DNA from: Hydrogenophaga sp.
Lineage (GTDB): Bacteria; Pseudomonadota; Gammaproteobacteria; Burkholderiales; Burkholderiaceae_C
DNA: 64,000 nucleotides
Reading direction: 5' to 3'
Assembly: GCF_026125785.1 (NCBI RefSeq)
Contig: NZ_JAHCKL010000009.1
Span: forward strand, 1 to 64,000
The notes under the pieces were generated by a model, which saw nothing but the letters and a program-made list of their open reading frames with translations, did not search any database and had not been told where the DNA came from. Positions 1 to 64,000 of this stretch are shown one piece after another. Position 1 is the first letter of the stretch. Each line of letters opens with the position of its first letter. The position numbers and the translations under genes are program-made.

Positions 1-6
1 GCCCTG

Positions 7-1371
7 CTACTCCGCGCTGGCTTGTTGCACGGTGGCGGCGGCGTCGAGTTGCATGCGCTGCAGTTGAGCGATGGCGTCGAAGCGGCGGCGCAGTTCGGCG
101 GGCAGGGGGATGGCTTCGCTTTGGCGGGCGATTTCCAGCGGGTCCATGTGCACGCCGTTGTCGCGGAACTCCAGGTGCAGGTGCGGACCGGTGGAGGCTC
201 CGGTGGAGCCCACGTTGCCGATGAACTCACCCTGGCTTACGCGCTGGCCGGTGCGCACGCCAATGCGGCTGAGGTGGGCGTAGACGGTGGTCTGGTTGTT
301 GCGGTGGCGAACGTAGATCACGTTGCCATAGCCGCGTTGCACGCCGGCGAATTCGACGGTGCCGTCGCCGATGGTGCGCACGGGCGTGCCGGTGGGGGCG
401 GCGTAGTCCACGCCCAGGTGGGCCTTGCGTTCGCCCGAGATCGGGTGGAAGCGCACGCCGTAGCCGCTGCTCACGCGGGTGAATTCGAGGGGGGACGAGA
501 GGTAGTAGCGGCGTGAGCTCTGGCCGTCGAAGCCGTAGTAGCCGCCCTTGTGCCCGGGCTCTTCGAACCAGACGCCGGCGTGGGTACGGCCGTTGTTGAC
601 GAACTCGGCGCTGAGCACGCGGCCCGTGCGCAGGCTTTCGCCGTCGGCTTCCAGGCTCTCGAAGACCACGCTGAAGCGGTCCCCCTGACGCAGGTCGCGG
701 CGGAAGTCGATGTTGCTGGAGAACATCTCGGCCAGTTGCACGGCGACCGAATCGGGGATGTTGGCTTCATCGGTGGCGGCGAACAGCGAGCTGCGGATCA
801 CGCCTGAGGCCAGGCGGGCGGAGGCGGTGAGCTGGCCCTGTTCCAGGCGCGAGGCATAGCCGCCACTGGGGGTGGCTTCGACGACAAGGCGCGTGAAGGT
901 GTTGCCTTCGGTGGAGGTCAGCCAGCGCGACGTCAGGCGCAGCAGGCTTTGGCGGTCGGTGGTCTCGACGCTGACCAGGCGGCCGGCGCGGCCGGAGAGC
1001 AACTGGCGGGCCGTCGGGTCGCTGCGCAGAAAGGCCTGCGCTTGCGGGTCGACGACGCCCAGGCGCTGCAACAGGCTTTGGGCGGTATCGTCGCGGCGCG
1101 TGGTCTCGGTGCGGAACAGCACCAGCGGCTGCACATCGGTCAGGGGTGCGAGGTTGGACTGGATCAGAGCGGGCGTGTCGAGGGCCTCGACGACCTGACG
1201 CACGGGCAGGTCGGCGGCATCGGGGGCCAGCGGCGCAATGCCGAAGGCGGTCACACCGGTACCGAGAAGGAGGACACCCAGACCGCCCATGATGCGGCGG
1301 GGGTGCCGCGCCAGGCTCTGGCTCGTGGCATCGGCAAAGCGTGCCAGCTGGAGGAGAAGCGGTCGAATCAA
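7..1371 (-). CDS. M23 family metallopeptidase, membrane-anchored
   Basis: Predicted periplasmic zinc peptidase that cuts peptidoglycan cross-links, or an EnvC/NlpD-like LytM factor. The C-terminal LytM domain has the HLGVDY motif (His318, Asp322) and HLHLEF (His397, His399), giving the full set of zinc ligands, so it should be active. A single membrane segment lies near residues 29-50, followed by about 250 residues of periplasmic linker. The start is uncertain: I used a TTG at 1371 (LIRPLLLQLARF...), because the first in-frame ATG at 1290 would cut into the hydrophobic segment. An even earlier TTG exists at 1422. It is divergent from tyrS with about 200 bp between. The family assignment is secure; the substrate bond is not known. 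Confidence 0.9.
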   Translation of the reverse strand: MIRPLLLQLARFADATSQSLARHPRRIMGGLGVLLLGTGVTAFGIAPLAPDAADLPVRQVVEALDTPALIQSNLAPLTDVQPLVLFRTETTRRDDTAQSLLQRLGVVDPQAQAFLRSDPTARQLLSGRAGRLVSVETTDRQSLLRLTSRWLTSTEGNTFTRLVVEATPSGGYASRLEQGQLTASARLASGVIRSSLFAATDEANIPDSVAVQLAEMFSSNIDFRRDLRQGDRFSVVFESLEADGESLRTGRVLSAEFVNNGRTHAGVWFEEPGHKGGYYGFDGQSSRRYYLSSPLEFTRVSSGYGVRFHPISGERKAHLGVDYAAPTGTPVRTIGDGTVEFAGVQRGYGNVIYVRHRNNQTTVYAHLSRIGVRTGQRVSQGEFIGNVGSTGASTGPHLHLEFRDNGVHMDPLEIARQSEAIPLPAELRRRFDAIAQLQRMQLDAAATVQQASAE

Positions 1372-1575
1372 AACGGGGGTTCCGGCAAGGGCATGCCCGC
1401 AGGCTGCGGGCACAACGCACAAAAAAAGAGCGCTTGAGTCACAACAAGTTCACTCAACCGCCCGGGGGGTGACGAGATGCCCTTGTTATCGTGCAAAAAG
1501 CGCGCCAACTAAAATCTGTCACCCTGGCCGCGCAGTATAGCCACTGCGACCCTTTCCGCATTCGAAGAAACGCGT

Positions 1576-2841
1576 ATGAACCCCAGTCCGGAAGAAACCA
1601 AAAGTACTCTCTTGAACGATGCCTCGCCGCAAGCGCTGACGGACGGCGTGCGGGAGGCCCTGAGCGTGACCTTGCGCGGGTGCGAAGAATTGATTCCTCA
1701 GGCCGACTGGGTCAAAAAATTGTCACGTTCGCAGGCCACCGGCAAGCCGCTGCGCATCAAGCTTGGTCTGGACCCGACGGCGCCCGACATCCACATCGGT
1801 CACACCGTGGTGCTCAACAAGATGCGCCAGTTGCAGGATCTGGGGCACCAGGTGATCTTTCTCATCGGGGATTTCACCAGCCTGATCGGCGACCCCTCGG
1901 GCCGCAACAGCACCCGTCCCCCGTTGACGGCCGAGCAGATCAAGGCCAATGCCGAGACCTACTACAAGCAGGCCAGCCTGGTGCTGGACCCCGCGCGCAC
2001 CGAGATCCGCTACAACAGCGAATGGAGCTTGCCCCTGGGCTCCATGGGCATGATCCAGCTGGCCGCCAAGTACACCGTGGCGCGCATGATGGAGCGCAAC
2101 GATTTTCACCAGCGCTTCACCGCCGGGACGCCCATCAGCGTGCACGAGTTTCTCTACCCGTTGATGCAGGGCTACGACTCGGTGGCGCTGCAGAGCGATC
2201 TGGAGCTCGGCGGCACCGACCAGAAGTTCAACCTCCTGATGGGGCGCCATCTGCAGGCCGAGTACGGGCAGGAGCCGCAGTGCATCCTGACCATGCCGCT
2301 GCTGGAAGGGCTGGATGGCGTGGACAAGATGTCCAAGAGCAAGAACAACTACATCGGCATCACCGAAGACGCCAACACCATGTTCGCCAAGGTGTTGAGC
2401 ATTTCGGACACGCTGATGTGGCGCTGGTACACCCTGCTGTCGTTCCAGTCCATGGCGCGGATCGACGCCTTGAAAAAGGCGGTGGACGAGGGGGCGAATC
2501 CCAAGGATGCCAAGGTCGCTCTGGCCAAGGAGATCACCGCGCGCTTTCACAGCGCGGCGGCGGCCGACGCCGCCGAGCAGGACTTCATCAACCGCAGCCG
2601 GGGTGGCGTGCCGGACGAGATTCCCGAGGTATCGCTGTCGGGCGCGCCGCTGGGTATTGCGGCCCTGCTGAAGTCCGCCGGCCTCGCGCCGTCCACCAGC
2701 GAGGCCAACCGCCTCATCGACGGTGGTGGCGTTCGGGTGGACTCCAGTGTGGTCAGCGACAAGGGTCTGAAGCTGGCTGCGGGGGCCTATGTGGTGCAGG
2801 TGGGCAAGCGCAAGTTCGCGCGTGTCACGCTGAACCCCTGA
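1576..2841 (+). CDS. tyrS: Tyrosyl-tRNA synthetase
   Basis: Class I aminoacyl-tRNA synthetase that charges tRNA-Tyr. The HIGH motif is at residues 73-76 and KMSKS at 251-255, and an S4-type RNA-binding domain fills the last ~65 residues (APSTSEANRLIDGGGVR onwards). The 421-aa length is normal for the family. It stands alone, divergent from the M23 peptidase gene and convergent with the ankyrin gene, from which it is separated by 25 bp. Confidence 0.97.
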   Translation: MNPSPEETKSTLLNDASPQALTDGVREALSVTLRGCEELIPQADWVKKLSRSQATGKPLRIKLGLDPTAPDIHIGHTVVLNKMRQLQDLGHQVIFLIGDFTSLIGDPSGRNSTRPPLTAEQIKANAETYYKQASLVLDPARTEIRYNSEWSLPLGSMGMIQLAAKYTVARMMERNDFHQRFTAGTPISVHEFLYPLMQGYDSVALQSDLELGGTDQKFNLLMGRHLQAEYGQEPQCILTMPLLEGLDGVDKMSKSKNNYIGITEDANTMFAKVLSISDTLMWRWYTLLSFQSMARIDALKKAVDEGANPKDAKVALAKEITARFHSAAAADAAEQDFINRSRGGVPDEIPEVSLSGAPLGIAALLKSAGLAPSTSEANRLIDGGGVRVDSSVVSDKGLKLAAGAYVVQVGKRKFARVTLNP

Positions 2842-2866
2842 CGGCCGCCCGTCCGTCCGTCCTGCC

Positions 2867-3541
2867 TCAGCGCCCGCCGGCTTTCTCCAGCATGGTCACC
2901 ATCGCGGTGTAGCCGCGCGACCGCGCCAGCGCCAGGGGTGTCTGGCCATTGCGGTCGGTCAGTGCGAGGCTGGCGCCCGCATCGATGAGGGCGCGCAGCG
3001 TGGCCTGGTGGCGTGCGCCGCCGTCGCCGAGCACGATGGACTCGATCACGGCGGTCCAGTGCAGGTTGTTCACATGATCCAGTGGCGCGCCAGCCGCAAT
3101 GAGCTGCCTGACCACGCCGTCGTGGCCCAGGTGGGCGGCGGCGATCAGGGCCGTGCCGTCGTAGCGGCTGGTGGTCTGCCCGGCGCTGGCGCCCAGTGAC
3201 AGCAGCAGCCGCAGCGTGTCTTCGTCGTCGGCCACCGAGGCGATGGTCACCGCGTCGTAGCGGTCGTTTTCCAGTGCGTTCAGGTCCGCGCCAGCCCGTG
3301 CCAGCGCGCGGATCACACTGTGCTGCCGTGCGAAGGTGGCCACATGCAGCGGTGTGCGGCCTCGGTCGTCGCGGGCGTCCAGCATGGCCTTGGACGCACC
3401 GGCCACGCGCGCGGCGTCGCCGGTCTGCGCAGCGGCCAGCAGGCCCTGGTACCCCCGGACCTCGGCGGCGCTGGGCGCCACCTGGGCCAGGGCCGGCCCT
3501 GCCAGCAACACGGCCAGTGTCAGCGCCAGGGAGGCTCTCAT
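2867..3541 (-). CDS. Exported ankyrin-repeat protein
   Basis: A 224-aa protein with an N-terminal signal peptide (hydrophobic stretch ending ALAQ near residue 20), followed by about five ankyrin repeats (for example GRTPLHVATFARQHSVIRALARAGADLNA, shown here only in part as GRTPLHVA...ALARAGADLNA). The mature protein is probably periplasmic. Its ATG overlaps the stop of the GlcG-like gene (ATGA), so the two are translationally coupled. Periplasmic ankyrin proteins are known beside oxidative-stress enzymes such as catalase; a partner or protective role for the GlcG-like protein is an inference. Confidence 0.88.
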   Translation of the reverse strand: MRASLALTLAVLLAGPALAQVAPSAAEVRGYQGLLAAAQTGDAARVAGASKAMLDARDDRGRTPLHVATFARQHSVIRALARAGADLNALENDRYDAVTIASVADDEDTLRLLLSLGASAGQTTSRYDGTALIAAAHLGHDGVVRQLIAAGAPLDHVNNLHWTAVIESIVLGDGGARHQATLRALIDAGASLALTDRNGQTPLALARSRGYTAMVTMLEKAGGR

Positions 3542-4017
3542 TTCAGAAGGTCCGCCACTTTGGCGATGCCCGCCAGGGCGCATTGTTCGTCCAGATGGCC
3601 GCCAGGTGCGCCACCCACGCCCACGGCACCGATGACCTCGTTGCCCACGCGCACCGGCACACCGCCGCCCAGCACCAGGAAGCCGGGAATGTCGACCAGG
3701 GTCTGCGCGCCGGGGTTCTTCTGTACGTTCTCCAGCATGGCGCTGGTGTTGGCGCGCGCCGAGGCCGAGGTGAACGCCTTGCCTTGGGCCGCGCCCACGG
3801 TATGCGGGCCCGCGTTGTCGGCGCGCTGCAGGGCGCGCAGGGTGCCGGCGCGGTCCACCACGGCGGCGGTCACGTTGTGGTTGTTGGCGGCGCAGGCCGC
3901 CACGGTGGCGGCGGCGATCTGGTTGGCCAGTTCCAGCGACATGTTCTTTTCGGTGCGCACGGCTTGTGCGCTGGCGGCGGTGGCCGCCAGGGCGAGGGCG
4001 AGGACAGCGTATTTCAT
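3538..4017 (-). CDS. Secreted GlcG/HbpS-like (DUF336) heme-binding protein
   Basis: The 159-aa protein has a cleavable signal peptide (MKYAVLALALAATAASAQA) and then one GlcG/HbpS domain, recognisable from the LELANQIAAATVAACA helix, the VVDRAGTLRALQRAD strand and the GGVPV...IGAVGVGG signature. Relatives bind heme; in Streptomyces, HbpS is an extracellular accessory sensor for the SenS-SenR two-component system. Here it lies directly downstream of, and in the same direction as, a sensor kinase/LuxR-type regulator pair, with a palindrome between them at 4115-4130. It is followed, with a 4-bp overlap, by the ankyrin gene. Function in heme or redox sensing is inferred. Confidence 0.85.
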   Translation of the reverse strand: MKYAVLALALAATAASAQAVRTEKNMSLELANQIAAATVAACAANNHNVTAAVVDRAGTLRALQRADNAGPHTVGAAQGKAFTSASARANTSAMLENVQKNPGAQTLVDIPGFLVLGGGVPVRVGNEVIGAVGVGGAPGGHLDEQCALAGIAKVADLLK

Positions 4018-4063
4018 GGGTTCTCCGTGGAGGTTCGGTCGCGGTGCGATTCACCGTGGGAGA

Positions 4064-4130
4064 ACTGTAGGAATTCGGGCCCGCCGCGCCCATTCGGGCG
4101 GCTACGCGCGGGCTTCCGTAGAACTACGGA
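4064..4130 (-). promoter_or_regulatory. Candidate response-regulator palindrome and promoter for the glcG-like/ankyrin genes
   Basis: A perfect inverted repeat, TCCGTAG-AA-CTACGGA, occupies 4115-4130 and overlaps the stop codon of the FixJ-type regulator gene. Reading toward the GlcG-like gene, a -10-like TACAGT lies at 4069-4064 with no recognisable -35, so the palindrome centre is about 65 bp upstream of the expected transcription start. That geometry fits a class-I activator. The site is seen directly; that this regulator binds it is an inference. Confidence 0.45.
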
Positions 4131-4762
4131 GTGGTGCGATCGTCGTTCTCGACCAGCGCCGCGTACCGCCGGATGAGTTGCGCCAGGGACTCGGTCCCGA
4201 GCTTGCCGAACAGGTTGGCGCGGTGGGTTTCCACGGTGCGCGGCGACAGGCCCAGGGCGCGGCCGATCTCCTTGTTGGTCAGGCCCTCGACGATCAGGCC
4301 CAGCACCTCGCGCTCGCGTTCGGAGAGTTGTGCGTAGCGGTCGCGCGCGGCGCGGTCGGCCTCATGGCGCTGGCGCGAACGCACGTGTTGGCGCACGGCC
4401 TGCTGCAGGGCTTCGAGCAAGGCCTCGTCGTTCACCGGCTTTTCGAGGAACTCGGCTGCGCCGGCCTTGAAGGCCCGGCGGCACATGTCCACCGTACCGT
4501 GACCGGTGAGCATGATGACGGGCTGGTCCACGCCTTGGGCCACCAGGTGGTCGAGTACCGTCAGTCCGCTGATGCCCGGCATGCGCACGTCCAGCACGAT
4601 GGCGCCTATGCCCTCGCGGTCGAAGTGGGCCAGGAAGTCCTGCGGGTCGCCCCAGGCTTGCACGCGCAGGCCCACGGTGCCGATCAGCAGTGCCAGGCTT
4701 TCGCGCACCGCCTGGTCGTCGTCGATCAGGTGGACGGTGGGGGACAGGGTGTCGCCGCTCAT
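4124..4762 (-). CDS. FixJ/NarL-type two-component response regulator
   Basis: The 212-aa protein has an N-terminal receiver domain (acidic DDD near residue 13, phospho-acceptor Asp58 in VLDVRMPG, the conserved Lys in FLEKPV) and a C-terminal LuxR-type helix-turn-helix (LSEREREVLGLIVEGLTNKE). The start is the ATG ([16 protein letters not shown]) that overlaps the kinase stop codon by ATGA; a longer reading upstream is not needed. It is the cognate regulator of the kinase upstream, and probably acts on the GlcG-like/ankyrin genes downstream. Confidence 0.93.
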   Translation of the reverse strand: MSGDTLSPTVHLIDDDQAVRESLALLIGTVGLRVQAWGDPQDFLAHFDREGIGAIVLDVRMPGISGLTVLDHLVAQGVDQPVIMLTGHGTVDMCRRAFKAGAAEFLEKPVNDEALLEALQQAVRQHVRSRQRHEADRAARDRYAQLSEREREVLGLIVEGLTNKEIGRALGLSPRTVETHRANLFGKLGTESLAQLIRRYAALVENDDRTTP

Positions 4763-6249
4763 GAGGGGGCGTCCTGCGCCCGAGGCAGGCGCAACCGGAA
4801 CACGGCGCCGCCCTCGGGCCGGTTGGCTGCCGTCAGCGCACCACCCATGCCTTGCGCCAGCGACTCGCACAGGCTCAGGCCCAGGCCCAGGCCGCCTTCC
4901 CGGGTGGAAAAAAACGGCTCGAACAGGCGCGGCAGCACCTCGGGCGCGATGCCCTGGCCGCTGTCGCTCACGCTCAGTTCGGCCTGCTCCTGGCGTGGTG
5001 TGAGCGCCAGCACGAGGCGGCGGCGCTCCACGGGCACCTGCTCCAGCGCCTGCAGGGCATTGAGGATCAGGTTGTGCACGATCTGCTCCAGCGCGACCGG
5101 GTCGGCCAGCACGTGCAGGGACGCGGGGCCCTGCACCGAGGGCGTCACTTCGCGCCGCCGGCTCTCTGGCTCCAGGAGGTAGAGCGCGTGACGCACCGCG
5201 GCGGCCATGTCCACCGCCTGAGCCTGGCCCTCGGAACCGGGCCGTTCGACGGCGCGCCGCAGCCGGCCCAGCACATCGGCGGCGCGCCGGGCCTGTTCCG
5301 CCGCCTGTGCCATCGCGCCGCGCGCCGTGGCGAGTTCAGGAGGCTCTTCGGCCAGCAGGCGCTGGGCTGCCTGGGTGTTGGCCAGCACGGCCGTCAGCGG
5401 CTGGTTGAGCTCATGGGCCATGCCAGCGGCCAGTTCACCCAGGGCATTGAGGCGGCCGACCTGGCCCAGCCGCAGCAGTTCTTCGGCGCGGCGCTGCTCA
5501 CTGCGCTGGCGCAGCAGTTGGCGCAGCGCGGTCAGCACCGCCATCACGGCGACCACCCAGGCCAGCATGCGACCCCAGGGCAACTGGTCCCAGCCGATGT
5601 TCCGCTGTGCCACCACGTCGAAGGGTTGGCTATCGGCGGCCAGCACCTTGTGAAAACCCAGGCGCCAGCCACCGCCCGGGCCTTCGCCCGGCGCCACACG
5701 GCCAGGCTGGATCACATGTACCTGCCCGTCCAGCACCAGCGCCACGCGGACCGGGCTGCCTTCGCGCGGCATGGGCCATTCTTCCCAGGGCACCATGGCG
5801 CGCAGGTCGATGGTGAGCGCGTAGCTGGTGGGGGTGGCCGCCAGCACAAGGCGGTAGCGGCCGCCCGGCAGATCGGGTGAGGCCAGCGCGGCGCGGCGGC
5901 TCTGGCGCGAGCGCGCCTCGGCCTGTGCCAGAGCCTCGTCGTCCCAGTGCTGGTCCGCATCGCGCCGCTGCACGGCCAGGATCTGCGGGTAGAGCGCGGG
6001 CAGCCGCTGTTCGGGCGGCGCTGCCTGCATGCCATCGCGCGCTGGCTGCAGCAGTGCCAGCGTGGACAGGATGGCGTCGTGTTGCACCACCCGCTGGCTC
6101 AGCAACCGGTGCACGATGCGCGCATCGGTTTCGAAGAGGGCGCGTTGTTCGTCCAGCCAGCGCTGCGCGAGCCAGGCGGCGCCGGCCAGTGCCACCGCCA
6201 GGCCAGCGGGCACCCACCACCAAGAGCTCTGCCAGGAACGCTGTCGCAT
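4759..6249 (-). CDS. Membrane sensor histidine kinase (DctB-like architecture)
   Basis: The 496-aa protein has a membrane segment at about residues 10-28, an extracytoplasmic domain of ~190 residues, a second membrane segment near 225-245, then HisKA and HATPase domains. The H-box is [13 protein letters not shown] with His279, the N-box [11 protein letters not shown], and the G-boxes DSGQGI and GLGLGLSL. Both membrane segments flank a sensing domain that I cannot assign to a ligand. It is first in a kinase-regulator pair overlapping by 4 bp. The kinase is divergent from the CDF transporter gene, about 40 bp away. Confidence 0.93.
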
Positions 6250-6291
6250 GCGGCGGATTCTGGCACGCCATCAGCCGGCACAATGGGGGGC

Positions 6292-7221
6292 ATGACACCC
6301 GCCACCACCCGACTCCTCACGCCCAAGCGCCTGCTCATGGCCTCGATCGTGGTGGCCATCATCACCATCACGCTCAAGACCCTGGCCTGGGTGGTCACCG
6401 ATTCGGTGGGCCTGCTGTCGGACGCGATGGAATCCCTGGTCAATCTGGCCAGCGCGGTGTTCGGTCTGGTGATGGTGACCGTCGCGGCGCGTCCAGCCGA
6501 CGAAGACCACCCCTACGGCCACCACAAGGCCGAGTACTTCTCATCGGGCTTCGAGGGCATCCTCATCATCGCGGCGGCGCTGGGCATCATCTGGGCCGCC
6601 GGGCACCGTCTGCTGGATCCGCAGCCGCTGGAGCAGGTGGGTTGGGGGCTGGCGTTGTCGGTGGTCAGCTCGGCGCTCAATGGCGTGCTGGCCTGGGTGA
6701 TGCTGCGCGCAGCGCGGGAGCACCGCTCCATTGCCCTGGAGGCCGACGCCAAGCACCTGTTCACCGACGTCTGGACCTCTGTGGGTGTGGTGGTGGGCAT
6801 TGGGCTGGTGTATTTCAGCGGCTGGCTCTGGCTCGACCCGCTGATCGCCATGGCGGTGGCGGCCAACATCCTCAAGGAAGGTTTTCATCTCATGTGGCGG
6901 TCGTCGCAGGGGCTGATGGACGAGGCCCTGGAGCCCGAGGTGATGGCCACCATTCAGCAGACCCTCGATGGGTTCACCGGCTCGGGCGACAAGGCCCCGA
7001 TCATCCGCTTCGATCACGTCAGTTCTCGGCGGGCCGGCCAGCGCCGCTTCGTCGACCTGCACATGCACATGCCGGCCTCATGGTCGCTGGGGCGGGCCGC
7101 GGCGGTGCGCACCAGCGTCGAGCAGGCACTGATGAGCGCAGTCCCGGGCCTGCGCGCCTCCATCCAGTTGCTGCCCAGCGACGTGGAGGCGCACTTCTAC
7201 GACGAGCGCGACCTGAAATGA
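6292..7221 (+). CDS. Cation diffusion facilitator (FieF/CzcD-like)
   Basis: The 309-aa inner-membrane exporter of divalent metals (Zn, Fe, Co or Cd in the family) starts MTPATTRLL; an ATG three codons earlier is also possible. Metal-site residues are visible in TM2 ([14 protein letters not shown]) and TM5 ([12 protein letters not shown]), and a cytoplasmic domain follows with the VDLHMHMP strand. [10 protein letters not shown] links TM2-3 as usual. It is translationally coupled to dtd by an ATGA overlap at 7218-7221. Metal specificity cannot be read from the sequence. Confidence 0.93.
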
Positions 7222-7658
7222 TCGCCCTGCTGCAGCGCGTGTCCGAGGCGCGCGTGGACATCGACGGCCATACCGCAGGCGCCATTGGCGCGGGCCTGCT
7301 GGTGCTGCTGTGCGCCGAGCCGGACGACACCGAAGCCGTGGGCGAGCGGATGCTGGCCAAGATCCTGAAGCTGCGCATCTTTGGCGACGAGGCGGGCAAA
7401 ATGAACCGCAGCGTGCAGGACGTGGGCGGCGGCCTGCTGATCGTGAGCCAGTTCACCCTGGCGGCCGACACCCGCGGCGGCAACCGGCCGGGCTTCACCG
7501 GCGCAGCGCCCCCCGCGCTGGGCGAAGCGCTCTACGACGCATTCCTCGCGGCCGCGCGCCAGGCGCATCCCGTGGTGGCCAGTGGGCGCTTTGGCGCCGA
7601 CATGAAGGTTCACCTTGTGAACGACGGACCGGTCACCATCCCGCTGCGCATGGCCTGA
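7218..7658 (+). CDS. dtd: D-aminoacyl-tRNA deacylase
   Basis: Removes D-amino acids (and glycine from tRNA-Ala) from mischarged tRNAs. The 146-aa length and the motifs [10 protein letters not shown] at the N-terminus, [14 protein letters not shown] (the S-Q-F-T active-site signature) and [18 protein letters not shown] with the Gly-cisPro-type proofreading region NDGPVT are all typical. The ATG overlaps the stop of the CDF gene. It converges on ybeY, with no intergenic space beyond a few bases. Confidence 0.97.
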
Positions 7659-7659
7659 G

Positions 7660-8115
7660 TCAGGCGTATGGGTCGGGCTCGCCCAGGCCCGCCAGGATCT
7701 CGGTCTCTCGCGCCTCCATCGCATTCGCATCGGCCTCGCTGGTCTCGTGGTCCCAGCCTTGGGCGTGCAGCGTGCCATGCACCAGCAGATGGGCGTAGTG
7801 CGAGGCCAGTGGCTTCTTCAGGGCGGCGGCTTCGCGGGCCACGACCGGGGCACAGAGCACCAGATCGGCCATCACCACCGGATCGTCGGCGTAGTCGAAG
7901 GTCAGCACGTTGGTGGCGTAGTCGCGGCCGCGGTAGTCGCGGTTGAGGGTCTGGCCCTCTTCGGCATCGACGATGCGCACCGTGATCTCGGCATCACGCG
8001 CCAGCGCATGGCGTATCCATCGCCGCACCGCGTGGCGCGGCAGGGCGGCCCGGTGAGCGTGGGCGTCGGCCAGTTCACCGAACTGAAGGGACAGGCTGAG
8101 GGCAGGCAGGGCCAT
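7660..8115 (-). CDS. ybeY: Endoribonuclease YbeY (16S rRNA maturation)
   Basis: Zinc-dependent RNase needed for 16S rRNA 3'-end processing and ribosome quality control. The signature metal-binding motif [12 protein letters not shown] is present (three His). The 151-aa length is normal. In many proteobacteria ybeY directly follows phoH; here a short lipoprotein gene is inserted between them on the same strand. Confidence 0.96.
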
Positions 8116-8124
8116 GGCGGAGGA

Positions 8125-8553
8125 TCAGGGGGCGGGAAGGGCGCGGCAGTCGGCCAGCAGCGGGCGTTCACGCGCGGTGTGGTCGGCCGCCATGAAGTTC
8201 AGGAAACCTTCGCTGCCCTTGGTGTACCAGCGTAGGCTGTGCTGTTCGTCCAGGGCGATGTAGCGCGCGCCCGAGGCGGCAGGGCGGTTCTGCAGCAGCG
8301 CGGTGCGGCCACCGTGGTGGAGCGCGGCGAAGGCCGTGCCATCGGTCAGGTTGAGATAGACCACGTCGAGTTCGGTGCCCCCTTGGCAGCGGTAGCGCAC
8401 CGTCTGGCTGCTGAAACTGTCGGCGAACACCGTCTGGCCGCTGGGTGCGGGCGTCTTGTCGGCGCCTGGCAGTTTGAGGGCGCAGCCTCCGGCCAGCGTG
8501 ACGGTGGCGGCCAGCACGGCAACGGTGCCTGGGGCGGTGGAGCGACGGGGCAT
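8125..8553 (-). CDS. MliC-like lipoprotein (C-type lysozyme inhibitor family)
   Basis: The 142-aa protein has a lipoprotein signal (TVTLAGGCALKL, lipobox Cys near residue 24). The C-terminal part resembles the MliC/PliC fold: VRYRCQGGTELDVVYLN opens the domain, and LQNRPAASGARYIA carries the conserved Ser/Tyr-containing loop. A C-terminal Cys in LLADCRALP could form the usual disulfide. Family members block host lysozyme at the outer membrane. It sits between phoH and ybeY, an unusual place for it. The family call is good; inhibitory activity is untested. Confidence 0.75.
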   Translation of the reverse strand: MPRRSTAPGTVAVLAATVTLAGGCALKLPGADKTPAPSGQTVFADSFSSQTVRYRCQGGTELDVVYLNLTDGTAFAALHHGGRTALLQNRPAASGARYIALDEQHSLRWYTKGSEGFLNFMAADHTARERPLLADCRALPAP

Positions 8554-8581
8554 GGGTCCTCCTGGCGGATGGGTGGTGTGC

Positions 8582-9562
8582 TCAGGGGGCTGCGCTGCGC
8601 CGCGCGCGCCGTGTGGGCGCCACGTCGGCAGTGGGGCGCTGCGCGTCGTACGCGTCCACGATGCGCGCCACCAGCGGGTGGCGCACCACGTCGACGCTGC
8701 TCAGGCGGGTGATGGCGATGCCTTGCACCCGCTTGAGCACGCGCTCGGCGTCGATCAGGCCGCTGAGCTGGGTGGGCGGCAGGTCGATCTGGCTCACGTC
8801 ACCCGTCACCACCGCCTTGGAGCCGAAGCCGATACGGGTGAGGAACATCTTCATCTGTTCGGGCGTGGTGTTCTGTGCCTCGTCCAGGATCACGAAGGCG
8901 TGGTTGAGCGTGCGCCCGCGCATGAAGGCCAGGGGCGCGATCTCGATCTGCTGGCGCTCGAAGGCCTTCTGCACCTTGTCCGCGCCCATCAGGTCGTAGA
9001 GCGCGTCGTACAGTGGGCGCAGGTAGGGGTCGACCTTCTGGCCCAGGTCGCCAGGCAGAAAGCCCAGCTTCTCGCCGGCTTCCACCGCCGGCCGGGTGAG
9101 CACGATGCGCTGCACCGCGCTGCGCTCCAGCGCATCGACCGCGCAGGCCACGGCCAGGTAGGTCTTGCCCGTGCCGGCCGGGCCGATGCCAAAGGTGATG
9201 TCGTGCGTGGCCATGTTCTCCAGGTAGCGCGCCTGGTTGGGCGTGCGCCCGCGCACCTCGCCGCGCCGCGTCTGCATGGCCAGGGCGTCCTCGCCGGGCG
9301 CGGCCAGGGCGGTGTCGCCGCTGAGCATGAGCTGGACCTGCTCAGCCGGTATGGGGCGCCGTGCCATCTCGTAGAGTGCCTGCAGCACCTCCAGGGCCTG
9401 GGTGGCCCGGGCCTTGGGGCCTTCGATGCGGAACTGCTCGAAGCGGTGTGCCACCTTGACCTGCAGGGCGGCCTCGATACTGCGGATGTGGCTGTCCATG
9501 GGGCCGCAGAGGTTGGCCATGCGCCCGTTGTCGGGCGGGGTGAAAGTGTGTCTGAGAATCAA
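8582..9562 (-). CDS. phoH: PhoH-like ATPase
   Basis: The 326-aa P-loop NTPase of the PhoH/PhoL family, linked to RNA metabolism and usually coupled to ybeY. Walker A GPAGTGKT is at residues ~127-134, Walker [11 protein letters not shown] lies further on, and [12 protein letters not shown] precedes the P-loop. I chose a TTG start at 9562 ([10 protein letters not shown]), because homologues as I recall them begin at MILRHTF; an ATG at 9613 would run across the ruvA start codon at 9591. It is divergent from ruvA. Confidence 0.9.
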
Positions 9563-9590
9563 GCCGATAATTCCGCCAAAGGAAAACCCG

Positions 9591-10169
9591 ATGATAGGCA
9601 AGTTGACCGGCATCCTGCTGGAGAAGAACCCGCCCCAGATCCTGGTGGACTGCCACGGCGTGGGCTACGAGGTGGACGTGCCCATGAGCACCTTCTACAA
9701 CCTGCCTGCCAGCGGCGAAAAGGTGGCCCTGCTCACCCACTTCGTGGTGCGGGAGGACGCGCAGATCCTCTACGGCTTCGGCACGGCGGCCGAGCGCGAG
9801 GCGTTCCGCCAGCTCATCAAGATCAGCGGCGTGGGACCACGCACCGCGCTTTCCGTGCTCTCGGGCATGAGCGTGGCCGACCTGGCCCAGGCGGTGAGCG
9901 CCCAGGAGAGCGGCCGCATCATCAAGGTGCCGGGCATCGGCAAGAAGACCGCCGAACGCCTGCTGCTCGAACTCAAGGGCAAGTTGGGTGCCGACCTGGG
10001 CCCGGCCGGTGGCGCGGCCACGCACAGCGACGCGCAGAACGACATCCAGCAGGCGCTCATGGCCCTGGGCTACAGCGACAAGGACGCCACCGCTGCGCTC
10101 AAGGCACTGCCGAAAGACGTGGGCGTGAGCGATGGCATCAAGCTGGCGCTCAAGGCGCTGGCCAAGTGA
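9591..10169 (+). CDS. ruvA: Holliday junction branch migration protein RuvA
   Basis: The 192-aa DNA-binding subunit of the RuvAB branch-migration motor. It opens [17 protein letters not shown] (OB fold); the tandem helix-hairpin-helix region contains [14 protein letters not shown] and [16 protein letters not shown]; the C-terminal domain III ([12 protein letters not shown]) contacts RuvB. ruvB begins 7 bp downstream. No ruvC is next to it in this window. Confidence 0.97.
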
Positions 10170-10176
10170 GCATGCG

Positions 10177-11232
<1,056 letters not shown>

Positions 11233-11258
11233 TCCCGGCTGCGTTTCCAGGGTCACGC

Positions 11259-12314
11259 GTGAAGACATCCTGGCCCTGGTCGCTTTGCCTCGTGGTGGCG
11301 CTCAACGCGGGCATCTGGCTTTTCAACGTGGGCGACGGCCTCAGCCCGTGGCGGCCGACATCGGCCGAGCTGTTCGCCTGGGGCGCGAACTCCGCTTCGG
11401 CCGTCGTGCAATACCACGAGTACTGGCGGCTGCTGAGCGCCCCCGTGCTGCACGCGGGCGTGGTGCACCTGCTCATCAACATGACGGCGCTCTGGGTGGT
11501 GGGGCGGCAGGTATGCCCATGGCTGGGCAATGGCGCGGTCCTGCTGATCTGTGGTGGTTCGGCCCTGGTGGGCAGTGCGGCCAGCCTGCACGCCGCTTCG
11601 CGCTACGCCGTTTCGGTCGGCGCCTCGGGGGCGGTGTTTGGCCTGGTGGGCGCGCTGCTCGTCGGTCTGGTCGTGCGGCCTGGTTTGCGGCGTGCGCCTT
11701 TGCTGGCCGGTCTGGCCGGGATGCTGGTGCTGGTGGTGGCCCTGGCGCTGACAGGGCGCGGCGGCGACCACGCCGCCCATGCCGGCGGGCTGGTGGGCGG
11801 GGCGGCCATGGCCTGGCTGCTCTCTGGCCGCACGCGCATGCGCTCCCTGTCCGCGCTGGGTTTGCTGGCGCTGATGGTGGGCGGTCTGGTGGCGGGCGCC
11901 TCACCCGGGGTGGACCACCACCGCACACTGGATGCCCAACTGGCGCTGGACGCGCTGCAGCCGCGCCGTGAGCAGGCCGAGCGGGCGTTGCGAGCAGATG
12001 TGGAGGCCGCTCGGCTCGGCCAACTGAGCGATGCGGAACTCGCGCAAGCCATGGCTCAGCGCCACATCCCGGCTTTCCAGGCTCTGGTGGAGGGGCTGTT
12101 CCAGGTGCGCCTGCGCGGCAGCCTGCCCGGCGTGTCCGACCTGCAGGAGCACTACGCCATCCGTGAAGAGATGATGGTGATGGAAGTCGGTCAGGTCCGT
12201 GGCACGCTGGATCCCGGCTATGCGCGCCAGCGCATGGCGGAACTCAGGCAGCGGCTGCAGACCGTGCGCGCGCGGCTGGATCAGGCCACCGCCGAATCCA
12301 CGCCCAGCCGCTGA
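11259..12314 (+). CDS. Rhomboid-family intramembrane serine protease
   Basis: The 351-aa protein has six or more membrane segments in its first ~220 residues. The catalytic dyad is readable: Ser123 in GASGAVFG and His174 in HAAHAGGLVGG. A WR motif (YWRLLSAPVLHAGVVHLLIN) precedes the first conserved His-Asn pair. The last ~120 residues form a soluble, charged extension with predicted coiled-coil character (EQAERALRADVEAARLGQL) not typical of the core fold. The start is a GTG. Its 3' end overlaps the convergent desaturase/YhhN gene by 34 bp. Substrates are unknown. Confidence 0.88.
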   Translation: MKTSWPWSLCLVVALNAGIWLFNVGDGLSPWRPTSAELFAWGANSASAVVQYHEYWRLLSAPVLHAGVVHLLINMTALWVVGRQVCPWLGNGAVLLICGGSALVGSAASLHAASRYAVSVGASGAVFGLVGALLVGLVVRPGLRRAPLLAGLAGMLVLVVALALTGRGGDHAAHAGGLVGGAAMAWLLSGRTRMRSLSALGLLALMVGGLVAGASPGVDHHRTLDAQLALDALQPRREQAERALRADVEAARLGQLSDAELAQAMAQRHIPAFQALVEGLFQVRLRGSLPGVSDLQEHYAIREEMMVMEVGQVRGTLDPGYARQRMAELRQRLQTVRARLDQATAESTPSR

Positions 12315-14050
12315 GCTTGCACGGCGTCCTCGGGTGGGCGTGTGCGCAGCAGCCCGGCCACGATCAGGCACTGCGCCGCGTAGTAGGTGGTGAGCACCCA
12401 GAAGCCCGGTACGGGCAGTGGCGCGACGAAGCGGTTGACCGCCAGCAAGGCATCGCTGGCCATGAAGCACAGGGCGCCGAAGGCCACCATGCGGGACGGG
12501 GTGTCGCGCAGCACCATGGCCCGTCCCAGGGCCTGGGCTGCCATCAGCGAGATGGCCGCCACATACGCGGCCACCGGCGCGCGCAATCCGGTGGGCAGGC
12601 CGCTCTGCCACAGCACCACCAGCATGGCCAGCGCCAGGGCCAGCACCCACGCCAGCGCCTGGCGACTGGGCAGCCAGCCGACGCCGCCTTGCCGGAACAG
12701 CGCGATGTAGGCCAGATGGGCCAACAGGAACGCCGCCAGGCCGGCAATGAAGTGGCCAGGCAGCATCAGAAACACGTCGCCCGCGAGCGAGGCCGCCAGG
12801 GCGGCGAGCAACCAGGGTGCGATGCCGCGCAGGCGTCGGGGTGCCTCGCGCCAGGCCGAGACCACCACCGCCAAGGCCACCAGCATGGTCAGCGGCTTGA
12901 AGACGAGGTGCAACACCGTCCAGCCCAGTGCCGAGCTGGCCATGGCCAGCGCCGCGCATTCGATCAGCAGCGCTTCGCCCATGCGGATGCGGCCTTGCAT
13001 CACGGCCCCCAGGGCCCACTGCGCGGCCAGCAACACGGTGAAGACCACGCCGCTGCGCCACAGCGGCCAGGTATCGGCCAGCCAGAGAAAACCCGCCACG
13101 CCGGCCAGCAATGCGAGGAATTGCACCGCCGCGAACACCCGCACGCCGCGGCCCATGGGCGGTGCGAAACGCTGCACGCGTGCCATGTCGAACGCCGCCG
13201 ACGGGAAACGGGCCGCGACGTCCGCCGGACGCCAGCCCGGGGGCTTGAACCAGACGCGCAACTTGTCGCGCCAGCGGCGCGTGTGCCAGGCGTCGCGCAA
13301 CAGGCTCCAGTACACCTCGGCGTTGGCCCACAACGGGTCCCAGCTGTCCAGCGGCTTGCGCGTGCCATAGACGCAGCGCTCGTCCTCCTCGCGGAAACTG
13401 CCGAACAGCCGGTCCCAGACGATGAGGATGCCGCCGTAGTTGCGGTCCAGGTATCGGTCGTTCACCGCGTGGTGCACGCGGTGATTGGACGGGCTGCAGA
13501 ACCAGCGGTCGAACCAGCCCAGCTTGCCCACCTGTTCGGTGTGCACCCAGAACTGGTAGAGCAGGTCGATCAGCGCCACCACGCCAAACACCAGCGGCGG
13601 CACGCCGGCCACCGCCATCGGCAGGTAGAAGATCCAGCCCAGCAGCGCACCCGAACTGGTCTGGCGCAGCGCGGTTGAGAGGTTGTAGTCCTGACTCTGA
13701 TGGTGCACCACGTGGGCGGCCCAGAACACGGCGCACTCGTGCCCGGCGCGGTGCAGCCAGTAGTAGCAGAAGTCGTAGAACACCAGCGCCAGCAGCCAGC
13801 CGGCCCAGGAGGTCCAGAAGGCCTCGCCGGGTCCGATGGCGACGTGCGCATAGACCAGGGTGTACAGGCCTATTCGCAGCAGGCGGGTGAACACCGCGCT
13901 GATCTGGCTGAGCATGCCCAGGCCGATGCTGGTGATGGCGTCGTCGAGCCGGTAGGTGTTGCGCCGCCGGCGCAGGCCCGTCACGTACTCGATGGCGATC
14001 AGCGCCAGGAACACCGGCGTGGCCAGCACGATGATCTGGCTGGGGCTCAT
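12281..14050 (-). CDS. Fusion: alkylglycerol-monooxygenase-like hydroxylase + YhhN/TMEM86 lysoplasmalogenase
   Basis: The 589-aa membrane protein has two recognisable parts. Residues ~1-290 are a di-iron fatty acid hydroxylase with the histidine boxes HRAGH, HVVHH and HRVHH, and with YNLSTALRQ and LLYQFWVHTE segments that resemble eukaryotic alkylglycerol monooxygenase (TMEM195). Residues ~370-580 are a multi-pass YhhN/TMEM86 domain (GDVFLMLPGHFIAGLAAFLLAH, shortened here to GDVFLMLPGHFIAG; later FMASDALLAVNRF). Known members cut O-alkyl ether and vinyl-ether lipid bonds, respectively. A joint role in breaking down ether lipids is inferred. The start at MSPSQII was preferred over an ATG 13 codons upstream. 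Confidence 0.85.
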   Translation of the reverse strand: MSPSQIIVLATPVFLALIAIEYVTGLRRRRNTYRLDDAITSIGLGMLSQISAVFTRLLRIGLYTLVYAHVAIGPGEAFWTSWAGWLLALVFYDFCYYWLHRAGHECAVFWAAHVVHHQSQDYNLSTALRQTSSGALLGWIFYLPMAVAGVPPLVFGVVALIDLLYQFWVHTEQVGKLGWFDRWFCSPSNHRVHHAVNDRYLDRNYGGILIVWDRLFGSFREEDERCVYGTRKPLDSWDPLWANAEVYWSLLRDAWHTRRWRDKLRVWFKPPGWRPADVAARFPSAAFDMARVQRFAPPMGRGVRVFAAVQFLALLAGVAGFLWLADTWPLWRSGVVFTVLLAAQWALGAVMQGRIRMGEALLIECAALAMASSALGWTVLHLVFKPLTMLVALAVVVSAWREAPRRLRGIAPWLLAALAASLAGDVFLMLPGHFIAGLAAFLLAHLAYIALFRQGGVGWLPSRQALAWVLALALAMLVVLWQSGLPTGLRAPVAAYVAAISLMAAQALGRAMVLRDTPSRMVAFGALCFMASDALLAVNRFVAPLPVPGFWVLTTYYAAQCLIVAGLLRTRPPEDAVQAQRLGVDSAVA

Positions 14051-14148
14051 GGGGTGGCGCTGGCGAGGGCGGAGAAGGGCATGCGGCATTGTGGCGGTGG
14101 CCCCGTTGGCGCGGTGCTGGCGTCAACCCGTACGTGACAGAATCGGGC

Positions 14149-15234
14149 ATGCCTGCCTCGCTGCCGCCGCCCGCCGCGACCGCCCCGGAAAGCGCCACCA
14201 CCGCGCTTTACCGCGCTGCGCTTGGCCCGGTGAACACCGGTGACTACCTGCCGCTGTTCGCGCGTTTCGACGAAGCCGGCCGCGCCGGCCCGGCCTGGAA
14301 CTGGGCCGCCGCGCTCATCACGCTCAACTGGCTGGTGTTTCGCCAGCTATGGATGGCGGCCCTGGTCTACGTCGCCTGTGCCGAAGGCCTGGCCTTGCTG
14401 GTTATCGGCCTGGGCCGCAACGTCCTGCATTGGCCGGCCGCGGTGGAGTGGGGCGTGCTGGGCGCCTTGCTGGTGCTTTGCGTGGCCATTCCCGGTGCGT
14501 ATGGCAACGCCTGGTTGCATGCGGACGTGCGGCGTCGGATGACGCGCGCGGTGCGTGAAGCGCGCACCGTGAAAGAGGCTTGCACCGCCCTCCAGCGGCA
14601 GGCCAGCACCGGGCGGCGGCTGTGGGCGCTGGTGGTGCTCAACCTGTTGCTTGTGGTGGCGCTCCTGGTGGGTTACCGCGCGGTCGAAGCGTTGCGCGCC
14701 GGCCCGGAGGACGCAGCGCCCCCGTCAGAGAACTCGGTGACCGGGTCGGTGCAGGAGCAGGTGGCCGCGCCGCAGGCAGAGCCCGATGCCTCGGCGCTGG
14801 CCACGCCCTCGGCGGAGGTGGCCGAGGACGCGCCAGCAGCCTCTGCGCCCGATGCCGGCGTGCCTCCCGCAGAGCCAGCGGCTTCGGAGCCCTTGACGAC
14901 CGTGGAGACCGAGCCTGCGCCCGCCGAGGCTGAACCGAAGTCCGCTCCGAAACCCATTCTGGCGCCACCGACGCCCTCGCGCACCGAGCGGGTGCCGGCC
15001 GCGCAACAGGGCTTCGTCATCAACGTCGGCCTGTTCGCCGACCCCGCCAACGCCGAGAAGGCCCATGCCCGCCTGCTCGAAACCGGCTTGCCCGCCAGCC
15101 TGCAGGTGCTGGACATGCCCAAAGGCCCCCGCACCCGCGTGCGCGCCGGCCCCTTCACCGACCGGCCCGCAGCCGAAGCCGCTGCCGAGCGCATACGCGC
15201 ACTGGGCCTCGAAGCACAGATCACCAGCCCCTGA
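14149..15234 (+). CDS. DUF2628-SPOR membrane protein
   Basis: The 361-aa protein. Residues ~40-130 form a DUF2628-type membrane region (FDEAGRAGPAWNWAA, then hydrophobic helices), another membrane segment lies near residues 160-180, followed by ~110 residues rich in Ala, Pro and Glu, and a C-terminal SPOR domain (GFVINVGLFADPANAEKA ... VRAGPFTDRPAAEAAA). SPOR domains bind denuded glycan strands at division septa, so this is probably an envelope protein acting at the septum. The TGA stop at 15232-15234 merges into the first base of a tandem repeat array. Confidence 0.82.
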   Translation: MPASLPPPAATAPESATTALYRAALGPVNTGDYLPLFARFDEAGRAGPAWNWAAALITLNWLVFRQLWMAALVYVACAEGLALLVIGLGRNVLHWPAAVEWGVLGALLVLCVAIPGAYGNAWLHADVRRRMTRAVREARTVKEACTALQRQASTGRRLWALVVLNLLLVVALLVGYRAVEALRAGPEDAAPPSENSVTGSVQEQVAAPQAEPDASALATPSAEVAEDAPAASAPDAGVPPAEPAASEPLTTVETEPAPAEAEPKSAPKPILAPPTPSRTERVPAAQQGFVINVGLFADPANAEKAHARLLETGLPASLQVLDMPKGPRTRVRAGPFTDRPAAEAAAERIRALGLEAQITSP

Positions 15235-15512
15235 CCCGCGAAGCGGCGGAGCGTGGGGGCGACGGACCCCGCCGCCGGGCCGCCCCAAGGCGGGGTCAGC
15301 CCCCTCGGGGGGCAGCGACCCGCGCAGCGGTGGAGCGTGGGGGCGACGGACCCGCCGCCGGGCCGCCCCAAGGCGGGGTCAGCCCCCTTGGGGGGCAGCG
15401 ACCCGCGAAGCGGCGGAGCGTGGGGGCGAGGGACCCCGCCGCCGGGCCGCTCCCAAGGCGGGGTCAGCCCCCTCGGGGGGCAGCGACCCGCGCAGCGGCG
15501 GAGCGTGGGGGC
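15233..15512. repeat. Tandem ~84-bp intergenic repeat array (copy A)
   Basis: Three complete units of 84, 83 and 85 bp begin at 15233, 15317 and 15400, followed by a 28-bp partial unit at 15485-15512. Each unit opens with GACCCGCG(A/C)AGCGG and contains self-complementary segments (CCCCAAG...CTTGGGG around GGCGGGGTCAGCC). The array exactly fills the space between two convergent genes: the upstream stop codon overlaps its first bases and the next stop codon comes 8 bp after it. A second array of the same unit is at 44818-45014. Similar repeats are common between genes in Comamonadaceae; a two-way transcription-termination role is plausible. Confidence 0.9.
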
Positions 15513-15519
15513 TACACCC

Positions 15520-16695
15520 TCACCACACCGCGCCGCGCGCATCGACGGAGACGATGCGCTCGACGTGTCCTGCGGCCAGGCCGCCGCGCACGCCGACCAT
15601 GAAGTCGTGCAGGTTGACGGTGGGGTCGCAGTGGCCTGGCACCAGCCAGACGGTCTCGCCCGGTTCGGGCAGGGCGGTGCCGGCGCCGCCGGTGCGAAGC
15701 AGGCCGTGCTCGTCGCCGCCGTTGCCGTAGCGCAGGCCGCCGGGGAACCAGACCGCGGGCAGGCCGCTGTCGATGGCATGGCTCTTGTGGCCGGCATCGC
15801 ACACGGCATGCTGGGCGCTGCGGCTCATGACCTGGCTCTTGACGAACAGGGCATGTTCGAACACCGGTGCCTGCGGCGCGGGTTCGTTGAGTGCGTAGTC
15901 GGCGTCCATGAACAGGTAGGAGCCAGCCTGCAGCTCGCCCCAGACCCGGCTGGACGATTCGAGCACGAAGGTGCCGGTGCCGGCACCGGTGATGAGGGGC
16001 ACGGAGAACCCCCCGGCCTGCAGGCGCTCGCGTGCCCGCGCCGCCGTCCAGGCGGCCTCGCCAATGGCCTGGGCCCGCTCGGCCGCGGTGCGCCGGTGCT
16101 GGGCGCTGCCATGGTAGGCCTGCAGGCCTGCGAAATGCAGCACCGGGTTGGAGAGGATGCGGTGCGCCAGCACCAGGGCCGTCTCGCCCGGTGGCACGCC
16201 GCAGCGGCCATGGCCGACGTCGATCTCCACGTAGACGTCCACCTTGTGTTCCTCGCGCACGCCCGCATCCGTGAGGGCGTCGGCCAGTCGCTCCACGCCC
16301 AGCGCGCTGTCGACCACCAGGCCAAAGCGGGTGGGCAGGTGGCGCACCGCCTGCGCCAGGCGGCGCAGCTTGGGCGGCGCCAGCACTTCGTTGGTGATCA
16401 GCACGTCGTGCACGCCGCCGTGCGCCATGACCAGAGCTTCCTCGGTCTTCTGCACGCACACGCCGACGGCGCCGTGTGCGATCTGCAGCCGTGCCAGTTC
16501 CACGCTCTTGTGCATCTTCGCGTGCGGCCGCAGGCGCAGCCCGCGCTCGCTGGCAAAGGCCGCCATGCGCGCGAGGTTGCGGTCCATCGCGTCCAGGTCG
16601 ATCACCAGGGTGGGCGTGTCGATGGCGGCCACGCCCTGGCCGATCCATTCCCGCGCGATCTGCCAGCGGCTGGCGGGTTCAGGTGGTGTGTTCAT
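15520..16695 (-). CDS. DSD1/D-threonine aldolase-family PLP enzyme
   Basis: The 391-aa fold-type III PLP enzyme acts on D-amino acids (D-threonine aldolase or D-serine dehydratase in the family). The N-terminal barrel shows TPTLVIDLDAMDRN and RPHAKMHKS with the PLP lysine, and the C-terminal beta domain ends with PGHCDPTVNLHD, whose His and Cys are the zinc ligands of the family. It probably needs both PLP and a divalent metal. Its start overlaps the 3' end of the upstream phosphatase gene by 17 bp. Which D-amino acid is used cannot be told from sequence. Confidence 0.88.
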   Translation of the reverse strand: MNTPPEPASRWQIAREWIGQGVAAIDTPTLVIDLDAMDRNLARMAAFASERGLRLRPHAKMHKSVELARLQIAHGAVGVCVQKTEEALVMAHGGVHDVLITNEVLAPPKLRRLAQAVRHLPTRFGLVVDSALGVERLADALTDAGVREEHKVDVYVEIDVGHGRCGVPPGETALVLAHRILSNPVLHFAGLQAYHGSAQHRRTAAERAQAIGEAAWTAARARERLQAGGFSVPLITGAGTGTFVLESSSRVWGELQAGSYLFMDADYALNEPAPQAPVFEHALFVKSQVMSRSAQHAVCDAGHKSHAIDSGLPAVWFPGGLRYGNGGDEHGLLRTGGAGTALPEPGETVWLVPGHCDPTVNLHDFMVGVRGGLAAGHVERIVSVDARGAVW

Positions 16696-17326
16696 CGAGG
16701 GCGCTTCCGGACTCGGTCTGAAGGTGTTGGGTGTCCGCCCAGCCCACCAGGCTCAGGCCCTCGGGTGACCAGAGCAGGCGGTTGATGGCGGTGTTGGGCA
16801 GTTCCCAACTGCGCGGCGCCTGCAGTTCCAGGCGTGTGGCGGCGCGGTAGAGGATATCGAGCACACCGCCGTGCGCCACCATCAGGACTTGTTCGCCCGG
16901 GTGGCGCGCGGCCAGTTCCAGCACCGCGGGGATCACGCGCCGTTGCAACTGTTGCAGCGATTCGCCGCCCGCGGGCGCGAAATCGGGCATGCGCTTGCGC
17001 CAGGCCAGCGCCTCGGTGGGCCAGCGCGCTTCCAGCTCGGCCCAGGTGTGGCCCTCGAACTGGCCGAAATGGCGCTCCCGCAGCCCGCGGTGGGTGGACA
17101 CCGCCATGCCTTTGACGCGGGCCACCGCATCGGCGGTCTCGAAGGCGCGGCCCAGGTCGCTGGCGTAGATGGCCGAGATCGGTTCGTCCTGCAGCGCCGT
17201 CGCCAGCCGCCGGGCTTGCCAGCGGCCATGCTCGTTGAGCGCGATGTCGGTGTGGCCCTGGATGCGCGTGGCGCGGTTCCAGGCGGTTTCACCGTGGCGA
17301 ACGGCCAGGATGCGGGTGATCTGCAA
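16679..17326 (-). CDS. Histidine phosphatase family protein (GpmB/CobC-like)
   Basis: The 215-aa phosphatase has the RHGETAWN catalytic motif at residues ~10-17 (phospho-His), a conserved Glu in RERHFGQFEG, and the second His in MVAHGGVLDIL. These place it in the 2-histidine phosphatase superfamily near GpmB and alpha-ribazole phosphatase. The substrate is unknown. It overlaps the D-amino acid enzyme gene downstream by 17 bp and is divergent from the PAS kinase. Confidence 0.9.
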   Translation of the reverse strand: MQITRILAVRHGETAWNRATRIQGHTDIALNEHGRWQARRLATALQDEPISAIYASDLGRAFETADAVARVKGMAVSTHRGLRERHFGQFEGHTWAELEARWPTEALAWRKRMPDFAPAGGESLQQLQRRVIPAVLELAARHPGEQVLMVAHGGVLDILYRAATRLELQAPRSWELPNTAINRLLWSPEGLSLVGWADTQHLQTESGSALDEHTT

Positions 17327-17434
17327 CGGGTTTCCTGCGGGATGGATGAACGGTCAGAGCGGGACTGTAGCGGTTTGCGGACAGGCTGCAAACGGATGCG
17401 GAGTCGCTCCGGCGTTGCGACACAATTCATCCCC

Positions 17435-19786
17435 ATGACACCGACTCCGCCCGACGCGGATTTTTCCACCCTTTTCAACTTCCTGCCGATAGGGGCCTAC
17501 CGCAGTTCCCCGGACGGTCAGATGCTCCGGGCCAACCAGGCGCTGGTGGCGCTCAATGGCTACCGCACCGAGGCCGAGCTCATACAGGGCGTGAAGGACA
17601 TTGCCGTCGAGTGGTACGTCGACCCGGTGCGCCGCGCCGAGTTCCGTCGCCTGCTGGAGCGCGACGGCTATGTGCGTGGATTCGTCTCGGAGATCTACCG
17701 TCACCGCACGCGCGAACGGGTCTGGATCAGCGAGAACGCGCACGCGGTGCGCGGTCCACATGGCGAGCTGCGGTTCTACGAAGGCACGGTGGAGGACATC
17801 ACGCCGCTGGTGCGGCACCAGAAGGCGCTGCACGACAGCGAGGAAAAGCTGCGGCTGGTCACCTCGCAGATGCCGGGCATGGTGTATTCGGTCTTTGTCA
17901 CACCAGACGGCCGCCGGCGCTACGACTATGTAAGCCCGGGTGTGCGCGAGATCTATGGCCTGGAGCCCGAGGACCTGCTGCGCGACCCGCTGGTGGCTTC
18001 GCGCTACCGCCATCCTGAGGACGTGGCGCTGTTGGAGCAGGACATGCAGCACATCCGCAAGGGCGAGCCCGTGGACCTGGGCGGCGAGTTTCGCATCGTC
18101 ATGCCCGATGGCCGCATCAAGTGGGTGCTGCGCCGCTCCTACACGGTGTCCAGCGACGAGGAGGGCACCCACCGCGTCGGCGTGCTGCTCGACATCACCG
18201 CGCGCAAAGAGGCCGAGGCGGCCCTGCACGCGAGCGAACGCCTGTGGAAGCTGGCGCTGGAGAGTGCCGGCGACGGTGTCTGGGACTGGAACGTGCAGAC
18301 CGGCGAAGGCTTTGTCTCACCGGGCATCCGGGCCATGCTGGGGTTTGACGACGAGGTCGACCCGGACATGGAGGCGCTTACGCATCCGGACGACGTGGCC
18401 CAGATGCAGGCCGATCGCCAGGCCCATTTTGAAGGCCGCATGCCCAGCTACCGCAACGAGCACCGCATCCGGTGCAAGGATGGCACCTGGAAGTGGGTGC
18501 TTTCGCGCGGCATGGTCATCTCGCGCGACGAAGACGGCAAACCGCTGCGCATGGTGGGCACGCACACCGACATCACCGAGGTGAAGCTGGCCGAGGCGCA
18601 GCACCGCGCGCTGGAGGTGCAGTTGCGCGAATCGCAGAAGATGGAGGCCATCGGCACGCTGGCCGGTGGCGTCGCGCACGATTTCAACAACCTGCTGGCG
18701 GCCATCCTGGGCAACCTGGTGCTGGCGCGCGAGGACGTCGGGCCCCACCATCCTGCGCAGGAGAGCCTCACCGAGATCAACCGCGCGGCCATCCGGGCCC
18801 GCCAGTTGGTGCAGCAGATCCTCACGTTCAGCCGGCGGCAGACGCAGGAGATGGTGCGCCAGCCGCTGACGCCGCTGGTGGAGGAGGCGCTGGGGCTGAT
18901 GCGTTCGCTGCTGCCGGCGGGCGTCCGCCTGATGACGCGTCTGCCCGGGCGCGGCCTGCCGGTGCTGGCCGACGCCACGCAGATGCAGCAGGTGCTCATG
19001 AACCTGTGCACGAACGCCTGGCAGGCCATGGACGGACGCCCCGGGGAAATCACCGTGGCCTTGCGCGAGGCGCAGGTGGACCCGGCCCAGGCCCTGCAGC
19101 TCGGAGGGCTGCCCGCCGGGCTCTACGCCTGCCTGAGCGTGGCCGACAACGGCCAGGGTATGGACGAGGAAACCCAGCGCCGGATCTTCGAGCCGTTCTT
19201 CACCACCAAGGCGCCTGGCGTGGGTACCGGCCTGGGTCTGGCGGTGGTGCATGGCATTGTCAAGGCGCACCGTGGCGCCATCCAGCTCCACAGCCGCCCG
19301 GGTGAAGGCACCCGCTTCGACGTTTTCCTGCCGCTGGCGCCGCTGTCGACAGACAGGGACTCGCTCAGTGCCGTGCCTTCTCCGCCCCCCTTGGGCGCGG
19401 GAGACCTGGTCGCGACGGACCGGCATGTGATCTACATCGACGACTACGAAGCGTTGGTGTTCCTGGTGGGCCGGCTGCTGCGCAAGCACGGTTACCGCGT
19501 CAGCACCTTTGACAATGGCAGTGCGGCGCTGGCATGGCTGCGCGCCCATCCGCAGGAGGCGGTGGACCTGGTGGTGACCGACCAGAACATGCCGGGTATG
19601 GCGGGCGTGGACGTGGCGCGCGCCGTGCGCGCACTGCGGCCGGCATTGCGGGTCGCGATCGTCTCCGGCCACGTCAACGACCGCCTGCTGGCCGATGCCG
19701 CCTCGGCTGGCGTGTGCGAGGTGCTGGGCAAGCAGGACAGCATGGACGCCCTGAGCGAGGCGATCCGCGGACTGCTGGAGCGCTGA
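17435..19786 (+). CDS. PAS-domain hybrid histidine kinase with receiver domain
   Basis: The 783-aa soluble sensor with no visible membrane segment. Three PAS/PAC modules occupy about residues 10-125, 135-260 and 265-390 (PAC ends such as YEGTVEDIT and VGVLLDIT). A HisKA domain follows with His415 in GGVAHDFNNLLAAILGN, then an HATPase domain (N-box NLCTNAWQAM, G-box GTGLGLAVVHGIV) and a C-terminal receiver with Asp716 in VVTDQNMPGM. The start MTPTPPDADF gives a complete first PAS. No response regulator gene is adjacent, so the output partner lies elsewhere. Signal unknown. Confidence 0.9.
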   Translation: MTPTPPDADFSTLFNFLPIGAYRSSPDGQMLRANQALVALNGYRTEAELIQGVKDIAVEWYVDPVRRAEFRRLLERDGYVRGFVSEIYRHRTRERVWISENAHAVRGPHGELRFYEGTVEDITPLVRHQKALHDSEEKLRLVTSQMPGMVYSVFVTPDGRRRYDYVSPGVREIYGLEPEDLLRDPLVASRYRHPEDVALLEQDMQHIRKGEPVDLGGEFRIVMPDGRIKWVLRRSYTVSSDEEGTHRVGVLLDITARKEAEAALHASERLWKLALESAGDGVWDWNVQTGEGFVSPGIRAMLGFDDEVDPDMEALTHPDDVAQMQADRQAHFEGRMPSYRNEHRIRCKDGTWKWVLSRGMVISRDEDGKPLRMVGTHTDITEVKLAEAQHRALEVQLRESQKMEAIGTLAGGVAHDFNNLLAAILGNLVLAREDVGPHHPAQESLTEINRAAIRARQLVQQILTFSRRQTQEMVRQPLTPLVEEALGLMRSLLPAGVRLMTRLPGRGLPVLADATQMQQVLMNLCTNAWQAMDGRPGEITVALREAQVDPAQALQLGGLPAGLYACLSVADNGQGMDEETQRRIFEPFFTTKAPGVGTGLGLAVVHGIVKAHRGAIQLHSRPGEGTRFDVFLPLAPLSTDRDSLSAVPSPPPLGAGDLVATDRHVIYIDDYEALVFLVGRLLRKHGYRVSTFDNGSAALAWLRAHPQEAVDLVVTDQNMPGMAGVDVARAVRALRPALRVAIVSGHVNDRLLADAASAGVCEVLGKQDSMDALSEAIRGLLER

Positions 19787-19800
19787 GCGCGTAAGGCCGC

Positions 19801-20490
19801 TCAGCGCGGGACTTCGATGTCCACCTGGCGCAGCCCGTCCGGTGGCGTGGGGAAGCCCCGCAGGGCCGCATCCAGCATCGCCGACCACAGGCCGTTGGAG
19901 CTGTTCCAGCGGCCATCGTGCGCCGCACGGGTTTCGTAGACCACCTGGCCGCTGGCGGCATGCCGGACCACGATGGAGACCTGTCGCTTGTAGTAGGGCG
20001 ACTCCATGCGCATGAAGACCGGCGCCCAGATCACCTGGCCGGTACCGGTGACGATGTAGTCCCGGCCTGGAATGCCGAAGCCCGGTCCGAAGCCGCGCCA
20101 GCCGTCGTACGGGTCCTCCCAGGGTGCGCGGGGCAGCCGCAGCGTGGCGGCGTTCACCTGCACCGTCCATGGGGCGGCGGCCATGCCTTCGGCGCGCGTC
20201 CAGCCGACCTTGGCCAGCGCCAGCGCGGTGAGGTTCTCCAGTTCGTCCTGCCCGGTGACACCGGGGCCCTGGGTCTGCGAGGGCAGGCGCTCGAAGCGGT
20301 AGATCTGCGGCGCCTGTGGCACCGCCGCAGGCGCACTGGCGCCGGGCCGGTCGCTCCAGCGGGCGAAGCTCTGTACCTGGTTGTCCACCAGGTACACGCT
20401 GGCGCAGCCGCTCAGGGCGACCATCGCCACCGCGGCCAGCAGACCGCGGAGCCAGCCGAGGCCAGCGGGTTGGGTGCTTGCTTGTTTCAT
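19801..20490 (-). CDS. Lipoprotein, DUF4136-like
   Basis: The 229-aa protein has a lipoprotein signal (GLLAAVAMVALSGCAS, lipobox Cys near residue 29), starting at MKQASTQPAG. The mature part (YRFERLPSQ ..., then repeated beta-type strands ending in a C-terminal LRQVDIEVPR) resembles DUF4136 lipoproteins of Burkholderiales. Function unknown. It faces away from ttcA's 3' end, and its gene converges with the hybrid kinase with 14 bp between. Confidence 0.7.
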   Translation of the reverse strand: MKQASTQPAGLGWLRGLLAAVAMVALSGCASVYLVDNQVQSFARWSDRPGASAPAAVPQAPQIYRFERLPSQTQGPGVTGQDELENLTALALAKVGWTRAEGMAAAPWTVQVNAATLRLPRAPWEDPYDGWRGFGPGFGIPGRDYIVTGTGQVIWAPVFMRMESPYYKRQVSIVVRHAASGQVVYETRAAHDGRWNSSNGLWSAMLDAALRGFPTPPDGLRQVDIEVPR

Positions 20491-20524
20491 GGATGGGCCT
20501 CCAGCGCGGCGGGGCATCCCGGTT

Positions 20525-21451
20525 TCAGCAGGCCTCGGGCGTTGTCGCCGCAATCGGTATGACCCCGCGCTGCGCGGTGGCGTTCCCGGTCTTTACAGAC
20601 GGGTCGGCCAGCGCCGGTTCGGGCAGAGGCTCATGGTCGAAGGCCTTGTCGCCGTTCTCATCGGCCTCGCCGGTGGCGCGCAGCGCCGTGAAGGGGTGCA
20701 GGTCGCGGTCCATCAGGTGGCTGGGCACCACGTTCTGCAGCGCGGTGAACATGTTCTCCACACGGCCGGGGAACTTCTTTTCCCAGTCCTGCAGCATCAG
20801 GCTCACCTGCTTGCGCTGCAGGTTGTCCTGGCTGCCGCACAGCGTGCAGGGGATGATGGGGAACTGCCGGATCTCGGCCCAGCGAGCGAGGTCACGCTCG
20901 GGCACGTAGGCCAGCGGGCGGATCACCACATGGCGGCCGTCGTCGCTCACCAGCTTGGGGGGCATGCCCTTGAGCTTGGCACCGAAGAACATGTTGAGCA
21001 GCACCGTCTGCAGGATGTCGTCGCGGTGGTGTCCCAGCGCGATCTTGGTGGCGCCCAGTTCGCTGGCCACGCGGTAGAGGATGCCGCGGCGCAGCCGGCT
21101 GCACAGGCTGCACATGGTCTTGCCCTCGGGGATCACGCGCTTGACGATGGAGTAGGTGTCCTGGTTCTCGATGTGGAAGGGCACGCCGAGCCGGGTCAGG
21201 TAGGCCGGCAGCACGTCGGCAGGGAAGCCGGGTTGCTTCTGGTCCAGGTTGACCGCGATGATCTCGAAGCGCACCGGCGCGCGCGCCTGCAGCTTCTGCA
21301 GGATGTCCAGCAGGCCGTAGCTGTCCTTGCCGCCGGAGAGGCAGACCATCACGCGGTCGCCCTCCTCGATCATGTTGTAGTCGACGATGGCGCGGCCGAC
21401 CTCGCGGCACAGGCGCTTTTCCAGCTTGTGGTTTTCGAATTCGATGTCCAT
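20525..21451 (-). CDS. ttcA: tRNA 2-thiocytidine(32) synthetase TtcA
   Basis: Adds sulfur to C32 of certain tRNAs using an Fe-S cluster. The PP-loop [11 protein letters not shown] sits near residues 40-50, and CxxC motifs CSLC and CTLC (about residues 118-121 and 209-212) hold the [4Fe-4S] cluster. [10 protein letters not shown] is the family's ATP-pyrophosphatase motif. The 308-aa length is normal; the start [14 protein letters not shown] matches the usual N-terminus. The last ~40 residues are a variable tail. Confidence 0.96.
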
Positions 21452-21513
21452 GGGTGAATGCGGGCAGCGCGGCGGAATCCACTCCGCCGGGACAAGCATG
21501 GTACCCGCAGGCG

Positions 21514-22776
21514 TCAGAACGTGGCCAGGGTCGCCACCACCGTGGCCGACATGGCCAGCGTGGCCAGCCAGCCCAGCCAGCGCAGGCGTCGGCCGATCAC
21601 GTGCTCGCCCATGGTCTGCCGCCGGCTGGCCAGCAGCATCATCACGGCCATGATGGGCACCGCGATCACGCCATTGAGCACCGCGGCCCAGAACAGTTCG
21701 CGCACCGGGTCCATGGGGGTGAAGCAGAGGACCACGCCACCCACCGTGGCGGCCGAGATCACCCCGTAGAAGGCCCGGCCTTCGCCCTTGTCCAGGCGGG
21801 CGCTGAGCGTGCCGCTCCAGCCGGCGGCCTCGGCCACCGCGTAGCCGGCCGAGCCGGCCAGCACCGGCACGGCCAGCAGCCCGGTGCCGATGATGCCCAG
21901 GCTGAACAGCAGGAAGGTGAAGTCGCCGGCCAGGGGGCGCAGGGCCTCGGCGGCCTGGGCCGACGTCTGGATGCTGGTGATGCCCGCCGCATGCAGCGTG
22001 GCGGCCGTGCTCAGGATCACGAAGAAGGCGATCAGGTTGGAGAACCCCATGCCGATCAGGGTGTCCAGACGGATGCGCCGCAGGTGGCGGCGCACGCTGG
22101 CGCGTGAGTGTGGCGGCCCGTCGCGTGTGTCCTCCATCTCCTGCGCGGCCTGCCAGAAGAACAGGTAGGGGCTGATGGTGGTGCCGAACAGCGCCACCAC
22201 CATCAGCAGGGCTTCGTTGCTCAGGTTCAGCCGTGGCAGCACCAGTTCGCGCAGGACGGCCCACCAGTCCAGGCGCACGGTGAACACCACCGCCACGTAA
22301 GCCAGCAGCGCCAGGGTCAGCCACTTGAGGCCCCGCACATAGGTGCGGTAGGGCAGGAAGACCTGCAGCAGCAGGCTGACAACGCCGAAGCCCGCGGCGT
22401 ACAGGTGGGTCGAGCCGCCGATCAGCAGGCGCAGCGCCTCCGCCATGGCGGCGATGTCGGCCGAGATGTTGAGCGTGTTGGCGACCACCAGAAGACCCAC
22501 CGTGAGCAGCAGCACGCTGCGCGGAAAGGCGTCGCGGATGTTGGCCGCCAGGCCCTTGCGCGTGACGTGGCCGATGCGCGCGCTGATGACCTGGATGGCC
22601 GCCATCAGCGGCAACGTGAACACCACCGTCCAGAGCAGGGAGAAACCAAACTGCGCGCCGGCCTGGGAGTAGGTGGCGATGCCGCTGGGGTCGTCGTCGG
22701 CGGCACCCGTGATCAGACCTGGGCCGAGCTGGCGAAGCCCCTTGTTCAGCCTGGCCCGCAGCGCCGCTGGCTTCAT
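21514..22776 (-). CDS. NRAMP-family divalent metal transporter (variant metal site)
   Basis: The 420-aa protein with 11 or so membrane segments. TM1 carries DDDPSG (Asp29-Pro30-Ser31) where classic Mn/Fe NRAMPs have DPGN, and TM6 has ISPYLFFWQ (Ser202-Pro203-Tyr204) in place of the metal-binding Ala/Ser-x-x-Met-Pro-His. Loss of Met and His suggests it does not share the usual Mn2+/Fe2+ selectivity. It lies between ttcA and folB on the same strand. Substrate unknown. Confidence 0.88.
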
Positions 22777-22801
22777 GCGGGTCGGCCGGCGGGCCCGTTG
22801 G

Positions 22802-23182
22802 TCACCACTGGCCGCTTTCCATGCGGATGGCGACCTCGCAGTCCTCGAAGATCTCCAGCTTGGCGATCTTCACCCGCACGCCGATCACGCCGGGCAACTG
22901 CATGAGCCGGCGCGTGAGCTTGCCGATCAGGCTCTCCAGCAGGTTGACGTGCTCGGCGGTGCATTCGTCGATGATGATCTGGCGGACCTTGCGGTAGTCC
23001 AGCACATGGCCGATGTCGTCGTCGTGCGGCATCAGTGGCTGCGTGCCCTGGTTGAGCTCGGCGTCCACCTGGATCGGTTGCGGCGAGGATTTCTCGTGGT
23101 CGAGGATGCCCAGATTGGCATTGAAGCGCAGGCCGCTCAGGGTAAGGATCTGGGTGCCCGCGTAGGTCAGGGACTTCGGCAT
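22802..23182 (-). CDS. folB: Dihydroneopterin aldolase
   Basis: The 126-aa folate-pathway enzyme converts dihydroneopterin to 6-hydroxymethyl-dihydropterin and glycolaldehyde. The conserved Tyr/Glu region is DIGHVLDYRKV, and LLESLIGKLTRRLM and VRVKIAKLEIF (with the catalytic Lys region) are typical. It directly follows the FolM-like reductase gene (7 bp apart), so the two form a folate/pterin unit. Confidence 0.94.
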   Translation of the reverse strand: MPKSLTYAGTQILTLSGLRFNANLGILDHEKSSPQPIQVDAELNQGTQPLMPHDDDIGHVLDYRKVRQIIIDECTAEHVNLLESLIGKLTRRLMQLPGVIGVRVKIAKLEIFEDCEVAIRMESGQW

Positions 23183-23189
23183 GGTGCGC

Positions 23190-23981
23190 TCACATCAGGG
23201 AGAAGTCGCGCTCGAAGCGCATGAGGTGCTGGCCGCCGTCCACCAGCAGCGTGGTGCCGGTGAGGGAGCCGTTGGTCAGCGCGAAGGCCACGGTGGCCGC
23301 CACATCCTGCGGCGTGGACGAGCGGCCCAGCGGGGATTGCCGGTGCAGTTCGGCGAACCTGTCGTCGCTGAGCAGGTGACTGGTGAGCGTGAGACCGGGG
23401 GCGACGCCGACCACCCGCAGGCGCGGCGCCAGCGCCAGCGCCAGCATGGTGTTGGCGGTTTCCAGGGCGGCCTTGGACAGCGTGTAGCTGAAGAAGTCCG
23501 GGTTCAGGTTCCAGAGTTTCTGGTCCAGCAGGTTGACCACCACACCCTCGCCGTCGCGCGCCTCCAGGTGGGCATGCAGCGCCTGCGCCAGCAGGATGGG
23601 CGCGCCGGTGTTGGCGCGCAGGTGGGCGTCCAGCGCGGCGAAGCCGAAGGTCTGGGCGCTGTCGTGCTCGAAAGTGGAGGCGTTGTTCACCACCGCGTCC
23701 ACCTGGCCGAAATGCGCCGCCACGGCAGGCAGCAGCGCGCGCACCGAGTGCTCGTCGGCCAGGTCGGCCTGGAAGGTGGCTGCGCTGTCCGCCCTGCCGC
23801 TCAGCGCGTTGCAGTCCTCGGCCGTCTGCTGGGCTTCGGCCTGGGAGTGCCGGTGGTGCACCGCGACGTTCCAGCCCGAGCGGGCCAGCAGCAGCGCGAT
23901 CTCGCGGCCCAGGCGCTTGCCGGCGCCGGTGACGAGGACCGTGCGCGGGGTGGTGGAAGGGGCGGGGGCGGTACTCGACAT
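23190..23981 (-). CDS. folM: Pteridine/dihydromonapterin reductase-like SDR
   Basis: The 263-aa short-chain dehydrogenase. The nucleotide-binding start is VLVTGAGKRLGREIALLLA, NNAS is at ~residue 100, and the catalytic YTLSK (YxxxK) near 175. The GxxxRxG-type turn (GAGKRLG) is the mark of the pteridine reductase/FolM group, which uses NADPH. It is followed at once by folB, which supports a pterin role. The start ATG shares the CATG at 23979-23982 with a possible start of the divergent MidA gene. Confidence 0.83.
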   Translation of the reverse strand: MSSTAPAPSTTPRTVLVTGAGKRLGREIALLLARSGWNVAVHHRHSQAEAQQTAEDCNALSGRADSAATFQADLADEHSVRALLPAVAAHFGQVDAVVNNASTFEHDSAQTFGFAALDAHLRANTGAPILLAQALHAHLEARDGEGVVVNLLDQKLWNLNPDFFSYTLSKAALETANTMLALALAPRLRVVGVAPGLTLTSHLLSDDRFAELHRQSPLGRSSTPQDVAATVAFALTNGSLTGTTLLVDGGQHLMRFERDFSLM

Positions 23982-24009
23982 GAAGGACAATCCGGGGGTG
24001 CGGACCCCC

Positions 24010-25125
24010 ATGGCCAATGACCCCGAGAGTGTAGCGAGCCCCCTGCTGGCGCGGGTGCGCGAGGCCATCGTGCAGGCCGGCGGCTGGATCGGCCTGGACA
24101 CCTTCATGGCACTGGCCCTCTACGAGCCCGGCTTGGGCTACTACGCGGGGCGCGCGCGCCAGTTCGGCCACCTGCCGCAGGACGGCAGCGACTTCGTCAC
24201 CGCGCCCGAACTCACGCCGCTGTTTGGCCGCACGCTGGCGCGCCAGGTGGCGCAGGCGCTGCAAGCCACCGGCACCGACGAGATCTGGGAATTCGGGGCC
24301 GGATCGGGCGCGCTGGCCCTGCAGGTGCTGGATGCCCTGGCCGCGAACGGCCAGCCGCCCGCACGCTACACCATCGTGGATGTCTCGGGCAGCCTGCGCC
24401 AGCGGCAGCGCGAGACCCTGGCCCCGCACGCCGGCCGCGTGCACTGGGCCGACGCGCTGCCCGACCGCATGGCCGGCGTGGTGCTGGGCAACGAGGTGCT
24501 GGATGCGATGCCGGTGCAACTGCTGGCCCGGGTCGGCGGCGCGTGGCATGAGCGCGGCGTCGCGCTGGACGGCGCCGGCCGCCTGGCCTGGGCCGATCGC
24601 CCCACCACATTGCGGCCGCCGGTCGAGGTGCCAGGCGAGCACGACTACCTGACCGAGATCCACCCCCAGGGTGAAGCCTTCGTTCGCACCCTGGCCGACC
24701 GCCTTGGGCGCGGCGCGGCGTTCCTCATCGACTACGGTTTTCCCGAGGCCGAGTACTACCATCCGCAGCGCGCCATGGGCACCCTGGTCTGCCACCGCGG
24801 CCACACCAGCGACGCCAACCCCCTGGCCGAGGTGGGTGAGAAGGACATCACCGCCCACGTCAACTTCACCGGCGTGGCCCTGGCCGCGCAGGACGCCGGC
24901 CTGGCCGTGCTGGGCTACACCAGCCAGGGCCGTTTCCTCCTCAACTGCGGGTTGGTGGAGGAGGCCCGCGATGCCGGTGTGCGGGACAACGCGCTGATGC
25001 AGAAGCTCGTGAACGAGCACGAGATGGGCGAACTCTTCAAGGTACTGGCGCTGGCGCCAGCCGCCAGCAGCACGGGCTGGGTGCCCATGGGCTTCATGGC
25101 CGGCGACCGTACCCACCGTCTGTAG
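24010..25125 (+). CDS. MidA/NDUFAF7-family SAM-dependent methyltransferase
   Basis: The 371-aa protein (from MANDPESVAS; an in-frame ATG at 23980 would add 10 residues). The family includes mitochondrial NDUFAF7, which methylates an Arg of complex I. The SAM site is EFGAGSGALALQVLDAL, and LGNEVLDAMPV and LIDYGFPEAEYYHPQR are family signatures. The bacterial substrate is unknown. It is divergent from the folM-like gene and followed by DUF2905 after 8 bp. Confidence 0.9.
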   Translation: MANDPESVASPLLARVREAIVQAGGWIGLDTFMALALYEPGLGYYAGRARQFGHLPQDGSDFVTAPELTPLFGRTLARQVAQALQATGTDEIWEFGAGSGALALQVLDALAANGQPPARYTIVDVSGSLRQRQRETLAPHAGRVHWADALPDRMAGVVLGNEVLDAMPVQLLARVGGAWHERGVALDGAGRLAWADRPTTLRPPVEVPGEHDYLTEIHPQGEAFVRTLADRLGRGAAFLIDYGFPEAEYYHPQRAMGTLVCHRGHTSDANPLAEVGEKDITAHVNFTGVALAAQDAGLAVLGYTSQGRFLLNCGLVEEARDAGVRDNALMQKLVNEHEMGELFKVLALAPAASSTGWVPMGFMAGDRTHRL

Positions 25126-25133
25126 GCGTTGCC

Positions 25134-25328
25134 ATGATCCGCTGGATGCTCGTCATCTTCCTGGCCTTGCTGCTCATCAGTTGGTTCACACCGCTGCTGC
25201 AGAAACTGGGCTTTGGCAAGCTGCCCGGGGACTTCCGCTTCCGCGCCTTCGGGCGCGAATGGTTCCTGCCCTTCACCACCACCATCGTGCTCAGCTTCGT
25301 GGCCAGCCTCATTGGCCAGCTCATCTGA
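25134..25328 (+). CDS. DUF2905 small membrane protein
   Basis: The 64-aa protein with two membrane helices joined by a short basic/Gly loop, KLGFGKLPGDFRFR, which is the DUF2905 signature. Found widely in bacteria; function unknown. It is closely spaced after the MidA gene and so is likely cotranscribed. Confidence 0.85.
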   Translation: MIRWMLVIFLALLLISWFTPLLQKLGFGKLPGDFRFRAFGREWFLPFTTTIVLSFVASLIGQLI

Positions 25329-25402
25329 GCATACCCAAGGGAGTGTCTTGAAGCGGGAGGGAACAGCCCCATCTGCGCTGGAAATCCCTTCCGGAGCCGT
25401 TC

Positions 25403-25849
25403 ATGAATGCCGATGCCCCGCTGCACGTCGTCTGTCCCCATTGCCACACCACCAACCGGGTCGCCGCGGACGCCCTGGTGCAGGCGCCGGATTGCGGCAA
25501 GTGCCACCAGCCCTTGTTCGAAGGCCATCCCGTGGCGCTGGACGAAGCCGCGTTCGAGAAACACGTCGCCCGATCGCAGTTGCCGGTGCTGGTGGATTTC
25601 TGGGCCGCCTGGTGCGGCCCCTGCCGCATGATGGCGCCGCAGTTCGAGGCCGCCGCCCGCGAACTGGAGCCCCGGGTGCGCCTGGCCAAGGTGGACACCG
25701 AGCAGGCCCAGGCGCTGGCCACGCGCCTGCAGATCCGCAGCATCCCCACGCTGGCGCTGTTCGTCGGTGGCCGCGAGGTGGCGCGCCAGCCCGGCGCCAT
25801 GGGCGCGGCCGACATCGTGCGCTGGACGCGCTCGCACCTGCGCGGCTGA
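25403..25849 (+). CDS. trxC: Thioredoxin 2
   Basis: The 148-aa thioredoxin has the N-terminal zinc ribbon of TrxC (CPHC at residues ~11-14 and CGKC at ~31-34), then a thioredoxin fold with the active site WCGPC and the cis-Pro region IPTLALFVGG. Cytosolic disulfide reductase, in E. coli induced by oxidative stress (OxyR). It stands alone between the DUF2905 gene and glk, with 76 bp to glk. Confidence 0.95.
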   Translation: MNADAPLHVVCPHCHTTNRVAADALVQAPDCGKCHQPLFEGHPVALDEAAFEKHVARSQLPVLVDFWAAWCGPCRMMAPQFEAAARELEPRVRLAKVDTEQAQALATRLQIRSIPTLALFVGGREVARQPGAMGAADIVRWTRSHLRG

Positions 25850-25925
25850 GCCGGACCCGGCAGCAACCCAGCACCCACGCGGGTTGATCCGGCCGGTGCC
25901 GGTGCCGCGCGGTATGGTCGGGGCC

Positions 25926-26927
25926 ATGTCCGTCGCGCCACACCCCTCTCCTTCCCTCCCGTCCCAAGGACGCGGCCGCCTGCTGGCCGATATCGGCGGT
26001 ACCCACGTCCGCTTTGCCTGGCAGGACGCCTCCGGGGCCCCGATCGAACACGTCAGCGTGCTGCGCGTCGCGGAGCAGGCCTCGCTGCAGGACGCGCTAC
26101 GCACCTATCTGGCCGGCCTGCATGGGCGGCGCCCGAGTGAGGCCGCGTTTGCCATGGCCAACCCGGTCACGGGCGACGAGGTGCGCATGACCAACCACCA
26201 CTGGGCGTTCTCCCAGGCCGCGCTCAAGGCCGAGTTCGGCCTGCAGTCCCTGCGCGTGCTCAACGACTTCACCGCCCTGGCCCTGGCGCTGCCGCACCTG
26301 GCGCCCGACGAACTTCGCCAGGTGGGAGGCGGCTCTGCGCGCGTGGACGCCGCCATCGGCCTGGTTGGGCCGGGCACTGGGCTGGGCGTCTCGGGCCTGC
26401 TGCCCGATGGCCGCGGCGGCTGGGTGCCGCTGCAGGGCGAGGGCGGGCATGTCACCCTGCCGGCGGCCACGCGGCGTGAGCGGCTGGTCATGGATGCACT
26501 GGTGCGGCGCCATGGCCACGCCTCCGCCGAGCGCGTGGCCAGCGGCATGGGCTTGCTGGACACCTTCGAGCTGCTTTGCGAGGCCGACGGTGCGGACACG
26601 GCAGGGCTGGACAGCGCGGCCGCCGTCAGCGGCGCGGCGATGGCAGGACGGCACCCGCAGGCCGTGGAGGCGTTGGATATGTTCTGCGCCGTGCTCGGCG
26701 CGGTGGCCGGCAACCTGGCGCTCACGCTGGGTGCGCAGGGTGGCATCTATATCGGTGGCGGCATCGTGCCCAGGCTGGGCGACTGGCTGGACCGTTCGCC
26801 GTTCCGCAGCCGCTTCGAGGCCAAGGGGCGCTTCGAGACCTACCTCGCGTCCATTCCGGTGTGGGTGATCACGGCGAGCCAGTCACCGGCTTTGCTGGGT
26901 GCAGCGCGCGCGCTGGACCGGCGCTGA
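25926..26927 (+). CDS. glk: Glucokinase
   Basis: The 333-aa ATP-dependent glucokinase of the Glk (not ROK) type. The phosphate-binding N-terminus is LLADIGGTHVRFAWQD, the glucose site LNDFTALALALPHL with Asp, and the C-terminal IYIGGGIVPRLGDWL. The start MSVAPHPSP is preceded by ATG codons a few residues earlier. It adds 6-phosphate to glucose, so it would feed the trehalose operon about 2 kb downstream, though the genes are not in one unit. Confidence 0.93.
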   Translation: MSVAPHPSPSLPSQGRGRLLADIGGTHVRFAWQDASGAPIEHVSVLRVAEQASLQDALRTYLAGLHGRRPSEAAFAMANPVTGDEVRMTNHHWAFSQAALKAEFGLQSLRVLNDFTALALALPHLAPDELRQVGGGSARVDAAIGLVGPGTGLGVSGLLPDGRGGWVPLQGEGGHVTLPAATRRERLVMDALVRRHGHASAERVASGMGLLDTFELLCEADGADTAGLDSAAAVSGAAMAGRHPQAVEALDMFCAVLGAVAGNLALTLGAQGGIYIGGGIVPRLGDWLDRSPFRSRFEAKGRFETYLASIPVWVITASQSPALLGAARALDRR

Positions 26928-26933
26928 GCGGTC

Positions 26934-27350
26934 TCAGTCGCTGTCCTCCTCCAGGTTCCAGCGGAAGCCGCAGCGCTTGCAGCACACCGGTACCCAGGAC
27001 GCCTGGGGACGGTGCTGTGCCTCCACCAACTGCAACTGGCCATAGGCCTTGCATTGCGGGCAATTGGCCTGGTTGGCCATCTCCTCGGCGTGCATCAGCA
27101 GGTAGATGTAGCGCCGCAGCGACCACAGCGTGATCACGCCGCACACCACGATGAAGGCAAGGTCCAGGAACTGCTCGCCGGGCGTGCCTCCGCCCAGGGC
27201 CTCCAGGCTGGCCAGCAGGGCCACCGCGGAGAGCAGGGCCAGGGCCATGTGCGCGTGGCTGGAGAGCAGCTCGCGCTCGTACCACTTGCGAAATCCCATG
27301 CGCCGGATGCCGTCGGCCAGCGTACGGTTGAGGGGATTGCGGTTGGGCAT
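26934..27350 (-). CDS. Membrane protein with a zinc-ribbon-like C-terminus
   Basis: The 138-aa protein. Two membrane helices lie at about residues 35-55 and 65-85; the C-terminus carries two cysteine pairs (CPQC and CCKRC) about 30 residues apart, as in a zinc ribbon, and a short acidic tail (NLEEDSD). I chose the start MPNRNPLNRTL. Function unknown. It converges with glk only 6 bp away. Confidence 0.7.
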   Translation of the reverse strand: MPNRNPLNRTLADGIRRMGFRKWYERELLSSHAHMALALLSAVALLASLEALGGGTPGEQFLDLAFIVVCGVITLWSLRRYIYLLMHAEEMANQANCPQCKAYGQLQLVEAQHRPQASWVPVCCKRCGFRWNLEEDSD

Positions 27351-27436
27351 GGTGAGCGCCTGAAGATGTGCCATGTTGGCACAGGGCGTCAGGCGCACCA
27401 AGCGGGGCGTGCGATTCCCCACGTCCGCCCTGGGAT

Positions 27437-28345
27437 TCAGCCCTCGCTGCCGAGCTGGCGCCAGGCGAATGCCGGCGCGCGGCCTTCACGGTCCTGTCCC
27501 GCGTACACCATGAGGTGAGGCACCGGAATCTGTATCCCTTTGGCGTCGAACGCGGCCTTGAGGCGGCGCAGGTACTCGCGCTTGATCCCCCATTGCTCCA
27601 AGGGCTGGGTGCGGAAACGGCAGCGGATGACCACGCCGGAGTCGGCCCAATTGTCCACGCCGGCGATCTCCATTTCGGCCAGGATGAGGGGAGCGAAGGC
27701 CGGGTCACCGCGCAGCTGTTCGGCCACGTCGCGCATCACGCCCATCACATCCTCCACGTTCTCCCGGAAAGCCACGCGGATGTCCATGACCGCGTTGCTG
27801 AAGTCGCGCGTCATGTTGATCACCGTGTTGATGGTGCCGTTGGGCACGTAATGCACGTTGCCGTCGTAGTCGCGCAGTTGCACATAGCGCAGGGTCACTT
27901 CCTCGACCAGGCCCGCGTGGTCGCCGATCTTGACCACGTCGCCCTGGCGGATCTGGTTCTCCAGCAGCAGGAAGAAACCGGTGAAGTAGTCCTTGACCAG
28001 GCTTTGGGCGCCAAAGCCCACGGCCAGGCCGACCACGCCGGCCGCGCCCAGGATGGGCGCCACCGAGACGCCGACCTCGGCCAGCACCAGCATGCCGGCC
28101 ACCAGGCTCACCACCACCGCGATCAGGTAGCGGAACACCTGGTCCAGGGTCTGGGCGCGTTTGGTGGCTTCGCGGTCGTCCAGGCGGCTGGCGATGCGTT
28201 CGCGCAGCGTGCGCACGGCGCGGTGCAGCAGCTTGACCAGCAGCCACGCCGCCAGGACGATGAGCACGATGCGCGTGAGGCTGGCGGCTGCCCCGCCCAG
28301 GTTGGCCCACCAGCGGCTGGCGATGTCGATGAGGTTGTCATTCAT
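27437..28345 (-). CDS. MscS-family mechanosensitive channel
   Basis: The 302-aa inner-membrane channel. Three membrane segments lie in the first ~140 residues; the TM3 pore helix is VGLAVGFGAQSLVKDYFTGF, with small residues spaced as in MscS. A cytoplasmic beta domain follows (GDVVKIGDHAGLVEEVTL and HYVPNGTINTVINMT). It would release solutes at hypo-osmotic shock. It lies downstream of the trehalose operon but is separated from it by a strong terminator. Confidence 0.92.
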   Translation of the reverse strand: MNDNLIDIASRWWANLGGAAASLTRIVLIVLAAWLLVKLLHRAVRTLRERIASRLDDREATKRAQTLDQVFRYLIAVVVSLVAGMLVLAEVGVSVAPILGAAGVVGLAVGFGAQSLVKDYFTGFFLLLENQIRQGDVVKIGDHAGLVEEVTLRYVQLRDYDGNVHYVPNGTINTVINMTRDFSNAVMDIRVAFRENVEDVMGVMRDVAEQLRGDPAFAPLILAEMEIAGVDNWADSGVVIRCRFRTQPLEQWGIKREYLRRLKAAFDAKGIQIPVPHLMVYAGQDREGRAPAFAWRQLGSEG

Positions 28346-28359
28346 GAGGGGTCCTCCGA

Positions 28360-28406
28360 AAAGAAGAAAAGGCAAAGCGGGCGACGGCCCTGCGGCCGTC
28401 GCCCGC
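28360..28406 (-). terminator. Rho-independent terminator after otsA
   Basis: A perfect 13-bp stem (GCGGGCGACGGCC at 28377-28389, its complement at 28394-28406) with a CTGC loop. Reading on the minus strand it is followed by a T-rich tract (complement of 28360-28376). It begins 12 bp after the otsA stop codon and ends the otsB-GH15-otsA transcript before the mscS gene. Confidence 0.85.
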
Positions 28407-28417
28407 GGCGAAAAGGT

Positions 28418-29799
<1,382 letters not shown>

Positions 29800-29800
<1 letters not shown>

Positions 29801-31617
29801 CAGATCACCGAGTCCCAGGGGGCGGACAGCCGCACCGCCGCGTTGATGATGCCCACCATCGAGTAGGTCTGCGGGAAATTGCCCCACATCTCGCCCGTGG
29901 TGGCGTGGGTGTCTTCCGACAGCATGCCCAGCGGGTTGCGCGCGGCCAGCATGGTCTCGAAGATGGCGCGCGCCTCGTCCGCGCGGCCAATGCGCGCCAG
30001 TGCGTCGATGCGCCAGAACGTGCAGATGTTGAAGGCGGTCTCCGGCTTGCCGAAATCGTCGGCGGCTTCGTAGCGGCGCATGTAGGGGCCGTCGCACAGG
30101 TGCGCTTCCAGCGCGGCCAGGGTGGCGATGAAGCGCGGGTCGCGGGGGTCGATCAGGCCGACCTCGGCCATCAGCAGCACGCTGGCGTCCAGGTCGCGGC
30201 CGCCGAAACTCTCCACGAAAGCCTGCCGCTCCTCGTTCCAGGACTCCCGCAGAATGCGTTCGCGCATGGTGTCGGCATGTTGCTGCCAGTGGCTGGCGCG
30301 CTCGGGCAGCGCCAGGGTGCGCGCGATCTTGGCCAGGCGGTCGCAGGCGGCCCAGCACATCAGCGCCGAGCTGGTGTGCACCCGCGCACGCGTGCGCAGT
30401 TCCCACATGCCGGCGTCGGGCTTGTCGTACACGCGCACGGCCTGCTCGCCCACGGCTTCCAGCCGCTCGAAGTCGGCTCGCCCCGCCGGTCGCAGCAGGC
30501 GTTGGTCGTGAAAGGCCTGTGCCTCGGCCAGCACGATGTTGCCGTAGACGTCGTGCTGGAAATGTTCCTGCGCCTGGTTGCCCACGCGCACCGGCCCCAT
30601 GCCCCGGTAGCCGGGCAGCGTGTCGCAGAGGCGCTCGGGCAGTTCGCGTTCCAGCCCGATGCCGTGCAGCGGCTGCACATGGCCGCCGCCCGCGCCCACC
30701 ACCACATTGGTGAGCCAGCGCAGGTAGTCCTCCATGGTGCCCACCTCGGCCAGGCTGTTGAGCGCGCGCACCACGAAGAAGGCGTCGCGCAGCCAGCAGT
30801 AGCGGTAGTCCCAGTTGCGCTGCGTGCCCGGCGCCTCGGGGATGCTGGTGGTCATGGCGGCCACGATGGCGCCGGTGTCCTCAAAGAGCGAGAGCTTGAG
30901 CGTGATGGCCGCGCGGATCACGGCGTCCTGCCATTCGAGCGGCAGCGCCAGCCGCTGGCTCCAGCCGCGCCAGTAGGCCAGCGTCTCCTGCTCGAAATGC
31001 CGCGCGGTGTCGCCCACGCCGTCCTGCAGGGTCTCGTCGGGGCCGAGCAGGAAGTTGTGTTCGCGGGTCAGCAGAAAGGGCTGGCGCGCAAGCAGGTGGC
31101 TGATCGATGCATCCGTCTGCAGGCGCAAGGTCTGCTGCTCGCCGACGTACCGGATGTGGTTGCTGCCCGAGGTGATGGTGGGTGGCAGGCGGCCCCAGTC
31201 GAAACGTGGCGAGATGTTCACGCGGATGCGTGGCGTGCCCTTGAGCGGCCGGATGCGCCGCACCAGCATGGTGGGCCGGAAAAAACGGCCCCGAGAGGGA
31301 AACCGCGGCGCGAAATCCGTGATGGCCAGGCCTTGGCCTTGTTCGTCCCAGAGTTCGGTGACCAGCACGGCGGTGTTCGGCTCGTAGTACTGGCGCGTTT
31401 CGGCCAGGTTCTCGATCTCGATGGCGAAAGCCCCGTGGTCCGGCTGCTGGCCGCCCAGCAGCGCGTGAAACACCGGGTCGCCGTCGAAACGCGGGAGGCA
31501 GCACCACACCACGCGCCCTTGGGGGTCGATCAGCGCGCTGATGGCGCAGTTGCCCACCATGCCCAGCGACAGCGAGGCTGCCGCGGGCGGGGCGAAACCC
31601 GTTGGCTCGTGGTTCAT
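29800..31617 (-). CDS. GH15-family glycoside hydrolase (glucoamylase/trehalase-like)
   Basis: The 605-aa protein. It has an N-terminal beta domain (MVGNCAISALIDPQGRVVWCCLPRFDGDPVF) and an (alpha/alpha)6 barrel (GTQRNWDYRYCWLRDAFFV; later GLIDPRDPRF and FNICTFWRIDALARIG). Bacterial members cut alpha-glucans or trehalose. Being sandwiched between otsB and otsA with overlapping codons on both sides (ATGA and TGATG), it should work on trehalose or on related glucans; degrading the product of its own operon would be odd, so its substrate is worth testing. Confidence 0.9.
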
Positions 31618-32354
31618 GGGGCGGTGTCCTCCTGGATCAGGTTGTCCGCCAGCCAGGCGCGCAGGGCTTCGGGACTGGCGCAACGGTGGCGCGCGATGCT
31701 CGTACCGGCGCCGACCTTGATGCCCGCGCCACCCAGGCGCTGCACCACGCCGAAGCCGGCCTCGTCGGTGACGTCGTCACCCGCGAACAGCGGTTCACGC
31801 CCGGCGAAGGGTGTCTCCCGCATGAAGGCCTCGATCGCCAGCCCCTTGTTCACGCGCGAGGGCTTGACCTCGATCACGGCCTTGCCATGCAGCAACTGCA
31901 AATGGGCATCGTTGCCCACCGCGCGTTCCAGCGTGTCCAGGCACGCGGCCTCCAGTGCCGGCGCCAGGCGAAAGTGCAGTGCCACCGACGTGCGCTTGTG
32001 CTCGACCAGCAGGCCTTCATGGCGCGCCGCGAGCTCGCGCGCGGCCCGCAGCACGCGCAGCAGCCCGACCGGCTCGGGTTCCGTGAAAAGTCCATGGGAC
32101 GACTGGCGCACCGAGCCATGCTCGAACGCCGCTGGCCAGCGCCAGGGCGACAGCATGGGCTCGATGTCCTCGCGCGCGCGGCCTGTCACCAGCGCAAGCG
32201 CGCCGTGCAGCCGTTCGTGCAGCCGGTCCAGCAGGGGCACCAGTTCCCGGGGGATCACCACCGCATCGGGCCGCAGGGCCAGGTCGGCAAGGGTTCCATC
32301 GAAGTCCAGAAACAGCGCCGAGCGGTCTGTCAGCAGTCTGGGGAGTGTGCTCAT
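31614..32354 (-). CDS. otsB: Trehalose-6-phosphate phosphatase
   Basis: The 246-aa HAD phosphatase removes phosphate from trehalose-6-phosphate. HAD motif I is FLDFDGTLADL (Asp17, Asp19), motif II LVTGR, and the C-terminal motif LFAGDDVTDEAGF. First gene of the otsB-GH15-otsA operon; its stop overlaps the start of the next gene (ATGA). The upstream spacer to cca is 95 bp with no clear promoter that I could pick. Confidence 0.96.
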   Translation of the reverse strand: MSTLPRLLTDRSALFLDFDGTLADLALRPDAVVIPRELVPLLDRLHERLHGALALVTGRAREDIEPMLSPWRWPAAFEHGSVRQSSHGLFTEPEPVGLLRVLRAARELAARHEGLLVEHKRTSVALHFRLAPALEAACLDTLERAVGNDAHLQLLHGKAVIEVKPSRVNKGLAIEAFMRETPFAGREPLFAGDDVTDEAGFGVVQRLGGAGIKVGAGTSIARHRCASPEALRAWLADNLIQEDTAP

Positions 32355-32449
32355 CGAACTCCCAACCGTAACAGACTTGGTGCCGTTGCCGCGCGTGCAC
32401 CGGATTTGCCCGACCCATGTACTGCGGGACTGCGGGCCGCCCGCCGCGT

Positions 32450-33730
32450 TCAGTGCACCAGGTCGGTGCGCAGGCCGCCGGCCACCGCGTGCACGCGCGC
32501 CTGGTGGATGCGCTCTCCCACCTGGGCACCACCCAGGCCATCGGCCTGCGCCTGCGCGGCCACGGCCGCCGTGTCGACCGACAGCGCCAGAGACAAGGCC
32601 TGCGCCAGCCTGCGGCCCTGCGGGTAGTCGCGTGCCTCGTGGCCCAGGCGGCCGCGCGCATCGCACTCGCAGGCCAGCAGCACCTCATGGAAGCGCTCGG
32701 GTTTGCGCAGGGCATCGCAGCGTTCAAGCAGGCGCACCAGCGCGGCGGCACCGAAGTCGCCGCTGCGGTGGATGTTGCCGTGTTCGCGCGCCACCACATC
32801 GGCCAGTTCTTTGCATGCGGTCGGTACGCGCAGGCGTTCACAGACGGCCTTGAGCAGGCGTGCGCTGCGCTCCTCGTGGCCGATGTGGCGTGGCAATACA
32901 TCCGCCGGCGTGGTGCCTTTGCCCAGGTCGTGTCCCAGGCAGGCAAAGCGCACGGGCAGGCTGGCGCCCAGCCGCGCGCTCATGTCCAGCACCATCATCA
33001 GGTGCACCCCGGTGTCGATCTCGGGGTGGTAGTCCGGCCGCTGCGGCACGCCCCAGAGCCGGTCGACTTCGGGCAACAGGCGCCGCAGCGCACCGCACGC
33101 GCGCAGCACTTCGAACAGGCGGCTGGGGCGCTGCTCCATCAGGCCGCGCGCCAGTTCCTGCCACACACGCTCGGCCACCAGGTGATCGACCTCGCCGTCG
33201 GCCACCATGCGCCGCATCAGGTCCATCGTTTCGGGGGCCACGGTGAAGTCGGGAAATCGTGCCGCGAAGCGCGCCAGGCGCAGGATGCGGACGGGATCTT
33301 CCGCGAACGCGCCGGTCACGTGCCGCAGCACGCCGGCCTGCAGGTCACGCAGGCCGCCATGCGGGTCGATCAGCGGCGCGCGCGCCGGATCGTCCGCGTG
33401 CTCGGCGGCCACGGCCATGGCGTTGATGGTGAGGTCGCGGCGCGCCAGATCGTCCTCCAGCGTGACGCCGGGCTCGGTGTGGAAGGCAAACCCATGGTAG
33501 CCGGGAGCCGTCTTGCGCTCGGTGCGCGCCAGCGCGTGTTCCTCTCGTGTGACCGGGTGCAGGAAGACCGGAAAATCCCGTCCCACCGGCAGAAAACCCG
33601 CCGCCGCCATCGCTTCGGGTGTGGCGCCCACCACCACCCAGTCTCGGTCCGCGTGCGAGGCCGCACGCGCGGCATCGGCCTGCGCCATCAGCGCGTCCCG
33701 CACCGCGCCGCCCACGAGATAGATCTTCAT
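32450..33730 (-). CDS. cca: CCA-adding enzyme (multifunctional tRNA nucleotidyltransferase)
   Basis: The 426-aa enzyme adds CCA to tRNA 3' ends. It starts MKIYLVGGAVRDALM (nucleotidyltransferase G-motif), has the DxD-type metal motif (RDWVVVG), RRDLTINAMAV and EDPVRILRLARFAARF. The C-terminal HD domain is complete (ACLGHDLGKGTTP ... HIGHEERSARL), so it may also have the phosphatase/2'-phosphodiesterase activity of long-form Cca. Confidence 0.96.
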   Translation of the reverse strand: MKIYLVGGAVRDALMAQADAARAASHADRDWVVVGATPEAMAAAGFLPVGRDFPVFLHPVTREEHALARTERKTAPGYHGFAFHTEPGVTLEDDLARRDLTINAMAVAAEHADDPARAPLIDPHGGLRDLQAGVLRHVTGAFAEDPVRILRLARFAARFPDFTVAPETMDLMRRMVADGEVDHLVAERVWQELARGLMEQRPSRLFEVLRACGALRRLLPEVDRLWGVPQRPDYHPEIDTGVHLMMVLDMSARLGASLPVRFACLGHDLGKGTTPADVLPRHIGHEERSARLLKAVCERLRVPTACKELADVVAREHGNIHRSGDFGAAALVRLLERCDALRKPERFHEVLLACECDARGRLGHEARDYPQGRRLAQALSLALSVDTAAVAAQAQADGLGGAQVGERIHQARVHAVAGGLRTDLVH

Positions 33731-33799
33731 GCGGCGAGTGTAGGTGCATCGAAACCGGCGCCCTGGGAGCGATCGGGCACCCCAGGCAGGCCCCGGGGC

Positions 33800-34489
33800 C
33801 TACCTTCCCAGGCGGTACGGCTCGTCGAAGGGGATGAAGTCCTGCTCGGCCAGGGCCTCATCGATCCAGGCCTTGACACCCGGCAGCGTGCTCACGCGCT
33901 CCACATAGGCCGCGAGGTCGGCGGGCAGCGGCAGCTCGTAGGTGCGCAGCCGCATGCAGACCGGCGCGAAGTAGGCGTCGGCGATGGTGAAGTCGCCGAA
34001 CAGCAGAGCGCCGGCGGGTTGCGCGGCCAGCAGCTCGCTCCACAGGCCGCACAGCCGCGCGACGTCGGCGCGCACGGCGGCCTGGTCACGCCAGACCAGG
34101 CGACCGATGTCGGGCAGCGAAGCCTCGATGTTCATGGGGCAATGGTTGCGCAGCGCGGAGAAGCCGCTGTGCATTTCCGCGCAGACGCTGCGCGCGCGGG
34201 CCCGTGCGCGCACGTCGGTGGGCCAGAGGTGGTGTTCGGGGAAGCGTTCGGCCAGGTACTCGGCAATCGCCAGTGTGTCCCACACGGCAAAGCCGTCGTC
34301 CACCAGCACCGGGACCTTGCCCACCGGCGAGATGGCGCGCAGGTGCTTCTTGAACGTGGAATCGGACTCGAAGGAGTCGAAGCGCACCATGACCTCGTCG
34401 AACGGGATGCCCGCCTGTTTCAGGAGCACCCAGGGCCGCATGGACCAGGACGAGTAGTTCTTGTTGCCGATGTAGAGCTGCAATGCCAT
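33800..34489 (-). CDS. Glutathione S-transferase family protein
   Basis: The 229-aa protein with an N-terminal thioredoxin-like domain (IGNKNYSSWSMRPWVLLKQ, with the possible catalytic Ser in YSSW; then VGKVPVLVDDGFAVWDTLAIAEYL) and an all-alpha C-terminal domain (FGDFTIADAYFAPV). Cytosolic, with unknown substrate. A hairpin at 34488-34514 covers its Shine-Dalgarno (AAGGAGG) and start codon. Confidence 0.9.
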   Translation of the reverse strand: MALQLYIGNKNYSSWSMRPWVLLKQAGIPFDEVMVRFDSFESDSTFKKHLRAISPVGKVPVLVDDGFAVWDTLAIAEYLAERFPEHHLWPTDVRARARARSVCAEMHSGFSALRNHCPMNIEASLPDIGRLVWRDQAAVRADVARLCGLWSELLAAQPAGALLFGDFTIADAYFAPVCMRLRTYELPLPADLAAYVERVSTLPGVKAWIDEALAEQDFIPFDEPYRLGR

Positions 34490-34514
34490 GAGGTCCTCCT
34501 TGGGGGGACCTCAT
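34488..34514 (-). promoter_or_regulatory. Inverted repeat covering ribosome binding site and start of the GST gene
   Basis: A perfect 9-bp inverted repeat (ATGAGGTCC at 34488-34496 and its complement at 34506-34514) with a 9-nt loop. On the transcript the downstream arm holds the end of the AAGGAGG Shine-Dalgarno and all but the last base of the start codon, so a folded hairpin would hide the ribosome binding site. Whether it folds in the cell is an inference. Confidence 0.45.
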
Positions 34515-34581
34515 GTTAGTGCGGGTCGCACCGGTGATTGATGCGCATGCGCGGCCTCATTGATGAGCTGAGGCCGGCGGT

Positions 34582-34926
34582 TCAGGCGTACTTTTCAAGG
34601 ATGCGCGTCGAGCGCTCGACTTCGCGGAAGGTGTCCACCTCGGAAGGGGAGGCGGAGACGGCCTCCATCACCGAGCAGGCCATCATGCGGTAGAAGGCCT
34701 TGTCCATGGCCTTGCGCGCGGCCGACATCTGCTGCGCGATGTCCTCGCAAGGCCTGCCGGAGTCCACCATTTCGATCAGGCCGCGCACCTGACCTTCGAT
34801 GCGCTTGAGCCGGTTGATGACCTCGCGCTGGTGTTCGGTGCGGAAATGTGCCCTGGCGGACGCACCGGCGCTGACCAGCGGTCGGGCGGCAAGGGGCAGT
34901 GGGCTCGGGATGAAGCTGGCGGTCAT
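34582..34926 (-). CDS. CsoR/FrmR-family repressor with atypical ligand set
   Basis: The 114-aa all-helical DNA-binding protein of the CsoR/RcnR/FrmR group. The family core is HQREVINRLKRIEGQVRGLIEM, which gives the DNA-binding Arg/Lys face. Cys60 (GRPCEDI) is the first ligand position, but the usual later His and Cys are replaced by Ser and Ala; instead Cys84 lies in MMACS, one residue before the usual His position. It could sense a thiol-reactive signal (persulfide, formaldehyde) or a metal in a new way. A ~30-residue N-terminal extension precedes the core. An inverted repeat lies upstream (34948-34990). Confidence 0.82.
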   Translation of the reverse strand: MTASFIPSPLPLAARPLVSAGASARAHFRTEHQREVINRLKRIEGQVRGLIEMVDSGRPCEDIAQQMSAARKAMDKAFYRMMACSVMEAVSASPSEVDTFREVERSTRILEKYA

Positions 34927-34947
34927 GGTCTCTCCTGTCGGTTGAAA

Positions 34948-34990
34948 GTATTCGTTTCTGGCACGGCGGCGAAGTGTGCCAAACAAATAC
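34948..34990. promoter_or_regulatory. Inverted repeat upstream of the CsoR-like gene (operator candidate)
   Basis: GTATTCGTTTCTGGCAC at 34948-34964 pairs with GTGCCAAACAAATAC at 34976-34990, with one mismatch and a 2-nt bulge around an 11-nt centre. It lies 22 bp ahead of the CsoR-like start codon. This is where an autoregulatory operator would be; alternatively it forms an RNA hairpin in the leader. Confidence 0.4.
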
Positions 34991-35021
34991 CTCACCCGGG
35001 TCAGTTGGAGACCGATCTGTT

Positions 35022-35975
35022 TTATCGGCGGGCCGAATAGCGGAAATCGAGCAACCGACTGCGGCCGCCGCGGTGGCCCAGGTAGGTCGGCGCGATGGTG
35101 CGCAGGCTGGCCGCCTCGATGCCGAGGGAGGACAGCCCGGGCCACTGGTTGGTGGCGACGTTGTCCACCGACATCGAATCCAGGTTGTCGCGACTCACCA
35201 AGGGCTCGCCGGGCAGCCGTTCCATGACGGCCGCCTGCAGGCGGGCCAGGAAGCCGGGCAGGGGCAGCACGGCGCGCTGCCGGCTGCCCAGTCGGCCGGC
35301 GAGCCGCACGAGTTCGGCCAGCGTGAAGATCTCTGGGCCCGCGCATTCGAAGGTCTGTCCGATGCTGCTCATGGGCAGGCCCTGGTCGATCAGGCTGGCG
35401 ACGATGGCGCTGGCCACGTCTTCCACCCACACCGGTTGGAACTGGGCGCCCGCGCAGGCCAGCGGCACGATGGGCAGGCCAGCTTGCAGCCGGGCAAACA
35501 GGTTGAGGAAGCGATCGCCGTCGCCAAAGATCACGCTGGGCCGAAGGATGGTGAGCTGGAGTGCGGAGGCCCGCAGAACCTCTTCGCCGCGCGCCTTGCT
35601 GCGCAGGTAGTGCGATGGGCCGTCTAGGCTGGCGCCCAGCGCGCTCACATGGACCAGCCTGCACTGGCCATCGGCCGTGCAGGCTTCGGCCAGCGACAGG
35701 GGCAGCTCCACATGAACCCGTTCGAAGTCGGCCTCGCCGCCGTGCAGGATGGCCACCAGGTTGACGGCCGCATCGTGGCCGTCGAGCAGCCTGAGCAACT
35801 GGCCAGGGTCGTGCACGTCGGCCTCGATCACGGTGACCCGGGGCAGGTGCTGCACAGGGGCCGCATTGGCCATGCGGCGCGTGGGGACGGTGATGCGCCA
35901 GCCCTGGCGGTGCAGCTTTTCGCACACGTGGCGGCCCAGGAAACCGGTGCCGCCGAGCACGAGGACGTTCTTCAT
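35022..35975 (-). CDS. NDUFA9-like NAD(P)-binding protein (atypical SDR)
   Basis: The 317-aa extended/atypical SDR. The Rossmann start is VLVLGGTGFLGRHVCEKL; SALGASLDGPSHYLRSKARGE carries the Y-x-x-x-K-like pair, and VEDVASAIVASL and FECAGPEIFTLAELVRLAG are typical of the complex I NDUFA9/UbiH-associated group. Bacterial members are linked to ubiquinone or complex I assembly, but the role here is unknown. It follows the lytic transglycosylase gene on the same strand, 14 bp away. Confidence 0.85.
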   Translation of the reverse strand: MKNVLVLGGTGFLGRHVCEKLHRQGWRITVPTRRMANAAPVQHLPRVTVIEADVHDPGQLLRLLDGHDAAVNLVAILHGGEADFERVHVELPLSLAEACTADGQCRLVHVSALGASLDGPSHYLRSKARGEEVLRASALQLTILRPSVIFGDGDRFLNLFARLQAGLPIVPLACAGAQFQPVWVEDVASAIVASLIDQGLPMSSIGQTFECAGPEIFTLAELVRLAGRLGSRQRAVLPLPGFLARLQAAVMERLPGEPLVSRDNLDSMSVDNVATNQWPGLSSLGIEAASLRTIAPTYLGHRGGRSRLLDFRYSARR

Positions 35976-35989
35976 GGCGGGCCCTTTCT

Positions 35990-38011
35990 TCAGGGCAGGT
36001 CGCGGTTGATGGCCTGTGCGGTCTGGTCGCGCGGGCCCACGGTGCCCAGGCGTTCGCGCAGCGACTGCGGGCGCCCGCTGAGGATGGCCGCGTAGTGAAC
36101 CGTATTCGCCAGCACGCGCTTGACGTAGTCACGGGTCTCGTCGAACGGGATGTTCTCGGCCCAGATCTCACCCGGCAGCGCGGGGCCATTGCGCCAGGCG
36201 CGCGGGCGGCTGGGGCCGGCGTTGTACGCCGCGGCCGCCATGGGCAGGGAGCCTTCGAAGTCGTCCAGCGCGAACTTCAGGTACGCGGTTCCGATGAGGA
36301 TGTTGATGTCGCGGTCGGTGATCTGCCCTGGCCTGAAGTCGGTCAGGCCGATCTTGCGCGCGGTCCAGCGTGCGGTGGCGGGCATCACCTGCATCAGGCC
36401 CGAAGCGCCCACGCCGGACCGGGCCTCGGTGACGAAACGGCTTTCCTGGCGGATCAGTCCGTAGACGTAGGCCGGATCGAGGCCGATCTCCCGTGCGCGC
36501 GCCACCACCTGCTCGCGGTGCGGCATCGGAAAACGCTGCGCATGGTGCAGGGCATCGGGCGTGCGTTCGCTGGTGTTGATGCAGCGGTCCCACAACTCGT
36601 TGCGGCAGGCCAGGTCGGCGGCGGCCAGCAGTTCGCGTTCGCCCAGCCCGCCGGGGGTGTGCAGGGCGATGGTGTAGTTCCACTCGCGCACGCCCTCGCT
36701 GCGCAGGCCCAGCCGGATGGCCGCCAGGGCACGGCGCAGGCCGGGGTCGTTCTGTGCCGCGGCCACCTCCTCGCTGCTCAACGGGGCGGGCGGGGGCGGC
36801 TCGACGATGGGGCGGCCCAGCGCTTCCATGGCCAGCATCTCGTAGAAGCCGCGCGGTGCCGCAATGGACTCCAGCAGCGCAGTCGCCTGCGCCGTGGCGG
36901 CGGCGGCGTCGGGCTGGCGCAGCTCCTGGATCGCGCGGGCGCGCCAGTACACCCAGGTGGATTCGTTGCGCTGGGCCTCGCTCATGGCGGCCACCGCGTC
37001 GCGCACGTGGCCCCAGGCGCCGGCCCGCAGGGCGGCGCGCGCCTTCCAGGCCAGGTGGTCGTCGTGCATGTAGCGGTCTTCGCCGTTGGCGAAGTAGGCC
37101 AGCGCCTCGGGTTGCAGGCGCTGGGCGGCACGTTTGCCGACCACCCCCCACACCCAACTGCGCTCCTCCTTGGTGAGCTGGGTCTTCCAGCGCAGGTGGT
37201 CCAGCTCCAGCGCCGCCGCTGCAGGGTCGTTGGCGGCCAGGCGGATGAGGGCCAGCGTCACCAGTTCCTTGGTGCGTGGCCGGATCGCGGTGAGCTTTTC
37301 GTCGAGGTACTTGGCCGGATCGGCGCTGATCTGGTCCACGATGGCCGCCCAGTCGGCATCGAGCAGGGCCACGGCCTGGCTGGCCACCCGTGGCCGACCG
37401 GACTCCATGGCCAGGCGGGCCCGCAGCCAGGCCGCTTCGGGTTTGAGCTGGCCGCTGGCCAGCAGGGCCTGTGCCGCGGTGGCGCAGCCATCGTCGGTGT
37501 CTCGCTGGGCCAGCCAGTTGGCCTGCACCTGCGCGGCGGCGGCTTCGGGCGCCAGCCGGCCGGCGGCGGCGTCGAGCATCAGGCCGTAGCAGCGGACCTG
37601 GCGATCGTCGCGCATGCGGAAGCGGGGCAGTTCGGTTTCGAAGGTGCGCCAGTCGCGCGCCTTGCCCAGCACCAGCAGCCAGTCGTTGCGCAGCCGGTCT
37701 TCCCAGTAGGTGCCGGCCATGCGGTCGAGTGCCGCCCGAACCTGAGCCGCGCCAGCGGTTTCCAGGCGGGGCTTGGTGTCCCAGTAGATCGCCAGCGGCT
37801 CCAGCGTGTGGCCGCGCAGGGCCGGCAGCAGGCTGGCCATCTGGGCCGTGTTGTTGCGCCGGAAGGCGTCGCGCATGTTCAGCAGCGTGTCGTCGCCGCC
37901 GGTCTGTGCCCAGGCGGTGCAGGCTTGCAACAGTGTCGCGGCCATAATGAGCCGGACGCCCTGCTTGATGCGGTGTTCGATCCCTTGCGTCATGCCAACA
38001 ACCCGTTTCAT
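35990..38011 (-). CDS. Soluble lytic murein transglycosylase (Slt70-like)
   Basis: The 673-aa periplasmic exo-lytic transglycosylase. It has a signal/lipoprotein-like N-terminus (AATLLQACTAWAQT), a long helical superhelix, and a C-terminal SLT domain with catalytic Glu523 in RQESRF and then GLMQVMPATARW and AYNAGPSRP. Two ATGs are possible, at 38011 and 37993; both leave under 30 bp to the divergent ATG of the cyclo-ligase gene at 38021. Confidence 0.92.
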   Translation of the reverse strand: MKRVVGMTQGIEHRIKQGVRLIMAATLLQACTAWAQTGGDDTLLNMRDAFRRNNTAQMASLLPALRGHTLEPLAIYWDTKPRLETAGAAQVRAALDRMAGTYWEDRLRNDWLLVLGKARDWRTFETELPRFRMRDDRQVRCYGLMLDAAAGRLAPEAAAAQVQANWLAQRDTDDGCATAAQALLASGQLKPEAAWLRARLAMESGRPRVASQAVALLDADWAAIVDQISADPAKYLDEKLTAIRPRTKELVTLALIRLAANDPAAAALELDHLRWKTQLTKEERSWVWGVVGKRAAQRLQPEALAYFANGEDRYMHDDHLAWKARAALRAGAWGHVRDAVAAMSEAQRNESTWVYWRARAIQELRQPDAAAATAQATALLESIAAPRGFYEMLAMEALGRPIVEPPPPAPLSSEEVAAAQNDPGLRRALAAIRLGLRSEGVREWNYTIALHTPGGLGERELLAAADLACRNELWDRCINTSERTPDALHHAQRFPMPHREQVVARAREIGLDPAYVYGLIRQESRFVTEARSGVGASGLMQVMPATARWTARKIGLTDFRPGQITDRDINILIGTAYLKFALDDFEGSLPMAAAAYNAGPSRPRAWRNGPALPGEIWAENIPFDETRDYVKRVLANTVHYAAILSGRPQSLRERLGTVGPRDQTAQAINRDLP

Positions 38012-38020
38012 GTGCTGATT

Positions 38021-38671
38021 ATGGACAACAAAGACGGCCAGAGTTCCCCTGAAAAGCCCACGCGCCCGGCCGAAGGATCGACGGCTGTTCTGAAGGCTGA
38101 GTGGCGCAAGGCCCTGATCGAAAAACGACAGGGACTGGCCGACCGCAACCTGCGCAACGACTTGCTGCAGCGCGTCATGCGCGTCTGGCTCATCCACCGG
38201 CCCGACACCATCATCGGCGCCTATTGGCCGATCAAGGGCGAGTTCGACCCGTTGCCGGCCCTGTTCCGCTGGCAGGAGGCGGGGCTGGAGGAGGACGCCC
38301 AGAGCGCCGCGCGCCACCGGCGCATCGGCCTGCCGGTCGTCAACAAGATCGACAAGACCCTGACGTTCTACACCTGGTACCCCGGCTGCCCGATGGAGGA
38401 GGACGCCTATGGCATTCCCAAGCCCAAGGACACCGAGATCGTCCAGCCCACGCTGATCTTCGTGCCTTGCGTGGGTTACGGCCCGGGGGGCTACCGGCTG
38501 GGCTATGGAGGCGGCTTCTACGACCGCACGCTGGCCAGCCTGCAGCCCAAGCCCTTCACTGTCGGGCTGGGCTACGACTTCGGCCTGGTCCCGGAGCTGG
38601 AGCCTGAGCCGCACGACGTACCGCTGGACGCCATCCTGACCGACACCGGGGTGCAGTGGTCACGCCGCTGA
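38021..38671 (+). CDS. 5-formyltetrahydrofolate cyclo-ligase
   Basis: The 216-aa enzyme (ygfA/FAU1 family) turns 5-formyl-THF into 5,10-methenyl-THF with ATP. LKAEWRKALIEKRQGL opens the conserved core, the C-terminal signature GYGPGGYRLGYGGGFYDRTL carries the phosphate-binding glycines, and LDAILTDTGV ends it. The N-terminal ~25 residues form a Ser/Pro-rich extension. Divergent from the lytic transglycosylase, sharing almost no upstream space. Confidence 0.93.
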   Translation: MDNKDGQSSPEKPTRPAEGSTAVLKAEWRKALIEKRQGLADRNLRNDLLQRVMRVWLIHRPDTIIGAYWPIKGEFDPLPALFRWQEAGLEEDAQSAARHRRIGLPVVNKIDKTLTFYTWYPGCPMEEDAYGIPKPKDTEIVQPTLIFVPCVGYGPGGYRLGYGGGFYDRTLASLQPKPFTVGLGYDFGLVPELEPEPHDVPLDAILTDTGVQWSRR

Positions 38672-38686
38672 GGCGCGCGCTCGTCG

Positions 38687-39604
38687 TCAGGGGTGCTCGG
38701 CGGTGGCGTGCGCTTCGGTGATGCGCCGTTCGCGGCGCACCAGGTAGAGGCCGCTGCCGATGACGATGGCCGCGCCGATCCAGGTGTGCGAAGCCGGCAG
38801 GGTGTGCCAGATCAGCCAGTCCAGCCCCAACCCCCAGGCCAGCGCGCTGTATTCGAAGGGCGCCACGGCCGAGGCCTGTCCGTGGCGAAAGGCCTCGGTG
38901 ATCGCCAGCTGGCCGCAGAAACCGGTGACGGCCAGGGCCAGCAGCAGCAGGGCGTCGGCCTGCTGCACCGGCACCCAGTTCGGCCAGGCGAGCGCGCCTG
39001 CGCCCAGGGCCATCATCACCATCATCCACAGCACCAGGCTTTCCACGCTGTCGGTGCGGCTGGCCAGCCGGCCGGCAATGGCCGCCACGGAATAGCCCAG
39101 GGCCGCGGCCAGCACCGCCAGGCCACCGATGGAGACTAAACCGGCCTGCAGGTCGGCCCCGCTCGGGCGCAGCGCGATCATCACGCCCACGAATCCGAAG
39201 GCGATCGCCCACCAGTGCGCCGCCGGCACGCGCTCCTTGAGAATCGGCACCGACAGCGCCGTAATCATCAGCGGTGCGATGAAGAACAGCGTGTACGCCG
39301 CGGACAGCGGCAGTTCGCGCACTCCGAGCGTGAAGAGCGACAGCATGGCGATGCCCAGCGCGCCCCGCAGCAGGTGCAGCGGCCAGCGGATGCGCCAGAC
39401 CGTGCCCCAGGCGCGGCGCCAGGTGATGAACAGCAGCACCAATGGCAGCGCCGTCATGCCCCGCAGCGCCGCGATCTGCAGCACCGGGTAGCGCGCCGAC
39501 AGCGTCTTGAGCACCGCGTCCATCAGGGCGAAGAACCCCACCGCGACCAGCATGAAGACGATGCTGCGCAGATTGCCGCTGGAGGAGTGGGCCGGAGGCG
39601 TCAT
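38687..39604 (-). CDS. DMT-superfamily transporter (EamA)
   Basis: The 305-aa protein with ten predicted membrane segments as two EamA repeats; the first begins IVFMLVAVGFFALMDAVLKTL and the second around VSIGGLAVLAAALGYSVAAI. Such proteins export amino acids, purines or other metabolites; the substrate is unknown. Transcribed in the same direction as the LysR gene 87 bp upstream, which may regulate it. Confidence 0.88.
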   Translation of the reverse strand: MTPPAHSSSGNLRSIVFMLVAVGFFALMDAVLKTLSARYPVLQIAALRGMTALPLVLLFITWRRAWGTVWRIRWPLHLLRGALGIAMLSLFTLGVRELPLSAAYTLFFIAPLMITALSVPILKERVPAAHWWAIAFGFVGVMIALRPSGADLQAGLVSIGGLAVLAAALGYSVAAIAGRLASRTDSVESLVLWMMVMMALGAGALAWPNWVPVQQADALLLLALAVTGFCGQLAITEAFRHGQASAVAPFEYSALAWGLGLDWLIWHTLPASHTWIGAAIVIGSGLYLVRRERRITEAHATAEHP

Positions 39605-39691
39605 GGAGGGCGGTGAGGCAAAGCGCGAGAGTGTGCACCAGTTCCGTGCATCCCGCAGGTGCCAAAGGCCAATGCCCCGGCCAGTCCGGCC

Positions 39692-40741
39692 CTAGTCGAT
39701 GTTGTCGAGCGTGTCGGGGTCCGGTACGTCGCCAATGGCTTCGCGCGTGGCGGCGGCCTGCAGCAGCAGCCAGTCGCAGAAGGCCTTGACCTCGGGCCGT
39801 TGGCCGCTGCGCGGTGCGACCAGCAACCAGTACACCAAAGGGGAGTCCAGGCGGGTGTGGGGCAGCGGCTCGACCAGATCGCCGCTGGCCAGGCTTTCGG
39901 CCACCAGCGGCAGGCGCGCCAGCGCCACGCCCTGCCCGGTAAGGGCGGCTTGCACGATCTGGTTGGCGTAGTTGAAGTACAGCCAGCGTTGTGGCGAAAG
40001 CTTGGGAGCCGAGGCGCTGGCGCGTGAGGTGCGCTTGCCACCACCGGGTTTGCCGCTGCTGGCACCGGTTGCGCTGCCAAAGGTGTCGAGCCAGCGTTGC
40101 CAGGTCAGCCATTCGAGGTGGCGTGTGCGGTGGGCATCGCCGGCCTCGATCAGCGCGCAGCGCGAGAGGTCTTCGATGCTGTGGATGGGGTGGGTCCGCA
40201 GCAGCCAGGGGCTGGCCACCGGCGTGAGCTGTTCGCCAAAGAGCCGCTGGGCCGACGCCGGCACCGACTGGGGGACGGCGTAGCGCAACGCCAGGTCCAC
40301 ATCGGCGGTGGCCAGGTCCACCGCGTTGTCGGTCGCGTCGATGCGGATGTCGATGTCGGGATGGTCGCGCTGGAACGCCTCCAGCCGCGGAATCAGCCAC
40401 ATCGAGGCAAACGAGGCCCAGGTGGAGATGGCCACGCTCTTGCGGCCGGCGCTCTGGCGGATCTGGCGCACGGCGGTGTCGATGCGCTCCAGCGCCATGC
40501 CCGATGCGCGCAGCAGTTGCGAGCCCGCGCTGGTGAGTTCCACCGCGCGCGTGTGGCGCAGGAAGAGCGCGGTACCCACCTCGTCTTCCAGCGCCTGGAT
40601 CTGCCGGCTGACCGCGCTTTGCGTGAGCGAGAGCTCCTCGGCCGCGGCGCGGAAGTTCAAGTGGCGCGCCACCGCATCGAAGGCGCGGAGATGGCCCATG
40701 CCGATCGGGCGGGTCCTGGGGTGGCTGCGGGTGAGCTGCAT
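39692..40741 (-). CDS. LysR-type transcriptional regulator (GcvA-like)
   Basis: The 349-aa protein has the GcvA-like N-terminus LRAFDAVARHLNFRAAAEELSLTQSAVSRQIQALEDEVG (helix-turn-helix in residues ~20-75) and a C-terminal substrate-binding fold, with a ~35-residue Ser/Gly/Lys insert (GSATGASSGKPGGGKRTS) in the effector domain that is unusual. It is divergent from the DUF2917 gene; an inverted repeat with the LysR T-N11-A form lies 15 bp upstream of its start. Confidence 0.92.
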   Translation of the reverse strand: MQLTRSHPRTRPIGMGHLRAFDAVARHLNFRAAAEELSLTQSAVSRQIQALEDEVGTALFLRHTRAVELTSAGSQLLRASGMALERIDTAVRQIRQSAGRKSVAISTWASFASMWLIPRLEAFQRDHPDIDIRIDATDNAVDLATADVDLALRYAVPQSVPASAQRLFGEQLTPVASPWLLRTHPIHSIEDLSRCALIEAGDAHRTRHLEWLTWQRWLDTFGSATGASSGKPGGGKRTSRASASAPKLSPQRWLYFNYANQIVQAALTGQGVALARLPLVAESLASGDLVEPLPHTRLDSPLVYWLLVAPRSGQRPEVKAFCDWLLLQAAATREAIGDVPDPDTLDNID

Positions 40742-40755
40742 GGTGGGGGGTGGGG

Positions 40756-40780
40756 TATTGATGCGAGCGGCGAATCAATA
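40756..40780. promoter_or_regulatory. LysR-type operator between lysR-like and DUF2917 genes
   Basis: TATTGAT (40756-40762) and ATCAATA (40774-40780) form a perfect inverted repeat separated by 11 bp, exactly the T-N11-A layout of LysR-type recognition sites. It lies between the two divergent start codons, 15 bp from the regulator's ATG and 90 bp from the DUF2917 ATG. Binding is inferred. Confidence 0.55.
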
Positions 40781-40869
40781 GCTTATCCCCAATTCATTGG
40801 ACGCAGAGGGGGGATGACGGGAAGATTGATGCCCAGGATGAGCCTTCGTCCCCCACCAGGAGTTTTCCC

Positions 40870-41373
40870 ATGACCACCCGTTCTGCTTCCTTTCCTCTCG
40901 CCACGGAGCGCGCCGACGCCGTCGCCCCGGCACGCGGTTGGCGGCTGGACGCGCGCCGCGCCATGAGCCTGCGCCCCAAGGTGCCCAGCGTGCTCTCCAT
41001 CACCCAGGGCCGTGCCTGGGTGACGCTGGGGACCGCGGCCAAGGGTGCGGGCAATGAACTGGGCGACCACATGCTGGAGGCGGGGCAGAGCCTGCGCGTG
41101 CCGGCGGGTGCCCGGCTGGTGATGGAGCCCTGGCAGCCCGGGGTGGTCGAGCCGGTGCGCTTCGAGTGGTGCACCGAGCCCGAGGCCCGGCAGGCCACGG
41201 CACCCAGCCGCTTCCGCCGCGAGGTGGTGCATCCCTCGCACGAACTGGCTGTGGCCCTGGGCCAGGCGGCCTGGGCCTTGGCGCGGCTGGCGCGCGGCCT
41301 GCTCGGCTACACCGAATACCTGGTGGCCGGGCGCGGCAGGGTGCTCACCCGTTTCGAGTCGAACCCGCCCTGA
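40870..41373 (+). CDS. DUF2917 protein
   Basis: The 167-aa protein with a cupin-like DUF2917 domain (residues ~20-110: WRLDARRAMSLRPKV ... SITQGRAWVTLGT ... DHMLEAGQSLRVPAGARLVMEP, cut short here). Function unknown. Divergent from a LysR-type gene with an inverted repeat between, so probably that regulator's target. Its 3' end overlaps the TfoX-like gene by 29 bp. Confidence 0.8.
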   Translation: MTTRSASFPLATERADAVAPARGWRLDARRAMSLRPKVPSVLSITQGRAWVTLGTAAKGAGNELGDHMLEAGQSLRVPAGARLVMEPWQPGVVEPVRFEWCTEPEARQATAPSRFRREVVHPSHELAVALGQAAWALARLARGLLGYTEYLVAGRGRVLTRFESNPP

Positions 41374-41731
41374 GCTTCTTTCGGGCCGGCCTGGCAGGCT
41401 TGCGCGCCGCCACGGCGGCCTCCAGGGCCAGCCGCGCCCAGGGCAGCATGAGCGCGGGCGACTCCAGGGCTTCCGCCGGAGGCGTGTGGTAGTGCAACTG
41501 CATGCGCCGGCCCTTGGCCTCGTAGACAAAGGGTTCGGCACCCGCCGCCAGCCACCGGGGCTGCGTTTGCGCGTTGGTCTTGAGAAACAGCGTTTCCCAG
41601 GCAATGATGGCGATGTTCATGCCATCGACCGAGATGCCCCAGCCGCCGAACATGGGCTTGGCCACGCAGGGCCCCACGCCAGAGAGCAGCTCGCACGCAT
41701 GGGCAACGAAAGGGTCGATGGGCTTGGCCAT
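41345..41731 (-). CDS. TfoX N-terminal domain protein
   Basis: The 128-aa protein matching only the TfoX N-terminal domain (CELLSGVGPCVAKPMFGGWGISVDG ..., partially shown), plus a basic C-terminal tail (ARPARKKLRAGSTRNG). Full-length TfoX/Sxy is the competence regulator, but single-domain proteins are common with no known role. Start MAKPIDPF. It is convergent with and overlaps the DUF2917 gene. Confidence 0.85.
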   Translation of the reverse strand: MAKPIDPFVAHACELLSGVGPCVAKPMFGGWGISVDGMNIAIIAWETLFLKTNAQTQPRWLAAGAEPFVYEAKGRRMQLHYHTPPAEALESPALMLPWARLALEAAVAARKPARPARKKLRAGSTRNG

Positions 41732-41790
41732 GCGCCATCTTAGGGCCGGTTGGTGCCGCCCGCCCTGGCCGGGGTGGACAATAGGCCGCC

Positions 41791-42405
41791 ATGGCCAGGC
41801 CCAAATCCGCATCCCATGACCTCAAGCGCGACGAGATCCTCGACGTGGCCGCGCAGTGCTTCGCGCGCCAGAGTTTTCCCGCCGCCAGCATGAACGACAT
41901 CGCCGCCGCCTGCGGCACCAGCAAGGCGCGGCTCTACCACTACTACGAGAGCAAGGAAGCCATCCTGTTCGACCTGCTGGACCGCTACACCCAGCGGCTG
42001 CTGGCGATCATTGGTGAAACCGAGGCGCGTGCGCAGCGCCGCAACCTCAACGAGCGCGAGGCGCTCAACGAGCTGGTGAGGGCCTTCCTGACCGAGTACG
42101 AAAGCTCGGCCACGCGCCATGTGGCCCTGGTGTCCGACACCAAATTCCTGGGCGAGGTGCAGCGCGAACTCATCCTCAATCGCCAGCGGGACGTGGTGGC
42201 CGCGTTCACCCGTTTCCTCAAGCGGGCCTACCCGCAACGGGTGAACGCGGCCAACCAGACCGCGCTGACCATGATGCTCTTCGGCATGATCAATTGGACC
42301 TTCACCTGGCTGCGGCCAGGGGGAGCCATGAGCTACAGCGCCTTCGCGGACGAGGTGGTGGCCATGCTCGAAGGCGGCATGACCAGCGGCGCGGCGGGGT
42401 CTTGA
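41791..42405 (+). CDS. TetR-family transcriptional regulator
   Basis: The 204-aa regulator with an N-terminal helix-turn-helix (KRDEILDVAAQCFARQSF ... MNDIAAACGTSKARLYHYY). The C-terminal ligand domain is typical of the family. It is followed 64 bp later by the variant beta-lactamase-fold gene on the same strand, and an AT-rich stretch lies between them, so the two are probably functionally linked. Confidence 0.9.
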   Translation: MARPKSASHDLKRDEILDVAAQCFARQSFPAASMNDIAAACGTSKARLYHYYESKEAILFDLLDRYTQRLLAIIGETEARAQRRNLNEREALNELVRAFLTEYESSATRHVALVSDTKFLGEVQRELILNRQRDVVAAFTRFLKRAYPQRVNAANQTALTMMLFGMINWTFTWLRPGGAMSYSAFADEVVAMLEGGMTSGAAGS

Positions 42406-42407
42406 TG

Positions 42408-42450
42408 GTTTACTTATCCGTAATTGATTTCGTATAGTTAAAATTTTCCT
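42408..42450 (+). promoter_or_regulatory. AT-rich promoter region upstream of the metallo-beta-lactamase-fold gene
   Basis: An AT-rich 40-bp stretch with a possible -10 TATAGT (42433-42438). It contrasts sharply with the surrounding high-GC sequence and contains an approximate half-site repeat (ACTTATCCG / CGTATAGT read on opposite strands), which could be a TetR site. The match to a -35 is poor. Confidence 0.3.
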
Positions 42451-42469
42451 CCCCCACACGGAGACTCCC

Positions 42470-43450
42470 ATGAGCAAAGCATTTGCCTCCCAGGCCGACC
42501 TGGCCGACAAGAAGATCACGTTCGAGCAGCTCAGCCCGCACTGCTGGGCCTACACCGCCGAGGGCGACCCGAATTCGGGCGTGATCATTGGCGAGAAGTA
42601 CATCATGGTGAGCGACGCCACCGCCACACCCGCCATGGCGCGCGACCTGATCCAGCAGATCCGCAAGGTCTCCGACAAGCCCATCAAGTACGTGCTGCTC
42701 ACGCACTACCACGCGGTGCGCGTGCTCGGTGCCAGCGCCTACGCGGACGAGGGCGCCACCGAGATCATCGCCAGCCGGGGCACCTACGAGCTCATCGTGG
42801 AGCGCGGAGCCGAGGACATGCAGAGCGAGATGGAGCGCTTTCCGCGTCTGTTCCGCGGCGCCGACAGCGTGCCCGGGCTGACCTGGCCGACGCTGGTGAT
42901 CGGAGATGGCAAGCCGGGCCGCCAGGGCAGCCTGGAGGTGGACCTCGGCGGCGTGAAGGTGCAGATCTGGCACCCGGGCGCCGGCCATACGCGCGGCGAC
43001 ACCATCGCCTGGGTCGAGGAAGAGAAGGTGCTGTTCAGCGGCGACCTGGTGGAGTACGAGGCCGGCGTGTACACCGGCGACGCCCAACTGGAAGAGTGGC
43101 CCGCCACGCTCGAAGCGCTGCGCGCGCTCAAGGCCGAGTACATCGTGCCCGGCCGGGGCGAGGCCATGAAAGGCAACGCCGACGTGAACAAGGCGCTGGA
43201 CTACACCCAGCGCTGGGTGACCACACTGTTCCAGGCCGGCAAGGAAGCCGTCGCGGCCAACATGGACCTCAAGGCCGCCATGGCCCACACCCGCAAGAGC
43301 ATGGACCCGGTGTTCGGCCACGTGTTCATCTACGAGCACTGCCTGCCGTTCGACGTGAGCCGTGCCTACGACGAGGCCAAGGGCATCAAGAACCCGCGCA
43401 TCTGGACCGCCGAGCGGGACAAGGAGATGTGGAGCGCACTGCAGGCCTGA
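42470..43450 (+). CDS. Metallo-beta-lactamase-fold protein with altered metal motif
   Basis: The 326-aa protein starts MSKAFASQADLA. The fold is recognisable (THYHAVRVLGASAYA after strand YVLL; the second metal region HPGAGHTRGD at ~170; SGDLVEY at ~190). The usual HxHxDH motif reads H79-Y-H81-A-V-R84, so the Asp and the third His are missing. At most one metal site of the normal pair could form. The C-terminal ~100 residues are an all-helical extension. Immediately upstream is a TetR gene; substrate unknown. Confidence 0.85.
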   Translation: MSKAFASQADLADKKITFEQLSPHCWAYTAEGDPNSGVIIGEKYIMVSDATATPAMARDLIQQIRKVSDKPIKYVLLTHYHAVRVLGASAYADEGATEIIASRGTYELIVERGAEDMQSEMERFPRLFRGADSVPGLTWPTLVIGDGKPGRQGSLEVDLGGVKVQIWHPGAGHTRGDTIAWVEEEKVLFSGDLVEYEAGVYTGDAQLEEWPATLEALRALKAEYIVPGRGEAMKGNADVNKALDYTQRWVTTLFQAGKEAVAANMDLKAAMAHTRKSMDPVFGHVFIYEHCLPFDVSRAYDEAKGIKNPRIWTAERDKEMWSALQA

Positions 43451-43473
43451 GGGCGTTGCAGCCGCACCAACAG

Positions 43474-43494
43474 GCCGCCTTCGGGCGGCTTTTT
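43474..43494 (+). terminator. Rho-independent terminator after the metallo-beta-lactamase-fold gene
   Basis: GCCGCC (43474-43479), loop TTCG, GGCGGC (43484-43489), then five T residues. It lies 24 bp after the gene's stop codon, the classic stable UUCG tetraloop plus T tract. Confidence 0.9.
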
Positions 43495-43538
43495 CATGCC
43501 GGACCGGCTACGATCCGCAGCACGCATCCAGGCCCTCC

Positions 43539-44816
43539 ATGCCCACCACCGTCCTGCACCATACCGCCACCGACTGGGGCATCGTTGCTGTCTTCGCGAT
43601 CGTCTACCTGGGCATGTTCCTGGGCGGGTTGCCGCGGCTGAAGCTGGACCGCTCCGGGGTGGCCCTGCTGGGCGCGATCGCTGTGATCGCCTTGAGCAGC
43701 CTCCCGGTGGAAGACGCCGCGCGCGCCATCGACCTGCCCACCATCGTGCTGCTGTTCGCCTTCATGGTGGTGTCGGCCCAGATGCGGCTGGGTGGGTTCT
43801 ACGGCGCGGTCACACGCCAGGTGGGCGCGCTGCCGCTCTCGCGCGGGGGCCTGCTGGCGGTGCTGATCCTGGTGGCCGGCGCGCTCTCCGCGGTGTTCTC
43901 CAACGACATCATCTGCCTGGCCATGACGCCGGTGGTGGCCCGCCTGTGCCTGCAGCGCGGGCTCAATCCGCTGCCCTTCCTGATCGGGCTGGCATGCGCC
44001 GCCAACATCGGCTCGGCCGCGACGCTGATCGGCAATCCGCAGAACATGCTGATCGGCTCCGTGCTGCAACTGCCTTTCGGGTCTTATGTGCGGCAAGCAC
44101 TGCCGCCGGTGTTGGCGGGCTTGTTCGTGTTGTGGCTGTGGCTGGTGGTGGGGCCGGGCGCCCGTGCAACAGCGGGCCCGGCGGCGGTGGACGCTCCATT
44201 CGCTGCAGTGGCGGATGTGCCGCCCGAAGAACCGGATTTCGACCCCTGGCAGACCGCCAAGGGCCTGCTGGTGGCCGGTGCGCTGATGGCGATCTTTCTG
44301 TTCACCGACTGGCCGCGCGACGTCGCGGCGCTGGTCGGCGCCGGCGTGCTGCTGCTCAGCCGCCGCCTGCATTCTTCGCATGTGCTGGGTCTGATCGACT
44401 GGCCGTTGCTGATCCTCTTCATGGGGCTGTTCGTGGTGAACCATGCCTTCGAGACCACCGGACTGGCCGCGCAGGCGGTGGCCTGGCTCGGGTCCCAGGG
44501 CGTTCACCTGGCTCAGCCGGGGCCGCTGCTGGTGGCCGGCGCACTGCTCTCCAACCTGGTGTCGAACGTGCCAGCGGTCATGCTGCTGCTGCCCCACCTG
44601 GCGGGCGCAGGCGAGCACGCGGGCGTGCTGCTCGCCCTGGTGACCACCTTCGCGGGCAATCTGCTGCTGGTCGGCTCGATCGCCAACCTCATCGTCGCCG
44701 ACCTGGCTCGCCAACAAGGCATCACCATCGACTGGAAGAGCCACGCCGTCACCGGCATACCGGTGACCCTCCTCACGCTGGCGCTGGTCTGGGGCTGGAT
44801 GCGTTTTGTGAACTGA
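43539..44816 (+). CDS. SLC13/ArsB-like anion or Na+ transporter
   Basis: The 425-aa permease with about eleven membrane segments. Motifs include FSNDIICLAMTPVVARL, NIGSAATLIGNPQN and SNVPAVMLLLPHL, which place it in the ArsB/NhaD/SLC13 ion transporter superfamily (conserved NxxA/T-GNPQN-type loops). Start MPTTVLHHTA. The substrate (arsenite, Na+/H+ or dicarboxylate) is not decided. It ends within 2 bp of the second repeat array. Confidence 0.85.
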   Translation: MPTTVLHHTATDWGIVAVFAIVYLGMFLGGLPRLKLDRSGVALLGAIAVIALSSLPVEDAARAIDLPTIVLLFAFMVVSAQMRLGGFYGAVTRQVGALPLSRGGLLAVLILVAGALSAVFSNDIICLAMTPVVARLCLQRGLNPLPFLIGLACAANIGSAATLIGNPQNMLIGSVLQLPFGSYVRQALPPVLAGLFVLWLWLVVGPGARATAGPAAVDAPFAAVADVPPEEPDFDPWQTAKGLLVAGALMAIFLFTDWPRDVAALVGAGVLLLSRRLHSSHVLGLIDWPLLILFMGLFVVNHAFETTGLAAQAVAWLGSQGVHLAQPGPLLVAGALLSNLVSNVPAVMLLLPHLAGAGEHAGVLLALVTTFAGNLLLVGSIANLIVADLARQQGITIDWKSHAVTGIPVTLLTLALVWGWMRFVN

Positions 44817-44817
44817 C

Positions 44818-45014
44818 GACCCGCGCAGCGGCGCAGCGTGGGGGCCACGGACCCCGCCGCCGGGCCGCTCCCAAGGCGGGGTCAGCCCCCTCGGGGGGCA
44901 GCGACCCGCGCAGCGGCGGAGCGTGGGGGCCACGGACCCCGCCGGCGGGCCGCCCCCAGGCGGGGTCAGCCCCCCTGGGGGGCAGCGACCCGCGCAGCGG
45001 CGGAGCGTGGGGGC
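44818..45014. repeat. Tandem ~84-bp intergenic repeat array (copy B)
   Basis: Two complete units, beginning at 44818 and 44903 (85 bp) and at 44987 after 84 bp, followed by a partial unit to 45014. The unit is the same as in the array at 15233-15512, with minor changes (CACGG in place of GACGG, CCCCCAGG in place of CCCCAAGG). Again it exactly fills the space between two convergent genes: the upstream stop is 2 bp before and the downstream stop 6 bp after. It would be read by transcription from both sides. Confidence 0.9.
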
Positions 45015-45019
45015 TCCAC

Positions 45020-45769
45020 CTAGCCGTGGATCGACGAGAGGAACTGCCGCAGTTCCGGGGTCGCCGGAGAGCCGAACAACTGCTCAGGCGGCCCCACCTC
45101 ATGCACGCGGCCCTGGTGCATGAAGATCACGCGGTCGGCCACCTTGCGGGCGAAGCCCATCTCGTGCGTCACCATGAGCAGGGTCATGCCTTCTTCGGCC
45201 AGGGATTCCACCACCCTCAGCACTTCGCCCACCAGCTCGGGGTCCAGTGCCGAGGTGATTTCGTCGCAGAGCAGCACGCTGGGTTCCATGGCCAGGGCGC
45301 GTGCAATCGCCACGCGCTGCTGCTGTCCACCCGAGAGCTGGTCTGGAAAGGCGTCGAACTTCTCGGCCAGCCCCACGCGCGCCAGCAGCTTGCGCGCCTG
45401 CTCGGCACCCTGGGTGGGTGCCGTCTTCTTCACCAAACCGGGCGCGAGCATCACGTTGCGGCCCACGCTCAGGTGGGGAAACAGGTTGAAGTTCTGGAAG
45501 ATCATGCCCACGTGCTGGCGCAGTTCGCGCATGGCCGCCGCGTCCTTGTGCAGCAGCGGGCGTTCGTCCACGGTGAGCGAGCCGGACTGGAACACCTCCA
45601 GTCCGTTGATGCAGCGCAGCAGCGTGCTCTTGCCCGAGCCGCTCTTGCCGATGATGGCGATGACCTCGCCCGCCTTGACCTGCAGGTCGATGCCCTTGAG
45701 CACTTCGTTGCTGCCGTAGGACTTTCGCAGTTGCTGGATGTCGACGATGGTGCGCTCAGCGGCTGGCAT
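45020..45769 (-). CDS. Polar amino acid ABC transporter ATP-binding protein
   Basis: The 249-aa ATPase: Walker A GKSGSGKST, signature LSGGQQQR, Walker B VLLCDEITSALD and a switch His in VTHEMGF. It belongs to the GlnQ/HisP-type family. Its start overlaps the upstream permease. It is the last gene of a GntR-led operon. Confidence 0.94.
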   Translation of the reverse strand: MPAAERTIVDIQQLRKSYGSNEVLKGIDLQVKAGEVIAIIGKSGSGKSTLLRCINGLEVFQSGSLTVDERPLLHKDAAAMRELRQHVGMIFQNFNLFPHLSVGRNVMLAPGLVKKTAPTQGAEQARKLLARVGLAEKFDAFPDQLSGGQQQRVAIARALAMEPSVLLCDEITSALDPELVGEVLRVVESLAEEGMTLLMVTHEMGFARKVADRVIFMHQGRVHEVGPPEQLFGSPATPELRQFLSSIHG

Positions 45770-46406
45770 GAAGTTTCCTTTCCAGAAAGCGCGCGTACAG
45801 GCTGACAGGGAAGCACAGCGCGAAATACATCAGCGCCACGCAGCTGTAGACCAGGAAGGGCGCGAAGGTGGCGTTGGTGATCATGGTGCCGGCCTTGGTG
45901 AGTTCGACGAAGCCGATCACCGAGGCCAGAGCCGTGCCCTTGATGACCTGGACCAGGAAGCCGACGGTGGGCGCGATGGCGATGCGCGTGGCCTGCGGCA
46001 GGATCACATACCGCAGCTGTTCGCCAAAGCTCAGGGCCAGGCTCTGCGCCGCCTCCCATTGGCCCTTGGGCACGGCCGCCACACAGCCGCGCCAGATCTC
46101 CACCAGAAAGGCGCTGGTGTAGAGCGTGAGCGCCACCGAGGCCGCTGTCCAGGCTGAGGTCTCGAAGCCGAAAAGGGCCAGGCCGAAGTAGGCCAGGAAG
46201 AGTTGCATCAGCAGCGGCGTACCTTGGAAGAGCTGCACGTAGCTGCTCACGAACGCCTCGGCGCCTGGCCATTTCGCGGTGCGCGCCACCAGCAGCACCA
46301 GCCCGACGATGCCGCCGCCGATGAAGGCGATCAGCGACAGCACCACCGTCCAGCGGGCCGCCAGCAGCAGGTTGCGGACGATGTCCCACAGTGAGAAATC
46401 AACCAC
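45756..46406 (-). CDS. Polar amino acid ABC transporter permease 2
   Basis: The 216-aa permease of the HisM/GlnP group with about five membrane helices and an EAA-type loop (EIWRGCVAAVPKGQWEAAQSLALS). With the other permease it would form the heterodimer of the polar amino acid uptake system. Overlaps the genes on both sides by 8-14 bp. Confidence 0.93.
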   Translation of the reverse strand: MVDFSLWDIVRNLLLAARWTVVLSLIAFIGGGIVGLVLLVARTAKWPGAEAFVSSYVQLFQGTPLLMQLFLAYFGLALFGFETSAWTAASVALTLYTSAFLVEIWRGCVAAVPKGQWEAAQSLALSFGEQLRYVILPQATRIAIAPTVGFLVQVIKGTALASVIGFVELTKAGTMITNATFAPFLVYSCVALMYFALCFPVSLYARFLERKLHASR

Positions 46407-47070
46407 GGCGGCCTCCGAACAGGTAGCGGGGTCCCAGCCAGTTCAGCAGCGCGCGCACACCGATCGACAGCAACAGGTAGATGCCGGTGGCGACGATGAA
46501 GGCCTCGAACGCGCGGAAGTTGCGGCTCTGGATCAGGTTGGCGGCGTAGCTGAGTTCCTGTGTGGAGATCTGGCCGCAGACCGCCGAACCCAGCATCACG
46601 ATGATGATCTGGCTGGTGAGCGCGGGCCACACTTTGCGCAGCGCGGGCGGCAGCACCACGTGCAGAAAGGTCTGTGCGCGAGAGAGCGCCAGGCTGGCCG
46701 CCGCTTCGACCTGGCCCCGGGGCGTGGCCTCGATGCCGGCGCGGATGATCTCCGCCGCATAAGCGCCGAGGTTGATCACCATGGCGATCACGGACGCCAG
46801 TTCGGGCGTGAGCTTCACGCCCGCGGCCGGCAGGCCGAAAAACACGAAGAACAGTTGCACGATGAAAGGCGTGTTGCGGATCAGCTCCACATACGTCGCA
46901 GCCAGCCAGCGCAGCGCCAGCGGGCCGTGGCTGCGGGCCCAGGCGCAGGCGGTGCCTATCACCAGGCCGATGACCGCCGAGATGGCGGTCAGGCCCAGTG
47001 TCCAGAGCACGCCTTTGGCCAGCAGCGGCCATTGCGAGAGGACCGCGGGGAAGTCGAGTTCGATGCCCAT
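46399..47070 (-). CDS. Polar amino acid ABC transporter permease 1
   Basis: The 223-aa permease, paralogous to the next gene, with the EAA loop EIIRAGIEATPRGQVEAAASLAL. It begins about 30 bp after the substrate-binding protein gene ends. Confidence 0.93.
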   Translation of the reverse strand: MGIELDFPAVLSQWPLLAKGVLWTLGLTAISAVIGLVIGTACAWARSHGPLALRWLAATYVELIRNTPFIVQLFFVFFGLPAAGVKLTPELASVIAMVINLGAYAAEIIRAGIEATPRGQVEAAASLALSRAQTFLHVVLPPALRKVWPALTSQIIIVMLGSAVCGQISTQELSYAANLIQSRNFRAFEAFIVATGIYLLLSIGVRALLNWLGPRYLFGGRRG

Positions 47071-47099
47071 GGACGCTTGAGCGCAGGGTGTTCAGCGGC

Positions 47100-47891
47100 T
47101 CATTCCGGCAGCGTGCCGGCCGGGCGGCCCAGCCACTTCTTGGCCAGGGCATCGAGTTCACCGGCCTTCTTGGCCGCGAGCACCACTTCGTTGACCTTGG
47201 CGCGCAAGGCATCCTCGCCCTTGGCCACGCCGATGAAGTTGGGGCTGTCCTTGAGCAGCAGCTTGTATTCGGCACCCAGAGCGGGGTTGCGCTTGATCAT
47301 GTTGTCGGCCACGGAGACGCCGGTGGCGATGAACTGGGTCTGCCCGGAGACGAAGGCCGAGACGGTGGCGTTGTTGTCCTCGAAGCGCTTGACGTCGGTG
47401 CTGGCGGGGGCGACCTTGGTCAGTTCCTGGTCCTCGATGGCGCCACGCGTGACCGCTATCGACTTGCCGCCCAGGGCGTTGAAGTCCGCCAGCGCAGCGC
47501 TCTTGGGGCCGTAGACCGCCTGGAAGAACGGCGAGTACGCGACGGTGAAGTCGATCACCTTTTCGCGCTCCGGGTTCTTGCCCAAGGTGGAGATGACCAG
47601 GTCGGCCTTCTTGGTTTGCAGGTAGGGGATGCGGTTGGCGCTGGTCACCGGCACCAGCTCCACTTTCACGCCCAGCTTGGTGGCGATCAGGTTGGCCATG
47701 TCGACATCCAGGCCCTGGGGTTTGAGATCGATGCCCACGAAGCCGTAGGGAGGGAAGTCGGTGGGGACGGCGATCTTGATGAGCTTGTTCTTCACCACGG
47801 TCTCCAGCGCGGTCTGGGCATGGGCTTGGCCCAGACCCAGGGCGGAGATGGCCAGGGCGGAGGCAATGAAGGTGCGTTTGGTGAGGGTCAT
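47100..47891 (-). CDS. Periplasmic amino acid-type substrate-binding protein
   Basis: The 263-aa SBP_bac_3-type protein with a signal peptide (FIASALAISALGLGQAHAQ). The ligand pocket shows IAVPTDFPPYGFVG (aromatic Phe/Tyr), FTVAYSPFFQAVYGP and GGKSIAVTRGAIEDQEL, and a Lys/Asp pair that would bind the amino acid backbone. The specific ligand is unknown. Its start overlaps the GntR gene stop (ATGA). Confidence 0.92.
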   Translation of the reverse strand: MTLTKRTFIASALAISALGLGQAHAQTALETVVKNKLIKIAVPTDFPPYGFVGIDLKPQGLDVDMANLIATKLGVKVELVPVTSANRIPYLQTKKADLVISTLGKNPEREKVIDFTVAYSPFFQAVYGPKSAALADFNALGGKSIAVTRGAIEDQELTKVAPASTDVKRFEDNNATVSAFVSGQTQFIATGVSVADNMIKRNPALGAEYKLLLKDSPNFIGVAKGEDALRAKVNEVVLAAKKAGELDALAKKWLGRPAGTLPE

Positions 47892-48625
47892 AGCAGGGCT
47901 CCTAGGTAGGTGTCGCTCGGGGGGGATGAAGGGGGTTTCTTGCCGCGTGCGCCGGCTTCGCGCACCGGCGCGAGCGCCTCGCGCAGGTTGGCCAGCGGGT
48001 CGCTCGGGGTGCCCAGGCGCAGCGCGGCCTGTACCTGGCCAATGTGCGCCGCCATCAGTTGTTCGGCAGCGGCGGTGTCGCCGCGTTCCAGGGCGGCCAC
48101 GATGTCCACGTGGTCCTGGCAGGACTGCACGGCGTCGTGGGTGCTCTGGTAGAGCATGGCGATGAGCGTGGTGCGGGCGGTGAAATCGCGCAGCGTGTCG
48201 GCCAGCAACTGGTTGCCCAGGCATTCGGCCAGGCACACATGGAAGTCGCCCAGCAGGTAGCTGCGCTGGCCGACGTCGTCGCCTTGGAGGGCGGCCTGCT
48301 CCTGCTTCAGGTGCTGGCGCAACCGCCTGAGGGCGGCCTTGTCGACTTGTGCGGTGCCGCGGATCAGCCCGGTCTCGATCACGCGGCGGGCCTCGAAGGC
48401 CTCGCGCGCCTCCTCGTGCGAGGGCTGGACCACGTACCAGCCGCGGCGCGAACTCACGGTGACGATGCCGCGCGCGGCCAGACGCACCAGCGCCTCGCGC
48501 ACCAGCGTGCGGCTGCAGTCAAACAGAAGAGACAGGCTCTGCTCGCCCAGGCGCGTGCCGGGCGCCAGCCGTTGCGCGAGCACGGCCTCGATGATGCGTT
48601 GGGCGATGTCGGTGGAGCTGACCAT
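47888..48625 (-). CDS. GntR/FadR-type (FCD) transcriptional regulator
   Basis: The 245-aa protein has an N-terminal winged helix (LGEQSLSLLFDCSRTLVREALVRLAARGIV) and a C-terminal FCD domain (QSYLLGDFHVCLAECLGN; FTARTTLIAMLYQSTHDAV; CQDHVDIVAALERGD) with the metal-binding Asp/His pattern. It is the first gene of the transporter operon and overlaps the next by ATGA. A GntR-type palindrome lies 51-65 bp upstream. Confidence 0.93.
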   Translation of the reverse strand: MVSSTDIAQRIIEAVLAQRLAPGTRLGEQSLSLLFDCSRTLVREALVRLAARGIVTVSSRRGWYVVQPSHEEAREAFEARRVIETGLIRGTAQVDKAALRRLRQHLKQEQAALQGDDVGQRSYLLGDFHVCLAECLGNQLLADTLRDFTARTTLIAMLYQSTHDAVQSCQDHVDIVAALERGDTAAAEQLMAAHIGQVQAALRLGTPSDPLANLREALAPVREAGARGKKPPSSPPSDTYLGALL

Positions 48626-48675
48626 GGTGCATGAAGACCTTTGCCCACTCTTCATGCGAATTCCGTGCCAAGGCC

Positions 48676-48690
48676 ATACAAGCCTTGTAT
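48676..48690. promoter_or_regulatory. GntR/FadR-type operator upstream of the ABC operon
   Basis: The palindrome ATACAAG-C-CTTGTAT is perfect, and overlaps a further TTGTATGCAA element. These match the TNGTNNNACNA layout of FadR-type regulators. It lies 51 bp upstream of the regulator's start codon, as expected for autoregulation and control of the transporter operon. Confidence 0.65.
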
Positions 48691-48769
48691 GCAAGCAAGA
48701 TGCACCAGGGTCGTGCGCAAGAGGCCGACACCGCACCACGGCGGGCGGTGCATCCGCGCCCGGTGCGGG

Positions 48770-49690
48770 TCAGCGCTGTGCGCTCAGGATGCGGAAGTCG
48801 TCCTCGTAGCTGCCCAGCACGCGGGCCGCGTGTGCCCGCTGCTCGGGGGAGGTGCTGTTGTGCAGCGTGGTGAACAGCGTGCAGCCGTGGCGCACCAGAT
48901 CCCGGCTGTAGGCGTCGTAGCCCGGCGTGGGCGAGTGGCCGATGCGCGCGAAGTACGCCCGCACCAGTGAGGCGGCGCGATCCGGGGAGGCCTGGGCGTC
49001 GCGCACCGTCTGCAACAGGTCGGCCTGGCGGCGCAGCCGTTCGGTCTGGGTGCGCTGGGCGTCGAAAGGCGAGGCCTGCAACAGATCGCGCAGGCGCTGA
49101 CGCTGCGCGGATGAGAGCGTGCCGTAGATGCGCTCGTTCCGGCCGACGGCGTCGTCCAGCCGCTTCTTGATCCGCTGGTCCGCGCTGCCGCGCAGAAAGT
49201 CCTTTTCGAACGCCTCGTTGCCGCGCGCGAGGTGGCGCTGGAGGTGTTCGATCTGCGCCGGGGTCAGTTGCAGCGCGAGCCGTGCGAAGGGCTCGACGGT
49301 CTGGTCCGCCGCCAGTTCGAGCCGCCGACGCACTTCGTCGAACTGCTCGCAGGCTTGCCCGGCCGTGATGTCCGCGGAAGCCATGACCTGCCAGCGGCGC
49401 AGCACGTCGGCATAGACCGGGAGCTCGTTCTGGCGGTGCCACAGGAAGAAGCGGTCCAGCGCTTCGCGGGCCTGCGTGGCCTGCAGGTCATCGAGGTCGA
49501 CATGGCTGTCCAGCCACCAGTAGCTCAGCGTGGGAGCCTGGTTGTAGGCCAGCCGGGCGGCCGTACACGCCGACAAGGCCACCGCCAGCACCAGCAGCGC
49601 GCCAAGCCGGCCCACATGGCGGGCGATAATCCGCCGCAGGTGATGGCCGGCAAGAACGCCGCGCAGCCATTCCCCGAGAGAGGTATTCAT
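48770..49690 (-). CDS. DUF6279-family lipoprotein
   Basis: The 306-aa protein with a lipoprotein signal (ALLVLAVALSACTAARL, Cys near residue 43) and then a mostly helical body (ARLAYNQAPTLSYWWLDSHVDL is the family signature, partially shown). Function unknown. It is divergent from glmU, and their ATG codons share the four bases CATG at 49688-49691. Start MNTSLGEWL. Confidence 0.78.
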   Translation of the reverse strand: MNTSLGEWLRGVLAGHHLRRIIARHVGRLGALLVLAVALSACTAARLAYNQAPTLSYWWLDSHVDLDDLQATQAREALDRFFLWHRQNELPVYADVLRRWQVMASADITAGQACEQFDEVRRRLELAADQTVEPFARLALQLTPAQIEHLQRHLARGNEAFEKDFLRGSADQRIKKRLDDAVGRNERIYGTLSSAQRQRLRDLLQASPFDAQRTQTERLRRQADLLQTVRDAQASPDRAASLVRAYFARIGHSPTPGYDAYSRDLVRHGCTLFTTLHNSTSPEQRAHAARVLGSYEDDFRILSAQR

Positions 49691-51092
49691 GTCGTTCCCT
49701 GTGGATGTGGTGGTGATGGCGGCCGGCAAAGGCACGCGCATGAAGAGTCAGCGGCCCAAAGTGTTGCACCGTTTGGGCGGCCGCGCACTGGCCCAGCATG
49801 TGATCGACTGCGCCGCGCGGCTATCCGCCCGCTCGGTTGTGGTGGTCACGGGCCATGGCGCCGAGCAGGTGGAGTCGGGCCTGAGCGCTCCTTGCGCCAC
49901 CGAGCTTCGCTTCGTGCGCCAGTCGCCGCAGCTGGGGACCGGCCACGCGGTGCAGCAGGCGGTGCCGGTGCTGCCCGACGACGGCGTGGTGCTGGTGCTC
50001 AATGGCGATGTGCCGCTGATCGACCCGGGCACTCTGGAGGCGCTGCTGCAGGCCTGCGGCGGCGAACACCTCGCCCTGCTCAGCGTGGACACGGGCGCCG
50101 ACGCCACCGGTTATGGTCGCATCGTGCGCGCACCCGATGGCGAGCGTGCCGTGCTCGCCATCGTGGAGGAGAAGGACGCCAGCGACGAACAGCGCCGCAT
50201 CACCGAGTGGTACAGCGGCGTCATGGCCGCGCCGGCGCGCCTGCTCAAGTCCCTGCTGGGGCGCCTCACCAACGACAACCGCCAGGGCGAGTACTACCTG
50301 ACCGACGTGGTGCGGCACGCGGTGGCTGCCGGGCAGGCCGTGAAGGCCCTGACCACGCGCGACGAAATCCAGGTGGCGGGGGTGAACAGCCCGCGGCAAC
50401 TGGCCGAGCTTGAGCGGGCCTACCAGCGGCGCGTGGCTGAGACGCTGATGGACCAGGGCGTGCGGCTGGCGGATCCCGCGCGCCTGGACGTGCGCGGCGA
50501 GCTGGTGTGCGAGGAGGACGTCGAGATCGACGTCAATTGCGTGTTCGAAGGACGCGTGGTGCTGCGCGCCGGTGCCCGCATCGGTCCGAACTGCGTGATC
50601 GCCAACGCCGAGATCCAGGCCGGGGCCGAGCTCCAGGCTTTCACCCACATCCAGGGCGAGAAGCTGGGCGTGACCGTCGGCCCGGGCGCGCAGATCGGCC
50701 CGTTCGCACGGCTGCGCCCGGGGGCGCAACTGGGTGCGGACGTGCACATCGGCAACTTCGTCGAAGTCAAGAATTCCACGCTGGCCGCGGGCGCCAAGGC
50801 CAACCACCTGGCCTACCTGGGCGATGCCACGGTGGGCGAGCGCGTGAACTACGGCGCCGGCAGCATCACCGCCAACTATGACGGCGCCAACAAGCACCGC
50901 ACCGTGATCGAGGCCGACGTGCACGTTGGCAGCAACTGCGTGCTGGTGGCGCCCGTGACCATTGGCGCGGGCGGTACCGTGGGGGCCGGCTCGACCATCA
51001 CCAAGAGCACCGCGCCTGGCGCACTCTCCGTGGCCCGAGGCAAGCAGGTGGCGCTCGAAGGCTGGCAGCGCCCCACCAAGAAGAAGGGCTGA
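49689..51092 (+). CDS. glmU: Bifunctional UDP-GlcNAc pyrophosphorylase/GlcN-1-P acetyltransferase
   Basis: The 467-aa bifunctional enzyme makes UDP-GlcNAc for peptidoglycan and LPS. The N-terminal uridyltransferase has VVMAAGKGTRMKS and QLGTGHAV; the C-terminal half is a left-handed beta helix of hexapeptide repeats with GEYYLTDVV earlier and the acetyl-CoA site near GAGSITANYDGANKHRT. glmS, which makes the GlcN-6-P feeding this pathway, is 1.5 kb downstream. Confidence 0.97.
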   Translation: MSFPVDVVVMAAGKGTRMKSQRPKVLHRLGGRALAQHVIDCAARLSARSVVVVTGHGAEQVESGLSAPCATELRFVRQSPQLGTGHAVQQAVPVLPDDGVVLVLNGDVPLIDPGTLEALLQACGGEHLALLSVDTGADATGYGRIVRAPDGERAVLAIVEEKDASDEQRRITEWYSGVMAAPARLLKSLLGRLTNDNRQGEYYLTDVVRHAVAAGQAVKALTTRDEIQVAGVNSPRQLAELERAYQRRVAETLMDQGVRLADPARLDVRGELVCEEDVEIDVNCVFEGRVVLRAGARIGPNCVIANAEIQAGAELQAFTHIQGEKLGVTVGPGAQIGPFARLRPGAQLGADVHIGNFVEVKNSTLAAGAKANHLAYLGDATVGERVNYGAGSITANYDGANKHRTVIEADVHVGSNCVLVAPVTIGAGGTVGAGSTITKSTAPGALSVARGKQVALEGWQRPTKKKG

Positions 51093-51120
51093 TGGGCGCG
51101 GCGTGCGTGGGGGGGCTTGC

Positions 51121-51855
51121 TCAGCCCCCGTGCACGTCGAAGGAACTGCCGTCGAAGCGGCTGTTGCCGCCGAACTTGCTGTTGCCGTTGCGCGTGCGGC
51201 CGGTACGCTCCAGGTCCATGAGCTGGCTCAGGCCCATGATTTCCGACTCGCGGTAGCCGGTGTGTGAAGAGTTCGGGCCGAACTCGGAGAACTGGCTTTC
51301 CAGTTGTTGCATCACGCTCTCGCGCCCGTTGTCTTCCTTGGGCTTGGGTTTGGGCAGCACGGCCAGGTTGAGCTGGGCGCGGAAATCCGCTGGCGAAGGC
51401 ATGCGGTGCAAACCGTTCTTGAGGAACACGAAGCGCACCCCCGCTGTCTTGAGGATGCGGTTCTTCAGCTTCACCTGGAAGGCGCGGGCTTTGGCGTTGC
51501 TCAGGTGGTATTGCTCGATGTCGAACGCAAACGTAGGGCGACCGTCTTCGCCACAGACCACGAAATCCACCTTCTGGTGGGCCAGGCGTTCTTCCGCGCG
51601 CTTGCGGTCCTTGGCCCGGCGCACCGTCAGCATGTGCCTGAGCGACACGTTGGGCAGCACCACCTGACCAGGAAACGTGTCCTGCAGGTAGTCGAGCATG
51701 TGCACCTGCTCGGTGGTGAGAATGCGCTCCGGCGCATAGCGGTCGTCGCGGCCTGTCGACTGACGGTTGGCCGCGCGCCGGTAGATCCATGCGCCCAGCC
51801 CTGCCAGGATGACCACGGCGGCGGCCGCCGCGATGGCGATCCACGTGACTTCCAT
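51121..51855 (-). CDS. DUF2726 membrane-anchored protein
   Basis: The 244-aa protein with an N-terminal membrane helix (WIAIAAAAAVVILAGLGAWIY) and a cytoplasmic DUF2726 domain (HQKVDFVVCGEDGRPTFAFDIE, then FLKNGLHRMPSPADFRA). DUF2726 resembles restriction-endonuclease-type folds and is often a nuclease-like or unassigned domain. The low-complexity C-terminus (NGNSKFGGNSRFDGSSF) is disordered. Start MEVTWIAIA. Confidence 0.78.
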   Translation of the reverse strand: MEVTWIAIAAAAAVVILAGLGAWIYRRAANRQSTGRDDRYAPERILTTEQVHMLDYLQDTFPGQVVLPNVSLRHMLTVRRAKDRKRAEERLAHQKVDFVVCGEDGRPTFAFDIEQYHLSNAKARAFQVKLKNRILKTAGVRFVFLKNGLHRMPSPADFRAQLNLAVLPKPKPKEDNGRESVMQQLESQFSEFGPNSSHTGYRESEIMGLSQLMDLERTGRTRNGNSKFGGNSRFDGSSFDVHGG

Positions 51856-52013
51856 ACAACCTCCTTGGACCCAGCAGCGGCCTGCCGGGTGCGAGGAGTG
51901 GAGGTTGTTACATATGGGGGGGAGCGTCAACACGGCGGACGCGACGCGGTCGGTTCTACCGTGCGTTTTGCATCAAAAGCCGGTTGCATCTGTGGTCCAA
52001 GGTACACATCCGC

Positions 52014-52511
52014 TCATGGGCCGCTGCCCTGGCCCAGGGGCAGGCGGGGTTGGAACTTGGCGCGTTTGAGACTGAAGAAGGCCTTGATGTTGCGCACGTT
52101 GGCGTCGCTGGTGAACAAGCGCTGGGCCAGCGCCAGGTAGCCAGGCATGTCGGCGCAGTGCACCACCAGCACGAAGTCGGGTCCGGGGCTCACGCGGTAG
52201 CACTGCTGGACCTCGGCCACCGGCAGAACCCGGTTTTCGAACGCGTCCAGGTGTTCGGCGCCCTGGCGTTCCAGGGTGATTTCCACCAGGGCGGTGAGCC
52301 CGTGGCCGAGCACCGGGGCCAGGCGGTCCGGGCTGAGCAGGGCGACCTCGCGTTCGATCAAGCCGAGTTGGCGCAGCCGTTTCACCCGCCGCAGGCTGGT
52401 GGGAGGGGACAGATGCGCCAGTTCGGCCAGGGTCTGGTTGCTGCGCGAGGCATCTTCCTGCAGCAGGTCCAGCAGACGCAGGTCGGCTTCATCCAGGTCG
52501 ATTGATTCCAT
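52014..52511 (-). CDS. Lrp/AsnC-family transcriptional regulator
   Basis: The 165-aa regulator begins MESIDLDEADLRLLDLLQEDA. The winged helix includes LAELAHLSPPTSLRRVKRLRQLG, and a C-terminal RAM ligand-binding domain follows (VLPVAEVQQCYRVSPGPDFVL). Divergent from glmS with a 136-bp spacer; target unknown. Confidence 0.93.
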   Translation of the reverse strand: MESIDLDEADLRLLDLLQEDASRSNQTLAELAHLSPPTSLRRVKRLRQLGLIEREVALLSPDRLAPVLGHGLTALVEITLERQGAEHLDAFENRVLPVAEVQQCYRVSPGPDFVLVVHCADMPGYLALAQRLFTSDANVRNIKAFFSLKRAKFQPRLPLGQGSGP

Positions 52512-52647
52512 AAACGGCAGTTCAGTGAAATATTTGACGGACAAATGCGGGGGGAGAAATTATCTGCCATTCATGCTGAAACTATGAACAACTATTTCTA
52601 ATGGCTATGGGTAGCATCCCATCACTTTCATTTTTCAGGAGTGCGGC

Positions 52648-54501
<1,854 letters not shown>

Positions 54502-54958
54502 GGCGAGGGGCTCGTTCGCCGGTTGCAGGGAACTCCCCCCGTTTGACAGGCCTTTCCCCCCTTCCTAGACTCGCCGCATGTTCCACCTGCCCGCCACCGC
54601 GACCCATGCCCGCAGCCTTGCGCGGCAGCGTGTGGCCTTTGTTCGCCGTTCGCAGGTCCAACCTGTGCTGCGCTGTGGCCTGCCCTGTCAGGCCGCAGAT
54701 TCCCCGGCCCGGCGATAAACCCTCTCCCTCTCTCATCACGCACACCTTCCATCGCCGGGCCAGAGCTCCGTGCGAAACCTGCCGTGGCCTTCGACGTTCC
54801 GAGGGTCCGGTGTCTGGAAGGAGTAGTCCGTGTGGTCGTCCCTGTCCCTTGGAAGGCGTCTCGCCGTCCCGCCGCTCTCGCGTCCTCCGTGGCGCTCGCT
54901 GTTGCCGCAGACGGGTGATGGCCAAAGCGGCGTGCCCTTGCCACGCGAGTCCGGGCCC
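54502..54958. other. 457-bp gene-poor stretch with a strong promoter
   Basis: Between glmS and the Usp-like gene. It holds a near-consensus sigma70 promoter (54543-54571), after which I saw no convincing gene; a 46-codon ORF starting exactly at the expected transcription start (ATG 54578, stop 54716-54718) has no recognisable features. It may encode a small RNA or serve as a long leader; I cannot tell which. Confidence 0.5.
54543..54571 (+). promoter_or_regulatory. Near-consensus sigma70 promoter downstream of glmS
   Basis: TTGACA at 54543-54548, a 17-bp spacer and TAGACT at 54566-54571 give a strong promoter reading toward the Usp-like gene. The expected start is about 54578, which coincides with an ATG. 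It is the clearest promoter in the window. Confidence 0.7.
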
Positions 54959-55882
54959 ATGCGCCTGGCCGCACCGCCCGCGCGGTGGCTGGTGCTGACC
55001 ACGCTGCGCGCGCGGACCGGTGAACACCTGCGCAAGGTGGCGCGCCATGCGGTGGCCAAGGGAGCCCATCTGGTGCTGGCCTACTACGAAGGCCAGCATC
55101 CCAGCGGGCTGGTCGATCCGCTGGCTCGCCTGGCCCAGCGTGCGCGTTTCCTGCGGAGGCGGCTGGGGGTCTGCGTCGACCTCGTGGACGGTGTTCTGCG
55201 CAGCCGCCGCGACCTGCTGGCGCTGGTCGACGGGGCAGACCTGGTCTGCCTCGTCGACGCCAATGAGCCGCCCGCGGCGCGGGCGCTCATGCCGGACCTG
55301 TTGACGGTGTTGCTGCGCGCTGGATCCGCGCCGGTGTGGGTGGTGCAGGATGCGTCGGAAACCCGCTTCACCACGCTGCACTGCTGCACCCGCCTGAGTC
55401 CGGCCGATGCCGTGTTGCTGCCCTGGGCGCAGGCACTGGCGCCTGCCCGCGGCATCCACCTGGTGCACGTCCTGGAAACCACCATGCCGGTGCCCGAGCC
55501 GCGGGAGAGTGCGCAGCACGTGGTGTTTGACCACATGTTGCGCCAATGGCGCATGCGGGCCTACCAGTCGCTGGAGCAATGGGCGTTGCCCTTGCGCGCG
55601 GCGGGGTGGCGGCCGATGCTGACGGTGCTGCTGGGCAACGTGGAAGAGGTGCTGGCGCAACATGCTCGCAGTGCCTGGCACGGCGTGGTGCTGTTGGGTC
55701 ATCGCCGTCGCCGCTGTTGGCCGGGAGAACGGTCTTCGCTGGTGCACCGCGTTGCCGCGCTGGGCATCGACGTTCTGGCCGTGCCGCTGCCTCGTCAACC
55801 CTGGCCACGCCGGGCCGGACAAGCACTGGTCCGCTGGCTGGGTCTGCGGGCGGCGCAAAGCCGCGGGGCGGCATGGCCATGA
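54959..55882 (+). CDS. Universal-stress-protein-like protein
   Basis: The 307-aa protein from MRLAAPPARWLV; the reading frame is open upstream, so an earlier start (GTG/TTG) is possible. The C-terminal half ends in VEEVLAQHARSAWHGVVLLGHRRRRC, similar to the UspA nucleotide-binding end (VVLGHRG-type). The first half is a weaker match and might be a second Usp-like repeat. The Gly motif is degenerate, so ATP binding is unclear. Its stop overlaps the start of the hexad-repeat gene (ATGA). Confidence 0.55.
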   Translation: MRLAAPPARWLVLTTLRARTGEHLRKVARHAVAKGAHLVLAYYEGQHPSGLVDPLARLAQRARFLRRRLGVCVDLVDGVLRSRRDLLALVDGADLVCLVDANEPPAARALMPDLLTVLLRAGSAPVWVVQDASETRFTTLHCCTRLSPADAVLLPWAQALAPARGIHLVHVLETTMPVPEPRESAQHVVFDHMLRQWRMRAYQSLEQWALPLRAAGWRPMLTVLLGNVEEVLAQHARSAWHGVVLLGHRRRRCWPGERSSLVHRVAALGIDVLAVPLPRQPWPRRAGQALVRWLGLRAAQSRGAAWP

Positions 55883-56781
55883 GCGCTCTGGAGATCTCCC
55901 GTCGCCTGGTCAAGGCCAAGAACCCGTGCGCGCAGGGATTTCGCTGGCTGCTGCGCCACCACCCCGACGGGCACGACTACCAGCCGCTGCTCGACGCGCT
56001 CGTGGCCGATGGCCGCGTGGACGATGCCTGCTGGCTGCTCGACCAGTTTGGTCCCACCCATGCGGTGCTGCGCCTGGATCGTCTGGCGGGCGAGGCCATT
56101 GTGTTCGCTGGATCTCTCGATGTGCGCGGCGACATCGATGTGGGCACGGTGCTGCGTGTGGGACGCACGCTGCGTGCGGGGGGATATGTCCGCGTGGGTG
56201 GTGCGGCCAGGGCAGGGGGCGACATCGTGGTGGACGGTGGCCTGGAGACAGGGTCGATCGAAGCGGGTGGCGACGTGCATGCCCTGCGCCTGGACATCGA
56301 GGGTGCCGTGCGGGTGGAGGGTCAACTGCGCACGACGCAGGACGTGGTCTGTCAACAGGACCTGGATGTTCGCGGTCGGGTGGCCGTCGGTGGGGCACTG
56401 GTGTCTCGCGGCAGGGTGCACTGCGGCCGCAGCCTGCAGGTGCGCGGCGACCTGCAGGCGGACGGTGACATTCGCGCAGGCGAAGGCATTCTCGTGTGCG
56501 GGGCCGTGCATGCCGGCGCGCACCTGGATGCCGGCCAGGGCATCCGGGCCGGCGATTCCATCGCCGCGGGCGGTGCCATCCGCGCCGGCGAGAGCCTGGC
56601 CTCGCCGGAGACCATCACCGCCGGGCCGGGTTATGGCGTGTTCGCGGGCCTGTGCGTGCAGCAGGATGAGTGGCCAACCAGTGCCCGCGTGCAGGCCCGC
56701 GTCAAGCCCGAGGGCCTGATGAGCGGTTGGTGGGAGAGCGTGCAGAACGCCGCCGACGGACCGGCGCTGGTGCGGCCATGA
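55879..56781 (+). CDS. Hexad-repeat beta-helix protein (bactofilin-like)
   Basis: The 300-aa protein. Residues ~1-65 are helical (LLRHHPDGHDYQPLLDALVADG). Residues ~73-255 form about 28 six-residue repeats of the form hydrophobic-x-x-G, for example IDVGTV, LRVGRT, LRAGGY, VRVGGA, ARAGGD, AGQGIR, AGDSIA, AGESLA. This is the pattern of bactofilins and beta-helical acyltransferases. It probably self-assembles into a fibre or scaffold; no catalytic residues were seen. An ATG two codons earlier is possible (MAMSALEI). Its 3' end overlaps the convergent short Rossmann gene by 80 bp. Confidence 0.7.
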   Translation: MSALEISRRLVKAKNPCAQGFRWLLRHHPDGHDYQPLLDALVADGRVDDACWLLDQFGPTHAVLRLDRLAGEAIVFAGSLDVRGDIDVGTVLRVGRTLRAGGYVRVGGAARAGGDIVVDGGLETGSIEAGGDVHALRLDIEGAVRVEGQLRTTQDVVCQQDLDVRGRVAVGGALVSRGRVHCGRSLQVRGDLQADGDIRAGEGILVCGAVHAGAHLDAGQGIRAGDSIAAGGAIRAGESLASPETITAGPGYGVFAGLCVQQDEWPTSARVQARVKPEGLMSGWWESVQNAADGPALVRP

Positions 56782-57295
56782 ACCGCACCAGGGTGCGGAT
56801 CATCCAGTCGGCGCAGCGCTGCGCCAAGCACGCGGCCGGCTGCGCGCGGAGCGTGTCAGCCGGGGGATCCCGCAAGGCCAGATGCTCGAATGCCAGGGAC
56901 TCCAGCGCGGCGCGCTCCTGGGGGCTGAACGCCGGGTCTCCCGGCGCCAGCACCACCAGCAAGGCTCGCACGCCGCGCACTCGCAAGGCCTGAGCCAGCG
57001 CGGGCAACTGGCTTCGGCGGGGAGACCAGAAGACGGCTTCGCGTTCGCTGCGTGGCCGGCCGGTGTGCAGGACCGCCATGTCCTGGTCGGGCAGACGGGA
57101 CAGCCATACCGATGCCTCGGCCTCGTCTGTCGCCCAGCCCGACCGAAGGCGCGGCGAGACGGGGCGCAGCGGCTGGCGCGTGAGCACGGTGATCTGGTGC
57201 GCCGCCTCGCAGGTCCATGCATCGCGCAGCAAGCCGCCGCCCAGGGGGCCGGCCGCGCCAGCCACCAGCACCCTCAGCGGAGCTGCTTCCCGCAT
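56702..57295 (-). CDS. Short NAD(P)-binding Rossmann protein
   Basis: The 197-aa protein with a Rossmann-like start (LRVLVAGAAGPLGGGLLRDAW, shown in part). It lacks the Y-x-x-x-K catalytic signature and is short for an extended SDR, so it may be an NmrA-like sensor or a degraded enzyme. The C-terminus is basic and low-complexity (APVRRRRSARSPTNRSSGPRA), of doubtful reality because it overlaps the neighbouring gene. Start MREAAPLRVLVAG. Confidence 0.5.
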   Translation of the reverse strand: MREAAPLRVLVAGAAGPLGGGLLRDAWTCEAAHQITVLTRQPLRPVSPRLRSGWATDEAEASVWLSRLPDQDMAVLHTGRPRSEREAVFWSPRRSQLPALAQALRVRGVRALLVVLAPGDPAFSPQERAALESLAFEHLALRDPPADTLRAQPAACLAQRCADWMIRTLVRFMAAPAPVRRRRSARSPTNRSSGPRA

Positions 57296-57315
57296 TGAAG
57301 ACCACGCCCTGCCGC

Positions 57316-58450
<1,135 letters not shown>

Positions 58451-58552
58451 TCCACTGCTTCCCTCTTTGTTGCATACCGATTTTTCAACCCGCCATGCCT
58501 GTGTGACCCAGGGAGGTTCATGCGGTAGGGCATCACACCAGGAGATCGCGTC

Positions 58553-58918
58553 ATGAAGACCACCATCCAAACGGTCATGCGTCCGTTCCACCAAGACGAA
58601 GGCGTCATGCGCCTGTTCATGCTGTTCGCCATCGCCATGCTGCTGCTGGTGGCCAGCGACATGTCGCATGCGGCAACCGCTGGGGATGCATTTGCGGGCT
58701 CCACGCTTTCCGAGGGGTTGACCAACCTCATTGCCACCTTGAATGGCACGGTGGCGCGGTCCCTGGCCATCGTCGCCGTCATCGGAGCGGGTATCGCAGG
58801 CCTGACCGGGAAGATGGAGTGGACCCGTGTGGTCGTGGTGGTGCTGGGAGTGGGCATCGTTTTCTCCGCGACCAGCGTGATCGACGTTCTCTTTGTCGAT
58901 GTTGCCGGTGTCCGGTGA
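58553..58918 (+). CDS. virB2: VirB2-like pilin
   Basis: The 121-aa pro-pilin. The signal peptide ends SHAATA near residue 43; the mature part has two membrane helices (SLAIVAVIGAGIAGLTG and VVVVVLGVGIVFSATSV) joined by the short polar loop KMEWTR, as in VirB2/TrbC. It would form the pilus and the pore. Preceded by an AGGAGA ribosome binding site; the first T4SS gene after VirB1. Confidence 0.88.
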   Translation: MKTTIQTVMRPFHQDEGVMRLFMLFAIAMLLLVASDMSHAATAGDAFAGSTLSEGLTNLIATLNGTVARSLAIVAVIGAGIAGLTGKMEWTRVVVVVLGVGIVFSATSVIDVLFVDVAGVR

Positions 58919-58931
58919 CGGGGTGGCATGC

Positions 58932-59105
58932 ATGAAAGCCTATGCCCTTGCCCTGTGCGTCCTGCTGTTGCAAGCCTGCACCAGCGCTGAGTTGAATGCG
59001 CCGACACCACCGTGTGCATCCGTGTCGCGAGACTGTGGACCCTCCCGTCCGCTGAACCAGTCCTTCGCGCAGGCGGACGTACTGGCGGACAGCGTCCAGC
59101 AATAG
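58932..59105 (+). CDS. Small VirB7-like lipoprotein
   Basis: The 57-aa protein has a clear lipoprotein signal (ALCVLLLQACTS, lipobox Cys16) and a short mature part with two more cysteines (PPCASVSRDCGPS). Size and position fit VirB7, which binds VirB9 in the outer-membrane core, but it lies between VirB2 and VirB3 here, not after VirB6. Preceded by only a weak Shine-Dalgarno. Confidence 0.6.
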   Translation: MKAYALALCVLLLQACTSAELNAPTPPCASVSRDCGPSRPLNQSFAQADVLADSVQQ

Positions 59106-59148
59106 TCCCAGCAACAGATGTCCATCCGGATTCTGCAGGAGGTCCGTT

Positions 59149-59502
59149 ATGTCCGACAACCAGATGCAGTGCGAAAGCGATGCGGTGTTTCTGGCGCTCG
59201 CCCGCCCGCCGATGATGTTTGGCGTTACCGACATCTACGCCGTGATGATGATGATCATGGTCATGCTGATCTTCCTGGGCATCGGCGGGGGGAAGGGCAT
59301 GGTCTACGCGGCCTTGTCTGCCCCCGCGCTGTACGTCTTCGGCTATGCCATGTGCGAGCGCGACCCGCGGGTGTTCCAGCTCTGGGGCGTCAAGCTGGCG
59401 AACTTCTCGGCGGGCCAGCGGCGTTCGGCCTACTGGGGCGGGGTGTCGTTCGATCCGGGAGGCTGTGCCAGGCCCGATGCCAGGTCTTCGGGCCGGCGCT
59501 GA
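59149..59502 (+). CDS. virB3: VirB3-like protein
   Basis: The 117-aa inner-membrane protein with a pair of membrane helices (MMMIMVMLIFLGIGGG and YAALSAPALYVFGYAM) and the VirB3/TrbD hallmark ALARPPMMFGVT. A strong ribosome binding site (AGGAGG) precedes it. It joins VirB4 at the inner membrane. Confidence 0.85.
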   Translation: MSDNQMQCESDAVFLALARPPMMFGVTDIYAVMMMIMVMLIFLGIGGGKGMVYAALSAPALYVFGYAMCERDPRVFQLWGVKLANFSAGQRRSAYWGGVSFDPGGCARPDARSSGRR

Positions 59503-59512
59503 GGAGATAAGC

Positions 59513-61966
59513 ATGTGGAGTGGATTGGGCGGCAAGGACAGCGATGCCACGTTGCGCAAGCTGGAGCAGGAAGCGCAGGCGGCACGGTGGTGCATTCCGT
59601 ATGTGACGCACCTGAATGCGCACACGCTCAAAACCCTGGACGGCAGCCTGATGCAGGTGTTGCACCTGGGCGGGCTGCCGTTCGATACGGCGGACTCGGA
59701 CGAGCTCGACATCTTCAAGCGGGTGCGCAACCAACTCTGGAAGACCTTCAGCAACTCCAACTTTGCGCTCTACCACCACTTCGTGCGCCGTCGCCGCCAT
59801 GTGCTGCCTGAGGGCGATTTCCCCCGCGAAAGCTTCCTGAACGACTTGAACCGGGCCTGGTGCGACCGCCTGGCGCAGCGCCGTCTCTACAGCAACGACA
59901 TCTACCTGACCCTGGTCTACAAGCCAGGGCAGGGCGTGGCCAAGCGACTCGACCACTTTGCCCGTACCTTGTCCCAACGGCTGGACGACCGCGAGCGGGA
60001 AGCGTACGAGATCAAGTCCCTGCAGGCTCTGGACGATGCGATGCGTGCATTGACCGAGGTGTTCAAGCCCTACCTGCCCCGCAGGCTGGGTGTGGCACCC
60101 ACCAAGGATGGCGTGCCCTGCAGTGAGCTGATGCAGCTGTATGGCTTTCTGATCAATTTGCAGGAGCGCAACTACGCCGTGCCCGACCGGCCCGTGTCAG
60201 AGGTGTTGCCGGTGGCCAGGACCATCTTTCGCAACGAAGTGGTGGAGCTTCGCCATACCGCCCGCACGCTCTACGCGGGGATGATCTCGGTCAAGGAATA
60301 CCCTTCGCAGTCGGCCGCCACGCTGTACGACGGCCTGCTCACGCTGCCCTTCGAGTTCTGCGCCACGCAGTCGTTCCGTTTCGAGGAACGCACGCGCAGC
60401 GAGGCCGCCATCAAGCAACAGCGCAACCGCCTGCTGAACGCGGGTGACTCGGGGCAGAGCCAGATCTACGCGCTGGACCTGGCCATGGAGGAAACCAAGG
60501 GCGAGGCCGGCTTCGGCCTGCACCACCATTCGTTGCTGGTGTGGGATGAGGACGACACCACCATCGCCCCCCGGCTGGCCGCCATCGACGCGGCGATGGC
60601 CGAGCAAGGGGTTACCTGCGTGCGCGAGGACGTCAACCTGGAGGCTGCGTTCTACGCGCAGTTGCCGGGTAACTTCCGCTTCATTGCCCGTGGCGCGCGC
60701 ATCTCCACCAAGAACTTTGCGTCCTTCGCGAGCTGCCACAACTACCTGGGAGGGCGAGCGAAATCCGTCTGGGGGCCGGCCATCACCGTGCTGCCTACCG
60801 CATCGGGCACGGCCTACCACTTCAACCTGCATGTGTCCGACCGGGGCAATACGCTGGTGCTGGGCCCGACTGGCCAGGGCAAGACCCTGACCACCTCGTT
60901 CCTGTTTGCCCAGAGCCTGAAACTGGGCGGGCGCCGCGTCTTCCTGGACAAGGACCGCGGCATGGAGATCTTCGTGCGCGCCATCGGCGGCGACTACTTC
61001 CGCATCGAAAGCCAGCGGCCTACGGGTTGGAACCCTCTGCAGCTCCCGGACACGCCCACGGCCCGTGGCTTCCTGGTGGACTGGTTCGAGGCCCTGCTGA
61101 CCGACGAGGGCGGCGAACCCGTGAACACGACCGACCGGCAGCGCATCCGCCAGGTGGTATCCGGAGCCTTCGATCTCGAGCCCGCTTTGCGGCAGCTCTG
61201 CCACGTCGCACCCATGTTTGGCAATGCGGAGCAGGACAAGCTGGGCAAGCGGCTGCTGGACTGGTACGACCACCCGCGCTATGGCCGCGGCCAGCACGCC
61301 TGGGTGTTCGACAACCCCAAGAATGCGCTGGACATGCAGAACCCGGTCATCGGCTTTGACATGACCTATGTGCTGGACGCCAAGCAGATCCGGCCGGCCG
61401 TGCTGACCTGGCTCTTCTACATCGTCGAGACCTTGCTCGACGGGCAGCCCATGGCCATCTTCGCCGACGAGGGCTGGCGCATGCTGGACGACGAGATCGT
61501 GGCCCGGCGCATCGAGAACTTCGAGTTCGTGATCCGCAAGAACAACGGTCTCCTGGTGTTCGCCACGCAGACGCCGGAGACCGTGATGCAGTCCCACATC
61601 TCGGCTGCGCTCAAGCAGCAATCGGAGACCTTCATCCTGTTTCCCAACCCCAAGGCCGAGGAGGACGTGTACCGCGGCTACCTGGGCCTGAACGCATCGC
61701 AGTTCGAGATGATCCGCAACGACCTGCCCATGCGGCCCGGGCGTGGCTGGTTCCTGGTGAAGAACAGCCTGGGCGTGAGCGTCTGCCAGCTCGACATGCA
61801 GGGCATGGACGAGCACATCGCGGTGCTGTCGGGGAACAAGAACACGGTGGCCTTGATGGACGAACTGATGGAGTTGCACGGCAGTTCGCCGCAGGCATGG
61901 CTGCCGCATTTCAGGACCCGCTACCAGCAAGCATCCGGGGCTGCGGCCTCAGGGGGGCGGTCATGA
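59513..61966 (+). CDS. virB4: VirB4-like T4SS ATPase
   Basis: The 817-aa ATPase that powers pilus and substrate movement. The N-terminal CagE/TrbE-type domain is followed by a RecA-like motor with Walker A GPTGQGKTL near residues 451-459 and Walker B IFADEGWRML near 647. The start (MWSGLGGKD) follows the ribosome binding site GAGGAGATAAGC. Its stop overlaps the next start (ATGA). Highly conserved; a good marker for classifying the T4SS. Confidence 0.95.
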   Translation: MWSGLGGKDSDATLRKLEQEAQAARWCIPYVTHLNAHTLKTLDGSLMQVLHLGGLPFDTADSDELDIFKRVRNQLWKTFSNSNFALYHHFVRRRRHVLPEGDFPRESFLNDLNRAWCDRLAQRRLYSNDIYLTLVYKPGQGVAKRLDHFARTLSQRLDDREREAYEIKSLQALDDAMRALTEVFKPYLPRRLGVAPTKDGVPCSELMQLYGFLINLQERNYAVPDRPVSEVLPVARTIFRNEVVELRHTARTLYAGMISVKEYPSQSAATLYDGLLTLPFEFCATQSFRFEERTRSEAAIKQQRNRLLNAGDSGQSQIYALDLAMEETKGEAGFGLHHHSLLVWDEDDTTIAPRLAAIDAAMAEQGVTCVREDVNLEAAFYAQLPGNFRFIARGARISTKNFASFASCHNYLGGRAKSVWGPAITVLPTASGTAYHFNLHVSDRGNTLVLGPTGQGKTLTTSFLFAQSLKLGGRRVFLDKDRGMEIFVRAIGGDYFRIESQRPTGWNPLQLPDTPTARGFLVDWFEALLTDEGGEPVNTTDRQRIRQVVSGAFDLEPALRQLCHVAPMFGNAEQDKLGKRLLDWYDHPRYGRGQHAWVFDNPKNALDMQNPVIGFDMTYVLDAKQIRPAVLTWLFYIVETLLDGQPMAIFADEGWRMLDDEIVARRIENFEFVIRKNNGLLVFATQTPETVMQSHISAALKQQSETFILFPNPKAEEDVYRGYLGLNASQFEMIRNDLPMRPGRGWFLVKNSLGVSVCQLDMQGMDEHIAVLSGNKNTVALMDELMELHGSSPQAWLPHFRTRYQQASGAAASGGRS

Positions 61967-63120
61967 TCTTCTTTGTGCTGGACCGGGTCGATACCGTTCT
62001 GCGCGAGGACGTGATTCACGTGGGGTATGAGGCCCTCAGCGATTTCGTGGCGGCACCCCTTCGCAGCGGCATGATATTGCTGGTGATTGCCTACGGCTTC
62101 CGCTTCATGAAAGGGAATATCCAGGGGGAGTCGCTGCTGGATGCGGGGTGGCTGGTGGTCAAGATGGCCGTTGTTCTGGAGTTGACCCTGAACTGGCCGC
62201 TATTTGACCAATGGGTGCTCTCCATCGTCTGGGACACCTATGGCGGCCTGGCCGGCGCCATGGCCCGCCCGCTCGAAGCAGGGGGTGTCATTCCGGGCGC
62301 ACCCAAGCTGTTTGCTTTTGCCCTTCATTACGACGCACCCACGTCTACCTGGGTGACCAGGTTTGATGGCGCGGTACTGGACAGAGCGTTCATGGGTCAA
62401 CTGGAGTCTGCTTACGCCAAGATTGTCGGCATTCCGGACTTCACCACCTTGACGACGATTGACATCCCGATTCCTGGGTCAGGGTTGTTCGGCGGGATCA
62501 CGATTCCCCTTCCTGTGCCCTTCCCCAACATCATGGGGAACATCGCCGGTGTCATCCAGCTGGTGATGACCATCGTTCTGTACGCCAGCGTGTTCATCGT
62601 GCTGTTGCTTTCCCGCCTGGGCTTGACGAGTTGCCTGGCGGTGGCGCCCATCTTCATCGCCCTGGCGCTGTTCAAGCCAACGCGGTCGTACACGGACGCT
62701 TGGTTCCGCGGCATGCTGGGTTTCATCCTGACGCCGATGTTGCTGGTGCTGGTGCTGCTGGTCGGGGAGGCCGCCATCAACATCATGGAAACGCACGGAG
62801 AGACCGCCTGGAGCGTGACATGGTCGAGTGGAGCGTCGGCAACGCTCAGGCTCTTCGGGCCGATCATCGCCACGCTGCTGCTGTACTACGCCCTGGCCAA
62901 GTCCGTGGCGCAGGTGCCGCAGTTTGCCTCGGGTCTGGTGGGGTCGCTGCTGGCCAACCTGGGGGACGACGCTGCCAGAGGGTTGGTCGGGCAGATCCAC
63001 AAGGGCGTGGACGCCGGCGTGGGAGCGATCAAGGGCGGCGTCATGGGTGCGGCCGGTGGCCCCGCCGGCATCAAGGCTGGCGCCATGAAAGGCGCGGCCA
63101 AAGGTTTGGGCGGAGGCTAG
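61963..63120 (+). CDS. virB6: VirB6/TrbL-like inner-membrane channel protein
   Basis: The 385-aa polytopic protein with about six membrane helices, a central polar loop (residues ~100-185: DAPTSTWVTRFDG ... PIPGSG) and a Gly/Ala-rich C-terminus (GGVMGAAGGPAGIKAGAM). Helix pattern and position after VirB4 match VirB6. No virB5-like gene lies between VirB4 and VirB6, where it is often found. Confidence 0.8.
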   Translation: MIFFVLDRVDTVLREDVIHVGYEALSDFVAAPLRSGMILLVIAYGFRFMKGNIQGESLLDAGWLVVKMAVVLELTLNWPLFDQWVLSIVWDTYGGLAGAMARPLEAGGVIPGAPKLFAFALHYDAPTSTWVTRFDGAVLDRAFMGQLESAYAKIVGIPDFTTLTTIDIPIPGSGLFGGITIPLPVPFPNIMGNIAGVIQLVMTIVLYASVFIVLLLSRLGLTSCLAVAPIFIALALFKPTRSYTDAWFRGMLGFILTPMLLVLVLLVGEAAINIMETHGETAWSVTWSSGASATLRLFGPIIATLLLYYALAKSVAQVPQFASGLVGSLLANLGDDAARGLVGQIHKGVDAGVGAIKGGVMGAAGGPAGIKAGAMKGAAKGLGGG

Positions 63121-63208
63121 CGACATGCCCTCCATGAATACGAGCGAGCCATGGTCGAGATGGCCCACAACACCCTCGTCGAACTTCTAGCCAACAAAGG
63201 AACTGCCT

Positions 63209-63901
63209 ATGCCTCCCACTGAGAACGCGGACGGACCGTCGCCGGAGTCGCTCTACTACACCGCGGCAGCTCGCTGGGATGCGGATTTCGTGCGCAGTTC
63301 CAAGGTGGCTCGCAACCGGGCCTACCTGTTCGCGGCGGTCAGTTGGCTGCTCACGATCGCTGCATCGCTGGCGATGTTCGTGGTCTTCTCCCGTGAAAAG
63401 ATCGAGGTGGTGACCATCGCCTACAACGATGCCACGCAGACGGTCCGCCATGTCCGGTACGACGTGGACGACGCACAACGGTTGACCGGCATGGATGCGG
63501 TGCGCAAGTTCCACATCAACCAGTGGATCCTGGCGGCGGAGACCTGGAGCGATGCCGACGTCCGTCAACGTGCGGACACGGTGCGGATGTTCGCGGGACC
63601 GACGTTGGAGCCCCGGCTGTCTGCGCTCTTCGGTGGCAGTCTTCAGGATCGCTCCATGGGGCCTCGCCTGCGCCGCGCCGTCAAGGTGCACTCGATCTCC
63701 TTTCTCAAGGACGGTGTCGCCCACGTGCAGTTCCAGTCCGAGGAGTCTGTCGATGGCCGCGTCACCGGAACCTACGAATGGGCGGCGATCGTCGAGTTCC
63801 GCTTCACGCTCAAACCCACGCCCGCGGGTGAACTCCTCAACCCGTTTGGCTTCCAGGTGACCAATTACCGGCGCGACGCCTCCAATGTGCGCACGCCGTG
63901 A
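63209..63901 (+). CDS. virB8: VirB8-like T4SS core protein
   Basis: The 230-aa inner-membrane protein: cytoplasmic tail of ~45 residues (YYTAAARWDADFVRSSK), one membrane helix (FAAVSWLLTIAASLAMFVVF), and a periplasmic NTF2-like domain (QWILAAETWSDADV, YEWAAIVEFRFTLKP). It bridges inner and outer membrane parts of the channel. A ribosome binding site (AAGGAA) precedes it; 88 bp separate it from VirB6. Confidence 0.88.
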   Translation: MPPTENADGPSPESLYYTAAARWDADFVRSSKVARNRAYLFAAVSWLLTIAASLAMFVVFSREKIEVVTIAYNDATQTVRHVRYDVDDAQRLTGMDAVRKFHINQWILAAETWSDADVRQRADTVRMFAGPTLEPRLSALFGGSLQDRSMGPRLRRAVKVHSISFLKDGVAHVQFQSEESVDGRVTGTYEWAAIVEFRFTLKPTPAGELLNPFGFQVTNYRRDASNVRTP

Positions 63902-63947
63902 TGCCCGTTCGTTTTCGTCACAACCACCCACTTTTCCAGGGTTCACC

Positions 63948-64000
63948 ATGAAAAAAATCGCTTGCCTTCTTGTTGCTCTGTGCATGGCCTGTGGTGCCCA
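63948..64000 (+). CDS. 5' end of next T4SS gene (likely VirB9), truncated by the window
   Basis: An open frame begins MKKIACLLVALCMACGA and runs off the right edge. The N-terminus is a signal peptide with a lipoprotein-like Cys (LCMAC). Its position after VirB8 predicts VirB9, but the sequence is too short to decide. Confidence 0.45.
   Translation, partial: MKKIACLLVALCMACGA

Follow-up and report, generated by a model that had tools for sequence, protein, structure and literature searches.

A fusion of AGMO-like and YhhN domains that is widespread in Comamonadaceae and probably acts on ether lipids

The proteins TMEM86A/B and Lpg1991 of Legionella pneumophila are stand-alone YhhN lysoplasmalogenases. 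OlsE belongs to the bacterial FA_hydroxylase proteins, and we know of no YhhN partner for it. A further YhhN lysoplasmalogenase, Rv1401 of Mycobacterium tuberculosis, is also a stand-alone protein in the available part of its description, which notes a GPCR/rhodopsin-like arrangement for MtbYhhN. Alkylglycerol monooxygenase (AGMO, or TMEM195; EC 1.14.16.5) is recorded from animals and, according to the sections consulted of the 2013 AGMO review, is labile and has so far not been purified. The same sections state that the sn-2 hydroxyl must be free for AGMO to act and that vinyl ethers are not accepted, and they leave open whether the hemiacetal product of AGMO collapses only spontaneously or through an additional enzyme. 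In the part of PMC9131029 that was consulted, TMEM86B and AGMO are described as separate enzymes of ether-lipid breakdown. Here, these two known enzyme families are found in a recurrent partnership, for which no earlier description was found in the open-licence literature. In that literature, searches found no work pairing a sterol desaturase with a lysoplasmalogenase, or YhhN with a fatty acid hydroxylase, and none on Hydrogenophaga and plasmalogen, and no title among the matches listed concerned a bacterial AGMO.

The window, meaning the whole stretch of 64,000 nucleotides of Hydrogenophaga sp. that was analysed, carries one gene on its minus strand in which both families are joined. Its parts are as follows.

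12281..14050, minus strand: fusion gene, 589 amino acids plus stop (open reading frame list; methionine column of the named relatives)
13397..13798, minus strand: FA_hydroxylase domain PF04116, residues 98-231 of 602 (Pfam, E 2.8e-30)
13412..13753, minus strand: AGMO-type catalytic stretch H113..D226, 16 functional positions (alignment; published human positions)
12998..13150, minus strand: two helices, residues 314-338 and 343-364, at the place of AGMO TM6-TM7 (models and alignments)
12350..12910, minus strand: YhhN domain PF07947, residues 394-580 (Pfam, E 9.7e-45; genome search, 8.8e-46)
12383..12898, minus strand: putative YhhN/TMEM86 active site, K398, G437, D438, H458, G538, S545, D546 and Y569 (motif and spacing; TMEM86 positions)

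An in-frame ATG further upstream, at 14089, extends the open frame to 12281..14089 (minus strand, 602 amino acids). The start at 14050 is preferred as the likelier one because its column holds a methionine in 75 of the 80 named relatives, and in all 80 a methionine lies within four columns of it; the column of the first ATG is so filled in 30 of 80. Residue numbers follow the 602-residue numbering unless the 589-residue form is stated. The frame is open, and Pfam finds FA_hydroxylase and YhhN in it with no further domain at E values up to 10, in agreement with the original prediction of a single two-domain protein. At least 536 relatives were confirmed in named bacterial genomes, the best of them from Hydrogenophaga. 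The fusion is not a frame accident, because the best 80 of these relatives are all two-domain frames (568-992 amino acids, 63-79% identity).

The N-terminal half resembles AGMO in its FA_hydroxylase domain and in its catalytic residues. The stretch H113..D226 corresponds to H132...D244 of human AGMO, and E118 to E137. All 16 residues that are essential or contact the cofactor in human AGMO are present in the window protein, with one spacing shift of a single residue, human AGMO being compared by its published residue positions. The nine essential histidines (human 132, 136, 145, 148, 149, 201, 221, 224 and 225) are also kept in 80/80 named fusions. The equivalents of Q162, D233, N235, Y236, W243 and D244 are all six present in the window protein, and the Y236 position is histidine in one of the 80 named fusions (L078). 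The pterin-contacting glutamate is kept in 74 of the 80 and replaced in six, by threonine in L023, L033, L035 and L049, by glycine in L078 and by arginine in L086; these six keep the other catalytic positions, except for the Y236 change in L078. Such replacement perhaps reflects a change of cofactor or a loss of monooxygenase activity. The glutamate is likewise missing in 6 of 19 unfused full-length relatives (alignment A3), including L095, one of the coupled pairs described below, and pterin use may therefore not be general.

These residues are not by themselves proof of AGMO chemistry, since a distant FA_hydroxylase paralog in the same genome (L131, 3290-4588, contig C42) holds 15 of the 16, glutamate included, and gives no match to AGMP_C (PF24858), the C-terminal domain of AGMO. 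The original prediction had read TMEM195 from the motifs HVVHH, NLSTALRQ, QFWVHTE and HRVHH. All four occur in the translation, and the AGMO-like character of the half held up, on 16/16 residues and on the AGMP_C matches of unfused relatives; the motifs themselves proved less diagnostic than assumed. In the fusion, AGMP_C finds no match at E values up to 10, the search of the whole genome gives none at the fusion, and 0/31 fused rows match at E up to 1. Many unfused AGMO-like relatives are near AGMO in length (378-478 amino acids vs 445), and of the 13 unfused full-length relatives that were scanned, 8 show a weak AGMP_C match, below cut-off, in the expected place. The five without a match are L093, L094, L095, L105 and L121, and L093 and L105 are among the unfused relatives nearest to the fusion in the tree of the N-terminal unit.

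Models and alignments place the helix at residues 370-387 both at TM8 of the unfused relatives and at the first YhhN helix. The nine membrane helices of AGMO were not found; after the TM6-TM7 equivalents the chain enters YhhN. By alignment, the nearest unfused relatives end after TM7 (L105) or TM8 (L093, L112, L113). Unlike AGMO, the fusion is bacterial, its chain continues into an eight-helix YhhN domain where the last AGMO helices would lie, and it gives no AGMP_C match; for these last two reasons we class the half as AGMO-like rather than AGMO. In the whole-fusion model the di-iron region is of low quality, with several segments under pLDDT 50; a good model of it was obtained only when the N-terminal unit was folded alone with a wider alignment.

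The eight-histidine domain is common to the fusion, to OlsE and to other bacterial FA_hydroxylase proteins, and the sole NCBIfam match of the fusion is OlsE (NF052566, E 1.7e-14). It could thus be argued that the N-terminal half hydroxylates a bacterial membrane lipid, in the manner of OlsE or similarly, while YhhN handles the lysolipid or aldehyde, with no ether lipids involved. In line with this, where annotation is given in the 15 listed plasmid rows, it names the relatives sterol desaturases. To our knowledge, moreover, no native substrates of YhhN proteins are established in free-living bacteria. However, the OlsE score, 53.8 bits, is far below the cut-off of 475, eight of the 13 unfused relatives match the AGMO-type C-terminal extension, and a membrane-lipid hydroxylase leaves the pairing with YhhN unexplained. 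We regard this explanation as unlikely. A grouping of the half with hydroxylases unrelated to TMEM195, which the original prediction named as evidence against itself, is not what the 16 AGMO positions indicate.

The C-terminal half is of the YhhN/TMEM86 type, as predicted. The match covers profile positions 2-182 of 182 at 152.9 bits (cut-off 25.6), and the eight putative active-site residues, whose absence would have told against the assignment, are all there. Their spacing is near that of TMEM86A and does not differ from it between G182 and Y213, the TMEM86 equivalents being placed by motif and spacing and animal TMEM86 being compared by published positions. Y570 was considered as the active-site tyrosine and rejected in favour of Y569, which reproduces the 23-residue spacing from D190 in TMEM86A. 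In the parts consulted of PMC11994398, mutants of TMEM86A/B show that seven of these eight residues affect activity. The eight are constant in 80/80 named fusions, and in a wider set of 90 fusions (six of which repeat named sequences) there is one change, G538 to serine in L010. Eight YhhN helices are modelled, from 357-374 to 548-568 in the 589-residue numbering, mostly at pLDDT above 90, in a GPCR/rhodopsin-like arrangement like that noted for MtbYhhN. The domain, the eight helices and the eight residues are shared with the described YhhN lysoplasmalogenases; unlike in those, YhhN here forms the C-terminal half of a hydroxylase. No other YhhN match was found in the genome at E 0.001.

The fusion is widespread in Comamonadaceae. 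Named fusions include those of Hydrogenophaga, Acidovorax, Variovorax, Polaromonas, Ramlibacter, Caenimonas, Curvibacter, Diaphorobacter, Hylemonella and Rhodoferax. On plasmids the fusion was not found: none of 192 matching records covers 80% of the query. Within the genus it is patchy: 20 of 36 genomes carry it at full or near-full length, two fragmentary assemblies carry pieces only, and it is absent from complete genomes such as G001 and G022. The 20 include G025 (C1:5339266-5341020) and G008 (C40:2234-3992), in which an in-frame TGA lies inside the fusion match, G008 also being in two pieces; these are possibly decayed copies or assembly errors. In a tree of the N-terminal unit (46 rows, quick method), which holds some long rows and whose warning concerns short and paralog rows, the 18 fused rows group into a single branch, supported at 98% and surrounded by unfused genes, and this fits a single origin in the sampled tree. 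The YhhN tree (quick method) has very long branches and leaves the source of the fused YhhN unsettled.

Outside the fusion, tight coupling of AGMO-like and YhhN genes is found in three other families and in both gene orders. In G304 (L104), a gene for a 478-residue AGMO-like protein is followed by a YhhN gene, in the order of the fusion, and the best-placed YhhN ATG overlaps the AGMO-like stop (ATGA, 4558-4561). YhhN precedes the AGMO-like gene by one base in G048 (L095), where the glutamate position is threonine, and precedes a shorter AGMO-like gene by two bases in G323 (L116), where it is lysine. In G630 and G646, which belong to one family, the two genes point towards each other, their matched stretches lying about 1.2 kb apart. 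Genes for AraC-family regulators carrying an Arabinose_bd domain (L095, 4174-5202; L094, 4741-5853) are found upstream of the YhhN/AGMO pair in the former and of the AGMO-like gene in the latter; by eye, L107 and L108 also seem to have similar genes next to them.

The two genes also occur together more often than expected, with kinship ignored. Full-length AGMO-like genes were counted by eye at the score gap (at least 330 bits in the phylum sample and at least 390 in the order sample), and the two samples have some genomes in common. In the order sample (300 genomes, our own included), 24 have a full-length AGMO-like gene, 14 have YhhN over the cut-off and 10 have both, four of them fused; with the fusions removed, YhhN is found in 6/20 genomes with the AGMO-like gene vs 4/276 without (Fisher p 7.7e-6, kinship ignored). 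The phylum sample (398 genomes) gives 32, 105 and 24, six of the last fused, and 18/26 vs 81/366 without the fusions (p 1.2e-6, kinship ignored); 8 of its 32 genomes with a full-length AGMO-like gene lack YhhN. Both genes are present but unfused in 22 genomes, in 4 of which they lie within about 1.3 kb of each other and in 18 of which they are widely separated or sit on separate contigs; G323, whose AGMO-like gene is of the short type, is outside the 22. For the short group, YhhN is found in 52 of 74 genomes vs 29 of 292 with neither AGMO-like group (kinship ignored). In the aligned rows of this group (about 300 amino acids; L116, 4663-6194, and others such as L096 and L097), the glutamate position holds lysine or arginine.

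These distributions bear on the idea that a single loss of a stop codon fused two unrelated membrane enzymes that have no functional link. A single origin in the sampled tree is what one such event, inherited widely, would leave. The coupled pairs in three other families and in both orders, the co-occurrence of the two genes, and the retention of both active sites in the 80 named fusions (of the glutamate in 74) all speak against it, and we consider a neutral fusion very improbable. Since one protein joins the AGMO-like and YhhN domains and some other bacteria keep both genes side by side, the two probably do one job together.

On the sequence evidence, we favour, with some confidence, an integral membrane enzyme of two domains that strips lyso-ether-lipids of their ether-linked chain at sn-1, whatever the type of ether bond. 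The two activities and their joint role in ether-lipid cleavage are inferred from residues, domains and gene associations. The N-terminal domain, as a di-iron, tetrahydropterin-dependent monooxygenase of AGMO type, would hydroxylate the carbon beside an O-alkyl ether, and the resulting hemiacetal would fall apart into a fatty aldehyde and glycerol or glycerophospho-X. The C-terminal domain, as a YhhN lysoplasmalogenase, would hydrolyse the O-alk-1'-enyl bond to the same products, so that the two domains together would break down sn-1 ether lyso-lipids of either kind. The substrates would most likely come from foreign membranes, and the purpose may be detoxification or use as a carbon source.

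A different arrangement would place the domains in series, the AGMO-type domain making the 1'-hydroxy hemiacetal and YhhN catalysing its collapse to the aldehyde. Such consecutive steps fit the fusion and the close coupling in both gene orders, as well as the additional enzyme for which the consulted part of the 2013 review leaves room. The part of PMC9052158 that was consulted further states that M. tuberculosis has YhhN and no plasmalogens of its own. If vinyl-ether hydrolysis passes through the same hemiacetal, as we infer, both reactions would share one product-forming site. Against this stand the AGMO activity obtained with TMEM195 in CHO cells, which may own TMEM86 (2013 review, section consulted), the full-length AGMO-like genomes without YhhN (8/32), and the presence of YhhN in genomes that lack both the long and the short type of AGMO-like gene (29/292). 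We judge the serial arrangement improbable. In its boldest form, to which we give an equally small chance, YhhN would be the missing partner of AGMO chemistry, one catalytic unit in many Proteobacteria: its channel would resolve the hemiacetal, vinyl ethers would be hydrated to that same hemiacetal, and aldehyde release would be controlled. Were this true, it would account for the retention of a lysoplasmalogenase in bacteria that produce no plasmalogens, and AGMO and TMEM86 of animals would be expected to be physical or functional partners.

For the favoured two-activity enzyme, the question of cofactor and substrate supply was followed in the genome itself. One match to the phenylalanine-hydroxylase family and one to pterin dehydratase make a supply of pterin for the fusion plausible. 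These genes were tried as a correlate and rejected as too common (PF01329 in 58/60 relatives, PF00351 in 37/60); being carried by most relatives in the genus, they give no link to the fusion. The original prediction had left open foreign or own plasmalogens and pointed to a plasmalogen-synthesis gene elsewhere in the genome. In the assembly, which is 93.8% complete, CarF/PEDS1 (PF10520) has no match at E up to 10, and DUF2229 (PF09989), which we take to be linked to clostridial PlsA, has none at E up to 1. As neither of these two markers was found, the part of the claim concerning own plasmalogens found no support, and a foreign ether-lipid substrate appears likelier.

A bacterial, naturally fused relative of AGMO would offer a more tractable model than the labile animal enzyme. 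It would pair the cleavage of alkyl and alkenyl ethers in one chain, and it is relevant to the question of whether breakdown of the AGMO hemiacetal requires an enzyme. It also offers a testable reason why bacteria that lack plasmalogens have YhhN, a puzzle noted for M. tuberculosis in the consulted part of PMC9052158.

The neighbours of the fusion in the window are the following.

11259..12314, plus strand: rhomboid protein, convergent, overlapping the 3' end of the fusion by 34 bases (open reading frame list, neighbour analysis)
14134..15234, plus strand: SPOR-domain protein, divergent (neighbour analysis)
15520..16695, minus strand: Ala_racemase_N/D-ser_dehydrat enzyme (neighbour analysis)

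The rhomboid and SPOR-domain proteins are outside the system. In 52 of the 80 named loci a relative of the Ala_racemase_N/D-ser_dehydrat enzyme is encoded upstream of the fusion and on its strand, with a median gap of 26 bases. In the window (15520-23182, minus strand) and in L025, L029, L041, L081 and others, this upstream enzyme is accompanied by genes for a histidine phosphatase, a lipoprotein, ttcA, folB and a folM-like SDR, the ttcA, folM and lipoprotein labels being assigned by eye. This pterin-gene neighbourhood, found upstream of many fusions and given no weight as evidence, may be old and unrelated.
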